A DNA stretch of 64,000 bases from NCBI GenBank assembly GCA_009693115.1, contig SHXW01000008.1, positions 1 through 64,000 of the forward strand, given 5' to 3'. This DNA is from Dehalococcoidia bacterium (GTDB lineage Bacteria > Chloroflexota > Dehalococcoidia > Lucifugimonadales > Lucifugimonadaceae). The notes under the pieces are model-generated. The model was given only the letters and a program-made list of their open reading frames with translations. It was not told the DNA's origin and ran no database searches. Below are positions 1-64,000 of the stretch, piece after piece (within the stretch, counting starts at the first letter, position 1; each line of letters starts with the position of its first letter). Both the position numbers and the translations under genes were made by a program.

Positions 1-2283
<2,283 letters not shown>

Positions 2284-2377
2284 ATGGCGACCCATCAGCC
2301 TGCCTCGACAGGAATGGGCCGAGTATAACAACGGCCCTCTTGAAAATTGGACCGCCGTCTCACTCTGGGAGTCTCAG

Positions 2378-3424
2378 ATGCCAAAAGCTTACCTGTCCCG
2401 TGCCGAACTCAAAGCCATGGTCGAAAAGCTGCCGCGCGTGCGCATGGCGCACCTGCCGACTCCGCTTGAAGAGATGCCGCGCCTTTCCGCCGCTCTGAAG
2501 GGGCCGGGCGGAGCAACTGGGCCGCGCATCCTCATCAAGGGCGAGGACATGACCGGTCTGGCCTTCGGCGGGAACAAGGCTCGCCACTACGAATTCGAGA
2601 TGGCCGAGGTCCGCGATAACGGCTTTGACACGCTCATCAACATCATGGACTACCACTCCAACAATGCCCGCATGACCGCCGCTGCGGCGAACAAGATGGG
2701 CATGAAGTATGTCCTCGTGCTCAAGAACGCGAAGGGCCGGCCGGTGCAGGGCAACCTGCTCATAGACAAGGTTCTTGGCGCAGAACTGCACCTCCTTGAT
2801 GAGGCGCAGTCAGAGAAGGCGCATGAGTACGCCGCGAAGCTCCAGAGGCAGATGGAACGGGAGGGCCGCAAAGTCTACCTCCTCCAGGACCACCTCTTCC
2901 CGCGCATCGTGGGCATGGTCGGCTTTGTGCTTGGCGGACTGGAACTTCAAGAGCAGCTGGAGCAAATGGGAATCAAGAAAGCGCACATTTTCGGCGTGGC
3001 CGGACGTTCGCTCTGCGGCCTCATCCTGACCGCTAACAACCTGGGGCTGGACTGGAAGTTCACAGGCGTGACCGTCACCTACGACCCGACACTCGACAAG
3101 TACATCTTCGCCCACTCTCAGGACATAAAGGACCTGCTCGGCCTGCCCGTCACGTTCGCCGAGAGTGACATGGCCCTGCTCGACCAGTACGTGGGCGAGG
3201 GCTACGGGGTGATGACGGACGCGGTCGCCGAAGCCATCCACCTCGCCGCAAGTACGGACGCCATCATCACTGACCCCAACTACACAGGCACTGTGATGGC
3301 TGCGCTCATAGACCAGATCCGCAAGGGCCATGTGAAGCCGGACGAGACCGTCGTGTTCCTGCACACGGGTGGACTTCCCGCGGTGTTCGCTTTCGCTGAA
3401 GAACTCGCCGCCTGGAAGGGGTGA
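2378..3424 (+). CDS. D-cysteine desulfhydrase / ACC deaminase-family PLP enzyme
   Basis: 348-residue member of the fold-type II PLP enzymes that includes D-cysteine desulfhydrase (DcyD) and 1-aminocyclopropane-1-carboxylate deaminase; such enzymes open or strip small amino acids to give a keto acid and ammonia. The PLP lysine sits in GGNK (K67), with the aromatic/charged run after it typical of this family. A phosphate-binding glycine stretch (FGVAGRS) lies near residue 210 and a TGGLP motif near the C-terminus. Start ATG 2378 is chosen over upstream in-frame starts because GGGAG lies 6 nt before it and homology begins there. It stands alone on the plus strand. Which amino acid it uses cannot be told from sequence: D-cysteine, ACC and L-cysteate/D-serine are all possible. 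Confidence 0.82.
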   Translation: MPKAYLSRAELKAMVEKLPRVRMAHLPTPLEEMPRLSAALKGPGGATGPRILIKGEDMTGLAFGGNKARHYEFEMAEVRDNGFDTLINIMDYHSNNARMTAAAANKMGMKYVLVLKNAKGRPVQGNLLIDKVLGAELHLLDEAQSEKAHEYAAKLQRQMEREGRKVYLLQDHLFPRIVGMVGFVLGGLELQEQLEQMGIKKAHIFGVAGRSLCGLILTANNLGLDWKFTGVTVTYDPTLDKYIFAHSQDIKDLLGLPVTFAESDMALLDQYVGEGYGVMTDAVAEAIHLAASTDAIITDPNYTGTVMAALIDQIRKGHVKPDETVVFLHTGGLPAVFAFAEELAAWKG

Positions 3425-3435
3425 GCCTTACCCTG

Positions 3436-4017
3436 TTACCCAGGTGTGATCTGGCGGGCGCGTCTCGCCTTTTTCGACGACCACCAGAGCCAGACCGCAC
3501 CGCCCACTATGCCGACTGTGATGAGCGCCCAAACGAGCGTCCCAAGCGCTGTCGAAGCTCGGACGCGGGCGCGGATTTCCACTGGGAACACCAGGCTGAC
3601 CGGCGGCGTGTCGGGAGTCGAGACCACATCCACACTGACGGACCAGGTCCCCGCCCTTTCCATGTCAAGATTTCCCGCATAGATTCCGGGCCTGTCCAAC
3701 GTATCCAGCGCCCGCGAAGTCTGACGGTCTCCCCCTGACGGCGGATCGCCGTATACGCGGAGTTGAAGCTCTCTGACTGGCTTCCTCGTGTCAGTGCGGA
3801 ACACCACCACCTCGAAGTGCACGATGCCAACGACGGGCCGTTCCGGCGCCATGTATATGACCACGGTCTCGGGTTGTCCGGCCGGTGTGCGCGCCACTTC
3901 CACCCCTGCCGGCATGGGAGCACCGGATTGGGCGAGAGCGCTCCTTCCGGCCATGAATAGGGCCAGAGCGGCGAGCGCAGCAAAGAAGATGAGGCGGGAG
4001 AAGGTTCGTGATGGCAC
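3436..4017 (-). CDS. Exported FixH/YtkA-like membrane-anchored protein
   Basis: 193-residue protein with an N-terminal signal peptide (residues 1-29, ending ALA-Q), an immunoglobulin-like beta domain (about 35-150) and a single C-terminal membrane helix (about 158-178) followed by a basic tail. The fold outline resembles the YtkA/FixH-type domain often seen near copper or cytochrome assembly genes, and it has the same plan as the CopC/YtkA-like protein at 27509-28153. It converges on the PLP enzyme with an 11-bp gap and is divergent from the amidohydrolase gene. No metal-binding His/Met cluster is evident, so a copper role is only suggested by fold and by the similar protein elsewhere. Confidence 0.65.
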   Translation of the reverse strand: MPSRTFSRLIFFAALAALALFMAGRSALAQSGAPMPAGVEVARTPAGQPETVVIYMAPERPVVGIVHFEVVVFRTDTRKPVRELQLRVYGDPPSGGDRQTSRALDTLDRPGIYAGNLDMERAGTWSVSVDVVSTPDTPPVSLVFPVEIRARVRASTALGTLVWALITVGIVGGAVWLWWSSKKARRARQITPG

Positions 4018-4105
4018 GTTGGCGTATTGTATGGGGCCTGTCCCTCCCTTTGTTTAAGGGAGAAGGCTAGCCGGACTGGAAGAGACACACTCCAAAAAGG
4101 CCCGC

Positions 4106-5752
4106 ATGCCAAAGTACGACCTCATATTGAAGGGCGGCCGCGTGCTCGACCCGGCATCAGGCACGGACGGTGTTCGCGACGTGGCGGTGAGGCGCGGGCG
4201 CATCGAGGCGGTTGAACCAGACCTTGACCCCGCACTCGCACCTGATGTCATTGACCTGGTTTCGGATGGAGCGCCGGGCGGCGCCCTGAAGCTCCGGAGC
4301 TCGGCGAAGGCGGCTCAGGACGGGCGGGGACGATCCTTACAGCGGCCGCTCTGGCTGATGCCGGGCATGATCGATACACATGTTCACGTTGCCGGCGAAT
4401 TCCCCGGCATCAGCGACTGCTCTCTTGGACTCCGCATGGCTGTCGAGGCCGGGGCGACCACCGCTCTGGACATGGGCGGCACGATGGATCGCCTTATCGG
4501 AGGCGTGCGCCGCCGGGGCTGCGGGCTGACCGTGGGAAGCCTGCTCATGCTGAAGCCGGGCGCAACACTGCCAGGTGATGACCCATCCCCACGCGTGGTG
4601 CGCCGGGTGCTTGGAGATGCACTCAAGGCAGGCTCTCTCGGCATGAAGTTGTGGGGCGGCTACCACCCCTTTTCGCCAGAGGTCACTGCCGATGTCATAG
4701 CTGCCTGCAACGATGAGCAGGTTTACGCCGCCTACCACGTCGGCACAAAGGCGACCGGAAGCCGTCTCGACGGCCTGCGGGAGCTGCCCTCGCTCTTGGG
4801 TGCGAACGGGCGGGCGCACGTCGCTCATGTGAACGCCTACTGCCGGGGGTCGCTCCTTCCTCCCGCCGACGAGATACGAGAGGCTCTGGACATCCTGCGA
4901 ACTCTGTCCGGCGGCCCGTCAGGCTCAGAGAACTTGCCGGACCGGCGTCGTCAGGTGGTGTCGGAGGTTCATCTGGCCATACCGAACTTCACACTGGGCA
5001 GGTGCGACGCGCAGGGCCGGGTGGCAGCCGATGTGGCGCGGAACTGTCTGAAGCTGCGTGGGTTTGAACCGACGGCTGATGGGGTCAGATTCGCCATCAG
5101 AGATGGCTACGCGCGCGTGGTGACGGACAGGGACGGCAGGCTGGAGCTTGTGCCGGGGGAGGCCGGCGTGGCGATCTTCGACGAACTTGACACCAACGTG
5201 CCCCTTAGCTTCCCTGTAAACCGCCCGGACACGGCGTTCCAGTTGGCAGTTGCCCGAAACGCCGGCCCGGCCCGCGCCGGGGCATCCCGGCCTGCCGAGG
5301 GGGATCACCCCGCCGCTGTTCAACCGGAGGTTGTTGAGGGGGTGAATCGGCATCCAGCCAGCTTCACAGTTGACGCCATCGCGAGCGACGCCGGGGTGTT
5401 CCCGCGCAACGTGAACATCGAGCAGGCATTTCAGATCGTCCGTTTCGGCGGGTTGACGCCTCTGGAGATGGCAACCAGGCTCAGCTACAACCCGTCGATG
5501 ATGCTGGGCCTGGTGAACAAAGGCCGCATTGCGCCCGGCGCGGACGCAGACTTCACCGTGATCGACCCGGCTGCAGGGCGGGCCGTGCTGGGAATCTCGG
5601 CCGGGCGGACGATCATGCGCCATGGGGCGGCACTTGAAAACGAGGGCGGAAGGCTGCTGGTGACCGCGGCAGGCGTTTCATCAGCAAAGGCCTCAGGCCT
5701 GCCATATGAGGTCGTGGACTTCAGCAGAAGCCTGTTGTACCGCGACCCTTGA
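4106..5752 (+). CDS. Amidohydrolase-superfamily hydrolase, paralogue 1
   Basis: 548-residue cytosolic amidohydrolase of the dihydroorotase/enamidase type. It starts with the usual beta-sandwich segment (LILKGGRVLDPASG), has the metal motif HxH in DTHVH (H92, H94), a GMKLWGGYHPF segment whose lysine could be carboxylated, a histidine in AHVNAY, and the closing beta-sandwich (PGADADFTVIDP). It is clearly paralogous to the gene at 6731-8209: both share VRDVxVRxGRIEAV, GGYHPF and ASGLPY. Compared with that copy it has three extra low-complexity stretches (near residues 50-80, 255-275 and 390-420). Substrate unknown; a cyclic amide or N-acyl compound is likely. A hairpin 18 nt past the stop probably ends the transcript. 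Confidence 0.8.
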   Translation: MPKYDLILKGGRVLDPASGTDGVRDVAVRRGRIEAVEPDLDPALAPDVIDLVSDGAPGGALKLRSSAKAAQDGRGRSLQRPLWLMPGMIDTHVHVAGEFPGISDCSLGLRMAVEAGATTALDMGGTMDRLIGGVRRRGCGLTVGSLLMLKPGATLPGDDPSPRVVRRVLGDALKAGSLGMKLWGGYHPFSPEVTADVIAACNDEQVYAAYHVGTKATGSRLDGLRELPSLLGANGRAHVAHVNAYCRGSLLPPADEIREALDILRTLSGGPSGSENLPDRRRQVVSEVHLAIPNFTLGRCDAQGRVAADVARNCLKLRGFEPTADGVRFAIRDGYARVVTDRDGRLELVPGEAGVAIFDELDTNVPLSFPVNRPDTAFQLAVARNAGPARAGASRPAEGDHPAAVQPEVVEGVNRHPASFTVDAIASDAGVFPRNVNIEQAFQIVRFGGLTPLEMATRLSYNPSMMLGLVNKGRIAPGADADFTVIDPAAGRAVLGISAGRTIMRHGAALENEGGRLLVTAAGVSSAKASGLPYEVVDFSRSLLYRDP

Positions 5753-5770
5753 CCGGCAAGCGCCCAAACA

Positions 5771-5803
5771 AACAGGAGCCCCGGACTGACCGGGGCTCCT
5801 GTT
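5771..5803. terminator. Bidirectional hairpin terminator
   Basis: Perfect 14-bp stem (AACAGGAGCCCCGG paired with CCGGGGCTCCTGTT) with a 5-nt loop, between the convergent amidohydrolase and DUF350-type genes. Only two T residues end the right arm and no longer T tract follows. Confidence 0.75.
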
Positions 5804-5911
5804 CATGTTCCGTCTTGCCTTGAACCACCACCCGGATGCCCGCCCTTGCCGGTACTCGCCTGGTTGGGAGAGGTGGCTTTGGGAGCAGGGCATTCGGCAG
5901 TGCGCTCCGAG

Positions 5912-6457
5912 TTAGCTGCCGATGCCGGATATGGCCGCCGCCAGGCCTGACAGGCCCTGCCGGACGACAAGCGCGACGCCGATTATCACAGCGCCTAGCA
6001 CGACACCTACTGCAACGTTGCCCTTCTTGAGTTCCTCAGTTTCGTCGATGGTCTTCGTGATCCGGCTCCATACGCGGAAGGCCAGAAACACCGTCCCTGA
6101 GGCGAAGGCCAGTCCGGCCAGGAGCTGGACCAGGCCGAAGCCCACCGCGCGCAGGTATTCAGCGGCGGCGGCGCCTGACTTAACATCCGTCAGAGACTGG
6201 GTAAGGCCAACGATGCCCGACGATGTTACGAGCACGACGGCGATGATGACACCCACCGCCATCGCGGCCACGGCCATGTTGCCCTTCTTGAGCTCCGCCT
6301 CTTCGTCGATACCCTTCGTCAGGCGGTTCAGGATGCGCATCGCCCAGAAGATCGAGAACATGGCGATGCCAACACCGATCACGAGTTGGGCTACCCAAAT
6401 GCCCAGGCGGATGAGCGTCTCCGCAAGTTCAGAAACCATGAGCGTTTGCAATTCCAC
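5912..6457 (-). CDS. DUF350-type membrane protein with internal duplication
   Basis: 181-residue integral membrane protein of about five predicted helices. It is an internal duplication: each half holds a long helix, then a conserved motif (DEEAELKKGNMAVA near residue 50; DETEELKKGNVAVG near residue 140), then a further helix. This matches the DUF350 family pattern, whose molecular function is unknown. It sits between the two paralogous amidohydrolases but on the opposite strand, so is not co-transcribed with them. An internal ATG at codon 8 (MVSELAET) is an alternative start. Confidence 0.75.
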   Translation of the reverse strand: MELQTLMVSELAETLIRLGIWVAQLVIGVGIAMFSIFWAMRILNRLTKGIDEEAELKKGNMAVAAMAVGVIIAVVLVTSSGIVGLTQSLTDVKSGAAAAEYLRAVGFGLVQLLAGLAFASGTVFLAFRVWSRITKTIDETEELKKGNVAVGVVLGAVIIGVALVVRQGLSGLAAAISGIGS

Positions 6458-6730
6458 CCTCCAAATGTCTGTGTTTCATTCCAGCCAGGCCCCCGCGAGG
6501 TCTGGCTGGGTTCAGGGCGGAATTATACGGCTACCATGCCCCGACGCGCCGCTAGAATCTCAAGACTGCCTGCCACCGACCGGCAGACCTGCGAAGGTAC
6601 AATCTCCGCCGGGGCATGCCTGCTGGAGTCCACAGGAACCTGTCCGGCCCTGTCCACATCTCAGGTATGCCATCCCCCTCCCGTCATCCCGGCATGCCGG
6701 GACTTGTGGGAGAGAGTTCCGGTGTGCGGG

Positions 6731-8209
6731 GTGAAAACCACATTGGCATCATTTGATCTCATCGTCCGCGGCGGGCGTGTCGTGGATCCGGCGAACGGCG
6801 TGGACGCCGTGCGTGACGTGGGCGTGCGCCTCGGCCGCATCGAGGCTGTCTCTGAGCGGCTGGATGCGCCGCGCACCACGCTCGTCATGGACGCCTCCGG
6901 CAGGGTCATCATGCCCGGCCACATTGACACGCACGCCCACCTTTCGAGCCCCGGCGGCAACGTGGACAGGGCGTTCGGTCACGTCATGCTGGCCGAATCC
7001 GGCACCACGACCGCGCTGGACCTGGGCGGCGAGCCCGCCAACCTCGCAGCCGGCATGAAGGCCCGTGGCGCCGGTATGAACGTCGCCTGCCTGCTCCAGC
7101 TAGTCCCTCACAAGACGGTGCCGGAGGACGACCCGCGCCCGGCCGTCATAAGGGACACGGTCTCCTCAGCCATGAACCGGGGCGCCATCGGAGTGAAGCT
7201 GATCGGCGGCTACCACCCATTCACGCCGGAAGCCACGGCGGACACGATCTCCGAGGCCAACGCGCAGCAGGCATGGGTCGCCTTCCACGTCGGCACCAAG
7301 GACACCGGTTCCGACCTGACCGGCCTCCGCGAGGTTCCCGCGCTGGTGGGCGGCGGGCGGCTGCACGTGGCGCACATCAATTCATACACGCGCGGCATGG
7401 TGCTGCCGCCGGATGAGGAGTGCCGTGAGGCGTTCCTCATCCTGGAGTCGAAGCGGGGCCAGCTCGTGTCCGAGGCATATCTGGCTCAGGCCAACGGCAC
7501 GAACGGCAAGTGCGACGAGGATGGGAACGTCATCTACAACGTGGCGCAGAACTGTCTGAAGGCCCGCGGCTACCCGACCACCGATAAGGGGATGCGGCAG
7601 GCCCTGATCGACGGCTACGGGTCGGCACTTGTCGAGCGCGGTGGACGCATCGTGCTCGTGACAGGCGAGGAGGCGGTACGCGTCTGGCAGGCGGCGAAGA
7701 CGGACGCCAGCCTGAGCTTCCCCGTGAACCCGGCCCCCAGCGCCTTTACGCTTGCTACGGAAAAGTACGCAGACGGAGAGTTCCGCGTAGATGCCATCTC
7801 AACCGACGGCGGATCGCTCCCGCGCAACGTGGCGATAGAACGGACGATGGCGCTTGTCGCGTTCGGTGCGCTTTCCTGGCCCGATGCGGTGAAGAAGCTT
7901 TCGTGGAACCCGTCCAGGATGCTGGGGCTGCTGAACAAGGGCCACTTCACTCCGGGCGCGGACGCAGACATCACCATCGTTGACCCTGGCACGGGAAGGG
8001 CAACGATGTCCCTCGTTTCGGGCAAGGTGATCATGAAAGACGGACGGACCGCCGCAGACGGCGGCACCTGGCTGGTCACCGGGCAGGGTGAGGCGGCGGC
8101 GAAGGCGAGCGGCCTGCCGTATCAGGTCATGGATCTGAGCAAGTCGTGGTTGTACGGGAAACCTCTCTCCCCCAATGAGAGGGGAAGAGTGAGGGCTGAA
8201 GTCACCTGA
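6731..8209 (+). CDS. Amidohydrolase-superfamily hydrolase, paralogue 2
   Basis: 492-residue amidohydrolase, the more compact copy of the tandem pair. HxH is in DTHAH (H68, H70), followed by VKLIGGYHPF, AHINSY and the closing PGADADITIVDP strand set. The GTG at 6731 is chosen because family homology (LIVRGGRVVDP) begins 10 residues later and the long upstream open frame is repeat-like sequence; GGGAGAGAG lies about 15 nt upstream, so the ribosome site is poor. The last 14 residues (after WLYGKP) are encoded by a CCCTC/GAGAGGGG-type intergenic repeat and are absent from paralogue 1, which stops just after the matching LLYRDP. Cytosolic, metal-dependent, substrate unknown. Confidence 0.82.
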   Translation: MKTTLASFDLIVRGGRVVDPANGVDAVRDVGVRLGRIEAVSERLDAPRTTLVMDASGRVIMPGHIDTHAHLSSPGGNVDRAFGHVMLAESGTTTALDLGGEPANLAAGMKARGAGMNVACLLQLVPHKTVPEDDPRPAVIRDTVSSAMNRGAIGVKLIGGYHPFTPEATADTISEANAQQAWVAFHVGTKDTGSDLTGLREVPALVGGGRLHVAHINSYTRGMVLPPDEECREAFLILESKRGQLVSEAYLAQANGTNGKCDEDGNVIYNVAQNCLKARGYPTTDKGMRQALIDGYGSALVERGGRIVLVTGEEAVRVWQAAKTDASLSFPVNPAPSAFTLATEKYADGEFRVDAISTDGGSLPRNVAIERTMALVAFGALSWPDAVKKLSWNPSRMLGLLNKGHFTPGADADITIVDPGTGRATMSLVSGKVIMKDGRTAADGGTWLVTGQGEAAAKASGLPYQVMDLSKSWLYGKPLSPNERGRVRAEVT

Positions 8210-8481
8210 AGAGGCTCTTCGCGTCAGCCCGGAACAACAAAAAGGCCCGCCAGTCAGCAGGCGCCCCTTTACCGGGCGCAATCAAGGGACCCGACCCGTT
8301 CTGGACCATGGGCCGTTGTCTATGAATGCGGAGAGCATCTCTACGGCACGAGTGGGTGCGTAACCACATGTCCCTCTGCGGCGGCGTTCTCCGCCGGGGA
8401 CGCGGCCAGCCGCATAATGGCGCTGATTGAACAGCATCGGTGTGTGCCGGTGTCCGACGGAGGCCCGTGAGGAGGTTGACC

Positions 8482-9285
8482 GTGGCTCTCTCTGACCGCA
8501 TAGGGTTTGACGCAGGGGCACAAAGGCTGGAGGACGCGCTGGCGTGGGCCGCGGAGAACCATTTCCACTACCTGGATTTTAACGCGGACACCGGCCCCAA
8601 CAGGCTCGACACGTGGCCCCCGGCGCGCGTCGAAGCGGTGCGCGAGACGTGCAAAAAGAACGGCATCCGTTTCGGCCTCCACACTCTCTCCGCGGTTAAT
8701 GTGGCCGAGTTCTCCCCGCACGTCGGCGAGGGCGTGGAAAAGTACCTGAGGGAATGCGTTGAGCTGGCCGGGCGGCTCAGGTGCGAATGGGTGGTCGTCC
8801 ACGCCGGCTATCACTTCTCGAGCGAAGTGGAGGCCCGCAAGAAGGCTTCCCTGGAACGGCTCAAGCGCCTCACAGGGTACGCAGAGAAACACGGGCCGCG
8901 CCTGCTCCTGGAAAACCTGAACAAAGAGCCGGAACATGCCGAGGTCCACTACATGGCGCACACCGTGGAGGAGTGCCGTCCGTATTTTGACCAGATAGTG
9001 TCACCGCATTTTGGCTGGGCGTTTACCGTGAACCACTCTCACCTCGTACCGGAGGGCATCAACGGGTTTCTTGACGCCTTCGGCATCTCGCGCATCGGTG
9101 AGGTCCGCCTTGCGGACAATACCGGCGAGTACGAAGTCCATCTGAACCCTGGTCAGGGCACGGTTGATTTCAAGTCACTGTTCAGAAGGCTTGAAGGGGC
9201 AGGATACAAGGGCCATTACTCCATGGCCTTCGGCACGCCGCAGGACAAGGTCAAGGCCCGGGAGATGCTAGGCAAGCTGGGGTGA
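8482..9285 (+). CDS. Xylose isomerase-like TIM-barrel sugar epimerase/isomerase
   Basis: 267-residue protein of the AP-endonuclease-2/xylose isomerase-like TIM-barrel family. Such proteins isomerise or epimerise sugars and related polyols with a divalent metal. Visible barrel strands include the one ending in WVVVHAGYH (near residue 115), LLLENLN (near 150, glutamate metal ligand), FGWAFTVNH (near 190) and VRLADNTG (near 215), each with the Glu/His/Asp ligand expected. The GTG start at 8482 is set by a perfect GGAGG 6 nt upstream, which excludes the upstream in-frame codons. Lies alone between the amidohydrolase and ggt genes on the same strand; catabolism of an unknown sugar-like compound is plausible. 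Confidence 0.78.
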   Translation: MALSDRIGFDAGAQRLEDALAWAAENHFHYLDFNADTGPNRLDTWPPARVEAVRETCKKNGIRFGLHTLSAVNVAEFSPHVGEGVEKYLRECVELAGRLRCEWVVVHAGYHFSSEVEARKKASLERLKRLTGYAEKHGPRLLLENLNKEPEHAEVHYMAHTVEECRPYFDQIVSPHFGWAFTVNHSHLVPEGINGFLDAFGISRIGEVRLADNTGEYEVHLNPGQGTVDFKSLFRRLEGAGYKGHYSMAFGTPQDKVKAREMLGKLG

Positions 9286-9344
9286 ATTACGCCGCTGCGC
9301 GCGGGCAACGGCGTATCCTTGCCGCGCTGTGAGAAGGTCCCCGT

Positions 9345-9440
9345 GAAGGGGAGGAGTCCTGCGTCTGCCTTACAGGTGCTTCAGAAATGGCACCATGCAA
9401 CTCACGCGGCGGTGCCAGGACAAGCTCAGCATGACATTCA
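9345..9440. repeat. Degenerate intergenic repeat before ggt
   Basis: Non-coding stretch containing GGACAAGCTCAGCATGACATTC, a common variant of the CTTCGACAGGCTCAG/AGCATGAC repeat seen elsewhere in the window. No gene is seen in it. Confidence 0.4.
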
Positions 9441-9478
9441 CACCCACTCTCATCTAGAGCGGAACGCAAGGAGTGCCC

Positions 9479-11194
9479 ATGCCCGCAGACTTCTTCCAAC
9501 CTGATACCACTCACGGCCGGTCCTCCCGCGCCCCGGCAGCCGGCAGGCGTGGCATGGCCGCATCGGCGCACCCTTACGCGACGCTGGCCGGGCTGGACGT
9601 GCTGAAGGACGGCGGCAACGCCTTCGACGCCGCTGTCGCTGTCGCAAGCACCCTGAACGTCGTCGAGCCGTATATGTCGGGCGTGGGCGGCATCGGCATC
9701 GCCCTCGTTTATGTGGCGAAGGAGAACCGCACCCGCGTCCTGAACTTCTCTGGCCGCGCAGGGTCAAAGGCGACGCCTGACAGGTTCACAGAAGAGTCAA
9801 AGACGACGGGCGCGCGGTCGCCCCTCGTCCCCGGCAACGTGGCCGGGTGGCTGGAGATGCACGGGAAGTACGGCAAACTGCCCCGGAAGCGAGTGTTCAG
9901 GGACGCGGTTGACTATGCGGAGAACGGCGCGCCCCTCACTCCCTTCAACGCCGAAATGCTCAAGATGAACTGGGCGCTGCTCACACGTTTCGAGAGCACG
10001 AAAAAGTCTTTTCTCGGCGGCGCTCGCAAGCCCGCCCCGGCAGGTGCGCTTTTCAAGCAGCGCGACCTCGCAGCGTCCCTGTCCGCCATCGCCGAGGGCG
10101 GCGCGAAGGAGTTCTACACCGGCGGCATCGGCAAGAAGATATCTCGCACGCTCAAAGAGATGGATGGCGTGATCACCGCGGACGACCTGGCCGCCTATAA
10201 ACCCGAATGGCAGGAACCGCTCACGTGCAACTACCGCGGCTTTGAGGTGCGCGTGCCTCCTCCGAACTCGTCCGGGTTCCAGATTTCAGAAACGCTCAAC
10301 ATCCTGAACGGTTTCAAGAACCTTGAGTACGGCACGGCGGACACACTGCACACGCTCATGGAGGCGGTGAAACTCGCAGTCGAGGACCGGGTGAAGTATT
10401 CCGGCGACCCGGACTTCGTGGACATCCCGGTCAAGCGCCTCCTTTCCGCGACGCACGCAGAATCCCTCAGAAAAAAGATCTCGATGGCCAAAGCGCGCAC
10501 GCAGGCGAAACAGCGCTACCCGCGCGAACACCTCGCCGCGGGTGACGGCACCGAAGGAGAACGAGGCTCTTCAAGCGCCTCAGGGACAGCGGCTGATTTC
10601 GGCCCCGGCGCTCCCGGGTGGTGGCGCGACGGCCTGACGACGCACTTCGCAGTCGCCGACAGTGACGGCAACGTCGTCACTGTGACGCAGACCCTCGGCA
10701 ACGGCTACGGCTCCGGCGTCGTGATGGCTGACACCGGCATCTTCCTGAACAACATGTCGCTCTGGTTCGACATCGACGCGAAAACCCCCAGCCCGAATCT
10801 GGTGGCCCCGAACAAACGCGTGGACTTCTGCGTGGCACCCTGCCAGCTTTTCAAAGACGGCGAGTTCGCCCTGAGCATCGGCACACCGGGCAGCTATGGC
10901 ATCCTTCAGACGACGCTGCAGATGATCCATCACTACGTCGATGCAGGGATGAACGTGCAGGAGGCCATCGACGCTCCGCGCTTCCGGTTGCATGAACCGG
11001 GCGTCCAGAACTTCGAGGGACGGTTCCCGCAGGAGTTCATAAACCAGTTGAACGCCCGCGGACACACGATCAAGCGCCTGCCGCAGGATTGGTCGCGGGC
11101 CGTCGGCGGCGCGCACGGCATCCAGCGCACGGAGCACGGGACGTACCTCGGAGGAGCGGATCCGCGCCGTGATGGTGTCGCTCTGGGGTTCTGA
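9479..11194 (+). CDS. ggt: Gamma-glutamyltranspeptidase family Ntn-hydrolase
   Basis: 571-residue gamma-glutamyltransferase-type proenzyme that cleaves gamma-glutamyl bonds (glutathione and related compounds) after self-cleavage into two subunits. The autoprocessing/catalytic threonine is T387 in the TTHFAVAD motif, which starts the small subunit; GTPGSYGI near residue 465 matches the oxyanion/substrate segment. The N-terminal part has DGGNAFDAAVA and PYMSGVGG. Start ATG 9479 follows AAGGAG with 5-nt spacing; a GTG six bases earlier overlaps that site and is rejected. No signal peptide is seen, unlike the periplasmic E. coli enzyme. Just before T387 there is a low-complexity Gly/Ser/Glu insert (about residues 355-382). 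Confidence 0.87.
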   Translation: MPADFFQPDTTHGRSSRAPAAGRRGMAASAHPYATLAGLDVLKDGGNAFDAAVAVASTLNVVEPYMSGVGGIGIALVYVAKENRTRVLNFSGRAGSKATPDRFTEESKTTGARSPLVPGNVAGWLEMHGKYGKLPRKRVFRDAVDYAENGAPLTPFNAEMLKMNWALLTRFESTKKSFLGGARKPAPAGALFKQRDLAASLSAIAEGGAKEFYTGGIGKKISRTLKEMDGVITADDLAAYKPEWQEPLTCNYRGFEVRVPPPNSSGFQISETLNILNGFKNLEYGTADTLHTLMEAVKLAVEDRVKYSGDPDFVDIPVKRLLSATHAESLRKKISMAKARTQAKQRYPREHLAAGDGTEGERGSSSASGTAADFGPGAPGWWRDGLTTHFAVADSDGNVVTVTQTLGNGYGSGVVMADTGIFLNNMSLWFDIDAKTPSPNLVAPNKRVDFCVAPCQLFKDGEFALSIGTPGSYGILQTTLQMIHHYVDAGMNVQEAIDAPRFRLHEPGVQNFEGRFPQEFINQLNARGHTIKRLPQDWSRAVGGAHGIQRTEHGTYLGGADPRRDGVALGF

Positions 11195-11393
11195 GATAGT
11201 TCAGATCTACCGCGTGCTGCTGGCCCCGGTCACCGCTAATCCGGCGAAATCGGGATAGGGATGACAGGGGCGGGGTCAAACGAACTTCTCGTGTACGGAT
11301 TCCTCTACTTCGCTCCCGCTCAGGCTCGGAAACGCGTGCAGGCCGAAGGAAATTGACGGGAACGGCAAATCCATTATCGACCGGGGATGATTC

Positions 11394-12050
11394 ATGGCGA
11401 AAACCGCTGAGAACAAAGACATCAGGGCCAGCTACGGGGAGATGACAGCCTTTCCTCGCATGGCCGTGGGCGTGATGGGGTCGGCAGGGGGCCATCTCCA
11501 GTTGAAGGCGCGCAAGCTGCTGGATACCCTCGGGAGGGAGATAGGCCGCCGCGGCTACGTGCTGGTCACGGGCGCCGCTCCCGGTCTGCCCCACGACGCC
11601 GTCCTTGGCGCAAAGAAGGCAGGGGGGCTGGTGGTGGGCATCTCGCCTGCCTTGAACTTCGCCGAGCACGTTCAGAAGTACAAGGCGCCCATCGCCGGAT
11701 ATGACGTCTTGATCTACACGGGCTCGGGCCTCATGGGGCGCGAGATCGAAAACATCCGTACCTGCGACGTCGTGATCATCGCTGGCGGCAGGTCAGGCAC
11801 CCTCGGCGAGTTCGCCATCGCTTACGACGAGGGCAAGGTCATCGGTGTGCTGACAGGCACCGGCGGCATCGCTGACCACATCAAGGACCTCCTCCCGATC
11901 ATCAACAAGGAGACCGGCGCGACGCTGGTTTATGAGGACGAACCTGTAAAGCTCATGGACAGGCTGGAAGCCGTTTACCGGGACCGTGTACTGCCCCGCT
12001 ACCTGGCGCTTTCGGAAGGAGCGGCATCCGGGGGAGTGTTGGAGAAGTAG
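11394..12050 (+). CDS. LOG-family (TIGR00725-like) Rossmann protein
   Basis: 218-residue SLOG/LOG superfamily protein, related to cytokinin riboside phosphate phosphoribohydrolases and DprA-type Rossmann domains. The glycine motif GGRSGTLGEF (near residue 126) corresponds to the family's PGGxGTxxE nucleotide-binding loop, and GVMGSAGG at residue 24 is the first strand-loop. It lacks the exact PGGxGT of active LOG enzymes, so phosphoribohydrolase activity is uncertain; nucleotide binding is likely. Start ATG 11394 follows a GGGG stretch at about 8 nt. Confidence 0.78.
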   Translation: MAKTAENKDIRASYGEMTAFPRMAVGVMGSAGGHLQLKARKLLDTLGREIGRRGYVLVTGAAPGLPHDAVLGAKKAGGLVVGISPALNFAEHVQKYKAPIAGYDVLIYTGSGLMGREIENIRTCDVVIIAGGRSGTLGEFAIAYDEGKVIGVLTGTGGIADHIKDLLPIINKETGATLVYEDEPVKLMDRLEAVYRDRVLPRYLALSEGAASGGVLEK

Positions 12051-12268
12051 AAGCGCTCACGCCCTACCTGCATGTTCGCCCGGTTCCGCTCTTTCCTGGC
12101 TTGTCGAGGGGCCCCGTCTGCTACAAGCCTCTGACTACTCCAACCTTCATCCCGACCGAAGGCCCCCCGGCAAGGGCCGGAGCGGAGGGACCTGACGCTC
12201 GCCTCCTTTCACGCCGTCCCACCCGGAGGCGCTCGTCCCGCTCCCCGGCCCGGCACCCGGCTGTTGCC
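12051..12268. other. Intergenic region without a recognised gene
   Basis: GC-rich sequence with short degenerate repeat fragments (for example CTTGTCGAGGGGCCCCGTC). No convincing reading frame, RNA or terminator was found. It continues into the repeat at 12269-12370. Confidence 0.5.
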
Positions 12269-12370
12269 GTCATTCCAAACCGGAGCGTAGCGAAAGGAGG
12301 AATCTGGGGAGGTTGCGTGTCCTTGTCCCCGCCCAAGATCCCATTCACGGCAAGCCGGAATCGGGATGAC
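12269..12370. repeat. Dispersed intergenic repeat, GTCATTCC family
   Basis: One of the clearest copies: it begins GTCATTCC, contains GGAGCGTAGCGAAAGGAGGAATC and ends GGGATGAC, the complement of its start. It lies between the convergent LOG and cysM genes. Confidence 0.6.
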
Positions 12371-12400
12371 GAACAGCAGGCGATTCCAGCCTCTACCCGC

Positions 12401-13369
12401 CTACCACCAGATCTTGCCCTGTGTTTCAGACTTCGTGATCTCCTTGAAATCCTTCGTATAGATGCCAGAGGAGATGTACTTCCAGCCACTGTCGGCGAAC
12501 AGGCAGACGATGTTGCCGCGCTCCATCTTCTCGGCCACCTTGCGGGCCGTGGCGGCGACGGCGCCCGAGGACTCTCCAACGAAGATACCCGCATGGTCGA
12601 GCAGCCATTTCGTCCAGTAAAGGCCCTCTTCAAGCTCGATCAGTATTCGACCATCGAGCATGCCCAGATCAAGTATGGGCGGGATGAACCCGTGCTCGAT
12701 CGACCGCAGGCCCTGCACAACGTCGTCGGGGTGCGGCGCAGTGGCGACGACCTTCACTGCAGGGTTGTGCTCCTTTAGCCGCCTGCCCACGCCCATCAGC
12801 GTACCGCCCGTGCCGAGTCCAGCCACAAACACGTCAACACCGGGCATGTCGCGGATGATCTCCGGGCCCGTGGTCTCATAGTGGGCGAGGGGGTTTGCCT
12901 GGTTGCCGTACTGGTATGGCATGAACCATGACGGGTTGGACCGCGCAAGTTCCTGGGCGAGGATGATGGACTCATTCGTGCCCTTGTCAGGAGCGGAGAA
13001 GATGACCTCGGCCCCAAAGGCCTTGAGGAGCTGCACCCGTTCAGGGCCGACCGACCCCGGCATGACGGCCTTCATCTTGTAGCCGCGGATGCGCGCGATC
13101 ATTGCCAGACCTATGCCGGTGTTGCCGGACGTAGGCTCGATGATGGTCTGGCCGGACTTCAGAGCGCCGCGTTTTTCGGCGTCCATGACCAGATACTTCG
13201 CCACCCTGTCCTTGACCGACCCTGTGGGGTTGTGGCCCTCAAGCTTGGCGAAAATCCTGACATGAGGATTGGGGCTGAGGCCCGGCACCTCGACTAGGGG
13301 GGTGTCCCCGATGGCGTCAATGAGGTCATTTTTCAGGCGGGACGCCTGCCTGCCGGTGCTGACTGTCAA
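12401..13369 (-). CDS. cysM: Cysteine synthase (CysM/CysK family)
   Basis: 322-residue PLP enzyme that makes cysteine by beta-replacement on an activated serine (O-acetyl- or O-phosphoserine). The PLP lysine is K53 in NPTGSVKDR, the substrate loop TSGNTG is at 80-85, and the phosphate-binding GLGTGGT is near residue 180. The start is a TTG at 13369; no in-frame ATG or GTG lies before the IGDTPLV homology and no ribosome site is visible. A MITE-like element ends within 4 bp of this start and separates it from moeB. Before insertion the two genes would have been about 10 nt apart, so they probably form one operon. Pairing with a MoeB/ThiF enzyme suggests use of a thiocarboxylated carrier protein as the sulfur donor. 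Confidence 0.88.
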   Translation of the reverse strand: MTVSTGRQASRLKNDLIDAIGDTPLVEVPGLSPNPHVRIFAKLEGHNPTGSVKDRVAKYLVMDAEKRGALKSGQTIIEPTSGNTGIGLAMIARIRGYKMKAVMPGSVGPERVQLLKAFGAEVIFSAPDKGTNESIILAQELARSNPSWFMPYQYGNQANPLAHYETTGPEIIRDMPGVDVFVAGLGTGGTLMGVGRRLKEHNPAVKVVATAPHPDDVVQGLRSIEHGFIPPILDLGMLDGRILIELEEGLYWTKWLLDHAGIFVGESSGAVAATARKVAEKMERGNIVCLFADSGWKYISSGIYTKDFKEITKSETQGKIWW

Positions 13370-13373
13370 CTAA

Positions 13374-13482
13374 AAACCCATCTCAAAACCCCTCGCCCGG
13401 CGGGAGAGGGTCAGGGTGTGGATAAAGCCCAAACTCAAACAACAGCCCCTGGAACTCCGGCTTATTGGTTTTGAGATGGTTT
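13374..13482. mobile_element. MITE-like element between moeB and cysM
   Basis: 109-bp non-coding insert with terminal inverted repeats: AAACCCATCTCAAAACC at 13374-13390 and GGTTTTGAGATGGTTT at 13467-13482 (complementary apart from one extra C). The direct repeat CTAA lies immediately outside each end (13370-13373 and 13483-13486), as a 4-bp target duplication would. The interior holds a CCCTCGCCCGGCGGGAGAGGG palindrome of the second intergenic repeat family. No transposase is encoded, so movement would need a transposase elsewhere. Confidence 0.7.
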
Positions 13483-13492
13483 CTAAGACAAA

Positions 13493-14332
13493 CTATCCGA
13501 CGAGTGCGCGCTCGGGCGCAACACCGCAGAAGACCTCGTAGTCTATGAGCCTGGTCACAGAGGGCTTGTCCCCGCAGAGCACGCACTTCGGGTTGCGGCG
13601 CACCTTTACCTCTGTGAACTCCATGTTCAGGGCGTTGATCAGGAGCAGCCGGCTCGACAGTGTCTCGCCTATGCCCAGGATGATCTTGATGGTTTCAAGA
13701 GACTGTATGGACCCCACCAAGCCCGGCAGCGCGCCGATCACGCCCGCCTCGGCGCAGCTTGGCACCTCGCCTGGGGGAGGCGGCTCAGGGAACAGGCAGC
13801 GGTAACAGCCCTTTCCGGGGAGATAGGTCGTCGCCTGGCCGTCAAAGATCAGGATGGAGCCGTCAACCAGCGGCTTCTTCGCGAAGTAGGCGGCGTCGTT
13901 CACCAGATAACGGGTGGCGAAGTTGTCAGCGCCGTTGACGATGATGTCGTACTTCGGGATGACGTCCATCGCATTGTCGGAATTAAGCGGGTACTCGTGG
14001 GCCTCTATGTTGACCTCAGGGTTGTGCTCCTTGAGGGTTTCCATGGCGGAGATAACCTTGCGCTTGCCAACCGCACTGTCCTTGTGGAGGATCTGCCGCT
14101 GCAGGTTGGTCACGTCCACCACATCAAAATCAACGATGCCGAGCGTACCGACGCCGGCGAGCGCCAGGTAGAGCGCCACAGGAGAGCCGAGTCCACCCGC
14201 GCCAACCACCAGCACACGGGCATCCAGCAGCTTCCGCTGCCCCACACTGCCTACCTGGGGCATGATGATGTGCCTGCTGTACCTGCGCACTTGTGCCGGA
14301 GTCAGGGCGGGCCCTTTGGTTGCTGTCGTCAT
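13493..14332 (-). CDS. moeB: MoeB/ThiF-family adenylyltransferase
   Basis: 279-residue E1-like enzyme that adenylates the C-terminal glycine of a ubiquitin-like sulfur carrier (MoaD, ThiS or CysO type). It has the nucleotide loop GAGGLG at 44-49, the acidic/Arg motif DFDVVDVTNLQRQ near 68-80, the ADNFATRY segment near 132, and two zinc CxxC pairs (CYRC near 175; CVLC near 253). It has no rhodanese domain, unlike MoeZ, so the sulfur must come from another protein. Gene order (regulator, this gene, MITE, cysM) indicates a role in cysteine assembly as in the mycobacterial CysO/MoeZ/CysM route, but no carrier protein gene is seen nearby. MoeB and ThiF cannot be separated by sequence alone. Confidence 0.85.
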   Translation of the reverse strand: MTTATKGPALTPAQVRRYSRHIIMPQVGSVGQRKLLDARVLVVGAGGLGSPVALYLALAGVGTLGIVDFDVVDVTNLQRQILHKDSAVGKRKVISAMETLKEHNPEVNIEAHEYPLNSDNAMDVIPKYDIIVNGADNFATRYLVNDAAYFAKKPLVDGSILIFDGQATTYLPGKGCYRCLFPEPPPPGEVPSCAEAGVIGALPGLVGSIQSLETIKIILGIGETLSSRLLLINALNMEFTEVKVRRNPKCVLCGDKPSVTRLIDYEVFCGVAPERALVG

Positions 14333-14600
14333 TGATCCCTCTTGTTCCGTTCAGCAGCTATCTTGGAGTCCTCTCTCGTTCCCGGGTGCCCGTCACAGGC
14401 AGGTGGTTAAGGAGAGGTCTCGGACACTGCCATTGATGCAGTCCCTTTGTTTCTGTCCGTTGGGTCCCGGTCCAGTCAATACCGGTATCGGAAATCGTAA
14501 CCGATTGTGCATGTCTGGGTACCGGAGGGGCGCCGCCAGGTATTTCTGGCGACAGATGTGGCGAACAACACCATGTAATGGCATCCGCTCTGCCAGACGG
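14333..14600. other. Intergenic region between moeB and the Rrf2 gene
   Basis: 268 bp with no convincing gene. It probably contains the moeB promoter, which I cannot place with confidence, and short AT-richer patches such as GGAAATCGTAACCGATTG. Confidence 0.45.
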
Positions 14601-15053
14601 CTAGCCAGTAGCCAGGGTTACGGGCTGGAGCAGGCTCTTGCTCATCGCCGTCTGTCTGCGGGCCAGGTCTGAGACCTTGACGTGGGAGAGATGCTCCATG
14701 AGCATCTTCTCCACGTCCGACCACATGAGTCTCTGAGAACAGGCTCCCGAGAGCCTGCAATCGTCCGGTTCTTCGACGCACTCAAGCGGGGCCAAGGAGC
14801 GGTCAAGGGAGTTGACCACATCAGAGATTGTGATCTCCTCCGCGCTCCGGGCCAGTTTGTGTCCGCCCTGCGGCCCCCGACGTGAATTGATCATGCCGGC
14901 TTTCTGCAGGTCCGCGCAGATGTGCAGCAGGTAAGGCTCGGGGACGTGCTGGGCGCGGGCAATGTCTCCAGTAGAGATGTACGCGCCTTCCGGCTGCTGC
15001 GCCAGATAGACGAGCAGCCTGACGCCGTAGTCCACTTTCATGGGAACGAGCAT
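14601..15053 (-). CDS. Rrf2-family transcriptional regulator
   Basis: 150-residue winged-helix regulator of the Rrf2 family (IscR, CymR, NsrR). The N-terminal MLVPMKVDYGVRLLVYLA matches the family start, which sets the ATG at 15053; three candidate start codons lie upstream but precede the conserved part. The recognition helix covers about residues 35-55. A three-cysteine cluster (C-x6-C-x5-C, in ECVEEPDDCRLSGAC near residue 90) resembles the Fe-S ligands of IscR. It lies upstream of moeB and cysM on the same strand, so it probably controls cysteine or sulfur supply. A CTGACC/GGTCAG dyad in the divergent region to rplY could be its operator. A TATACT hexamer at 15109-15114 (minus strand) is the likely -10 box. 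Confidence 0.85.
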   Translation of the reverse strand: MLVPMKVDYGVRLLVYLAQQPEGAYISTGDIARAQHVPEPYLLHICADLQKAGMINSRRGPQGGHKLARSAEEITISDVVNSLDRSLAPLECVEEPDDCRLSGACSQRLMWSDVEKMLMEHLSHVKVSDLARRQTAMSKSLLQPVTLATG

Positions 15054-15131
15054 GAGTACCGCCGCGGGACACCGGGACACGCTGTGAGATTACCGCCCAG
15101 TTCAGGGAGTATAGCACCCGGACATCAATTG

Positions 15132-15148
15132 CTGACCCGTCCGGTCAG
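15132..15148. promoter_or_regulatory. Dyad CTGACC-N5-GGTCAG, candidate operator
   Basis: Perfect 6-bp inverted repeat with a 5-nt centre in the divergent intergenic region between the Rrf2 gene and rplY, about 20 bp upstream of the TATACT -10 candidate of the Rrf2 gene. Its position fits autoregulation; the binding protein is inferred, not shown. Confidence 0.45.
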
Positions 15149-15283
15149 GAATTATGGGTTGGGGCGCGGAGCAGTGTGTTACGATTAATGTCTATGTTTT
15201 TGCGGGCTATACGGCCCGCTTTTCGCGTGTGACGAGCGCTCCCCCTGATCATATTCAGGACTGCCTCGCCGGGACGGATTCAA

Positions 15284-16033
15284 ATGGACCAGATAACACT
15301 TGCTGCCACAACTCGCGAGGCCATGGGCAAAAAGAACGGTGCGCTGCGCCGGTCCGGCGGCCTCCCCCTGCACGTCTACGGGCTCAAAGGCGATTCGCTT
15401 TCGATCCAGGCGCCTCTCAGTGAGGTGCGCGCCATCCTCCGCACCGCGGGCCGCACCACACCCGTGCGCGTCACGGTTGACGGCAGCGGAGACACGGTCA
15501 CGCTCATCCGCGAGGTCACTCGCCACCCAGTCTCGGGCGTAATCCTCCATGTGGACCTGCTGCGCGTTGACCCCGACCAGCCGATTGAGGTCCGAGTTCC
15601 GATCCGGCTTATCAACGTCTCCTCCGCACCCGGCACACGCGGTGGCGCGGGCGTAGTGACCCAGGGCATGTATGACGTGCCCGTACGAGCCAAGCCGTAC
15701 GACATCCCGAAGGAACTCGTCGCTGACTGTATGCGACTTGAGTCTTTCGACACAGCGATAACCCTTGGAAACCTGGGCTACCCCCCTGGCGTCGAGCCGG
15801 CCGGCAGCCCGGATACCAACGTCGCCTGGATCCAGGCGCCGCGTGTTACGAAGGTTGAGGAACCGGTTGCCGCCGCCGCGGGCGAAGTTGCTGCCGAGGG
15901 CGAAGCGACTGCCGAGGGCGCCCCTGGAGCGAAGGGCGCTGCCCCCGCGGCGGGAGCGAAGGGCGCTGCCCCCGCGGCGGGAGCGAAGGGCGCTGCCCCG
16001 GCCGCTGGCGGAGCCGCTGCAAAGAAGGGCTAA
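15284..16033 (+). CDS. rplY: 50S ribosomal protein L25/Ctc
   Basis: 249-residue Ctc-type L25 that binds 5S rRNA in the large subunit. The N-terminal L25 domain (residues 1-90, with the REVTRHPVSGVILHVDLLRV segment) is followed by the TL5/Ctc C-terminal beta domain (about 95-190). The tail after residue 195 is Ala/Glu/Gly/Pro-rich and includes a 9-residue unit repeated three times (GAKGAAPAA). Start ATG 15284 is at the family N-terminus. It is transcribed away from the Rrf2 gene; a strong hairpin follows the stop. Confidence 0.93.
   Translation: MDQITLAATTREAMGKKNGALRRSGGLPLHVYGLKGDSLSIQAPLSEVRAILRTAGRTTPVRVTVDGSGDTVTLIREVTRHPVSGVILHVDLLRVDPDQPIEVRVPIRLINVSSAPGTRGGAGVVTQGMYDVPVRAKPYDIPKELVADCMRLESFDTAITLGNLGYPPGVEPAGSPDTNVAWIQAPRVTKVEEPVAAAAGEVAAEGEATAEGAPGAKGAAPAAGAKGAAPAAGAKGAAPAAGGAAAKKG
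15926..16006 (+). repeat. 27-bp tandem repeat, three copies, in rplY tail
   Basis: Unit GGAGCGAAGGGCGCTGCC plus CCCGCGGCG, at 15926, 15953 and 15980; the first two are identical and the third differs in the last codons. Encodes Gly-Ala-Lys-Gly-Ala-Ala-Pro-Ala-Ala three times. Period divisible by three, so copy-number change would keep the frame. Confidence 0.9.
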
Positions 16034-16063
16034 TTCGCCCGGGACAGGTTGCGCCAATTACAC

Positions 16064-16100
16064 CAGAAAGGCCCCGATATATCGGGGCCTTTCTGTTTTC
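16064..16100. terminator. Rho-independent terminator after rplY
   Basis: Perfect 32-nt palindrome (CAGAAAGGCCCCGATA and its complement, 16064-16095) followed on the plus strand by TTTTC. It should work for rplY and keep transcription out of rny. Confidence 0.88.
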
Positions 16101-16223
16101 AACGCCATATCGAAGACATCGGGCCGTGTATGTGAAGCCCGTCCGCCAAAGAGAGCGTCATGCCCGGCTGCAGACAAACTCACCAGGCTCATCAAGACCC
16201 GTGGGTGCGTAGCCCCTGCTTTC

Positions 16224-16252
16224 TTGACATGGAAAGCACACCGCCCCACAAT
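16224..16252 (+). promoter_or_regulatory. Sigma-70-type promoter of rny
   Basis: Consensus -35 TTGACA at 16224-16229, a 17-nt spacer, and CACAAT (4 of 6 matches) at 16247-16252. Predicted transcript start near 16259, leaving a leader of about 75 nt before the rny ATG. Confidence 0.6.
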
Positions 16253-16334
16253 CCCGATTACGGGGTACAGAGGCCGGACTCGAAAGCCTCGAAGCCCCCG
16301 CCAACAACTTAATAGACGGCTAGGGAGGAAACGG

Positions 16335-17864
16335 ATGGACACCATCCTTTTAGCCGTCCTTGCGGCAGCCATAGCAGGAGCAGCCACCGGTATCGCCGGC
16401 TTCTACCTGCGAGGCGTGCTGACGGCCAGGGCGACGACAACCTCGCTTGAGGCTGCGGAACAACAAATACGCAGGGCCGAGGCCCGAAGCAAGGAGATCT
16501 TGCTGGAGGCCAAGGAAGAGGCGCTGCGGACCAAGACCAGTTCGGAAGGCGACCTTAGACGCCAGCGGCAGGAGCTGCAGAAACTTGAAAGCCGGGTAGA
16601 GGCAAGAGAAGGCTCCCTCGACCGGCGCTCAGAGTCACTGAACAAGCAAGAGTCCGAAGTAAAAGGGGCACAGGGCCGACTGGACGGGGACCGCGAAGAA
16701 CTGAAGGCGCTACGCCAACAGGAACTCGCGCGACTCGAAAAGGTATCAGGCCTGAGCCTCGCGGACGCACGGCAAATACTGCTCGACCGCGCGCAAGAAG
16801 AGGTTCAGTTCGATCTGGCCAAGCGTTTCCGGGACGCGGAAGCGCAGGCCAGGGCACAGGCCGAAGAGCGCGCCAGAGAGATCATCTCAGGCGCAATCCA
16901 AAGGCTTGCATCCGGCGTCGTATCCGAATCAACGGTCTCAACAATTCCGCTGCCCAACGAAGAGATGAAAGGCCGTCTCATAGGCCGCGAAGGACGGAAC
17001 ATACGTGCAATAGAGGCCGCCACGGGCGTCGACTTGATCATCGATGACGTACCGGAGGCGGTGACGATCTCGTGCTTTGACCCGATCAGGCGGCAGGTAG
17101 CCAAATTAGCCATTGAACGCCTGATCCAGGACGGACGAATCCACCCGACGCGGGTGGAGGAGGCTGTCGAAAAGGCCCAGCATGAGGTGGACGAGACTGT
17201 CCGCAAGGCGGGACAGCAGGCGCTGTTCGACACGAACATCAAGGTCCTGCACCCAGAGCTGCTGAAGCTCATGGGCAGGCTCAAGTACCGCACGTCTTAT
17301 GGCGAAAACGTGCTTAAACACTGTGTCGAGGTCTCGCTGCTGGCAGGCATGATGGCGGCCGAGCTTGGTGCGAATGTGCAGAACTGCAAGCTCGCAGGGT
17401 TCCTGCACGACGTCGGCAAAGCCATGACCCACGAGGTGGAAGGCCCGCATGCCGAAATCGGCGCAGACATAGTCGCCAAGTATGGTGTGGGACCGGAAAT
17501 CCAGACCCCGATACGGGAGCACCATGACCGCGAAATGACTACTGTGGCGTCGTTCATCGTCGCCGCTGCAGACGCCATCTCGGCGGCACGCCCCGGCGCA
17601 CGCCAGGACACCGTGGAGAACTACGTCCAGCGCCTCGAGGCGCTGGAAGAGGTTGCCCGCGGATTCGAGGGCGTTGAGAAGGTCTACGCCATACAGGCCG
17701 GCCGCGAGGTGCGCGTGCTGGTCAAACCGGACACGGTGGATGACGCGAAGGCAAGTGTGCTCGCGAGGGACATCGTGAAGCGGATCGAAGAGACACTGTC
17801 CTACCCAGGGCAGATAAAGGTCGTCGTGGTCCGGGAATCGCGTGTTGTGGAGTACGCACGCTGA
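16335..17864 (+). CDS. rny: Ribonuclease Y
   Basis: 509-residue membrane-anchored endoribonuclease that starts mRNA decay. It shows an N-terminal membrane helix (about 5-27), a long charged coiled coil (about 35-175), a KH RNA-binding domain with GRLIGREGRNIRAIE near residue 214, and an HD metal domain with the HD pair in FLHDVGKA (about H357-D358). Length is close to the 510-520 usual for the family. ATG 16335 follows GGAGG with a 6-nt gap; an open frame further upstream is discarded because it precedes the promoter and membrane anchor. A long hairpin ends the gene before ymdB, the common neighbour of rny. Confidence 0.96.
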   Translation: MDTILLAVLAAAIAGAATGIAGFYLRGVLTARATTTSLEAAEQQIRRAEARSKEILLEAKEEALRTKTSSEGDLRRQRQELQKLESRVEAREGSLDRRSESLNKQESEVKGAQGRLDGDREELKALRQQELARLEKVSGLSLADARQILLDRAQEEVQFDLAKRFRDAEAQARAQAEERAREIISGAIQRLASGVVSESTVSTIPLPNEEMKGRLIGREGRNIRAIEAATGVDLIIDDVPEAVTISCFDPIRRQVAKLAIERLIQDGRIHPTRVEEAVEKAQHEVDETVRKAGQQALFDTNIKVLHPELLKLMGRLKYRTSYGENVLKHCVEVSLLAGMMAAELGANVQNCKLAGFLHDVGKAMTHEVEGPHAEIGADIVAKYGVGPEIQTPIREHHDREMTTVASFIVAAADAISAARPGARQDTVENYVQRLEALEEVARGFEGVEKVYAIQAGREVRVLVKPDTVDDAKASVLARDIVKRIEETLSYPGQIKVVVVRESRVVEYAR

Positions 17865-17949
17865 TGCTGCCCCCGCCCGCTTGAGCGGGATCCACGGCCC
17901 CTCACCGCACGCGAAACGGCGGGTTGGGTACGAAGGACGTTAAAAGGAC

Positions 17950-17998
17950 GTTAAGCAGGAGGGGCCCCGTATCCACCGGGGCCCCTCCTGCTTAACGC
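17950..17998. terminator. Strong hairpin after rny
   Basis: Perfect 20-bp stem (17950-17969 with 17979-17998) and a 9-nt loop. No T tract follows on the plus strand; on the minus strand the stem is followed by CCTTTTAA. Overlaps a short direct repeat (GGACGTTAA twice). Confidence 0.7.
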
Positions 17999-18065
17999 AT
18001 GTCGCCGGGATGGCCTTAGAATTCACTCTTCCGGCCTGTTCAACGTATTGGCTGTGCCTGATTCT

Positions 18066-18178
18066 GCCATCCCGACCCTGAACAGAGCGACATGGCGCGG
18101 TCTGGGACGGGGCTTACAGTAGAGTCAATAGCGTCAACCCGCACATCCCGGTCCTTCTGGCTGCGCTCGTAATGACGG
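18066..18178. repeat. Dispersed intergenic repeat, CATCCCGACC family
   Basis: Starts CCATCCCGACCCTGAACAGAGCGAC and ends CTGCGCTCGTAATGACGG; these ends form a loose inverted repeat. Closest relative in the window is the copy at 52042-52145. Confidence 0.5.
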
Positions 18179-18242
18179 CGGCACAGGTACAGACGGCCCC
18201 CCCTCTTCCGGCTCCCAGCATCCGGATTAGAAAGCAGTCACT

Positions 18243-19019
18243 TTGCGCATACTCATGGTCGGAGACGTGATCGGCGGCGGCGGACGAAAGGTCCTTGCCG
18301 GCGTGTTGCCGCGCCTCAAGGATGAACTCTCGCTCGACTTCGTGACAGTGCAGGGAGAAAACATAGCCGGGGGCGCGGGGATGACGCGCAGGACAGTGGA
18401 AGAACTGCTGCAGGCAGGGGCGGACGTGGTCACATCAGGCAACCACGTCTGGGACCAGAAGGAGTTCGTCGAGCAGATAGACGACCCTGCATTATCGGTT
18501 CTGAAGCCCCTGAACTACCCTGCGTCTACTCCCGGCCGGGGCTACCTTGACACCGGGACCGTGGCGGTGATCAACCTGATCGGCCGCGTCTTCGTGGGCG
18601 AGTTCGATTCGCCGTTCACCCGGGTTGACGAACTGCTTTCCACTGGCTTTGGCGAGGGCAGGCCTGTGATCGTTGACTTCCACGCCGAGGCTTCTTCGGA
18701 AAAGGCCGCCATGGGGTGGCACCTTGACGGGCGAGTAAGCGCGGTCTGCGGCACGCACACTCATGTACCCACGGCAGACGCCCGCGTCCTCCCCGGCGGG
18801 ACGGCCTTTGTGACTGACCTGGGCATGGTCGGCGCGTTTGACTCTGCCATAGGCGTCGAGATCGATGACGTGCTGAAGCGTTTCCTGACATCCATGCCGG
18901 CAAAGTTCCGCCCCGTCGAGACCGGGCTGTTCAAGTTCAATTCCGTGATGATAGAGACGGACGAGGGGACGCACCTCGCAAAGTCCATCGTGCGAGTGGA
19001 CAGGGAGTGGCGGATATGA
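18243..19019 (+). CDS. ymdB: YmdB-family metallophosphoesterase (TIGR00282)
   Basis: 258-residue calcineurin-like phosphoesterase that hydrolyses 2',3'-cyclic nucleotides and acts with RNase Y in several Firmicutes. Metal ligands are visible: D8 (VGDVIG), E-N near 39-40 (GENIAGG), N-H near 66-67 (SGNHVWD), H near 147 (VDFHAE) and the GTHTHVPT block near 170. The initiation codon is a TTG (18243): MRILMVGDVIG matches the family N-terminus exactly and no ATG or GTG lies upstream. Its stop overlaps the next gene's start by 4 bp (ATGA), so they are translationally coupled. Confidence 0.93.
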   Translation: MRILMVGDVIGGGGRKVLAGVLPRLKDELSLDFVTVQGENIAGGAGMTRRTVEELLQAGADVVTSGNHVWDQKEFVEQIDDPALSVLKPLNYPASTPGRGYLDTGTVAVINLIGRVFVGEFDSPFTRVDELLSTGFGEGRPVIVDFHAEASSEKAAMGWHLDGRVSAVCGTHTHVPTADARVLPGGTAFVTDLGMVGAFDSAIGVEIDDVLKRFLTSMPAKFRPVETGLFKFNSVMIETDEGTHLAKSIVRVDREWRI

Positions 19020-19960
19020 CCGAGAGGCCCCACCAGCGGGAGTCGCCTTCTTCGCGCTATGGCACCGGGCTTTCGCCCTTCAACCCGCCCTGGCCTGTCG
19101 AGGTGGACCTGCATCTGCACACGACCGCCTCGGACGGGACACTTTCGCCGACGCTACTCATAGAAAAGGTCGCAGCGACACCCCTCAAGACCGTAGCCAT
19201 CACAGACCACGACTCGACGGCTGGGATCGATGAGGCCCTCGCAGCTGCCTCGAAGCACCCCGTCCTGACTGTGATCGCCGGGATAGAGTTCGGCACCGAA
19301 GAGGACGATTCGGAGGTGCACCTGCTCGGCTATTTCATTAACTACCGAAGCAGGGAGCTGCAGGACACTCTGACGCGCTTCCAGGAGGAGCGCGTCGAGG
19401 CGGCCCGGCTGACTGTGCGGAAGCTGGCGACGCTCGGCGTCCAGATCTCATGGGAGCGCGTGCGCGAGCTCGCCGGTGGGACAGTGGGCAGGCCGCACAT
19501 CGCACGCGCCATGGTGGAGGGCGGGTATGTGCGGACTGTCGCCGAGGCCTTCGAAAGGTATCTGGGCACGGACGGCGCGGCGCGGGTCCCGCGACCCAAG
19601 CTCCCGCCTCTGGATGCGCTCGACCTCATTCACCGCATGGGCGGCGTGGGAGTGGTGGCGCACCCGCGCACTGTGAAACAGACAGAGCTAATGGTCTCGC
19701 GTTTGAGCGCAGGCGGCCTGGCCGGCATAGAGGTGTACGCCGAGAAGTATGGGCAGGAAGAGCGGGAACGTTATAGATCGATCGCACGGACGTACGGGCT
19801 GATCGAATGCGGCGGTTCCGATTTTCACAACTTTGGCAGCGTAGGCGAGGTGATGCCCGGCGTGAGCGGGCCCCCGCCTGACACGGCGCGGCTACTGCTC
19901 GAACGGGCGCGCCTGTTGCACGGGGCGAAGGTCGGGTGTGTGCCGGAACGACCTCTGTGA
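19016..19960 (+). CDS. PHP-domain phosphoesterase (TrpH/YciV-like)
   Basis: 314-residue PHP-domain protein resembling RNase AM (TrpH/YciV), which trims short RNAs or hydrolyses 3',5'-nucleoside bisphosphates. The metal motifs appear in order: DLHLHTTASDGT, ITDHDS, GIEFG, VVAHPR and GGSDFH. The ATG at 19016 overlaps the ymdB stop and is preceded by GGGAG at 8 nt. Together with RNase Y and YmdB this makes an RNA-turnover neighbourhood, which supports an RNA substrate, though that is inference. Confidence 0.88.
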   Translation: MTERPHQRESPSSRYGTGLSPFNPPWPVEVDLHLHTTASDGTLSPTLLIEKVAATPLKTVAITDHDSTAGIDEALAAASKHPVLTVIAGIEFGTEEDDSEVHLLGYFINYRSRELQDTLTRFQEERVEAARLTVRKLATLGVQISWERVRELAGGTVGRPHIARAMVEGGYVRTVAEAFERYLGTDGAARVPRPKLPPLDALDLIHRMGGVGVVAHPRTVKQTELMVSRLSAGGLAGIEVYAEKYGQEERERYRSIARTYGLIECGGSDFHNFGSVGEVMPGVSGPPPDTARLLLERARLLHGAKVGCVPERPL

Positions 19961-20017
19961 CTCGCCCTGCCCTCTCCGGGCGAGTCCAGTCCTGCCGGGG
20001 GATGACATACTCGGGCC

Positions 20018-20977
20018 ATGTCCTCTGATCTGAAACTCAGCGTGCTCCTCATCGCCGGGTCGTACCTGCTCGGCGCGCTGCCGTCCGCCTACCTGCTCGG
20101 GCGGGCCGTCAAGGGCATAGACATCCGCAAATACGGCAGCGGAAACGTGGGCATTTCGAACGTGTCGTCCCACGTCGGCAAGTGGTGGGCCGTACCCATC
20201 ATTTTCTTTGATGTCTGGGTCAAGGGCGTCCTGACCGTGACCATCGCCTCGGAAAAGGTACTCGGACTCGGCCCGTGGACAGAAGTGGGAGCGGGCATGG
20301 CGAGCATCCTGGGCCACAACTGGTCGGTCTGGTTGAAATTTTCGGGAGGACGAGGTCTGGCGACAGCGTTGGGAGTTGTCGCCGCGCTCTACTACCCGCT
20401 TGTAGTCCTGTACGGCAGCACGGCAGGCATGGCGTGGATGGCGGTCAGGATCCGCCAGAACCCTGTGTACGCCGCGCTCGGCATCTTGATGTTGACGGGG
20501 TTCGGCATCGCACTCTGGTTCTTTGACAAGCCACTGTGGGTCGTACTGTTCTGCCCGCTCTTTCTGGCGGTTCTGCTTTCCGGATACGCATTGGCTGCGG
20601 CGTGGAGCAGGACGGCGCAGCGCGTACACGACTCTGCAGTGTGGTGGGGACTTGCCGCGCTGTTGATGCCCGTATGGAGCGTGATACTGGCACAGCCCAT
20701 GGAGGTGACCTCGCTTTGTCTGGGGTTCCTCGTGGTGACCGCGGCGAAGCGCATCATGTCCAACCGCGGTAGCGGCACCGGGCCGGATGAGCGCGTGCCA
20801 CCGTTGAGACTCATCCGGAACAGGCTGGTGTTCGACCGCGATATCAGCGAGCGTCGGGAGTGGGTGTACCGATCTCCCGAAGAGGGCTCCACGCCTTCGG
20901 AGCGGATCTCGCCGGAGACGGTCGGCAAGACCGGCGCGGACCCGGCGCGCCGGGATAAAATGGGTGTCTCACAATGA
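20018..20977 (+). CDS. plsY: Acyl-phosphate:glycerol-3-phosphate acyltransferase PlsY, extended
   Basis: 319-residue membrane enzyme that transfers an acyl group from acyl-phosphate to glycerol-3-phosphate, the first acylation of phospholipid synthesis. PlsY motifs are present: YLLGALPSAY, the GSGNVGISN glycine loop (normally GSGNxGaTN) near residue 41, and GHNWSVWLKFSGGRG near residue 100. PlsY is normally about 200 residues; this one continues with two or three extra membrane helices (about 180-250) and a 65-residue charged tail. Start ATG 20018; the end overlaps the next gene by 4 bp, indicating an operon. Catalysis is probable but the changed glycine loop is worth noting. Confidence 0.85.
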   Translation: MSSDLKLSVLLIAGSYLLGALPSAYLLGRAVKGIDIRKYGSGNVGISNVSSHVGKWWAVPIIFFDVWVKGVLTVTIASEKVLGLGPWTEVGAGMASILGHNWSVWLKFSGGRGLATALGVVAALYYPLVVLYGSTAGMAWMAVRIRQNPVYAALGILMLTGFGIALWFFDKPLWVVLFCPLFLAVLLSGYALAAAWSRTAQRVHDSAVWWGLAALLMPVWSVILAQPMEVTSLCLGFLVVTAAKRIMSNRGSGTGPDERVPPLRLIRNRLVFDRDISERREWVYRSPEEGSTPSERISPETVGKTGADPARRDKMGVSQ

Positions 20978-21510
20978 CCACTCAACCCACATCAACTCAG
21001 GCTGCTGATCCGCAGGCCAACTTCTGCCCCCGCAACCCCGGCGTCGAAACGAACCTGCGCTGCGGGAAGTGTGGCATGTTCATTTGCCCGAAGTGCCTTG
21101 TGCAGTCACCAGTGGGAGCGCGCTGCCCGGACTGTGCGAAGCCTATCAAGAACCCGGCGTTCAGCCCGTCACGCCGGGACATGCTCCTGGCTATTGGCGC
21201 AGGGCTGGGGGTGGCCGTGGGACTGGGAGCGATGCTGGGGGTGGCGGTGGAGGGGCTGGCAGGAATTACGTACGGGTACGAAGTGGGTGTGCTGGTCGGT
21301 CAGGCTGCCATCGGCTATGTGATAGGCGTGACGGTGTACCGCGTTGCCAGGAACAAGCGGAGCCGCGGCCTCCAGTACGCTGGTGGGTTCATTGCGTTTG
21401 TGGCGTACACAGCGGCCCTCTTTGTTTACCCTGCATTCGGGACCCATATCCTGGCTTTGCTAGGGCTTGGAGTGGGCGTGTATGTGGCGATGGGCAGGCT
21501 GAAGCGGTAG
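20974..21510 (+). CDS. Zinc-finger (B-box-like) membrane protein
   Basis: 178-residue protein with a cysteine-rich N-terminal module (C18 to about C55: CPRNPGVETNLRCGKCG, CPKC, CPDC) followed by three to four membrane helices. The same zinc module is often fused to rhomboid proteases, but no Ser-His rhomboid dyad is visible here. Start overlaps the plsY stop (ATGA). Likely a membrane adaptor of unknown role. Confidence 0.72.
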   Translation: MTTQPTSTQAADPQANFCPRNPGVETNLRCGKCGMFICPKCLVQSPVGARCPDCAKPIKNPAFSPSRRDMLLAIGAGLGVAVGLGAMLGVAVEGLAGITYGYEVGVLVGQAAIGYVIGVTVYRVARNKRSRGLQYAGGFIAFVAYTAALFVYPAFGTHILALLGLGVGVYVAMGRLKR

Positions 21511-21538
21511 CAGCCGGGCGTCCGCCGCCTACACCGGT

Positions 21539-22573
21539 TTACCGTCCCACTTTGGTCGGGATGATGTCGCCACCGCCCTCGCGCTTGAAGCGCGCAGCCT
21601 CTTCGACCATGTCCTTGAAACTGTTCGCCGGGTTATATCCGAAGTCTCGTTTCGCAGGCGACAGGTCGTACTCGTAATATGTCGGCGGGACCCCGGCCAG
21701 ATTCGCCTTCGAATATGGCAGGTCGAGGTACTTCGCCAGCACTGGCACGGCCTCGTCCCATGAGAACGGCGACCTGCTGGCGATCTGGTACACCTTCCCA
21801 TGGGTGTTTTCGTTGCCCACGGCCCTGTCATAGGCGTGGACGATGTCCCTGACCTCGATGGCGTGCTTGCGCCATGGCCGGCCGTTCTTGTCACAGGCGA
21901 TGAGCAGACGCTCGCGGCCGTCGTCTAGCTTCTTCAATGACTGGTAAGTGGCCGCGCCCTCCGGGTCCTTGCGGCCCTCAAACGTCTTGAGCCAGTGCGA
22001 AAGGAAGAACTGTCTGAACTCAAGGACCTCGCCCGCGCCCCAGACGTTGGCGAAGCGGATGACTGTGGCCTTGAGTTGGTGGGCGCGGACGTAGCGGCTG
22101 ACGAGGTGCTCACCCTCGATCTTCGAGAAGGCGTACCAGTCGATCTGATCCTGGAGCAGGTTCGTCTCCGTGATGACAGGATCCTTGAGGCCGTCCGCGG
22201 GGTACTTCGAAAGCGTGGCGTCCGTGGATGTGAAGATCATGTGCCTGAGCTTGTCGGCCAGGCCCAGCGACGCCTCGCAGATATTGAAGACACCCTTGAT
22301 GTTGGTGTCGAAGTACTGCTCCGGGGAGAACGGGCCGCCCGCCTGGAAGGCGGCGCCGAGGTGGAGGATGACCTCCTGCCCTTCGCAGGCGCGCTTCACG
22401 TCTGCAAGGACCTTCAGGTCGCCTTCAACGATCTCCGCGCCGACTTCGCGCAGCTTGTCTGATTGCCGGTCGCCCGGCCAGACGAGGCCGCGCACCCTGT
22501 GGCCCTTGCCCAGAAAGTGCTTCGCGATATTTGCGCCCACGCGCCCGGAGATGCCTGTGACGAGGATGTTCAT
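21539..22573 (-). CDS. NAD(P)-dependent epimerase/dehydratase (extended SDR)
   Basis: 344-residue extended short-chain dehydrogenase. The nucleotide loop is TGISGRVGANIA (residues 5-16), followed by HLGAAFQ and the catalytic pair in WYAFSKIEGE (Tyr-x3-Lys near 160-164). The ATG at 22573 gives a start immediately before the Rossmann fold, with AAAGG at 7 nt; a longer frame upstream is repeat-derived. It converges on the zinc-finger gene and is divergent from the enolase-superfamily gene at 22744. Substrate is probably a nucleotide sugar or sugar acid, not determinable here. Confidence 0.8.
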   Translation of the reverse strand: MNILVTGISGRVGANIAKHFLGKGHRVRGLVWPGDRQSDKLREVGAEIVEGDLKVLADVKRACEGQEVILHLGAAFQAGGPFSPEQYFDTNIKGVFNICEASLGLADKLRHMIFTSTDATLSKYPADGLKDPVITETNLLQDQIDWYAFSKIEGEHLVSRYVRAHQLKATVIRFANVWGAGEVLEFRQFFLSHWLKTFEGRKDPEGAATYQSLKKLDDGRERLLIACDKNGRPWRKHAIEVRDIVHAYDRAVGNENTHGKVYQIASRSPFSWDEAVPVLAKYLDLPYSKANLAGVPPTYYEYDLSPAKRDFGYNPANSFKDMVEEAARFKREGGGDIIPTKVGR

Positions 22574-22743
22574 CCTGTAACCTTTCTGCGGCCTGCGCCA
22601 CCCCGCCCGGTTGCGGACGGCGAGGCCGAGCAAGGCTAGCACGTTCAAGCGCGGGCCAAGCGGGCACATAATCCCCTCACCCGCTCCCACCTCTGGCGAG
22701 CGCCCGTCTCCCGCAGGGAGAGGGGCCCCATGGAGCCTCACAC

Positions 22744-23877
22744 ATGAAAGCAACGAAAATCGAGCGCGTAGAGACGATCCTCTGGGACCGCTGGCTGCTG
22801 GTGCGCGTGCACTGCGAGGACGGGACGGTGGGCATCGGCGAGGGCGGCGTCCACGGGTGGCAGAGGCCGACAGAGACGATGGTGAAGGTGATGACGCCGT
22901 ACCTCCTCGGCAAGGACCCCTCCCACATCGAGCACCACTACCAGTACCTGTACAGGTCATCGCACTTCATGGGGTCCGTCGTGCAGGGCGCTCTTTCGGC
23001 CATAGACATCGCGCTATGGGACATCAAAGGGAAACGCCTCGGCGTGCCAATCTACGACCTCATGGGCGGCAAGACGCGCGACCGCGTGCGCTGCTACATG
23101 CATGTCCACGGCGACACAGTTGAACAGTTGGTCAATGACGCCGTGGCGAAGGCGAAGCAGGGCTTCACCGCGGTCAGGTTCACGCCGTTCACAACGGACT
23201 ACTACATGCACAAGTCATACTCGGAGTGGGCGGACGAGGCGGTGAAGCGCGTTGGCGCTGTGCGGGATGCCGTCGGGTCAAGTGTGGACGTGTGCGTCGA
23301 GATACACCGTCAGATGAACCCTGCCGAGTCCATCGCGCTCGGCAAGCGGCTGGCGCAGTTCAACCCGTTCTTCTATGAGGACCCCATGCTGCCCGACTCC
23401 CCCGCCCGCATGGGCGACGTACAGGCCCACTGCGACATCCCGATCGCCACGGGTGAACGTTTTACGACGATCTTCGAGTACCAGCAGTTGCTTGAGAACA
23501 AGGGCTGCGCATACGTGCGGCCTGATTTGTGCTTGTGCGGTGGCCTGACCGGATGCAAGAAGGTGGCGGCGATGGCCGAGGCGCAGCACGTCAAGGTAAT
23601 CCCGCACAACCCGCTATCGCCGATCTCGACAGCAGCGTGCGTACAGCTGGATGCCTGCATACCGAACTTCGCGCTGCAGGAGTACACCGGCGAATCCGAG
23701 GCACCGAAGAACGAACTGCTCAAAAAGCCGATCACGCTGGACAGGGGCTACCTGATCGTGCCTGACGGGCCGGGCCTGGGCATAGAGTTGAACGATGCCG
23801 CTGTCAGGAAGTTCCCGGTGAAGGACAAGGTTCTTGACACGCCGCTTGGCTTCGACGGGAGTGTCCAGGACAGGTAG
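22744..23877 (+). CDS. Mandelate racemase/galactonate dehydratase-like enolase-superfamily enzyme
   Basis: 377-residue enolase-superfamily member. After the capping domain (1-120), the barrel shows the metal ligands E in VCVEIHRQ (near 182, also giving the His of the ExH pair), E in FYEDPM (near 212) and E in TGERFT (near 240), and a catalytic His in VIPHNPLSP (near 290). This is the galactonate/gluconate dehydratase-like arrangement, which removes a proton next to a carboxylate and eliminates water. Start ATG 22744 lies beside a CCCTC-type repeat. The substrate, probably a sugar acid, is not known. A second enolase-superfamily gene lies at 36550-37722. Confidence 0.85.
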   Translation: MKATKIERVETILWDRWLLVRVHCEDGTVGIGEGGVHGWQRPTETMVKVMTPYLLGKDPSHIEHHYQYLYRSSHFMGSVVQGALSAIDIALWDIKGKRLGVPIYDLMGGKTRDRVRCYMHVHGDTVEQLVNDAVAKAKQGFTAVRFTPFTTDYYMHKSYSEWADEAVKRVGAVRDAVGSSVDVCVEIHRQMNPAESIALGKRLAQFNPFFYEDPMLPDSPARMGDVQAHCDIPIATGERFTTIFEYQQLLENKGCAYVRPDLCLCGGLTGCKKVAAMAEAQHVKVIPHNPLSPISTAACVQLDACIPNFALQEYTGESEAPKNELLKKPITLDRGYLIVPDGPGLGIELNDAAVRKFPVKDKVLDTPLGFDGSVQDR

Positions 23878-24066
23878 ACGCCCGCCTCTTCCACCCGGAT
23901 GCCCTTTGGGCGTGGGGCAGGGTGAGGGAGAAGTCCCCGCCACCATTAAGGCCGTCTCTGATCGCTTACTTCCTTGACTGTCTCCAGACACATTGGACGG
24001 CAGTCCGGATGCCGCTCCCGTTGACCGGGTGCGCCGCCCTGAGTAGGATTGCGAGCAGGGGTCCGG
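23878..24066. repeat. Intergenic region with CCCTC/GGGTGAGGG repeat
   Basis: The first 60 bases (CCCGCCTCTTCCACCC ... GGGGCAGGGTGAGGGAG) belong to the second repeat family of the window, also seen at 13389, 22675, 24836, 33681 and 47661. The rest before the tRNA shows nothing definite. Confidence 0.45.
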
Positions 24067-24142
24067 GCGGGAATAGCTCAGTTGGTAGAGCGTCTGCTTC
24101 CCAAGCAGAAGGTCGCGAGTTCGAGACTCGTTTCCCGCTCCA
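24067..24142 (+). tRNA. tRNA-Gly (anticodon CCC)
   Basis: 76-nt cloverleaf read directly: acceptor GCGGGAA/TTCCCGC, D stem GCTC/GAGC, anticodon stem TCTGC/GCAGA with loop TTCCCAA (anticodon CCC), T arm with TTCGAGA loop, discriminator T and an encoded CCA. Confidence 0.97.
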
Positions 24143-24280
24143 TCTCAATCGAAACACTGATGGCCCACGGCCCACGGGGGCCGTCTCGCGTATGCGGAGT
24201 TTGGGTGACTGTCCCTGTCCATCTCGCAGTCGCTGAGTGTAAAAGCCACACAGAGAAGTCAGTTATCCTTGTCGGTCAAG

Positions 24281-24685
24281 ATGACAGGTCCAGCCGAAAT
24301 ACGCTTTGAAGCGCCCGGGCCAGCAGCACGCCGCGTAGAACGGCCCTGGGGCTGGTTCGAGCCGCTCGCCACCGGCGCCGGTTATCAGGTCAAGCGGCTT
24401 ACCGTGAACCCTGAACAACGCCTGTCTCTCCAGTGGCACCGGCACCGTGACGAACACTGGGTGGTCGCCCGCGGTACGGCAAAGGTTGAGATAGGCGAAA
24501 AGACGTTGACGCTGGGCAGGGGCCAGTCCGTCTTCGTGCCGAGGACGGTCCGCCACCGCATAGTGAACATCTCGTCAGTCGAGCCGCTGGAGATAATCGA
24601 AGTCCAGACCGGCGACTATCTGGGCGAGGACGACATCGTGCGCATCGAAGACGATTACGGGCGGACTGATAAGGGTGGCGCCTAG
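24281..24685 (+). CDS. Cupin, mannose-6-phosphate isomerase type II-like
   Basis: 134-residue single cupin resembling the C-terminal isomerase domain of mannose-1-phosphate guanylyltransferase/PMI. Motifs: RPWGWFEPL near residue 20, metal-site histidines in QWHRHRDEHW (about 50-58), and PRTVRHRIVNI (about 85). The family interconverts fructose-6-P and mannose-6-P, but as a free-standing cupin it could also be a regulator or another isomerase. ATG 24281 is preferred to a TTG 12 bases earlier; neither has a strong ribosome site. Confidence 0.78.
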   Translation: MTGPAEIRFEAPGPAARRVERPWGWFEPLATGAGYQVKRLTVNPEQRLSLQWHRHRDEHWVVARGTAKVEIGEKTLTLGRGQSVFVPRTVRHRIVNISSVEPLEIIEVQTGDYLGEDDIVRIEDDYGRTDKGGA

Positions 24686-24835
24686 AGGCGCCCATCAGGC
24701 CGATGTTGAAAGCGGGCTGTTCAACCGGGACCATGACTCGGTATGAGCGCCAGGCCCCTCCGCTACGTCCCGATTACATCGGAACTCCGGCCGCGATGAG
24801 GATTGCTGTCGACTCCCGGACTTGCTGATGACGCC

Positions 24836-24870
24836 CCCACCCCAGCCCTCTCCCGCCGGGAGAGGGGGCT
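24836..24870. repeat. CCCTCTCCC/GGGAGAGGG intergenic palindrome
   Basis: Contains CCCTCTCCCG followed at once by CCGGGAGAGGG, a perfect hairpin next to the 3' end of the copper fusion gene. It may serve as that gene's terminator as well as being a dispersed repeat. Confidence 0.55.
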
Positions 24871-24875
24871 TACGC

Positions 24876-27200
24876 CTATTTGTCTTCGTTGAGCGTACGC
24901 AAATAGTTCACCAGATCCCACATCTGCCGCTCCGAAAGCGATCCCCCGCCTGCGGGCATGCCGCTCGCCGGGATACCGTCCCGGATGAATTCAAAGAGCT
25001 TCCTGTCCGCGTGAAGCGGCGCGTGGATGATAAGATCCGCTGGCGTTTTGGGCAGGCCCTCTGCGCCGGGGCCCCCTCCCCTGCCCGACTCGCCGTGACA
25101 GCTGGCGCACTTCGCGAGGTAGTTGACGCGCCCGGCTGCGACAGACTGCGACGTGAACAGCACCGGGTTCACGTCCTCACCTGCCTGATCTGTCCGCATG
25201 GTCAGCACCAACACGGCCAGGGCCACGCCTGCGACCACGCCCACCGCTCCCGGCGCTGCCAGCATCGATGCGCCGCGGCGCGCACTCCTGCGAAGTGGCA
25301 CGGCCGCGGCGACCGCGACCAGCCCCAATAGCGCCACCTCCAGCCCCAACAGCACGTATGTGACATCACGGGCGGGCCTGATGCGATCGGTCATCAGGGT
25401 GGTCGAAGACTGGAGCGTGAATGGGAAGGCGACGCGGGCGTCAAATGCGTCCGGGCGCACAATTACCGCCTCGACCGTCCAGTCCCCGGCCACATTCAGC
25501 GGCAGACCGTGGACGATCCAGGCGCCTCCGCCATGGTCAGTACCTGAAACGAACTCGCTGCCCAAATCTGCGCCGCGGTAAACGAGGCGCGCACGCACGT
25601 CGGTTGCGTTGGTGACGGGGTCGCCCTGCCGGTTGGTCAGGCGTATCGCCACCAGGTTGTAGCCCAGCTCGACGGGCGAGACCCTGATCTTTATGTCCGC
25701 CCCCTCTTCCCGGGCTGCAAATGTCGCCTCGGCCTGCTTCCCGATGCCTGTCCGGCTGGCGGTTTGCCGGGCGGGTTCCAGACTGGCCAGCCAGCCGGTC
25801 GCAAGGAGGACTGCGACCGCCAGAGCAACCTCGATGGTTACGAAACGCCTCAGACGCCTTGACGCGCTGTCATCCCGGCCGAGTTTTGGGCTGACGATGT
25901 ATGCGTTTGCAAGAGCCAGGGCGAAGAGGGGGACAAGAAGCGCAACCTTGGCGACGAGCGTCCACCCGTAAGGCGTCCGCGTGGCGGCAGGGACCGTGAC
26001 CTGCATCCAGCCGGAGAAGAGACCCGTCACGACCAGAGCGCCCATGCTTAGAAAGGCGATGGTCGAAAACCGCGGGACGACCTCCCCAAAGGCCGCGCGT
26101 CTGTCTTCGCCCGTAAGTTCGCGCAGCAGAACGGGGAGAGCGACCGCGACCATGTAAATCAGCCCGCCCACCCAAACCGCAGCAGCGGTCAGGTGAATCA
26201 AGTCTGATGCCATCGCAGGGCCGCGCACATCACTCGGCGCAGCAGCGCTGTGGCTCATGAGCGTCGTCAACGCCATTCCCCCCATGGCGAGGAGCAGCGC
26301 TAACGGCGCGAAGAGGGAGTCGCCTGTAAGTCCAGGCGTATCGCCCTCTTCCCGGGGCCGCCGCGCCCTGACTGCCATGAGCGCTGCGCCTCCTGCAACG
26401 GCGAAAAACACAGAGCGGATTAGCCAGTAGCGGCCCCAGTCCGTGCCGGAGACGACCTTGACGAGCGCGCTGCCTGCCGATCCAAGAAAAGTGTCGCCCG
26501 AAGTGACGCGGGCCTGCTGGAGAATCTGGCCGAGCGACCCCATGACGATCAGAACAAACCCGATGGCGAGCAGCGGCGACAGTCTGTCGGAGAGTTTTTG
26601 CGCCACCCGCATGCGGGTACCCTGGCCCTGCGGAGCGTCTGTCTCTGCGGCCCCGAGAGTTGGCGATATCACCGCAAGCTCGAAGAGCAGCCCTCCAGCA
26701 AAGGTGACCACACCAAGGAAGAAAATCCACCGCTGCCAGGGATCGGCGCCGCTCTGGAGCAGGGGTGGCGACAGGTCTTCCAGTGAAGATGAGGGTGGTT
26801 GGAACCCCTGACCCACGGAGAAAATGTATGACCCACGCACTGCGTGGCCATCCATTCGTGAGACGTTGCGCCAGACGACTGTATACACGCCGTCCGGAAG
26901 GGGCTGAAGTGTGACCGAAAGGGCAGCCTGCTCTGTCGGGTCGCCCTGAGAGTCGGCATTGTCGACGCGCTCGCCGTCAGCGCCCAGGACCCGTATATCG
27001 CTGAACTGCGGTTCGACCGGTTCGGTGAACCAGATGATGATCCGGTCAGGCGCGGTATTCAAGCTGGCGCTGGGCGCGGGAGAGGCGCGGAGGACGTTGC
27101 CGTGTGCGGATGTCAGACGGGCGGGCCACAGGACGGCAGCCGCCGCAATCGCAGCGGCTACCAGAAATAGGACAGGACTGATTCTGCGGATGAGACTCAT
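24876..27200 (-). CDS. CopC-CopD-cytochrome c fusion protein
   Basis: 774-residue exported and membrane protein with three parts. A signal peptide (1-32) leads to a CopC-like copper domain whose mature N-terminus would be H33; a second ligand pair is the DGH near residues 120-122. Next is a CopD-type membrane domain of about eight helices (about 165-490), then a periplasmic beta domain and another helix. It ends with a class I cytochrome c carrying CASCH (near 697-701) and a likely axial Met in GMPAGGG. CopC and CopD handle periplasmic copper and its import; fusion to a heme domain suggests electron transfer or copper redox change. The start at 27200 overlaps the stop of a small upstream gene (ATGA); a GTG 57 bases upstream is an alternative. 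Confidence 0.85.
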   Translation of the reverse strand: MSLIRRISPVLFLVAAAIAAAAVLWPARLTSAHGNVLRASPAPSASLNTAPDRIIIWFTEPVEPQFSDIRVLGADGERVDNADSQGDPTEQAALSVTLQPLPDGVYTVVWRNVSRMDGHAVRGSYIFSVGQGFQPPSSSLEDLSPPLLQSGADPWQRWIFFLGVVTFAGGLLFELAVISPTLGAAETDAPQGQGTRMRVAQKLSDRLSPLLAIGFVLIVMGSLGQILQQARVTSGDTFLGSAGSALVKVVSGTDWGRYWLIRSVFFAVAGGAALMAVRARRPREEGDTPGLTGDSLFAPLALLLAMGGMALTTLMSHSAAAPSDVRGPAMASDLIHLTAAAVWVGGLIYMVAVALPVLLRELTGEDRRAAFGEVVPRFSTIAFLSMGALVVTGLFSGWMQVTVPAATRTPYGWTLVAKVALLVPLFALALANAYIVSPKLGRDDSASRRLRRFVTIEVALAVAVLLATGWLASLEPARQTASRTGIGKQAEATFAAREEGADIKIRVSPVELGYNLVAIRLTNRQGDPVTNATDVRARLVYRGADLGSEFVSGTDHGGGAWIVHGLPLNVAGDWTVEAVIVRPDAFDARVAFPFTLQSSTTLMTDRIRPARDVTYVLLGLEVALLGLVAVAAAVPLRRSARRGASMLAAPGAVGVVAGVALAVLVLTMRTDQAGEDVNPVLFTSQSVAAGRVNYLAKCASCHGESGRGGGPGAEGLPKTPADLIIHAPLHADRKLFEFIRDGIPASGMPAGGGSLSERQMWDLVNYLRTLNEDK

Positions 27201-27373
27201 CTCTTGCGCCGCCGGACCTTGCCGTGAAGCTTTTGCCGCTTTCTGCCGGAAATCCACGGGATGATCAGCAGACCCCCAACCACGGCCATGATGGCGAGGA
27301 AGCCGAGGATGTCATCCCACGGGCCCGATGCGCCGTGAAGGAGCGGTATGACAGGGATGCGAGAGAGCATCAT
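27197..27373 (-). CDS. Small single-helix membrane protein in copper operon
   Basis: 58 residues starting Met-Met at 27373. A hydrophobic helix (about residues 22-42, ILGFLAIMAVVGGLLIIPW) is followed by a strongly basic tail (RKRQK...KVRRRKR), so the tail should face the cytoplasm. Its TGA overlaps the ATG of the CopC-CopD fusion by the ATGA arrangement, the best evidence that it is translated. The region upstream to 27509 is repeat-like and the ribosome site is weak. No family recognised; it could assist membrane assembly of the fusion protein. Confidence 0.62.
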   Translation of the reverse strand: MMLSRIPVIPLLHGASGPWDDILGFLAIMAVVGGLLIIPWISGRKRQKLHGKVRRRKR

Positions 27374-27435
27374 TGACGACTATTTCCGAATCCCCTCCAC
27401 TCGATTGGGGAGGGCCATGGTGTGGGTCGCGCCCC

Positions 27436-27471
27436 CCTCCCCCAGTCTCGGTTTACAGGGACTGGGGGAGG
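27436..27471. terminator. Hairpin downstream of CopC/YtkA-like gene
   Basis: 12-bp perfect stem (CCTCCCCCAGTC with GACTGGGGGAGG), 12-nt loop, about 38 nt past the end of the gene at 27509 on the minus strand. No T tract. It could reduce rather than stop transcription into the small membrane gene and the fusion gene. Confidence 0.5.
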
Positions 27472-27508
27472 CAATAGTCACCTGGTGGGCCAGCCCCGCT
27501 GCAACGCC

Positions 27509-28153
27509 CTATCTCTTTCGCATGGCCAACATGGCCCCCGCGCCTCCGGCCGCAAGCCCCAGAACGCCTACGACCACACCGATGATCGCGATGGTGCGGG
27601 CGGAGCCTGCTGTGTTTTCAACATCCTTCAAGTCCATCTGCGTGCCGCGCAGCGCGCCCTCAGTTTCACGAGAGGAGGCCAGTTGCACAGGGAACTGGGC
27701 ATCTCTGGCTGACTCCACTTCAGCGAATGTGGTTGGGCCGGATGTGAAGGTTTCGTTGAATTCCATCCCATTTATGTCACCTGTGAAATGGAAGCGGTAT
27801 GCACCCGGCGCAGTCGGGATGAAGTAGGCGAGGTATCGGCCGGGCGCTTCACCTTCCTCGAGCATCATGACCTTGGTGGTGTTGCTCGAGACGTGCGTGA
27901 CTTCCACCTTCAGGTTCGCTGCTATGCCGCTGACGGGGCTGTCCCCGGCGCCAGCCACGCCGGTTTTTACGATTTCCAGCAGGGCTGCGTTGGGCTCGCC
28001 TTCGAGCGCTGGTTCCACCAGGAACCCGGCCTCGATCGTATAGTCGCCCAGGGTCCTGCTCTCGTGCGCGAGCGCGACTGAGACCATGGTGAATAGCGCG
28101 ATGACGGCGGCTGCGGCGACGGCAGACGACCGCCATATGAGTCTTCGATTCAT
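27509..28153 (-). CDS. Exported CopC/YtkA-like protein with C-terminal anchor
   Basis: 214-residue protein: signal peptide (1-29, ending VALA-H), a beta-sandwich domain (about 30-140) and a C-terminal helix (about 186-207) ending in a basic MRKR. The mature N-terminus would be His-Glu, as in copper-binding CopC proteins, and the domain resembles YtkA/CopC. ATG 28153 follows GGAG with 7-nt spacing. It is second in the minus-strand run that leads to the CopC-CopD-cytochrome fusion, so a copper-binding or chaperone role is likely but inferred. Confidence 0.72.
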   Translation of the reverse strand: MNRRLIWRSSAVAAAAVIALFTMVSVALAHESRTLGDYTIEAGFLVEPALEGEPNAALLEIVKTGVAGAGDSPVSGIAANLKVEVTHVSSNTTKVMMLEEGEAPGRYLAYFIPTAPGAYRFHFTGDINGMEFNETFTSGPTTFAEVESARDAQFPVQLASSRETEGALRGTQMDLKDVENTAGSARTIAIIGVVVGVLGLAAGGAGAMLAMRKR

Positions 28154-28222
28154 TGTTGACTCCTGAACCTGCGAAAGACGGCCGCGAAATACGGCCGCAC
28201 GATGTTGTGTCGGACGGCAGGT

Positions 28223-28678
28223 TCAGGCGCGAGGCGGCTGGTCCAGGGGCGGCACGTCGCGCCCGGTCAGGGCAAATGTGTCCCCCGGGGCGACACGCCA
28301 AAGGGTTGTCGCTTCTCTGGCGGGGCCAAACTTGTCGCCTTCGGTCCCTGAAAGGCCGAGGGCGATGTTCACGTTGGGGCTGCCGGAATCCTCAGAAATG
28401 ACAGCGACGGCGCGTCCCTGAACCACGGCCGAAGTCTGGCCTACGTTTGTGTCAGAGTGGGCGCGCTCATAAAGGTGCGTGTGTTTCTGGTGGCTGGCAC
28501 CGAAATAAACATGGACGTGGCTGCCGTACCGCTCGGCGAAGTGGTGGTCCAAGAGGACACCGATGAACGGCGAGAGCAAGCCAGCACACACGGCCGTGAC
28601 AAACAAGACTCGCAGGCTCGCCCGGGCGGCTGACTGCCGCACGCACGCCCTGATCACTGCCTGTCTGATGACGCTCAT
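28223..28678 (-). CDS. His-rich membrane-anchored protein, possible metal binder
   Basis: 151 residues with a basic N-terminus, one membrane helix (about 22-42) and an extracytoplasmic region rich in histidine just after it: LDHHFAERYGSHVHVYFGAS and then HQKHTHLYERAH. The remaining 80 residues are not recognised. Start ATG 28678; a TATACT -10-like hexamer at 28689-28694 would put the transcript start only about 4 nt before this ATG. It is the first gene of the copper-type run, and the His cluster supports metal binding, which is inference. Confidence 0.62.
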   Translation of the reverse strand: MSVIRQAVIRACVRQSAARASLRVLFVTAVCAGLLSPFIGVLLDHHFAERYGSHVHVYFGASHQKHTHLYERAHSDTNVGQTSAVVQGRAVAVISEDSGSPNVNIALGLSGTEGDKFGPAREATTLWRVAPGDTFALTGRDVPPLDQPPRA

Positions 28679-28774
28679 TTGGGTTTCAAGTATAGGCACA
28701 GCGTTGCATATTTCGTGCGGGCAGGCCGTGAAGTCTCCATGTCGGAGGGAATGCGGCGTCCGGAAGAGCGCTGC

Positions 28775-28807
28775 GATACCTTGCAGGTGTCGCAGTAGTA
28801 AGGTATC
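28775..28807. promoter_or_regulatory. Dyad GATACCTT-N17-AAGGTATC in divergent promoter region
   Basis: Exact 8-bp inverted repeat separated by 17 nt, between the divergent His-rich protein gene and the Gfo/Idh/MocA gene. The gap is longer than in MerR-type sites. Candidate operator for either direction. Confidence 0.4.
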
Positions 28808-28877
28808 CCTCGCCCCAATGTATGCCCCCCTTCTGCGACGCTAACTGCCGCAGGACACTTAGTGAGGTTGCAAAGAC

Positions 28878-29942
28878 ATGGCGAAGGTACGAGTCGGCTT
28901 CATAGGCGCAGGCAGAATTTCCGATCTGCATCAGCTCGGGTACAGAGACAACGCCACAGGCGAACTCGCCGCCGTCGCGGACGTGGATGCCAATGTCGCA
29001 GAGTCCCAGGCAAAGAAGTGGGGTGTCCGCAAGGTTTATACCGACCACCGCAAGCTGCTCGCGGACAAGGAAATAGACGCCGTCGAGATACTCCTGCCTC
29101 ACCACCTGCACCTGCCTGTCATGCAGGAGGCGCTTGCAGCGGGCAAGCATGTCTCCCTCCAGAAGCCGATGGCCCTCAGCATGGACGAGGCGCGGCAGAT
29201 GGTGGCTGCTGCGAAGAGGTCAGGCAAGATGTTCCGGGTGTTGGAGAACTACCGCACTTATGAGCCGTACATGCGGGCGAAGGCGATGCTGGACGCTGGT
29301 GAGATAGGCGACCCGATGTCCATCCGCATCAAGACTGTGCAGGGCAAGGGCGTGGGCGGTTGGGACGTGCCTGCACGAGCGAATGTGTGGCGGGTGGACG
29401 TGAAGAAGGGCGGGGGCGCACCGGCAATCCTGGACTATGGCTACCACGTGACCTCGATCGTGCCGTTCTTTCTGGGCAGGGTTGAGAAGGTGCACGCGAT
29501 GGCGGACGTTTCAGCAGGGCCGGACAGGTGGCCGGGCACGCCTTCGATGATCATGTGGAAGCACGAGAAGGCGGAGAGGTTCGGCTCGTGGGACCTGGTG
29601 AACTCACCAGAGTTCCGAATACCAACCAGCTATTACCCGGTTGACGAGTGGCTGGAAGTGACCGGGACACGCGGCATCCTGTGGGTGACGCGGTGTTCAT
29701 CGCAGATGGTTGACCTGCCGCCCATCGTGATGTTCCGGGACGGCAACCGCTTTGACTTCAGCGACATGGAGACGGGCTGGGGCGACTCTTTCCGGCGGGG
29801 CGCGCACGAGTTCACGCAGTCAATCTCGACCGGTAAACAGGCGCAGCTAGATGGGGATGAGGCGTCGCACTGCCTGGCGTTCTGCCTTGGCGCCATGCAG
29901 AGCGCGTTGGAGCACAGAGAGGTGCGCCTGACGGAGTTGTAA
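28878..29942 (+). CDS. Gfo/Idh/MocA-family oxidoreductase
   Basis: 354-residue NAD(P)-dependent oxidoreductase. The N-terminal Rossmann domain has GFIGAGRISDLH (residues 7-18), the acidic residue ending strand 2 (VADVDAN), and the conserved lysine in LQKPMALS (near 97), where most relatives have EKP. The C-terminal domain carries YGYHV near 190 typical of the family's catalytic region. Family members oxidise sugar, inositol or biliverdin-like substrates. Start ATG 28878 has GAGG 9-10 nt upstream. No neighbour identifies its substrate. Confidence 0.85.
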   Translation: MAKVRVGFIGAGRISDLHQLGYRDNATGELAAVADVDANVAESQAKKWGVRKVYTDHRKLLADKEIDAVEILLPHHLHLPVMQEALAAGKHVSLQKPMALSMDEARQMVAAAKRSGKMFRVLENYRTYEPYMRAKAMLDAGEIGDPMSIRIKTVQGKGVGGWDVPARANVWRVDVKKGGGAPAILDYGYHVTSIVPFFLGRVEKVHAMADVSAGPDRWPGTPSMIMWKHEKAERFGSWDLVNSPEFRIPTSYYPVDEWLEVTGTRGILWVTRCSSQMVDLPPIVMFRDGNRFDFSDMETGWGDSFRRGAHEFTQSISTGKQAQLDGDEASHCLAFCLGAMQSALEHREVRLTEL

Positions 29943-30523
29943 AACCCGGTATATGTGTCATGGCAACAAGCGGTGCAAATTTCAGGTCATGTGAAGGATC
30001 AACGCTGAGCAATCAGAATCCGAGTCAGTTGGAACGCTGGCTCATGGCCCGCGGCTGCACAGAGACGGCGAAGAAAGGTGGCGGCGGCCACTTCGTGGTT
30101 GGGTGAGGAAACATCTTGGTTGATCTTCCGAGCCACGGCGGCAGCAAGTAACTCGGTATGGAACTCTGCGCGACGGATCCTGAAGGAAATTGGAATATCC
30201 GAACCGATCACTGAGAGTCCGGTAAGAAAAAACACCATGGAAAGGGCCGCTGCCTGCCTTACGTTGCTTTGGAGCGCTCCGGTCTTGGCAACACAGGCAG
30301 CGCGGTCAGAGGGACGGGGTCATGCGCCATGGACGCCACCCGCGTGAGTTTGGGGACCGGCGCAGAAAATTCAGCCGGAGCAGCGTTTGAACCAGGGGCA
30401 TACCCGGTCAAATTGAAACAGGCCGTAGTGGTTTTTGGCCTGTACTTGTGGCAGACATGGCGCAAATCTGCGGCTGAAATCATCGGCTGGAACAAACATG
30501 CCCAACGTCTGGCGGATGCTAAC
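29943..30523. other. 580-bp intergenic region, no gene recognised
   Basis: Open frames exist here (for example 29999-30238 and 30259-30570 on the minus strand) but they lack ribosome sites, family motifs and sensible composition. Base composition is more AT-rich than the flanking genes in parts. It might hold a decayed gene or the carbonic anhydrase terminator; nothing definite is visible. Confidence 0.5.
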
Positions 30524-31084
30524 TCAAAGAGCAGCCGACTGGCGTTCGTAGCCATTGACCAGCATCTCAAGCCGCCCGTTCACCGGGTCGAACATCATCC
30601 CATGAACCGGGACGTCACGCGGAATGAGAGGGTTGCCCTGGATAACTCGAGCCACCCTCCTGATGTTTTCATACCCGTCTTTGAACGTCCCTAACCACTC
30701 ACCCAACCCCGGGTGCAGCTCGCCGATCTCCGCCTGTGCAACACCCCTGAGCAACATCCGCTGCTCCAGGTCCGCGACATCTATTTGGCCCATCCCGCAG
30801 TCCTGATGACCGACTATGAATATTTCCTCGCACCCGAGGGCGTAGATGGCGACTACCAGGCTGCGTATGACACCACCGTAGGGGTCGATGATAGTAGTGC
30901 CAGCATTTTTGATGATCTTGGCATCGCCCCTCTTCAGCCCCATTGCCGGCTCAAGGAACTCCACAAGACGGGTGTCCATGCAGGTGAACAGGACGATCCT
31001 CTTCTCAGGGACCTTCGTCACAAGGCGGGCGTGATCCGACACGAACCGGTCGTTGTGCGCAAGGACCTCGTCAAGCAGAGCCAT
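30524..31084 (-). CDS. Beta-class carbonic anhydrase
   Basis: 186-residue enzyme that interconverts CO2 and bicarbonate. Zinc ligands are C35, H93 and C96, with the D37-R39 dyad in CMDTR and the GHQDCGM motif. The spacing matches the beta class (short, cyanobacterial/archaeal-like type). ATG 31084 is preceded by GAGGGAA. It lies downstream of the PII gene on the same strand with a 170-bp gap; bicarbonate supply and nitrogen/carbon balance are compatible but not proven to be linked. Confidence 0.92.
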   Translation of the reverse strand: MALLDEVLAHNDRFVSDHARLVTKVPEKRIVLFTCMDTRLVEFLEPAMGLKRGDAKIIKNAGTTIIDPYGGVIRSLVVAIYALGCEEIFIVGHQDCGMGQIDVADLEQRMLLRGVAQAEIGELHPGLGEWLGTFKDGYENIRRVARVIQGNPLIPRDVPVHGMMFDPVNGRLEMLVNGYERQSAAL

Positions 31085-31254
31085 CGGTTTCCCTCTTCCT
31101 CATTGCCTGGTCGGACTTTCGCCTTGTCCTGGAGCGCAGAGTGCAACCCTCTGCCTGCCAAAACTATTCGGGGCGGACTACATCCGCAGCATGATCGCGC
31201 CGTCACAAGGAACTTCGTACCATGCCGCCCCTCCCGGCCATCTATCGCACACGT

Positions 31255-31593
31255 TCATACCGCCGTCTCATCGCGGTCACCGGTGCGAATGCGGTACACG
31301 GCCTCGACGCCCGTAATCCAGATCTTGCCATCCCCGATGTGGCCCGTGTGAGCGGAGGCGATGATGGCGTTGACAGTGTCGTCAGGCTTGTCATCAGTTA
31401 CAACTAGTTCGATCTTCAGCTTGGGTACGTACTCCACCCGGTACTGGACGCCTTGATACTCCTCGAACGATCCGGCCTGCTGGCCGAAGCCCTTCACTTC
31501 GGTGAGTGTCATGCCCTGGACACCAACGCGGATGAGGGCGTCACGGACGGGAGCAAGGCGTTGCGGACGGATGATCGCCGTGATCAGTCTCAT
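31255..31593 (-). CDS. glnB: Nitrogen regulatory protein PII
   Basis: 112-residue PII trimer subunit that senses 2-oxoglutarate and ATP/ADP and controls nitrogen enzymes or transporters. The start MRLITAIIRP at 31593 (GAGGTG upstream) gives the standard 112 length. The T-loop carries Y51 in EYQGVQYRVEYVP, the residue uridylylated in proteobacteria, and the C-terminal signature is GDGKIWITGVE. No amtB or glnA is adjacent, so glnB versus glnK cannot be decided. Confidence 0.93.
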   Translation of the reverse strand: MRLITAIIRPQRLAPVRDALIRVGVQGMTLTEVKGFGQQAGSFEEYQGVQYRVEYVPKLKIELVVTDDKPDDTVNAIIASAHTGHIGDGKIWITGVEAVYRIRTGDRDETAV

Positions 31594-31751
31594 TGAAGGT
31601 TCACCTCGAGGCAAAGGTAGCACCCGGCCTGATGCAATGGTGATGCATGGCGTGGCGGGACCATGAGAATGGTGGCGAGGCGGCGCAACGCATGGCCCAG
31701 GCGATGCCGAGGCGACCCAAATTCCAGATTGCCTCTGCACCCCCCGTTAAC

Positions 31752-31785
31752 GCACACCGGCCCCCGATTTTGGGGGCCGGTGTGC
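31752..31785. terminator. Strong hairpin between the 23-residue peptide gene and glnB
   Basis: Perfect 14-bp stem (GCACACCGGCCCCC with GGGGGCCGGTGTGC) and loop GATTTT. It lies 30 nt beyond the stop of the small peptide gene on the minus strand and would separate it from glnB. No T tract. Confidence 0.75.
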
Positions 31786-31814
31786 TGACTGGTCACCCAG
31801 TCCTGTAGCTACCG

Positions 31815-31886
31815 CTACTTCTTCTTCGCGGGCTTCTTTGCGGCCGGCTTGGCAGCGGGCTTCGCGGCGGGCTTCTTAGCAGCCAT
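31815..31886 (-). CDS. 23-residue Lys/Ala/Pro-rich basic peptide
   Basis: Short frame encoding MAAKKPAAKPAAKPAAKKP plus AKKK: nothing but Met, Ala, Lys and Pro. It has a textbook ribosome site (AAGGAG with a 6-nt gap), a promoter-like TATATA about 70 nt upstream beside a 20-bp palindrome, and a strong hairpin 30 nt downstream, so it looks like a complete gene. The composition equals the tails of bacterial histone H1-like proteins and of HU-type proteins, suggesting nucleic-acid binding. It could also be a remnant of such a tail. The longer frame upstream of this ATG crosses the promoter palindrome and is not believed. Confidence 0.6.
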   Translation of the reverse strand: MAAKKPAAKPAAKPAAKKPAKKK

Positions 31887-31956
31887 TTGAGGCTCCTTCA
31901 AAACGGGCCGCTCGGTGAGGATGGAATCGCGGCGTCTCGACAACGCCACTTGACGA

Positions 31957-31985
31957 TATATAGACCGCCGGGAGCGCTCCCGGCG
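31957..31985 (-). promoter_or_regulatory. Promoter with 20-bp perfect palindrome
   Basis: CGCCGGGAGCGCTCCCGGCG (31966-31985) is a perfect palindrome. Three bases on (minus-strand direction) lies TATATA (31957-31962), positioned as a -10 box for the 23-residue peptide gene. The palindrome covers the place of the -35 and would block or recruit polymerase if bound. TATATA is symmetric, so a plus-strand promoter is also possible. Confidence 0.5.
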
Positions 31986-32423
31986 ACGTCGCCCACCCTT
32001 CGGACGGACCCGGAGGGCCATGGCGTTCCATGGCCCAGCTAATCGAGAATGTTAGTGCGAGCCGTAGTGGCTAACAATGGGGGTGCTCCGCACATCGTCG
32101 CGACTTTTGAAATCCCGTGACGCGTTTTCGTATTCGCGCCGATAACGCGGCGGACCGCGGTTGAACTCGCGCCGCTCAATCAACGCGATTCAAAAAAATT
32201 GCCTGCGGCCCGGGGCCATGTGGCCAGATGTGTTGGGGAATAGATCGCGCGCCAAGTCGGAAAGAGGTTATTTCCCACTTCTCATGCAAGCACATCTGTC
32301 ACACCCCGCGCTCCGCGATGACGCACGCCCACAACCGGAGCGCGAAGCAAGGCCATCCTGAAGTCCCCACCCCTCGTTGGTGGGAAGGTTAGAGAGCGGG
32401 TGACGCCTGGCCGGGCCCGCGCA
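31986..32423. other. Intergenic region, AT-richer, no gene recognised
   Basis: Holds a TGTTAG...CTAACA inverted repeat (32050-32076) and several AT-rich patches (around 32100-32210). No ribosome-site-bearing frame or known RNA is visible. The last 40 bases are a weak CCCTC-type repeat next to the dehydrogenase 3' end. Confidence 0.45.
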
Positions 32424-33509
32424 TTACCGCAAGTCGCACTTGACCCCAATCTCAGCGCAGTACGACTCGTACCACTCGACAACCTCGTGGTGGTACGGGA
32501 TGCCCCGCTTCGAGCGTTCCTCGAACTCCTCATGCTCCGAGAGGCCCGGATAAAGCACGCGCTTGAACCCCGGCGCTGGCTTTGACCGTGCGAACGTCCC
32601 CAACATCCTGTCCATGTCGTCCTTGAACTTCTCAACGTCCGTGAACGCCTCGATGCTGTAAGCGCAGAAGAAGCTGCCGCCGGCATGGTCAAGCAATGGG
32701 CCGGGGCCCATCGAGGACAATTCATTGCAGAAGATCTCATTCATCACCGCTATGCCGTAGCCCTTGTGCGAGCCGTTCTCGCGTGTGCCGCCGAACGGCA
32801 GCATGTAGTAGGTGCCCGTCGGCGGAGCAGGGATCTCTTCGAGTATCGGCGATCCATCCTTCTTCGCTATCCAGCCCGGATAGATCTTCGCCCCAACGCG
32901 CCGGGCAAGCTCGATCTTGTTGCCTGCAACCTGAGTCGTGGCGACGTCAAACAGATACGGAGGCATCTTGCGCGCCGGCGCGGCCCAGGCGACGGGGTTC
33001 GTCCCAAGGAGAGGCTCCGCTCCGAAGGTGGGCACCGTCTGGTGGCCCCCGCCTGCCGTCATCATGTGACCGATCATGTCGTGCTGCACCGCCATGTGCG
33101 CGTAGTACCCGCACCCGGCCAGGTGTCCGGTGTTCATCAGCGACACCGCACCCATGCCGTGCTTCTTCGCCTTTTCGATAGCCATGTTCATGCACCACGC
33201 GCCGACCTCGGTGCCGAGGGCCATGTCGGCGTCTACGCGGGCGGTCGTACTCGTCTCTTTGACCACCTTCACCTTCGGCCTCGCGTTGATGCTTTTTTCG
33301 GCGTACTGGCGGACGTAGCGGCGCACGCCATTGGACACGCCGTGAGACTCGACTCCGCGCAGGTCGTTGGTGACAAGCACCTCAGCGCTGGCCTTCGCTC
33401 CCGCCGCGCTGACGCCGGAATGGCGGAGGACGGCCTCTGTGGCGGCCCTGATCTTTTCCTGTTTGACGTACACGCGGTCCTTTTCAGGGACGTGAAAGCG
33501 TTCGAGCAT
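32424..33509 (-). CDS. Ldh-family (malate/L-lactate/ureidoglycolate) dehydrogenase
   Basis: 361-residue NAD(P)-dependent 2-hydroxyacid dehydrogenase of the LDH2/MDH2 type (the YlbC/ComC fold), not the classical Rossmann LDH. Visible motifs: DLRGVESHGVSNG near residue 50 with the catalytic His, NTGHLAGCGYYA near 125, GTNPVAWAAP near 170 and GSHKGYG near 245. ATG 33509 is preceded by GGAGG at 9 nt. Divergent from the amidohydrolase at 33775. Substrate is probably a hydroxyacid from the surrounding catabolic cluster. Confidence 0.87.
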   Translation of the reverse strand: MLERFHVPEKDRVYVKQEKIRAATEAVLRHSGVSAAGAKASAEVLVTNDLRGVESHGVSNGVRRYVRQYAEKSINARPKVKVVKETSTTARVDADMALGTEVGAWCMNMAIEKAKKHGMGAVSLMNTGHLAGCGYYAHMAVQHDMIGHMMTAGGGHQTVPTFGAEPLLGTNPVAWAAPARKMPPYLFDVATTQVAGNKIELARRVGAKIYPGWIAKKDGSPILEEIPAPPTGTYYMLPFGGTRENGSHKGYGIAVMNEIFCNELSSMGPGPLLDHAGGSFFCAYSIEAFTDVEKFKDDMDRMLGTFARSKPAPGFKRVLYPGLSEHEEFEERSKRGIPYHHEVVEWYESYCAEIGVKCDLR

Positions 33510-33599
33510 ATTTCATTCCTCCAGACGAATCGTCGCGAAGCCGGGACAGTGGGTTTCAGGCCTTGTCCCATATGGCGAAGTGTCCGGCGCGACATTACA

Positions 33600-33740
33600 G
33601 CCTGCCTCCAGCGGTGTCACTCCGAGCCTGTCCGCCTCACCGCAGGGGATCCCCAATGTAGAATCCCGCAACTGACCCCTGCCAGCGGGAAAGGGGGTTT
33701 GCGACCGACACCCAGCTTCCCCCTCTCACTGGCGCCCGTT
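33600..33740. repeat. Intergenic repeats before amidohydrolase gene
   Basis: Two degenerate repeats in a row: GTCACTCCGAGCCTGTCCGCC ... GGGGATCC, then AGCGGGAAAGGGGG...CCCCCTCTCACTGGCG of the CCCTC family. No gene. Confidence 0.45.
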
Positions 33741-33774
33741 CCTTTGAATCGAGGGGTAGAGAGGCCCATCTGCC

Positions 33775-34698
33775 ATGATCGTGGACACGCACGTGCACAT
33801 ATGGGAGCTGCCCCCGAAGGCGGCCATCGGCCCGACTGCGCCCACGTGGCAGTCGCTCCCCGTCATCCCCGGCACAGCTGAGGAGCTACTTCAGGACATG
33901 GACGGGAGTGGTGTGGACAGGTGCGTGCTGGTCCAGACCTCATGGTCAACGTGGGACAACGGATACATCGCCGATGCGGCGAAGAAACACCGTGACCGCT
34001 TCGTTGGCCAGGGGATGATTGACCCGCTGCACCCGGACAACGCCGCCCACGCCCGTTACTGGATGGACGACCGCGGCCTCTGCGGGTTCAGGTTCCACCC
34101 GGCCTACTACCACCCATCGGAGGATGCAAAGAGCGGCAAGCCCCGGCCCTCGGACATGCGGCTTGCCGAGGCCGGGCACGCAGGCGGCGTGGACATCCTG
34201 ACGGCGCCGCAGAACGATGCCATGTGGCGCGTCATAGACGAACGCCGCGGCTTCGTGCAAGTCCACAACCGGCCCGAGGACGCGCACCAACTTGACGCTG
34301 TTGCTTCGCGCTACCCCCGCATCACCTGGCTGATCGACCACATGATGTACCCGCTGCCCGAGTGGGCGCCCAGCTACGCGCCATATCAACCCGTCCTCGC
34401 CCTTGCACGGTACAAGAATGTCTTCATCAAGATTTCCGACGTGCACGGCAGGTCAAAACAGAAGTACCCATATCGGGACATGCACCCGGTCGTGAAAAAC
34501 ATCATCGCTGCGTTTGGCATGGATCGTTGCTTGTGGGGCACGGGCTACCCAAGCGATCGCCACCGCGCGATGGTCGGCTGGCCCTCGGTTGCCGATGAAC
34601 TTCGCCTTGTGCGCGAGGGTTTTGATTTCCTTAGCGATGCAGACCGTGCGAACTTTTTGGGCGGCAACGCAGCGCGCCTGTGGAGTTTCCAAGGCTGA
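33775..34698 (+). CDS. Amidohydrolase family 2 (TIM-barrel) hydrolase
   Basis: 307-residue metal-dependent hydrolase or decarboxylase of the amidohydrolase-2/ACMS-decarboxylase group. It begins at MIVDTHVHIW (HxH at H6, H8), has a histidine in FVQVHNRP (near 163) and one in LIDHMMYPL (near 190), and the late Gly/Thr stretch WGTGYPSDRH with the family's catalytic Asp (near 262). Family members hydrolyse lactones such as 2-pyrone-4,6-dicarboxylate or decarboxylate aromatic acids. It lies beside a D-aminoacylase and a dehydrogenase; probable small-molecule catabolism. Confidence 0.83.
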   Translation: MIVDTHVHIWELPPKAAIGPTAPTWQSLPVIPGTAEELLQDMDGSGVDRCVLVQTSWSTWDNGYIADAAKKHRDRFVGQGMIDPLHPDNAAHARYWMDDRGLCGFRFHPAYYHPSEDAKSGKPRPSDMRLAEAGHAGGVDILTAPQNDAMWRVIDERRGFVQVHNRPEDAHQLDAVASRYPRITWLIDHMMYPLPEWAPSYAPYQPVLALARYKNVFIKISDVHGRSKQKYPYRDMHPVVKNIIAAFGMDRCLWGTGYPSDRHRAMVGWPSVADELRLVREGFDFLSDADRANFLGGNAARLWSFQG

Positions 34699-34712
34699 TT
34701 CAGAGTATAGAA

Positions 34713-34812
34713 GGCATTCCGAACCCCCCGGCGAAGATTCCCGTTCAATAATCGGGGGATCGGCGAGACGAAAAACATCCCTTCCCCTGAAGCCGCTCAG
34801 GGCCGGAATGAC
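34713..34812. repeat. Dispersed intergenic repeat, CATTCC family
   Basis: Starts GGCATTCCGAACCCC, contains GAAGATTCCCG and ends GGGCCGGAATGAC, complementary to its start. Located between the two hydrolase genes. Confidence 0.55.
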
Positions 34813-34862
34813 AAGGCCGCTCACCGTGTGGCTCGCCCCTTGAACTGGAGTGTGAACCCTTG

Positions 34863-36503
34863 ATGGACCTCAAAATCACCGGCGGCGAAATCGTTGATGG
34901 CACGGGCAGCCCCGGCTTCTCAGGCACCGTGCTGGTCGAGGGCGATACCCTCCACATCCACCGCGGCGATGCCTCGCACATCAAGGCAGCGCGAACGATA
35001 GACGCCGCTGGTCGCGTCATTTCGCCCGGTTTCGTGGACCTGCACTCCCACGGCGGCCTCACCATCATGCGGGAGCCGGAGCACCTGCCCAAGGTGCGAC
35101 AGGGCGTCACGACCGAGCTTGTCGGCATAGACGGCAATTCGTTCGCCCCATTCAAAACGCAACAGGAGCTGCACAGGTTCATAGAGCTTGACAGCGGCCT
35201 CAACGACTCGCCGCCCATGCCTGCCGACTGGCTCTCCACAGCCGAATACCTCCGCAAATACGACGGGCTCGGCTCGGTCAACATCGCGTACATCCTCGGC
35301 AACTCGCCAGTGCGCATCTGGGGCGTCGGCTGGGACAACCGCCCCGCGACGCAGGCCGAGACCGCCAACATGAAGGCTGTCGTACGCGAGGCGATGGAAG
35401 AGGGGGCGTGGGGTCTGTCGACCGGCCTCGACTACCCGCCGGGATCCTTCGCAGATACACAGGAATTGGTCGAGCTTTCGGCGACTGCGGCGCGCCTGGG
35501 CGGCTTCTACCACACGCACACGCGGGCCAGCCTGCTCAAGAAGGGGCTGCTAGCACCGTGGGAGGAGGCCGTCGAGATCGGCAGGCGTTCCGGCATCGGC
35601 GTGCACCTTACGCACTACAGGCAGGCGCAGCAGGGTGTCGGCTCGCACCTCGACTACCTGGGGTTGGTCGAACGGTCACGGGACGAGGGCCTGGACGTGA
35701 CGTTCGACTGCTACACCTACCCATATTCGGGCACGCGCGTGACGATCATGCTGCCGCAGTGGACGATGGAGGGTGGCCCGGAGCGGCTGAAGCGCGCCCT
35801 GCGCGACCCGCTCGACCGCGAGCGGATGAAACGGGACATGGACCATGGCCACCTCGGCTACGAGTACCGATTTGCCGCCCATGAGGCTCTCGAAAGTCCA
35901 ACCATCAGCCCGACCCGCCGCTTCGAGGAGAACTGGCTGACGAACTTCCATCTACCGCATAACAAGAAGTTCGAGGGCCACTCCATTTCCGAAATCGCCG
36001 CGGCGCAGGGCAAGGATCCCTACGACGCCCTGTTCGACCTGCTTGCAGAGGAGGGCCTCGGCATCTCGACCGTTGGGCTGGGCACCAACGCACATACGCT
36101 GCCCGCCTTCGTGGCGCACCCCTACGGCATCGTCGCCTCCGACGCCATCCTCTTCGGGGACATGCCTAACCCGCGGACGTACGGCTGCTTCCCCATCGTT
36201 CTGGCTGAGTTCGTGCGCGCGGAAAAGCACCTGCGCCTGCCAGAGGCGATACGCAAGATGACCTCGTTCCCGGCTCAGCGCATCGGTCTGCCCGACCGCG
36301 GCATACTGCGCGACGGTTTCAAGGCGGACATCGTCATCTTCGACAAACACACTGTGAAGACCCGCGCCACCAAGTCCAACCCGAAGGTCTTTCCCGAGGG
36401 CATCCCCTACGTGATCGTCAATGGCAAGGTCGTCATAGACAACGGCCGGCACACGGGCGCGTTCCCGGGCCGGGCATTGAGGCGTGGCAGAGCGATGACG
36501 TAA
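34863..36503 (+). CDS. N-acyl-D-amino-acid deacylase (D-aminoacylase) family
   Basis: 546-residue amidohydrolase of the D-aminoacylase group, which frees D-amino acids from N-acylated forms. It shows the beta-sandwich start (LKITGGEIVDGTG), HxH in DLHSH (near H60, H62), the TTELVGIDGNSFAP segment, YHTHTR and HLTHYRQ histidines (near 220 and 245), the YPYSG and the closing GILRDGFKADIVIFD. The bridging cysteine of the Alcaligenes enzyme (in GNCG) is replaced: here it is GIDG, placing it in a subgroup lacking that cysteine. ATG 34863 is chosen; an adjacent TTG is possible. Confidence 0.85.
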   Translation: MDLKITGGEIVDGTGSPGFSGTVLVEGDTLHIHRGDASHIKAARTIDAAGRVISPGFVDLHSHGGLTIMREPEHLPKVRQGVTTELVGIDGNSFAPFKTQQELHRFIELDSGLNDSPPMPADWLSTAEYLRKYDGLGSVNIAYILGNSPVRIWGVGWDNRPATQAETANMKAVVREAMEEGAWGLSTGLDYPPGSFADTQELVELSATAARLGGFYHTHTRASLLKKGLLAPWEEAVEIGRRSGIGVHLTHYRQAQQGVGSHLDYLGLVERSRDEGLDVTFDCYTYPYSGTRVTIMLPQWTMEGGPERLKRALRDPLDRERMKRDMDHGHLGYEYRFAAHEALESPTISPTRRFEENWLTNFHLPHNKKFEGHSISEIAAAQGKDPYDALFDLLAEEGLGISTVGLGTNAHTLPAFVAHPYGIVASDAILFGDMPNPRTYGCFPIVLAEFVRAEKHLRLPEAIRKMTSFPAQRIGLPDRGILRDGFKADIVIFDKHTVKTRATKSNPKVFPEGIPYVIVNGKVVIDNGRHTGAFPGRALRRGRAMT

Positions 36504-36549
36504 TACCTTTTCGTGGTGGGACAAGGCAACAGGAAGTCGACGCGCCGTA

Positions 36550-37722
36550 TCACCCCTTCCAGGCGTACTTCTTCGCCGCCTTCTCGACGAGGTCAGTGCC
36601 CCAGCCGGGGCCGGTCGGCACCTGCATCATTGACTTCTTCACAGTCGGAATGACAGTGAAAAGTTCATCTCGGTACGGCGTCTGCTCAGGGTCGGACTCC
36701 ATGATGCGCACGTTCGAGACTGAAGCGGCGAAGTTCACGCTTTGGAAGCTGGACAGGTGTCCGTTGAAGTTGTGCGGCGCCATGTTCAATTCATACATCT
36801 CGGCCAGATCCGCCACCTTCTTCGCCACCGAGAAGCCCTGCCACTGGATGTCCACCTTGACGGAGTGGATGGCTCCGGCGTCAAAGTACGGCTTGTACTG
36901 ACGCATCGTCAGAAGCTGCTCGCCAGAGCAGATCGGGATGGTCGTTCGGTCGCGCAGCTGACGGAGAGCCTCGGGCGACTGGTTATCTATCTCCATCCAG
37001 AACAGGTTGTATGGTTCAAGGTCCGATGCCAGCAGCTCGGCTTCGATCGGCTTGAAGTTAACGTTTATGTCCAAAAGGATGTCTACATCCGGGCCGACCG
37101 CGTCCCGCATTATTTTGATCTGAGCGGCGGCCTGCTTGCGTATGTCTAGTGAAGCCACCTGGTCATGCGGGCCGACGGTGCCCTGGTTGATCACGCGGCC
37201 AGGGTCGCCGGGCCAGATGATGTTCGTCTTAAAGGCGTTGTAGCCCGCCTTCGGGCACTCCTCGGCGGCGCGACCCAAGTCTGCCATCGTGCGGAGCGGC
37301 TTCGCGCCGAGCAGCTTCCAGTTATTAGGCCGGTACGTGGCAAGGTGCGACCAGTAGACCCGCTGCTCTGTGCGGTGCGGCCCGCCCATGAGCTTGTGCA
37401 CGGGCACGCCTGCGGCCTTGCCCGCGATGTCCCACAACGCAAGCTCTATGCCCGCGATGGCGTGCTGCGTTGCGCCGTACGGTGCGGCGCGGGTGAGGCG
37501 GTACATGTCCGTGTACAACTTCTCAACCGACGTGGGATCCTTGCCGATGAGCGACGGGGCCAGATCCTGCACCAGCCCGGCCAGGCCGCGGGAGATTCCG
37601 CTCGTACCGAACTCGCTGTACCCGGTGATGCCTTCGTCCGTGCGAATGGCGCAGAAGTTCCATGCGCGGGACGGCTTGAACCCGCTTTCGACGAGGAACG
37701 TCTCGATCTTCGTGATCTTCAT
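36550..37722 (-). CDS. Enolase-superfamily (mandelate racemase/muconate lactonizing) enzyme
   Basis: 390-residue enolase-superfamily enzyme. After the cap domain (1-130), metal ligands appear as D in LLDINVN (near 225), E in WMEIDN (near 250) and E in CSGEQL (near 277), with a catalytic His in MAPHNFNGH (near 330). The KxK motif of racemases is not clear; KTNIIWP near 170 may supply the lysine. It is preceded by AGGGAG at 8 nt before ATG 37722; an upstream in-frame ATG lacks one. It converges on the D-aminoacylase gene and is likely a dehydratase or racemase of a sugar acid or amino-acid derivative. Confidence 0.85.
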   Translation of the reverse strand: MKITKIETFLVESGFKPSRAWNFCAIRTDEGITGYSEFGTSGISRGLAGLVQDLAPSLIGKDPTSVEKLYTDMYRLTRAAPYGATQHAIAGIELALWDIAGKAAGVPVHKLMGGPHRTEQRVYWSHLATYRPNNWKLLGAKPLRTMADLGRAAEECPKAGYNAFKTNIIWPGDPGRVINQGTVGPHDQVASLDIRKQAAAQIKIMRDAVGPDVDILLDINVNFKPIEAELLASDLEPYNLFWMEIDNQSPEALRQLRDRTTIPICSGEQLLTMRQYKPYFDAGAIHSVKVDIQWQGFSVAKKVADLAEMYELNMAPHNFNGHLSSFQSVNFAASVSNVRIMESDPEQTPYRDELFTVIPTVKKSMMQVPTGPGWGTDLVEKAAKKYAWKG

Positions 37723-37807
37723 TTCGGGTCTCCCTGTTCGACCTATGCGGCCTGAAATCGCGGCGCAAGGGTACACCCTTCGATAAAGCCCGGCCCGTTA
37801 ACCGCAA

Positions 37808-37833
37808 CGGCGTCCCGTATTACGGGGACGCCG
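37808..37833. terminator. Hairpin after the haloperoxidase gene
   Basis: Stem CGGCGTCCC(GT)/(AC)GGGGACGCCG with one bulged base and a short loop. It lies 40 nt beyond the stop of the gene at 37873 (minus strand) and upstream of the enolase-superfamily gene. Confidence 0.6.
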
Positions 37834-37872
37834 CCGCTCAGGCATCAGGTCAGGTTGATAACGCGTGCCTGC

Positions 37873-39180
37873 TCATTTCGTCCACTTCAGGGCGTTGATC
37901 TTCTTGCCGATCTTGCGACCCTCTTCGACGCCTATCTCGATGGCGGGCCGATAGTGAATGCCACCGTACAGCCGGGAGACCGCCGCCTCGTCAGCGAACT
38001 GTGAAAGTTTCGAGAACCGGCGTGCCTCCAACCCGCGGTTCACGTGCGTCTTATCTGTGAACGGGCCATCCCCGAACACGGACACCAGGACCTCCGCCGC
38101 CGCCCCGGACTGAACAGAGTGCCCCGACGTGTATTCCGGGAACGGTGGTGTGCTGATCAGCGGCGTCCAATTGGGGTCAATGTTCTGCCGGATGTACGTC
38201 ACTGGCCGGAGCAGGTTGTAAACGTATTTTGTGTTCCAGCAGGAAATGAACCCGTCGGCGACCGCCATGCCCACCTTGGCATATGCCACAGCCGCCACGT
38301 CAAGTGCCATGTTCTTCTCGCGCAGAAGCTGCGTGGCAATGGCGACCGAATGACCGGGAGGAGTCCCCGTTGCGCCGGGGTCGTCAGCCCAATAAAGGGC
38401 GATTTTCCGCTGCTCGGGCGTCAGGTTTTTTGTCGCGTCGACTACCTCCAGCGCCAGCTTGTACATTGCCGAGTTCGGGTCCGTCGAATATGCGCCGGGC
38501 GCCGGAGATGTGAATTCGCTGCCGCTTGAAAGCGCAAAAGTCCGCATCTTGCCCCAGCAAGGCTGGAGCGGACTGGCGATGTTGCCGGGGGGCGTCGGCA
38601 CCCAGAAGCCGATGCCTCCCGGCACTTTGTAAGGACAGGCGTTAAAGAGTCTGAACCCGTCGCCATCGGCCCACTTGAGGATAGCCTCGCCCACCGCCTC
38701 GCCCTGTCTTCTGGACCGCTGCGCCACCGCCTCGTCAACGGTGCCGGCGAACATCCGGCCGTTGTCAATCTTGAGGCGCGCCAACTCTTCTTTGGTCGAG
38801 GGAGCGGCACCGGCGAACAGCCCATCAAGGACGGCTGCGATGGACGCGTCGGCAATGGTCGGCCAGTGGTAGGCCTCACCTGATTTCGGCTGCGGAATCT
38901 CCGGAAGCCCGTTCAACTGCCCGGCGAGCGACTGGTTCCCCGGCATGCCGGGCACAACGGACTCGTAGAGCGCCACGCCCGTGTAGGCGAAGATACGCGA
39001 CGCCTCGGGCGGGCTGAGTTTCTCCATCCGCACGAGGCCATACAGGCCGTCGAACCACGTCGTGGCAATGGCCGATGAATGGCCCGATGCGTTTACCTTT
39101 TTCTCACTGGAACACCCAGCGAAGGCCACCACCACCAGAACGCCCAACAACAGAAATACCAAAGACCTCTTGGTCTGCAA
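37873..39180 (-). CDS. Vanadium-dependent haloperoxidase-like lipoprotein
   Basis: 435-residue exported protein of the vanadium haloperoxidase/PAP2 superfamily. The N-terminus is a lipoprotein signal: basic MQTKRS, hydrophobic run, lipobox AFAGC with C23, so it should be tethered outside the cytoplasmic membrane. Vanadate/phosphate-site motifs are RPVTYIR (near 325), the FPEYTSGHSVQSG block (near 345) with its catalytic His, and SRLYGGIHYRPA (near 405). Reactions could be halide oxidation or phosphatase-like. The start is uncertain: TTG 39180 has AGAGG upstream and gives a clean signal; ATG 39225 gives 15 more residues. Confidence 0.8.
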   Translation of the reverse strand: MQTKRSLVFLLLGVLVVVAFAGCSSEKKVNASGHSSAIATTWFDGLYGLVRMEKLSPPEASRIFAYTGVALYESVVPGMPGNQSLAGQLNGLPEIPQPKSGEAYHWPTIADASIAAVLDGLFAGAAPSTKEELARLKIDNGRMFAGTVDEAVAQRSRRQGEAVGEAILKWADGDGFRLFNACPYKVPGGIGFWVPTPPGNIASPLQPCWGKMRTFALSSGSEFTSPAPGAYSTDPNSAMYKLALEVVDATKNLTPEQRKIALYWADDPGATGTPPGHSVAIATQLLREKNMALDVAAVAYAKVGMAVADGFISCWNTKYVYNLLRPVTYIRQNIDPNWTPLISTPPFPEYTSGHSVQSGAAAEVLVSVFGDGPFTDKTHVNRGLEARRFSKLSQFADEAAVSRLYGGIHYRPAIEIGVEEGRKIGKKINALKWTK

Positions 39181-39237
39181 GCGGCGCACCTCTGGCCCGC
39201 TGGTCCCGCACAACCAGTAACACATTGGCCGTGCTGC

Positions 39238-39360
39238 CCCCGGACTATCGCAGAGGTTACACCAGCCGCGAGCCCGGAGGCCGTGGGTGGGTGCAAGTCC
39301 CGGTCTGGTGCACGCGGTGAGACCGGTTGCCCTGGCAACATTGTCGCCCGCGCGGGCCAG
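39238..39360. other. Compact hairpin-rich intergenic segment
   Basis: Contains several nested stems: CCGGTCT/AGACCGG (39300-39335 region), GTTGC-CCTG-GCAAC (around 39337-39350) and a GGGTGCAAGTCCC hairpin. It sits between the GNAT gene and the haloperoxidase gene, both on the minus strand. It fits no riboswitch or RNA family I can name. Confidence 0.35.
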
Positions 39361-39363
39361 AGG

Positions 39364-40140
39364 CTACGTCCTATGCGCCGGCCTCGTCAGGACTTCGACG
39401 TAGGTTGGCGCGAGCCCGATAGTCAGCGCCGTGCGGATGGACGGGACGTTGGAGTTCGTCGCTCCCCAGTACGGGACGCGCCCTTGCGCCAGAGTTTCAA
39501 GCGCCGCCAGTGACGCCATCGCAGCGCCGACGCCCCTGCCCTGGTGGCCTGCTGCCACATCTATCCCTATCTGCCACAAAAAGTCGGAGTCGCCCGTGAC
39601 GGAAGCCACACCGATGAGTTCGCCTGGGTTGCCCGGTTCATAAGCGACCACTGCGAACACGATCTGGCGTGCCGAGGAGGAATTGGGCCATCTTGACCTG
39701 TCGAGGAGCGGCGCTATTTCCGGCCCTACGACCTTCAAGACACATCCCGTCGGCACCTCGACGCGCCGCACCGTTTCCGATGACCCGGAAAACCGCGGGA
39801 ACGGCCCGTACAACTTGCGGTCAAACTGCAACCAGTGACGCGCCGCTTCGCCCAGCCGCACAGGGTCGAAAACCCCGTCCCTGTCAGCGCCTGTGTATGT
39901 CTGCCGCGCCCATTCGATGTGCTCAGCGTCCGCGGCGATGACCGCGCCGGTCCCAAGTGTCACGGCGCACATGGTGCCGGGATGCGCAGGGAACTTCCGG
40001 TGCGCGGGCAGGCCCCGGTCCTCAGGCCGCGTCTGGCAGATGTGCACGCGCCCGTCCGTCAGGTCTGCCTCGCGGCAGGAGGTCTCTGCCACGATCATGG
40101 CGAGGACGGCGGCAATGCGTTGTCGGTTTGTGATGGGCAT
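39364..40140 (-). CDS. GNAT-family N-acetyltransferase
   Basis: 258-residue acetyltransferase. The acetyl-CoA loop is visible in AAGHQGRGVGAAMAS (near residue 202), preceded by the beta-4 strand FLWQIGIDV. The N-terminal 140 residues do not match a simple GNAT core and may be a second, degenerate GNAT domain. ATG 40140 begins the frame. Substrate unknown. Confidence 0.8.
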   Translation of the reverse strand: MPITNRQRIAAVLAMIVAETSCREADLTDGRVHICQTRPEDRGLPAHRKFPAHPGTMCAVTLGTGAVIAADAEHIEWARQTYTGADRDGVFDPVRLGEAARHWLQFDRKLYGPFPRFSGSSETVRRVEVPTGCVLKVVGPEIAPLLDRSRWPNSSSARQIVFAVVAYEPGNPGELIGVASVTGDSDFLWQIGIDVAAGHQGRGVGAAMASLAALETLAQGRVPYWGATNSNVPSIRTALTIGLAPTYVEVLTRPAHRT

Positions 40141-40337
40141 GGAGGAGGATGAAGGGCATCAGGGGTTGAGCCACGCAGAGGATATCGCAGGCCACTGCCC
40201 GGCCATGTCAACGCCTGCCCTCTTCGGCTATCTCACGCTCACCCGCCGTCGCATTCAGACCCATGTCGCAGGGCCCTCCCGGTCTGCTGGCAGTGAACTA
40301 GCTCCACACGCCTGGGTGAGCGTCCAGCGGCGGCAGC
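40141..40337. other. Intergenic region between GNAT and gcvPB
   Basis: 197 bp with no gene or clear terminator hairpin. It lies downstream of the gcv operon on the minus strand and upstream of the GNAT gene. Confidence 0.4.
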
Positions 40338-41894
40338 CTAACCGCTCTTCTGCCACCGCAGATACGGCTTGCGGGCCGCAGTCGCCTCGTCCATCCGGGA
40401 GACGGGCAGGTCATGCGGAGCGTCATGCAGGAGCGCAGGGTCGCGGTCTATCTCGTCGTCTATCTGGCGCATGACCTGGATGAAATTGTCCAGCGTCTCC
40501 TTGGACTCCGACTCCGTAGGCTCGACCATCAACGCCTGCTCGACGATCATCGGGAAGTACATCGTAGGCGCGTGGATGCCGTAGTCGAGCAGCCGTTTTG
40601 CCACGTCCAGCGCGGCCGCCCCGCGGGCGTGCTGCCGCTTCGCAGAGAGCACAGTCTCGTGCATGCAGTAGCGGTCCACGGCCAGCGCGTACTTGTCCTT
40701 CAGGCCAGCCTGGATGTAGTTGGCGTTGATGATGGCGTTCTCGGCGGCGGAGCGCAGACCGTCGCGCCCCATCGAACGGATATACGTGTAGGCCCGGACG
40801 AGGATGCTGAAGCTGCCGTGGAAGCCGCTGATCTTGCCTGTTGACTTCGGCGGGCGCGAGAGGCGGTAAGCGAAGGCATACGGCTTCGCGCCATGGTGTG
40901 CTTCGACAGGCTCAGCATCCCCATGGTGGCTTGTTGCTGAAAGAGAAGATTTTGCTGCCGCAGGCTCCCGGACGACCACCGGTTCTGGGAGGAACTCTGC
41001 GAGACGGGCCGCGACCATTACCGGGCCTGCGCCGGGGCCGCCCCCGCCGTGGGGAGTCGAAAAGGTCTTGTGAAGGTTCGAGTGGCAGATGTCAAAGCCC
41101 AGTTCGCCGATTTTGACTATGCCCAGCAGCGCGTTCAGGTTCGCGCCATCCGCATATACCAGCCCGCCTGCGTCGTGGATGATCTTCGTGATTTCAAGGA
41201 TGTTCATCTCGAAGAGGCCCAGCGTGCTCGGCAGCGTGAGCATGAAAACCGCCGTGCGGTTGTCCGCCAGCTTCCGCAGCGCGTCCACATCCACGCCGCC
41301 CTGCGCGTTCGATGGCACAGTGACCACTTCCAGCCCGGCCATCGCAGCCGAGGCCGGGTTGGTCCCGTGCGCCGAGTCGGGGATGATGGCGACGGTTCGG
41401 GCCGAATCCCCGCGGCTCTCGTGGTAGGCCCGGGCGATCAGCAGGCCCGCGTATTCGCCCTGCGCTCCGGCCAACGGGGCGAGCGACACTCCGGGCAGGC
41501 CGGTGATCTCGCCGAGGGCGTGTTGCAACTCAAACATGACCCGGAGCGCGCCCTGCACCTGCTCATCCGGCTGGTTGGGGTGGATGTCCCGGAAGCCCGG
41601 CAACGACGCCACTTCATCGTTGATCTTCGGGTTGTACTTCATCGTGCAGGAGCCGAGCGGGTAGAAGTTCGTGTCTATCGAAAAGTTGAGCTGGCTCAGG
41701 TTGGTGAAGTAGCGGACCATGTCGAGTTGCGAGATTTCCGGCAGATCCAGGCCCTTGCGGAGCAGGTCGGCCGACGGCGCGGCCTGCAGCGGCACGTCGC
41801 TGGCGGGCAGTGTGAGAGCGACGCGGCCGGGGACGCTGCGATCCATGAGCAGACGCCTATCCAGGGCGCCAGCGATGGTGGTCTGAGCCGTCAT
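40338..41894 (-). CDS. gcvPB: Glycine dehydrogenase (decarboxylating) subunit 2
   Basis: 518-residue C-terminal half of the split P-protein, which binds PLP and decarboxylates glycine onto the lipoyl arm of GcvH. The PLP lysine is K276 in the HSNLHKTFSTPHGGGG motif; LGSCTMKYNP near residue 80 is another family signature. The usual length is about 480-500. Extra residues sit after PVVVREPAAAK, near residues 310-335: part of this comes from a 30-bp in-frame repeat insertion at 40891-40920. It overlaps gcvPA by 4 bp (ATGA), so the two are coupled; they form a heterodimer. Confidence 0.95.
   Translation of the reverse strand: MTAQTTIAGALDRRLLMDRSVPGRVALTLPASDVPLQAAPSADLLRKGLDLPEISQLDMVRYFTNLSQLNFSIDTNFYPLGSCTMKYNPKINDEVASLPGFRDIHPNQPDEQVQGALRVMFELQHALGEITGLPGVSLAPLAGAQGEYAGLLIARAYHESRGDSARTVAIIPDSAHGTNPASAAMAGLEVVTVPSNAQGGVDVDALRKLADNRTAVFMLTLPSTLGLFEMNILEITKIIHDAGGLVYADGANLNALLGIVKIGELGFDICHSNLHKTFSTPHGGGGPGAGPVMVAARLAEFLPEPVVVREPAAAKSSLSATSHHGDAEPVEAHHGAKPYAFAYRLSRPPKSTGKISGFHGSFSILVRAYTYIRSMGRDGLRSAAENAIINANYIQAGLKDKYALAVDRYCMHETVLSAKRQHARGAAALDVAKRLLDYGIHAPTMYFPMIVEQALMVEPTESESKETLDNFIQVMRQIDDEIDRDPALLHDAPHDLPVSRMDEATAARKPYLRWQKSG
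40891..40928 (-). repeat. In-frame insertion with 8-bp direct repeats in gcvPB
   Basis: CCATGGTG occurs at 40891-40898 and again at 40921-40928. Between them is TGCTTCGACAGGCTCAGCATCC, a version of a widely dispersed bacterial repeat whose ends TGCT/AGCA are complementary. Repeat plus one copy of the flank is 30 bp, or ten codons (about residues 325-334), so the gene stays in frame. Confidence 0.75.
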
Positions 41895-43216
41895 CGCGCC
41901 CCACCGATCTCGCGCAGGGCGGCGATGAGCGCATCTATCTCCTGCCGTGTATTAGTCTCCGTCACACAGAGCAGCATCCCGTTGGGTATACGGCGCGTCA
42001 GGTCATACCCGCCAATGATCCCGCGCTTCAGAAGCTCGCGATTCGTCTCAGCTACCGGCCTGGGGCACTTCACTACGAATTCGTGGAAGTACACGCCCTT
42101 CACAGGCAGCGAATATCCGGGCAGCCTGGCGATCTCGACGGCGGCATAGTGCGCCTTCTGGTAGCACAGTTCCGCCACCTGTCGGATGCCGCTCTTGCCC
42201 ATCGTGGCCATATAGGCCGTGACCATTAGTCCGATCAGTTGCGTGCTTGTGCAGATGTTCGACGTCGCCCGCTCCCGCCTGATGTGCTGTTCGCGCGTTT
42301 GGAGCGTCAGCACGTACCCGGTGCGGCCCTTCGTATCGGTCGTGCGGCCCACGATGCGTCCTGGCATCTGGCGGATGTGCGCCTGCTTGCACGAGAACAG
42401 GCCGACGTAGGAACCGCCGTACGAGACCGGCACGCCCAGCGGTTGGCCCTCCGCCGTGCAGATGTCTATGTCGGACTCGCCGGGGGTCTTGAACATACCC
42501 AACGACGTAGGGTTCACATGCGCGACGGCGAGTGCGCCCACTGCGTGGGCCGTCTTTGAATGTGCCGCCAGGTCCTCGATCGCGCCATAAACGTTAGGGT
42601 TTTGCACCATGAGAGCGGCGGCGTCTGCGGGCAGTGCGGGATTGTGCGAGTCCACAATCTTGATCTTGATGCCTTTGTGGCTGGAGTAAGACCGGATAAC
42701 CTCGACGAAACGTTCGTCCACGGTGTCCAGCACGGCCACCGTCTGCCTCTGCGTCAGGCGGCAGGCCATGAGCGCGGCCTCGGCAAAGGCGGTCGGTCCG
42801 TCATACATGCCTGCATTGGCGACCTCCATCTCTGAGAGCAGGCACCACATGGTCTGGAACTCGAAGGCCACCTGCAGGCTGCCCTGTGCCGCTTCTGGCT
42901 GATAGGGCGTGTAGGCGGTGAGGAACTCGCCGCGGGACACGATGGCCTTGCAGACGGCGGAGATGTAGTGCCTGTACGCCCCTGCGCCCAGGAAGCAGGC
43001 GTACTCGCCGGGTGTCACGTTCTGCCGGGCGATCGCCGCCATTGCAGCCGCGACGACAGGCTCCGGCTCCGCCTCTGGCAGGTCCAATTTGGGGAACCGC
43101 TTCTCTCGGGGGATGTCCGGGATGAGGTCGGCGAAGGCGCGTACACCGATGGCGCGCAACATCTCGGCGCGCTCTGAGTCCGTGCTGGGGATATAAGGGT
43201 GGTTGACGGTGGTCAT
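41891..43216 (-). CDS. gcvPA: Glycine dehydrogenase (decarboxylating) subunit 1
   Basis: 441-residue N-terminal half of the split P-protein of the glycine cleavage system. Motifs: CFLGAGAYRHYI (near residue 73), TPYQPEAAQGSLQ (near 105), GMYDGPTAFAEAALMA (near 138) and the C-terminal RIPNGMLLCVTETNT. Starts 4 bp after gcvH ends and overlaps gcvPB. It lacks the PLP lysine, as expected for this subunit. Confidence 0.95.
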   Translation of the reverse strand: MTTVNHPYIPSTDSERAEMLRAIGVRAFADLIPDIPREKRFPKLDLPEAEPEPVVAAAMAAIARQNVTPGEYACFLGAGAYRHYISAVCKAIVSRGEFLTAYTPYQPEAAQGSLQVAFEFQTMWCLLSEMEVANAGMYDGPTAFAEAALMACRLTQRQTVAVLDTVDERFVEVIRSYSSHKGIKIKIVDSHNPALPADAAALMVQNPNVYGAIEDLAAHSKTAHAVGALAVAHVNPTSLGMFKTPGESDIDICTAEGQPLGVPVSYGGSYVGLFSCKQAHIRQMPGRIVGRTTDTKGRTGYVLTLQTREQHIRRERATSNICTSTQLIGLMVTAYMATMGKSGIRQVAELCYQKAHYAAVEIARLPGYSLPVKGVYFHEFVVKCPRPVAETNRELLKRGIIGGYDLTRRIPNGMLLCVTETNTRQEIDALIAALREIGGAR

Positions 43217-43220
43217 GGGG

Positions 43221-43604
43221 CTAGTGGCCCGAGGCGGTCAGCTTCGTGTAGGCCGCAGCGTCCATCAGGTGCTTGAGCTGCGACTGGTCAGAAAGCTCCA
43301 GCTTAATCAACCAGCCCTTGCCGTAGGGGTCCTTGTTGACCAGTTCGGGGGTCTTTTTCGCCTCTTCGTTGACCGCGGCGACCCTGCCGCCGAGGGGTGC
43401 GAAAAGGTCGCTCACAGCCTTCACAGACTCGATCTCGCCAAACTTGGCGAACTGCTTCACTTCCGCTCCGGCAGCAGGCACATCTATGTACACGACGTCG
43501 CCAAGCGAGTCTTGCGCGAAGTGCGTGACGCCGATGGTGGCGACATTGCCCTCGATGCGGGCCCATTCGTGTTCTTTTGTGTACTTGAGTTCAGGCGGGT
43601 TCAT
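43221..43604 (-). CDS. gcvH: Glycine cleavage system H protein
   Basis: 127-residue lipoyl carrier shuttling the aminomethyl group between P, T and L proteins. The lipoylated lysine is K62 in GEIESVKAVSDLF; the domain start KYTKEHEWARIEG and the C-terminal GKGWLIKLEL match the family. Length is typical. Second gene of the operon, 102 bp after gcvT and 4 bp before gcvPA. Confidence 0.97.
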   Translation of the reverse strand: MNPPELKYTKEHEWARIEGNVATIGVTHFAQDSLGDVVYIDVPAAGAEVKQFAKFGEIESVKAVSDLFAPLGGRVAAVNEEAKKTPELVNKDPYGKGWLIKLELSDQSQLKHLMDAAAYTKLTASGH

Positions 43605-43705
43605 GTTTCTCCGATATTTCCTTCCCTCCCCACGGGCACGAGAAGGCGGATACCCGCCTCTGGCGGGTGTTGACGATTGCAGTAGTTAATTCCGGGCTAT
43701 CGCCC

Positions 43706-44863
43706 TCACATCTTCTTCCTCGTATAGAACGGCATCGTCACGGCTTCTGCTTCGACCAGCTTACCCCGGATGTCTATGCCAAACCGCGAGCCGGGCGCGG
43801 CAAACTGGCGGTCAACGTAGCCCATGCCTATGGCAGCGTCAAGCGTCGGCGAGTGCGTACCGGAGGTAACGACGCCGATCTGAGCGCCCTGAGCCTGTCG
43901 AAGAGCCCCGGCCTGCCCGGAAGCCACGATGCTCATCCCATGTCGCGCTATGCCCGGCGCCACCATCTTGAACCCGGTGAGGACCCGCGCCGTGCCACCT
44001 GCCCTGATTCGTTTGAGAGCGGCCGCGGCGATGTAACCCTCGCCGTCCAAAAACAGAAAACGTTCCAGCCCGGCCTCGATGGGGTTGTTCTCGACCGTCA
44101 TATCGTTCCCGTGCAGGCACAGCCCTGCTTCAAGCCTGAGCACATCCCGCGCCCCCAGACCGCACATGGCGACGCCCGCCGCGGCGAGCTTGACCCACAG
44201 TTCAGCGGCGCGTTCCGCGGGTGGCATGACCTCGAAACCGTCCTCGCCCGTGTATCCCGTCCGAGCGAGGCGGCACGGGACTCCCGCCACGTTTGCCTCG
44301 CCCAGCCAGAACCGTTTGATCAAAGACGCCGCGCCACCGGAGAGCCCGTCAATTATCTCGACAGCCTTCGGCCCCTGCACAGCGACCATCCCCACACTCT
44401 GCGATAGCACTTCCACCTTCACGGCCTGCCCTGCACCGGACGAAGAGGCATGGCCCGCGAGCCGTGATCGCAGCCACGCCATGTCCGCATCAGCATTGCC
44501 CGCATTGATGACGAGCAGCCACCTTTCCGGGCCGAGGCGGTACACGATGGCGTCGTCCATGACCCCGCCCTGCTCGTTGCAGATGACGTGGTACTTCGAC
44601 CTTCCCTCTGCCAGCGCGGGCATGTCCACACTCAGGACCGTGCCCAGGAAGCGAACCGCGCCGGGGCCAGAAAACTCCACCCGGCCCATGTGCGACACAT
44701 CGAACATCCCGGCGGAGTTGCGCACCGCCCTGACTTCGCTGATGATGCCCACCGGGTACTGAACAGGCATGTCCCACCCGCCGAAGGGCACCATGCGCCC
44801 CCCCGCCCGGACATGGGTATCGTAAAGTGGCGTGCGTTTGAGAGCCGGTGGCGTCTGTGTCAT
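43706..44863 (-). CDS. gcvT: Aminomethyltransferase (glycine cleavage T protein)
   Basis: 385-residue T protein that moves the methylene group of the H-bound intermediate to tetrahydrofolate and releases ammonia. Visible: PLYDTHVRAGGRMVPFGGWDMPVQY at the N-terminus (longer motif summarised), the folate-site Asp in MFDVSHMG (near residue 55), and GYTGEDGFEV near 200. First gene of the gcv operon. The peptide ALRQAQGAQ near residue 320 is encoded by a dispersed repeat (43889-43903). No glycine riboswitch was recognised upstream. Neighbouring lpdA or lipoate genes are not in the window. Confidence 0.95.
   Translation of the reverse strand: MTQTPPALKRTPLYDTHVRAGGRMVPFGGWDMPVQYPVGIISEVRAVRNSAGMFDVSHMGRVEFSGPGAVRFLGTVLSVDMPALAEGRSKYHVICNEQGGVMDDAIVYRLGPERWLLVINAGNADADMAWLRSRLAGHASSSGAGQAVKVEVLSQSVGMVAVQGPKAVEIIDGLSGGAASLIKRFWLGEANVAGVPCRLARTGYTGEDGFEVMPPAERAAELWVKLAAAGVAMCGLGARDVLRLEAGLCLHGNDMTVENNPIEAGLERFLFLDGEGYIAAAALKRIRAGGTARVLTGFKMVAPGIARHGMSIVASGQAGALRQAQGAQIGVVTSGTHSPTLDAAIGMGYVDRQFAAPGSRFGIDIRGKLVEAEAVTMPFYTRKKM
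43889..43903 (-). repeat. CTTCGACAGGCTCAG repeat core inside gcvT
   Basis: On the minus strand reads CTTCGACAGGCTCAG, identical over 15 bases to the insertion in gcvPB (there on the plus strand, 40901-40915). It is translated in gcvT as part of ALRQAQG. Flanking target duplications are not obvious here, so it may be older. Confidence 0.65.
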
Positions 44864-45071
44864 GTGGGTGTCAGATTGGAAGTCATCCAGAAGACGTCAT
44901 GCCGGACTTATGTCATCACATGGACGTCAATTGCAAGAGGTGTTCTGAACGGTTTCTCGTTTCCGGTGAATTGAGGAATCGTACCAGCCTGCGCCGGAGC
45001 CGGGTCGGGCCAGCGCAATACCACCGCCCTTCCCCGGATGGCACGGGCGCAAGAGACTGGAGTCTTGGACA
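44864..45071. promoter_or_regulatory. Divergent control region of gcvT and RidA-fusion gene
   Basis: 208 bp expected to hold both promoters. I looked for a glycine riboswitch core and did not find one. GGAG lies 10 nt before the GTG of the RidA gene. No convincing -35/-10 pair could be fixed. Confidence 0.4.
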
Positions 45072-46307
45072 GTGAAAAAGGTCTACGGGAAAGACGCCGG
45101 TCTCAGGCTGGCTGTTGGTGTGCCACTCGTCGCAGCGGGTGACCGCATCTTCACATCCGGGCTCATCTCGGACAGGCCAGGCGGGCTGGAGTCTGAGACG
45201 CACCGTGTGTTCCAGCATGCTCTGGCCCTGATAAAGGAGGCTGGAGCCTCTCCGTCAGACGTCGTGCGCACGAGGGTTTTCTATGTCGAAGGAGGACCGG
45301 TTGCGGCGCGCCGCGTAGGCTCGGGCGAATCGCACGCAGGTGCATCACAGGCCGAAAGGCTCCTGCGGGACGTGCACGGAATCGTCTTCGACCACCCCGG
45401 GCCTGCCTTCACCGCGATACGTGTGTCCCGCCTCCCGGGAGAGGCCTTCATCGAGATCGAACTCGAGGCCGTGCGCGGCGCAGGCAAGACCATGAAACGC
45501 CACGAGCCAGACGAACATTCCAGCACCTCTGCGGCTGTGCGCTGGGGTGATGAGGTGTGGCTCTCCGGCATGCGCGCGCTCGACCATGACGGCATGGTGC
45601 CCAACTCCGGGGGGATATTCGGCCAGGTGGACGCGGTCATCCGGAAAACTGAAGACGCCCTCAAGGCGCTGGGAGCGGGCGCGCCCGATGTAGTTTCGAG
45701 CCGCCACTGGATGCGACACGACACCCAGTTCGATCAGCGGCCCGCCTCGTGGGCCGAGTTCATGCGCCGCTCCATCCCCACTTCTGCCGGGATCGCCGTC
45801 GAGGGTGTGGGCCCTCACGACGCGGTGTTCATGTACGAGGTGGACGCCGTCGCAGGAGCAGGGAAGGTCCGGCCAGAACGTGGCAGTGATACCTCCCTCA
45901 GAAGAAATGTCCGCACTGGCCGCACCTACGAGATCCTCCACAATTACTGCCGCTCTGTGCGGGTGGGCCAGCGGGATGTGGTCTATGTGGCGGGCACGAC
46001 ATCGATCGTCCCCGGAGAGATTGTCCAGCACCCTGACAACGTAGCCGGGCAGGTGCGTGACACACTGGCCATTGTCCGCTGGGCCATCGAGCAGCAGGGA
46101 TTGAAGTGGTCAGACCTCGTCCGCACGCGGACTTACATCGTGGGCGGGCCGGAAAAGTTGGACGAGGCCGCGGACGCGCTGAATGAGGTGGTCGGCGGGC
46201 TGGAAGCAGCGGCCACGCTCGTGGGCGTGCCTGTGCTGGGCCGTCGTACGATCAAGGTTGAGATCGAAGCCACAGCTGTGAAGTCGTGGTGCCAGCGGCC
46301 GCGCTGA
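45072..46307 (+). CDS. Triple RidA/YjgF-domain fusion protein
   Basis: 411 residues made of three RidA-like (YjgF/YER057c/UK114) units in a row, about 1-140, 145-270 and 280-405. Each repeats the pattern of a strand with xGDxVxxSG (AAGDRIFTSG, RWGDEVWLSG, GQRDVVYVAG), a helix with ALKALGA/LxxxG and a closing strand with xIExEA. RidA is a homotrimer that hydrolyses reactive enamines such as 2-aminoacrylate, with active sites between subunits, so a single-chain fusion could form a pseudo-trimer. The conserved active-site arginine is present as the R of VVRTRVF in unit 1 and DLVRTRTY in unit 3; unit 2 has SSRHW. Start GTG 45072. Confidence 0.82.
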   Translation: MKKVYGKDAGLRLAVGVPLVAAGDRIFTSGLISDRPGGLESETHRVFQHALALIKEAGASPSDVVRTRVFYVEGGPVAARRVGSGESHAGASQAERLLRDVHGIVFDHPGPAFTAIRVSRLPGEAFIEIELEAVRGAGKTMKRHEPDEHSSTSAAVRWGDEVWLSGMRALDHDGMVPNSGGIFGQVDAVIRKTEDALKALGAGAPDVVSSRHWMRHDTQFDQRPASWAEFMRRSIPTSAGIAVEGVGPHDAVFMYEVDAVAGAGKVRPERGSDTSLRRNVRTGRTYEILHNYCRSVRVGQRDVVYVAGTTSIVPGEIVQHPDNVAGQVRDTLAIVRWAIEQQGLKWSDLVRTRTYIVGGPEKLDEAADALNEVVGGLEAAATLVGVPVLGRRTIKVEIEATAVKSWCQRPR

Positions 46308-46379
46308 GGTACTTCGCCATGCTCAGAATGACATCCAGAGGCCGCTCTTCAAGTCCGACCGGCCCACCTGGATAGTCGA

Positions 46380-47648
46380 CTACCGGTCCGAGAACAGCTC
46401 TTCCCACGTTGGCAGCGAAGCGGCGGAAGTATGGGCTGCGGCAGAGATTCGATGGCGCGGTTTGAAGTCCTGCAGCAGGGGTAACGGGAGTTCTTCCATT
46501 TCACCGGCCTTGCCGGCGAGACCGAAGATGCCCCCTGCGGGCACACCCCTGCCATGAACGGCAACTTTGAACCCGCCCATGCCCTCTGGCTTGACCAGTT
46601 CCAACATCCCGGCGCGGTTGGCATCCACATCCGCCTGGGAAAGGCCCGCTGAGCGCAGCCGTTCAACCATGTCGTCCAAGCCAAGGCCCCCCAGAACTTC
46701 TCGTTGCGTCGAATAGGCGAGCCGGTTGAACCCCACCGAGATCATCGATTCGTCCACGGCTGTGAAGTCCACATGCGCCGTCATGTCCTGATCTCCCAGG
46801 CGCCGGAACGGGTCCTGACCGAGGGTATGCCTGTAGTACGTCCGCAACGTGCCAGCGCTGCGTTCAGGCGAATATAAGGCGGCGCGGTCGTGGCCGTAAT
46901 CAAAGGTCAGTACGAACCCACGGGCGAGTACGTGGGAGACCTGTTCCGCCCACGGCCTGATGCCTGTGTTGACCTCGCCCCTGAACCCGTCCGGGAGCGC
47001 CGCGACAAATGGGCCGACACGTTCTTCGATCTCTGGTGAAGACGGCGCGCCCGGCGTCTCGACGAACCTTTCGCCGTCAAGAGCAACGAACAGTTCCCGC
47101 ACCTGTGTACCTGCGATGACGAACCTGTGTACCGGCATGGCATCAAGCAGCTCGTTCGAAATTACACAACCCGTCACCCCAGCAGGCAGGGGCGGGCCGG
47201 TTTCCGCCTCGCCGGACTGTGCACCACCCTCCGCTCTTCCACCAGCCAGCGGGAAGGACATCACTGGATAGGCAGTTGCGGGAGGGACGGCGCGGTCGAG
47301 GGCTAGATAGCGGAGGGAGGCTACGAACTCGGGACCTAGCCTGCGGGCATACGCCGTGATGTCCGAGGCAAGCAGACCATCCCCTGCCCCCATCTCCACA
47401 ACCGTAAATTCCCGTGGCCTGCCCAGCGCCTGCCAAGACCGCCACACCTGAACAGCGAGGAGCGCGCCAAAGGCCGGGTGAGCATGAGGAGCGGTGAAGT
47501 AGTCGCCCTCCGCGCCAGTGCGGCTACGACGGGAGTAGTAACCGTCCGGATCGTAGAGCGCGGCTTCCATGAACTCAGCGAACGTGATTGGGCCGCGCTC
47601 GCTGATGGCATGCCTGATGGATTTTTCTCCAACTGAAGTCACAGGCAC
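46380..47648 (-). CDS. MidA/NDUFAF7-family SAM-dependent methyltransferase
   Basis: About 422-residue class I methyltransferase of the family that methylates an arginine of complex I subunit NDUFS2 in mitochondria. Motifs: GPITFAEFMEAALYDPDGYYS near the start, the SAM loop FTVVEMGAGDGLLASDI (near residue 85), and CVISNELLDAMPVHRF (near 165), followed by LTFDYGHDR. Start is unsure: two GTG codons at 47648 and 47642 follow a CCCTC-type repeat, with no good ribosome site. The longer frame upstream is repeat-derived. The bacterial substrate is not established; a link to NADH dehydrogenase is inference from family. Confidence 0.8.
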   Translation of the reverse strand: MPVTSVGEKSIRHAISERGPITFAEFMEAALYDPDGYYSRRSRTGAEGDYFTAPHAHPAFGALLAVQVWRSWQALGRPREFTVVEMGAGDGLLASDITAYARRLGPEFVASLRYLALDRAVPPATAYPVMSFPLAGGRAEGGAQSGEAETGPPLPAGVTGCVISNELLDAMPVHRFVIAGTQVRELFVALDGERFVETPGAPSSPEIEERVGPFVAALPDGFRGEVNTGIRPWAEQVSHVLARGFVLTFDYGHDRAALYSPERSAGTLRTYYRHTLGQDPFRRLGDQDMTAHVDFTAVDESMISVGFNRLAYSTQREVLGGLGLDDMVERLRSAGLSQADVDANRAGMLELVKPEGMGGFKVAVHGRGVPAGGIFGLAGKAGEMEELPLPLLQDFKPRHRISAAAHTSAASLPTWEELFSDR

Positions 47649-47660
47649 AAGGCTAACGCG

Positions 47661-47702
47661 AAGTTCCCTCGCGCTGGGCGGGAGGGAGCCAGGGTGAGGG
47701 TC
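47661..47702. repeat. CCCTCGC/GCGGGAGGG intergenic repeat
   Basis: GTTCCCTCGCGCTGGGCGGGAGGGAGCCAGGGTGAGGG, another copy of the CCCTC family, upstream of the methyltransferase start. It creates a spurious extended open frame. Confidence 0.5.
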
Positions 47703-47837
47703 GAGTTGAAATCGGGAAAAGAGGTCCTTTTTTGCGCACCAGATGTCATGTGTGAGCCCTTTGTGATTCACCAAAGAGAGCGCACAGCGGACCTCTGACC
47801 CGGCCATCCCCAGCGGGGGAGAGTTCCGGACAGGCCC

Positions 47838-48044
47838 CTACCGCTTCGCAGCGGCGGCCTTGCGCGTCTCAGGAGTGGAACGCCCCCACACTGTGACCGG
47901 GATGGAGTTCATGAACTCCTGTGTTGAGCCGCAGTGCTTGCACTTGCCCCTGGAAGTCGGTCCGGCCGGGCTTTCTATGCGCCAGAAGTGCGCGCACTCT
48001 ACGACCTTGACGTGTGTGTTTGAAGCATCAGGTCTTTTATCCAC
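47838..48044 (-). CDS. Small zinc-ribbon protein
   Basis: 68 residues. The conserved pattern is VECAHFWRIESPAGPTSRG followed by CKHCGSTQEF, so a Cys-x-His ... Cys-x2-Cys zinc site, then a basic Arg/Lys/Ala tail. The GTG at 48044 (GGGAG at 7 nt) is preferred; an earlier ATG at 48116 would give 92 residues with no extra motif. Similar small proteins are common in Chloroflexota; function unknown, perhaps nucleic-acid binding. Confidence 0.6.
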   Translation of the reverse strand: MDKRPDASNTHVKVVECAHFWRIESPAGPTSRGKCKHCGSTQEFMNSIPVTVWGRSTPETRKAAAAKR

Positions 48045-48152
48045 TCCCTGGCTCCCGCATGGACCAATACATCTCTGGGCGGGTCTTTCAGGCAACCAGT
48101 TCCGGCGCGGCCCCAACGCGCCACGCCCCGTCTCCAGAAAAAGGGAGGAGAT

Positions 48153-49364
48153 CTATCCCCGCTGGCTGAGCGGGATGTAGATCCGCTCGCGCGGCCCCAC
48201 GTACTGGAGCAACGGCCTGATCAGGATGTTGTTCTGAAACTGTTCCATGATCTGCACAGTCCAGCCGGGCACCCGGCCGACAGCGAAGACCGGCACGAAT
48301 AGATCTTTCGGCACGCCGAGGAGGTGGTATATGACACCAGCGTAGAAGTCCACGTTCACGTGCACACCGCGCCGGGCGTAGGGCTGCATCGCCTGCACGG
48401 TGGCCTCGAGGATGGCATACCACTTCTGCTCGCCACGCTCCTCCGAGAGCCTCTTTACGCCTTCGCGCAGGTGGCGCGCCCGGGGGTCTTCAACCTTGTA
48501 GACACGGTGGCCGAAACCGGTAACGCGCCCGCCGCTCGCAAGGAGGTCCTTGACGTATTGTGCGGCGCGGGCGGGGTCTCCAATGTCCATCGCCATCTTC
48601 ATCACGTCTTCCGCTGCCCCACCGTGCGACGGGCCGGAGAGAGCGGCGACCGCCGCCGTTATGGAGCCGTGGAAATCTGCGCTGGTCCCCGTGACCACGC
48701 GTGCGGCAAAAGTCGAGGCGTTAACACCATGCTCCGCATGGAGGATGAAGTCCAAGTTCATGAGCGCGGTCGTGTCCAGACTGGGGACCTCGCCCTTGAT
48801 CATGTACAGGAAGTTGGCGGCGTGGCCGAGCTTCTGGTTTGGCTCGATGGGCTTGCGGCCATTTCGGATGGCATGGTGTGCCATGACGATGGTCGGGAAC
48901 TGGGACGTGAGCCGGATGCCCTTGCGCAAATTCGCCGCCGGGGAGTTGTCATTGCGGTCTGGGTCGAAGGCGGCCAGAGCTGACACCGCAGTCCGCAGGA
49001 CATCCATGGGGTGGGCGTGCTTGACGTGCCCGATGATGTCGTAGACCTGCGCTGGAACCTGTCGGTCGGCCTTTAGTTGAGAATCAAACTCGGCGAGCTG
49101 TTTGCTGGTAGGGAACTGGCCGGTGAGGAGGAGGTAGGCAGTCTCCTCGAAAGTAGAGTGCGCGGCAAGGTCATGGATGGAAACACCCCGGTATTCGAGG
49201 ATTCCCGCCTTGCCATCTATGAAGCTGGTCTCGGTGCGGTCAAGGTAAACATCTGCCAGGCCGCGGTGCAGTGTCACCTGCTCGGTGGTCAATGATCCCG
49301 CCTTCACCACTTGCAGCGCAATGACCCTGCGGAGGCCCGACTTCACGGCCTCGGGCGCAGCCAT
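48153..49364 (-). CDS. Citrate synthase (citrate/2-methylcitrate synthase family)
   Basis: 403-residue condensing enzyme for acetyl-CoA (or propionyl-CoA) and oxaloacetate. Catalytic residues: His in LHAEHGVNAST (near 225), His in GFGHRVYK (near 287) and Asp in VNVDFYAGV (near 340). N-terminal ILEYRGVSIHDLA confirms the family. A TATAGA hexamer sits so close to the ATG 49364 that the transcript may have almost no leader, with TTGCAG 17 nt further up. Citrate and methylcitrate synthase cannot be separated here. No other TCA or propionate gene is adjacent. Confidence 0.92.
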   Translation of the reverse strand: MAAPEAVKSGLRRVIALQVVKAGSLTTEQVTLHRGLADVYLDRTETSFIDGKAGILEYRGVSIHDLAAHSTFEETAYLLLTGQFPTSKQLAEFDSQLKADRQVPAQVYDIIGHVKHAHPMDVLRTAVSALAAFDPDRNDNSPAANLRKGIRLTSQFPTIVMAHHAIRNGRKPIEPNQKLGHAANFLYMIKGEVPSLDTTALMNLDFILHAEHGVNASTFAARVVTGTSADFHGSITAAVAALSGPSHGGAAEDVMKMAMDIGDPARAAQYVKDLLASGGRVTGFGHRVYKVEDPRARHLREGVKRLSEERGEQKWYAILEATVQAMQPYARRGVHVNVDFYAGVIYHLLGVPKDLFVPVFAVGRVPGWTVQIMEQFQNNILIRPLLQYVGPRERIYIPLSQRG

Positions 49365-49627
49365 GTGTTGTGTCTATAAGGCCCGCTGGCGCAGTCTGCA
49401 AATTGAGATTGAACGATCCTGCAATTGACAGAGCCATGCGACGGGTTTCGTAAGGCCCTAAGACTAGCATCGGCCAAGTTGCAATGTCAATTACACGTGA
49501 ATGCACCAGCGCGGGACGGAATTGTGCCGTCATGCCCTTCCAAGCCGAATCCAATTTTCCAGGTGCACGATCTCTCAGCTGAGTCAGGGATGAGGGTTGC
49601 TATTTCCTGAAGGCAGTCAGGGGCGCT
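49365..49627. promoter_or_regulatory. Citrate synthase promoter region
   Basis: TATAGA at 49374-49379 and TTGCAG 17 nt upstream on the minus strand are the best promoter candidates for the citrate synthase gene. The rest, up to the thrS stop, shows no gene. Confidence 0.4.
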
Positions 49628-51370
49628 CTAGCGAGGAATGGCAGTCTCTTTCACGAGGCGCACCTGTATTTCATCCAGCGACATGGCCCCCAGATTCTCA
49701 CCCGTGCGCGTCCGCACTGCCGCCGCTCCGGCTTCCATCTCGCGGTCACCCACGACTAGCATGTACGGCACCTTCTGGAGTTGCGCGTCCCTGATCTTGG
49801 CCTGCATGCGCTCTGCGCTGTCGTTAAGTTCTGCGCGGACACCAGCAGCGAGCAGTCTGTCCCGCACCTGCATTCCGTAGGCGTTGTGACGGTCCGCGAT
49901 GGGGACCACGACGGCCTGCACGGGCGAGAGCCAGACCGGGAACGCGCCGACTGTGTGTTCTATGAGGACTCCCAGGAAGCGTTCGAGTGACCCGAGCATG
50001 GCCCTGTGTATTACCACAGGCCGCTCGCGTGCTCCGCCTTCCGACTGGTATTCGAGGTCGAACCGTTCACCCTGGTTGAAGTCAAGCTGCACCGTGCCAA
50101 GCTGCCATTCGCGGCCGATGGCGTCCGGCACAAAGACGTCTATTTTCGGGCCGTAGAACGCGCCCTCGCCGGGGTTCTTCTCAAAGTCAACCCCAAGCTC
50201 GGCCAGAACTGACTCGAGCGCGGCCTCAGCCTTGTCCCAGATCTCATCCGAGCCCATGCGCTTCTCAGGGCGCAGCGACAGCGTGAACCGCGCTTCGTTG
50301 AACCCGAACACGGCATAGCTCTCCTGCAGCATCGTGATGAACCCGCGCACCTCTTGCGCGATCTGTTCAACCCGGCAATATATGTGCGCGTCGTCCTGAC
50401 TGAAGCTGCGCACGCGGGTGAGGCCCAGAGTCACGCCTGACCGCTCGTAACGGTGTAGGCGCCCGAAGTCTGCGAGGCGCAACGGCAGGTCCCGGTAAGA
50501 CCGAGTGTCCGACTTGTAGACCAGCGCAGCCGCTGGGCAGTTCATAGGCTTTACGCCGTATTCGCGCTCGTCTATCTCCATTACGAACATGTTTTCGATG
50601 TAGTTGTCGTAATGGCCGGAACGTTTCCAGAGGTCCGTCGAGAAAATCTGCGGCGTGATGACCTCCGTGTACCCATAGCGCGTGTAGAGCCCCCTCACGT
50701 ATTCGACCAGCCGGTTCACCACGAACGCGCCTCGCGGCGTGAAAAACGGCATGGCCGGGGCGATAGGGTCAAAGAAAAAGAGTTTAAGTTCGCGTCCCAG
50801 CTTGCGGTGGTCGCGCTTCTCGGCCTCCTCGATGCGTTTCAGGTGCGCTTCCTGGGCCTGCGGCGACTCCCAGGCCGTCCCGTAGATGCGCTGGAGCATC
50901 GGGTTACGCTCGTCGCCCCTCCAGTAGGCCCCGGCGCTGCTGAGGAGCTTGAAGACCTTGATCTCGCCCGTGGACCCTACGTGGCCTCCGCGGCAGAGGT
51001 CTTCAAATGTCCCGTGGCTCGTAAAGGTGACGCGCTCACCTTCGGGGATACCCTCGATGATCTCCAGTTTGTAACGGTTGCCCTTGACGAGCCCCATCGC
51101 TTCATCACGAGTGACTTCGCGCTCGACGAATTTGTGATTGGAATGGATGGACTTCCGCATCACGGCCCCGATGCGTTCCAAGTCCTCCGGCGTGAACGGG
51201 CGCTCAACGTCAAAGTCGTAATAGAAGCCATCATCCGTGGGCGGGCCGATCGTCAGCTTCGCCTCAGGGAATAGGGACGTGACCGCCTCGGCGAGCACAT
51301 GCGCGGCCGAGTGGCGCATGCGCTTGCGGACGTCTTCAAGTTGCGGGTCTACCTTGGCGCGCGGTGACAT
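49628..51370 (-). CDS. thrS: Threonyl-tRNA synthetase (without TGS domain)
   Basis: 580-residue class II synthetase charging tRNA-Thr. The editing domain begins at once: HxxxH in RHSAAHVLAEA (near 19-23) and the DLCRGGHVG pair (near 125). The catalytic core has MNCPAAALVYKS (zinc Cys), RYERSG (motif 2) and the C-terminal anticodon domain from about 480. E. coli ThrRS is 642 residues; the 60-residue TGS domain is absent at the N-terminus and no start upstream restores it. ATG 51370 has GGAG at about 9 nt. No T-box was recognised in the leader. Confidence 0.95.
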   Translation of the reverse strand: MSPRAKVDPQLEDVRKRMRHSAAHVLAEAVTSLFPEAKLTIGPPTDDGFYYDFDVERPFTPEDLERIGAVMRKSIHSNHKFVEREVTRDEAMGLVKGNRYKLEIIEGIPEGERVTFTSHGTFEDLCRGGHVGSTGEIKVFKLLSSAGAYWRGDERNPMLQRIYGTAWESPQAQEAHLKRIEEAEKRDHRKLGRELKLFFFDPIAPAMPFFTPRGAFVVNRLVEYVRGLYTRYGYTEVITPQIFSTDLWKRSGHYDNYIENMFVMEIDEREYGVKPMNCPAAALVYKSDTRSYRDLPLRLADFGRLHRYERSGVTLGLTRVRSFSQDDAHIYCRVEQIAQEVRGFITMLQESYAVFGFNEARFTLSLRPEKRMGSDEIWDKAEAALESVLAELGVDFEKNPGEGAFYGPKIDVFVPDAIGREWQLGTVQLDFNQGERFDLEYQSEGGARERPVVIHRAMLGSLERFLGVLIEHTVGAFPVWLSPVQAVVVPIADRHNAYGMQVRDRLLAAGVRAELNDSAERMQAKIRDAQLQKVPYMLVVGDREMEAGAAAVRTRTGENLGAMSLDEIQVRLVKETAIPR

Positions 51371-51852
51371 TGCATTTGCTCCAGATGTATCGGCCCATCA
51401 ACTCTCCATGGAACGCATTCTTACGGACGGGGCGAGAGCCATGCGAATGAAAGGGCCGGGTGGTATCGAAGTGGACTGGAGGCGCGCAACGCCTTAGGCG
51501 CAGCGCGCCCAGGTAGTTGAGGTGTCGCGCCCTTGCGGGTCGTCCTTCAGGAGCGCAGCAAATGCGCACGAAGTTTTCATGTGTCCAGACAGCATGGCCA
51601 TATTGTGCAGAAGAGCCGTTCCATGATCAATGCATAGGGCACTGACTGCAGGGGTAATCAGGAGTTCATTCTATCCGGAGCGCGCCGCACTGGCCTTGCA
51701 GGCCGTCCACCCTGTCCCTCCGGAGCAGCCGCTCTCCGGACTCCTCTACGGAGGCAGGATTCCCTCTGGGTCCCATGCTGAACCTGGTGCAGCGTCTCCT
51801 GGTCAGGTGCCCGCGGCGCTATTTGGATTGCCTCCAAAAAGTCCCCGGGCGC
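51371..51852. other. thrS leader and intergenic region
   Basis: A stem (51481-51509: GGCGCGC...GCGCGCC with inner CGCC/GGCG pairs) lies in the leader of thrS about 110 nt upstream of its start. The rest up to the tRNA-Val terminator holds no recognised gene; short repeat fragments are present near 51660-51780. Confidence 0.45.
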
Positions 51853-51882
51853 GAGAAGGCCCCGCAAATGCGGGGCCTTCTC
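51853..51882. terminator. Terminator hairpin after tRNA-Val
   Basis: Perfect 13-bp stem (GAGAAGGCCCCGC with GCGGGGCCTTCTC) and 4-nt loop, 10 nt beyond the CCA end of the tRNA on the minus strand. No T tract. Confidence 0.8.
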
Positions 51883-51892
51883 CAATGGAAGA

Positions 51893-51969
51893 TGGTGGGC
51901 GGTACAGGGCTCGAACCTGTGACCTCAGCGATGTCAACGCTGCGCTCTAACCAGCTGAGCTAACCGCCC
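51893..51969 (-). tRNA. tRNA-Val (anticodon GAC)
   Basis: 77-nt cloverleaf: acceptor GGGCGGT/ACCGCCC, anticodon stem CAGCG/CGCTG with loop TTGACAT (anticodon GAC), T loop TTCGAGC, discriminator A and encoded CCA. Confidence 0.97.
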
Positions 51970-52041
51970 GGAGACACTGGCGCACTATTCGCGTCACCCA
52001 AAGATTATACGCGCCTGTCCTTGAAACACCACGCTCAGTTT

Positions 52042-52145
52042 CGTCATCCCGACCTTGAGCGTAACGAAGGGGATGGACCTGGGGCGGAGCGTAAAGCGAT
52101 CTCAGGCCGCACATCCCAGGATTTCTCGCTCCGCTCGAAATGACA
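52042..52145. repeat. Dispersed intergenic repeat, GTCATCCCGACC family
   Basis: Begins GTCATCCCGACCTTGAGCG, contains GGATGGACCTGGG and CACATCCCAGG (imperfect inverted pair) and ends CGCTCCGCTCGAAATGAC. The best preserved member; it lies between tRNA-Val and the GMC oxidoreductase. Confidence 0.65.
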
Positions 52146-52178
52146 GTGGCTGAGGCAACGGGATAGGAGCGACCTGCC

Positions 52179-53744
52179 TCAACCCATGGACTTTATGAAG
52201 TCTGCCATGCGTTCTCCGATCACCATGGCCGTCACGTTGGTGTTGGCGCGTGTGCAGTCAGGCATGATCGAGGCGTCAGCGACACGCAGTCCCTGGACGC
52301 CGTGGACGCGGCCCTGCTGGTCAACTACGGCCGCGCCGTCGTTGGCAGGCCCCATCTTGCAGGTACCCGAGACGTGGTGGCTGGTACGAACCTTGCGCAA
52401 TTCCCAGCGGTCCAACGCGCCGTCAGAGGCAATGTCAGCGTCCGTGGGCTCCAATCGTTCCCTGAGGATGCTCCGGTACTCCGGGCCCGCTGCGATCTCG
52501 AGACACAACCGCACTCCTTCGCGCATCCGCCTGCGGTCAAACTCCTCGGTCAGGTAGTTGTAGTCAAGCAGGGGCTGAACGTGCGGGTCGGCGGACCGTA
52601 GTTCAATCCGGCCCTGGCCCACAGCCAGCCAGATGGCGACGATCATCCCAACACCCACCGCCCCATCGTCCGCGGCGACATACACCCCGGCGTCCGATTG
52701 GAAGGACAACGGGTGGAGAAACATGTCATTCCTGAGGTGCGAACCCGCCGCTGTATAGCGGAGCGCCACCTGAAGCCGCGGCGCCAGGGGATCCTGTTTG
52801 TAGCCGTCCTTGGTCTTCCACATCAGCGGAACCTGGGGGTGGTCCCGCAGGTTCCCGCCAACCCCGGGCAGGTCCGCGACCACTGGGATGCCCTGACTCC
52901 TGATCTGCGCAGCGGGGCCTATGCCCGAGAGGAGGAGGATGTGAGGCGAACCTATCGCTCCCGCGGCAAGGATGACCTCCCTCCCGCTTGCCTCGAAGAT
53001 CTGGCCACCGCTCTCGACGCGTACGCCTGTTGCGCGGCTGCCTTCGAAGATGACACGGTGGACGAGACAGTCAGCCTTGATGGTGAGGTTTAACCGGTGG
53101 CGTGCCTGCGCCAGGTAGGTGATGGCCGTGCTCCACCGGATGCCATCGCCGTTATTCATGGGCACCGGGCCGATGCCAGTGGAGTCCGGGTCGTTGGCAT
53201 CAGAACAGGCAGCGTGGCCGAGCCGCCGGGCGCCGTCCATGAAGGCGCGCTGGTCACCTACCAGTTCCGTAGGCCTCCAGCGGCGGACCGGGACTGGGCC
53301 GTCCGTACTGTGGAAATCACCGGGGAAGTCCGGATCCGATTCGATTCTGCGGAGGTACGGGAGCAGTTCCCGGTATGACCACTGATCGTTCCCTGCTGCC
53401 GCCCATGCGTCATAGTCCTCGGGCAGTCCGCGCAGGAAGATCTGCGCGTTTACCGCGCTTGATCCCCCGACGACCTTGCCGCGCGGGATGATGATCTCAG
53501 GTGACAGGTCTGTGGCGCGCGCCTTGAATGCCCAGTTGTGCCTGCTTCCATCTCCGAGCAACCTGGCCCAGATGTCTCGATCCATTCCGTAGGCGTGTTT
53601 GATCTCGTACGGGATCTGGTCCGTCAAGGGATAGTCGGGGCCGGCCTCGAGGAGGAGGACCGAACGGCGCTGGTCCTCCGACAGGCGTGTTGCCAGGACA
53701 GCCCCAGCCGAACCGGCTCCAACTATGATCGTGTCGTACTGCAT
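52179..53744 (-). CDS. GMC-family FAD-dependent oxidoreductase
   Basis: 521-residue glucose-methanol-choline oxidoreductase. The FAD loop GAGSAG is at residues 9-14, the second signature [14 protein letters not shown] near 92, and the C-terminal active-site His pair in [11 protein letters not shown] (near 458) with [14 protein letters not shown] after it. It resembles choline dehydrogenase and related alcohol dehydrogenases; the real alcohol is unknown. Cytosolic, no signal peptide. It is transcribed on the same strand as rpoC but after a terminator hairpin, so is not part of that operon. Confidence 0.88.
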
Positions 53745-53864
53745 CGCTCGCTGGCTCCTGGGATTTCCGTGCGGGGCAGTCCCAAATGGCTACTACAAAA
53801 CTACCTGAACAGTGCCATCTGCCAGGCCATTTGGTCACGGCATCATAAACCCCATGGACGCTCC

Positions 53865-53893
53865 AGCGGCCCCGCTGCAATAGCGGGGCCGCT
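53865..53893. terminator. Terminator hairpin of the rpoB-rpoC transcript
   Basis: 12-bp perfect stem (AGCGGCCCCGCT with AGCGGGGCCGCT), 5-nt loop, 27 nt past the rpoC stop. No T tract. Confidence 0.75.
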
Positions 53894-53919
53894 CGTTGAA
53901 AACACGGTCAGGCGAAGGG

Positions 53920-58125
<4,206 letters not shown>

Positions 58126-58202
58126 GGGTAAGCACCTCGCTCCGCTTGCCCCATCCGCGAATACCCCTCAAGTCAGGGGCAGGCGGGATGAAGGCTGTAA
58201 AT

Positions 58203-58271
58203 GCGTCCCGGGTGGCGGCGGGACGCTTGCCGCTTGTTGGAGGCCCGGCCCATTGGTTTGGGCCGGGCCTC
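58203..58271 (-). other. Two intercistronic hairpins between rpoB and rpoC
   Basis: Stem 1: 58240-58252 with 58259-58271, 13 bp perfect (GAGGCCCGGCCCA/TGGGCCGGGCCTC). Stem 2: 58203-58210 with 58219-58226, 8 bp. In the minus-strand transcript both fall between the rpoB stop and the rpoC start, with no T tract. They may be RNA processing sites or slow polymerase. Confidence 0.65.
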
Positions 58272-58319
58272 GGATTTGATCCAGAAACACGACGGGTGGG
58301 TGAGCTAAGACGCTGGAGG

Positions 58320-62177
<3,858 letters not shown>

Positions 62178-62230
62178 GATCCATCTCCGTCCCTGAATTG
62201 AAACCTGTTCGTCAGACCCGTTTCAGACGC

Positions 62231-62276
62231 AAAAAAGCCCCTACCCGCGGCAAGTTTTTAGCGCGCGGGTAGGAGG
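62231..62276 (-). terminator. Rho-independent terminator in the rpoB leader
   Basis: On the minus strand: GCC(T)CCTACCCGCG pairs with CGCGGGTAGGGGC, 14-nt loop, followed at once by TTTTTT. It lies 54 nt upstream of the rpoB start and about 35 nt downstream of the likely transcript start, so it is an attenuator candidate. It is the only hairpin in the window with a full T tract. Confidence 0.72.
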
Positions 62277-62308
62277 CTCGATACGTCTTAAGTGTTGGAG
62301 ATCAGAGG

Positions 62309-62347
62309 CTCGCTAGCGAGTAAAGACAAACTCTGAGAGATGATCAA
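62309..62347 (-). promoter_or_regulatory. rpoB promoter with overlapping palindrome
   Basis: Minus strand: -35 TTGATC (62342-62347), 17-nt spacer, -10 TTTACT (62319-62324). A perfect palindrome CTCGCTAGCGAG (62309-62320) overlaps the end of the -10 and the start site, as an operator would. Confidence 0.55.
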
Positions 62348-62640
62348 CTTTAGGCCGTCAATTGTCAGGTGTCAACACCCCCCAACCACCGCACGGGCAT
62401 TCCGCCTACTTTGGGCCTCCGGCAGTTGGTCAAGTGCGGCCATGGCCAATGCGCCTCGCAAGCCACTCCCCCACCTCCCCTGCCCTGCGCCGCCTGCCAG
62501 GACCGCCACGGGCAGGTCGGGCTGGAGGGAACCCGAAAGGATTCCAACCATGGCGGATCCTGCCAGAGCCGCGATCACCGCGCCACACGGCGATGGCCGC
62601 CCGACACACTGCCTGCAGTGCGCCCTCGACTGGATTGGCA
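62348..62640. other. Intergenic region between rpoB and the csoR operator
   Basis: About 290 bp with overlapping open frames on both strands but no ribosome site or recognised motif (for example 62372-62641, minus). TTGGCA at 62635-62640 is a possible -35 for csoR, though the spacing to TAGAAT is long. Confidence 0.45.
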
Positions 62641-62646
62641 TGACCC

Positions 62647-62667
62647 ATACCCCCCGGGTGGGGGTAT
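62647..62667. promoter_or_regulatory. CsoR-type copper operator
   Basis: ATACCCCC-CGGGT-GGGGGTAT: perfect 8-bp arms around a 5-nt centre, the G/C-tract pattern bound by CsoR repressors. It lies 43 bp before the csoR start, next to a TAGAAT -10 candidate and an AGAATATTCT palindrome. Confidence 0.8.
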
Positions 62668-62709
62668 AGAATATTCTCGATTGAGTAGACCCACCCCCTG
62701 GAGGTTAAC

Positions 62710-62976
62710 GTGCTACCCGAGGCCCGCACCGACGCCATGAGGCGTCTCGCCTACATAGAAGGCCACCTTGACGGCATCAGGAAGATGGTCGAGGGAGACA
62801 GGTACTGCGTGGATATCCTCCGCCAGACCTACGCTGTCAGACGCGCCCTGCAGAAGCTGGAGACATCACTCGTCTCCTCCCACCTTAAGACCTGCGTCGC
62901 TCCCGGCGTGCGCGAAGGCCGCGAGCAACAGGTCCTGAGCGAACTCGTTGAGCTTTACGAGATCTCAGACCGCTAG
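62710..62976 (+). CDS. csoR: CsoR-family copper-sensing repressor
   Basis: 88-residue all-helical repressor that releases its operator on binding Cu(I). The copper ligands C33, H58 and C62 fit the CsoR spacing (x24 and x3 between them). The GTG start at 62710 follows GGAGG at about 5 nt. A CsoR box lies upstream, so it probably represses itself and the P-type ATPase that begins 78 bp downstream. The formaldehyde-type (FrmR) and nickel-type (RcnR) relatives have different ligands, so copper is the best assignment. Confidence 0.93.
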   Translation: MLPEARTDAMRRLAYIEGHLDGIRKMVEGDRYCVDILRQTYAVRRALQKLETSLVSSHLKTCVAPGVREGREQQVLSELVELYEISDR

Positions 62977-63054
62977 ATCATTGCTTCAGAATTCCCTGTC
63001 CTTGATGGGGAGAGGGAATTTCGAGACAGCCTGTATGCGCCAGAGACTACCGGC

Positions 63055-64000
63055 ATGACGCAATCTACAACGACAAAACATCCGCACGAGGCTGGCCAGG
63101 ACCTGCCGTCCGCGGCGTCCGGTTCCGGCGCGCCGCGGACGAAACTCGCCCCCCTCTCCGGCGAATTCGCTCTGCCCGTCTCAGGTATGACGTGCGCCTC
63201 CTGCGTCGGCCATGTCGGCGAAGCGCTGCGCGCCACCCGCGGCGTCAAGGCAGCGGATGTAAGCCTCGCTGCAGAGTCCGCACGCGTACAGCTTGACGCC
63301 TCCGCCCCGGCCAGTCAGTCCGACCTCATCGAGGCAGTGAGGGGCGCGGGATATGACGTGCCAGCGGAAAAGTTCAGCCTGCTGATAAACGGCATGACGT
63401 GCGCCTCCTGCGTGTCCCATGTCGGCGACGCCCTGCGCGCCGTCCCCGGCGTACTCAGTGCAGACGTCAGCCTGGCCGTGGAGCGCGCAGAAATCGACGC
63501 CATCCGCGGCATAGTCACCACGCGCCAGCTAAGGGACGCCGTCTCCGCCGCTGGCTACACCGCCGAAATCGCCGAAGACTCGGTCAGCGCTCCCGAGCAG
63601 GACGTCGCACGCCGCGCCGCGGAACTGCGCGACATCCGCAACAAGACCCTGTTCAGTCTGGCCGTGGCCGCCTTCGCAATGGTCGCCGTCAAGTGGCAGT
63701 CATTCCCTGCTCTCGCACACATTTCCCCCACCGCGGTCAACGCCCTGCTGCTCTTGCTGGCTGCGCCCGTGCAGTTCTGGGCCGGCGCAAGGTTCTACAA
63801 ATCGGCATGGGCGGCGGCGCGCCACCGCACGACCAATATGAACACCCTCATCGCCATAGGAACGTCGGTGGCGTTCTTTTACAGCGTGGCCGTCACGGCC
63901 TACCGCCCGCCGTTCGAAAACTCCCTGTTGATGGCGGGCATGGGACACGGAGGCGGGTTTTTCGATGATGCGGCGGGCACGTACTTTGATGTCTCCTCGG
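63055..64000 (+). CDS. copA: Copper-translocating P-type ATPase, 5' part
   Basis: The first 315 residues of a Cu(+)-exporting P1B ATPase; the gene runs off the right edge. Two heavy-metal domains each carry GMTCASC (C47/C50 and C116/C119). The first membrane helices begin near residue 193 (TLFSLAVAAFAMVAV), and the NMNTLIAIGTSVAFFYS helix near 262 is typical of CopA. The CPC, phosphorylation and ATP motifs lie outside the window. ATG 63055 is the only start that gives this frame; there is no strong ribosome site. It follows csoR and should be copper-induced. Confidence 0.9.
   Translation, partial: MTQSTTTKHPHEAGQDLPSAASGSGAPRTKLAPLSGEFALPVSGMTCASCVGHVGEALRATRGVKAADVSLAAESARVQLDASAPASQSDLIEAVRGAGYDVPAEKFSLLINGMTCASCVSHVGDALRAVPGVLSADVSLAVERAEIDAIRGIVTTRQLRDAVSAAGYTAEIAEDSVSAPEQDVARRAAELRDIRNKTLFSLAVAAFAMVAVKWQSFPALAHISPTAVNALLLLLAAPVQFWAGARFYKSAWAAARHRTTNMNTLIAIGTSVAFFYSVAVTAYRPPFENSLLMAGMGHGGGFFDDAAGTYFDVSS

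Follow-up and report, generated by a model that had tools for sequence, protein, structure and literature searches.

Among bacterial proteins encoded by stand-alone genes, the ribosomal peptide bTHX is very short and strongly basic. Lysine-, alanine- and proline-rich sequence of the histone H1-like type makes up the C-terminal domains of AlgP and PhaF from Pseudomonas. In AlgP, a helical N-terminal domain of 124 aa is followed by a disordered C-terminal domain of 195 aa with 25 perfect KPAA repeats; peptides built of KPAA repeats can bind DNA in vitro, and the KPAA tail of AlgP works in the spacing of polyphosphate granules (PMC9239181). Chlamydial Hc2, which like other bacterial H1-like proteins is lysine-rich and has the composition of an H1 tail, is 165-237 aa long (PMC2848022). 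As far as found in the literature, every known KPAA or H1-like tract is the tail of a larger protein. We know of no stand-alone 23-mer of this kind.

The DNA analysed here, a single stretch of 64 kb referred to as the window, encodes such a peptide on its reverse strand. A frame of 23 codons followed by TAG (31815..31886, -) translates as MAAKKPAAKPAAKPAAKKPAKKK and contains Met, Ala, Lys and Pro only, as the initial annotation of the locus had stated. The likeness to an H1-like tail, also proposed there, is borne out by three perfect KPAA units (KPAAKPAAKPAAK): perfect KPAA repeats, Lys/Ala/Pro composition and expected disorder are shared with the C-terminal domains of AlgP and PhaF. However, AlgP has a helical domain ahead of its tract, whereas the window gene has none and the whole protein consists of 23 residues; Hc2, with its many lysine-rich pentamers, is far longer. 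Like bTHX, the peptide is very short, strongly basic and encoded by a stand-alone gene, but it differs from bTHX in composition, and no link to ribosomal genes was seen.

A 23-codon gene with its own translation signals

The start codon is preceded at a distance of 6 nt by the Shine-Dalgarno sequence AAGGAG (31893..31898, -), in agreement with the ideal spacing claimed for it. With the codon usage of the window as reference, the 23-aa ORF scored +0.50 bits per codon; neighbouring genes average 0.15-0.37. No other run of ten or more A/K/P codons occurs in any frame of the window. A strict scan, which required AAGGAG, ATG, a length of 10-41 aa, at least 60% K+A+P and at least 25% K, returned this ORF (31886..31815) as its single match in the window and no match in the reversed window plus 5.6 Mb of reversed loci. 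Folding of the 251-nt region gave a z of -6.2. Searches of Pfam and NCBIfam and of solved structures with the 23-aa peptide returned no match. The codon score and the strict scan, empty in reversed sequence, uphold the earlier view of a real, self-contained gene, which we regard as very probable.

The frame remains open upstream as far as an ATG at 32021, giving an ORF of 68 aa. The 45 additional codons score -0.27, the other frames of the same stretch score alike (-0.27), and the intergenic mean is also -0.27. An open frame of 45 codons arises by chance with p 0.28, and the sequence before the ATG at 32021 has no Shine-Dalgarno motif. The 68-aa ORF was rejected on the grounds of its non-coding upstream codons and its expected openness, and on these grounds, together with the missing Shine-Dalgarno sequence, 31886 is most likely the start of the gene. 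The initial annotation had allowed that the frame might be the end of a longer, decayed H1-like gene; the non-coding score of the sequence ahead of it speaks against this.

The three KPAA units are encoded by AAGCCCGCCGCG, AAGCCCGCTGCC and AAGCCGGCCGCA, and all differences between them lie at third codon positions. These differences amount to at least 4 changes; with a silent share of 0.28 among random changes, p is ~0.006 if the changes are independent. Because the units differ only at third positions, the pattern, in a small sample, argues for selection on the peptide over a DNA repeat. Since no orthologue of the window gene was found, its conservation evidence consists of these internal repeats.

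Elements flanking the gene

A TATATAT sequence (31956..31962, -) lies upstream as a candidate -10 region, next to a perfect 20-bp palindrome, CGCCGGGAGCGCTCCCGGCG (31966..31985, unstranded), which is a candidate operator or RNA hairpin. Both elements had been pointed out before and both are present; the promoter and operator roles implied for them found no support. A consensus scan detected no sigma-70-like promoter near the ORF, so the TATATA box is unproven as a promoter. The genome holds no second exact copy of the palindrome; the nearest sites comprise one with 1 mismatch and others with 3 mismatches, and GC palindromes of this type were not seen upstream of other microgenes.

Downstream, a hairpin with a perfect stem of 14 bp and a loop of 6 nt (31752..31785, -) probably marks the 3' end of the unit. 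The stem described earlier is thus confirmed; its designation as a terminator is weaker and an interpretation, since there is no T-run on either side. The window contains 7 perfect stems of at least 11 bp, against 0.2 expected from shuffles, and 6 of the 7, this one included, have no T-run. With these counts the hairpin looks ordinary for the genome, and hairpins of this sort look like normal intergenic elements in it. Further GC-rich perfect-stem hairpins are located at 5771-5803, 16064-16095, 17949-17997, 51853-51882, 53865-53893 and 58240-58271; mostly devoid of a T-run and far more frequent than by chance, the GC-rich hairpins of the window may be U-less terminators.

The next gene downstream on the same strand encodes a P-II signal protein (31255..31593, -; Pfam PF00543, E 5e-27) and probably lies outside the microgene unit. 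The upstream neighbour belongs to the malate/L-lactate dehydrogenase family (32424..33509, -; Pfam PF02615). Rfam matches in the window are limited to two tRNAs.

Comparable microgenes in the order and class

BLAST-type searches with DNA or peptide are weak on low-complexity sequence, and we therefore searched relatives in the order and class with patterns joining a Shine-Dalgarno sequence, a start codon and a K/P/A motif. Since every count of microgenes rests on such patterns, the numbers are lower bounds. With the first pattern, 12 of 250 genomes of the order matched, 4 of them with K/A/P microgenes. Many matches were discarded as long proteins or as out of frame, and the match in G010 proved to lie in the tail of ribosomal protein L13 and not in a microgene. 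That protein (L004 1469-2149, -) carries a long K/A/P-rich C-terminal extension.

Altogether, SD-led K/P/A microgenes of 10-35 aa were found in 18 other genomes of the order and class. The same family contributed MPTPSKPAKKPAAKPTKKK (G020, at a different locus) and the same order MTTRPAPKPAAKPAARPAAKPAAKPAAKPAAKPGRR (G049) and MAHHEKPAAKPAGGKAAPAAKPSAPAAKPAAPKKK (G245), along with microgenes in G094, G095, G096, G098, G099, G101 and G154; elsewhere in the class they occur in G259, G260, G272, G285, G295, G306, G314 and G350. AAGGAG or AAGGAGG precedes nearly all of them and AGGAGG a few, and long hairpins follow 8 of 15 comparable loci. Some of the peptides contain Cys (MRCKKASKPAPKKK, MATQTKPAAKPAATPAKPKKGCCC). 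The distribution is patchy. Absence from close relatives had been named as an argument against the gene, and within the family it carries some weight: G020 alone among ~76 genomes, none of the same genus, has a comparable gene, and at another locus. Across the order and class, tiny K/P/A genes do recur.

Tandem arrays and a winged-helix regulator

A core group of these peptides, exemplified by MAKQPSKPAPKKK and MFKSKPPAKPAPKK, ends in KPAPKK(K). In G095, G096, G098, G306, G350, G260 and G094 the microgenes stand in tandem, as 2-3 copies ~85-120 bp apart, and the arrays close with a long, strong hairpin. Of the 12 copies in one genus, 9 code for one and the same 13-mer, MAKQPSKPAPKKK. The six variable sites among these nine copies are all third positions, a count that is partly circular because the copies were grouped by identical peptide; the contrast with their diverged flanks (35% identity over 40 nt downstream, 57% over 25 nt upstream) is not circular. 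A literature search for the KPAPKK motif returned a single match, an unrelated paper on a fish antimicrobial peptide.

At 10 of ~19 loci, from 10 genomes in six families, the microgenes are accompanied by a divergently transcribed regulator of the MarR-like winged-helix type (Pfam MarR_2/HTH_24, ~105-128 aa), for example at L211 7096-7404 (-), L252 6027-6410 (-) and L253 2650-2919 (+). The regulator always points away from them, with a shared region between. In L253 and L254 this region holds a perfect AT-rich palindrome of 16 bp, ATGTATAATTATACAT, ~130 bp before the first microgene, and in L216 another, ATGATATATATATCAT, lies ~149 bp before it; both are candidate operators. An ORF of ~120-129 aa without a known family lies between regulator and array at L211 7518-7904 (+) and in L212, L214 and L275; in L211, L212 and L214 it stops just before the first Shine-Dalgarno sequence.

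The window gene has in common with the arrays (e.g. L211, L251, L252) an SD-led, K/P/A-dominated ORF of no more than 35 aa, a downstream hairpin and membership of the same order or class. The array peptides, of 10-24 aa, end in KPAPKK(K), however, whereas the window peptide ends in KKPAKKK, and the array genes are often tandem (~105 bp apart), whereas a single copy of the window gene was found in both window and genome; singles also occur elsewhere. No homologue of the MarR-like regulator was found anywhere in the window genome. Judged by its sequence, the window gene appears to be of the same kind as the KPAPKK microgenes; its membership of the array family is unproven because it has neither the KPAPKK ending nor tandem copies nor the regulator, and low-complexity similarity cannot prove descent.

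Proposed function and alternatives

As the best explanation, which we hold with slightly better than even confidence, a genuine microgene gives rise to a free, disordered, polyanion-binding polycation of 23 residues. Translation of the SD-led ORF would release an intrinsically disordered peptide that would accumulate in the cytoplasm. Its lysines, spaced by Ala and Pro, could bind the chromosome, RNA or polyphosphate in the manner of detached H1/AlgP-type KPAA tails, and the bound peptide would act as a counter-ion or compacting agent. Polyanion binding is suggested by the composition and by the precedent of KPAA peptides, and as the function of the peptide we consider it an even bet. In relatives, shorter KPAPKK peptides would follow the same design, tandem arrays would raise the dose and the divergent winged-helix regulator would be part of the arrangement.

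An alternative is a ribosome- or RNA-associated peptide that, like bTHX, would sit on rRNA instead of DNA and stabilise ribosomes or RNPs. Size, charge and the strong Shine-Dalgarno sequence fit small ribosomal peptides in general, and the tail of L13 in G010 is a very similar K/A/P stretch. But no microgene locus examined shows a link to ribosomal genes, the solved-structure search gave no match and a patchy distribution ill suits a core ribosomal component, so that we judge this role unlikely. Larger proteins often carry K/A/P tails, and the ORF might also be a functionless remnant or have broken away from the tail of an H1-like or ribosomal protein, as its open frame up to the ATG at 32021 would allow. 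Such an origin is quite improbable in view of the non-coding codon usage and chance openness (p 0.28) of that upstream frame, the ideal Shine-Dalgarno sequence, the synonymous KPAA differences and the lack of any parent-gene fragment adjoining the 23-aa ORF.

Behind the short ORF stands a strong hairpin, and ~160 nt further on a regulatory gene begins on the same strand, an arrangement in which translation of Lys, Pro and Ala codons might govern the hairpin and hence read-through into the P-II gene. Yet the P-II loci of relatives have no K/A/P ORF, for which reason the reading as a P-II leader was rejected, the predicted fold (a single MFE structure) contains only the hairpin and no antiterminator that would compete with it, and arrays elsewhere (L211, L270) are closed by a strong hairpin beyond which the next gene runs on the other strand; attenuation is accordingly very improbable. 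We give hardly any credence to a secreted or exported cationic peptide with an antimicrobial or signalling role. The peptide is indeed cationic, short and proline-containing, and Cys is found in some comparable peptides, but it has neither a signal sequence nor a hydrophobic face, and nearby no gene for export, maturation or immunity was recognised.

The free polycation thus remains our preferred reading. HU (PF00216) was not found in the window genome or in 19 of the 21 other genomes searched, and was found in 9 of 14 control genomes. Replacement of HU by the microgene peptide was set aside as not discriminating: some relatives in which no microgene was detected lack HU too, and its loss therefore does not explain the peptides.

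More broadly, and only tentatively, we suggest that members of the order and of its class, probably the Dehalococcoidia (Chloroflexota), use ultra-small Lys/Pro/Ala proteins of 10-35 residues as dedicated polyanion counter-ions. Their genes would be SD-led and often arrayed beside a winged-helix regulator of their own, with the window gene as a KPAA-type representative. If so, few conserved stand-alone proteins of bacteria would be shorter than the K/P/A proteins. Free-standing versions of 10-35 residues would be routinely missed, since they fall below most annotation cut-offs and, being of low complexity, escape BLAST and HMM searches. Provided that they are translated and abundant, such peptides would be minimal organisers of the nucleoid, RNA or polyphosphate; with tandem arrays and a conserved regulator, the idea lends itself to direct testing.

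Further small basic reading frames

Two tiny K/P/A ORFs also turned up outside the class, among many long H1-like proteins in named genomes, both in MAGs, one alphaproteobacterial and one clostridial (L111, L089). Viral contigs (L334, L346, L374, L405 and others) carry tiny SD-led K/P/A ORFs as well, for example MSEKKPAPKKKR and MPSYSGPKKPQKPAPKKKKGGKKK; some apparently belong to tailed phages, where they neighbour genes for head and packaging functions. Small basic proteins of another kind, beginning with MAKGQNAKKEQKKPKKKKEKK or MPQGRVPKREAKKPKKK, SD-led and 33-48 aa long, are encoded at L330 1512 (-) and L304 1513 (-), in reverse-complement coordinates. Near the microgene of G285 lies a gene for a collagen-repeat protein (L268 5868-6479, -).
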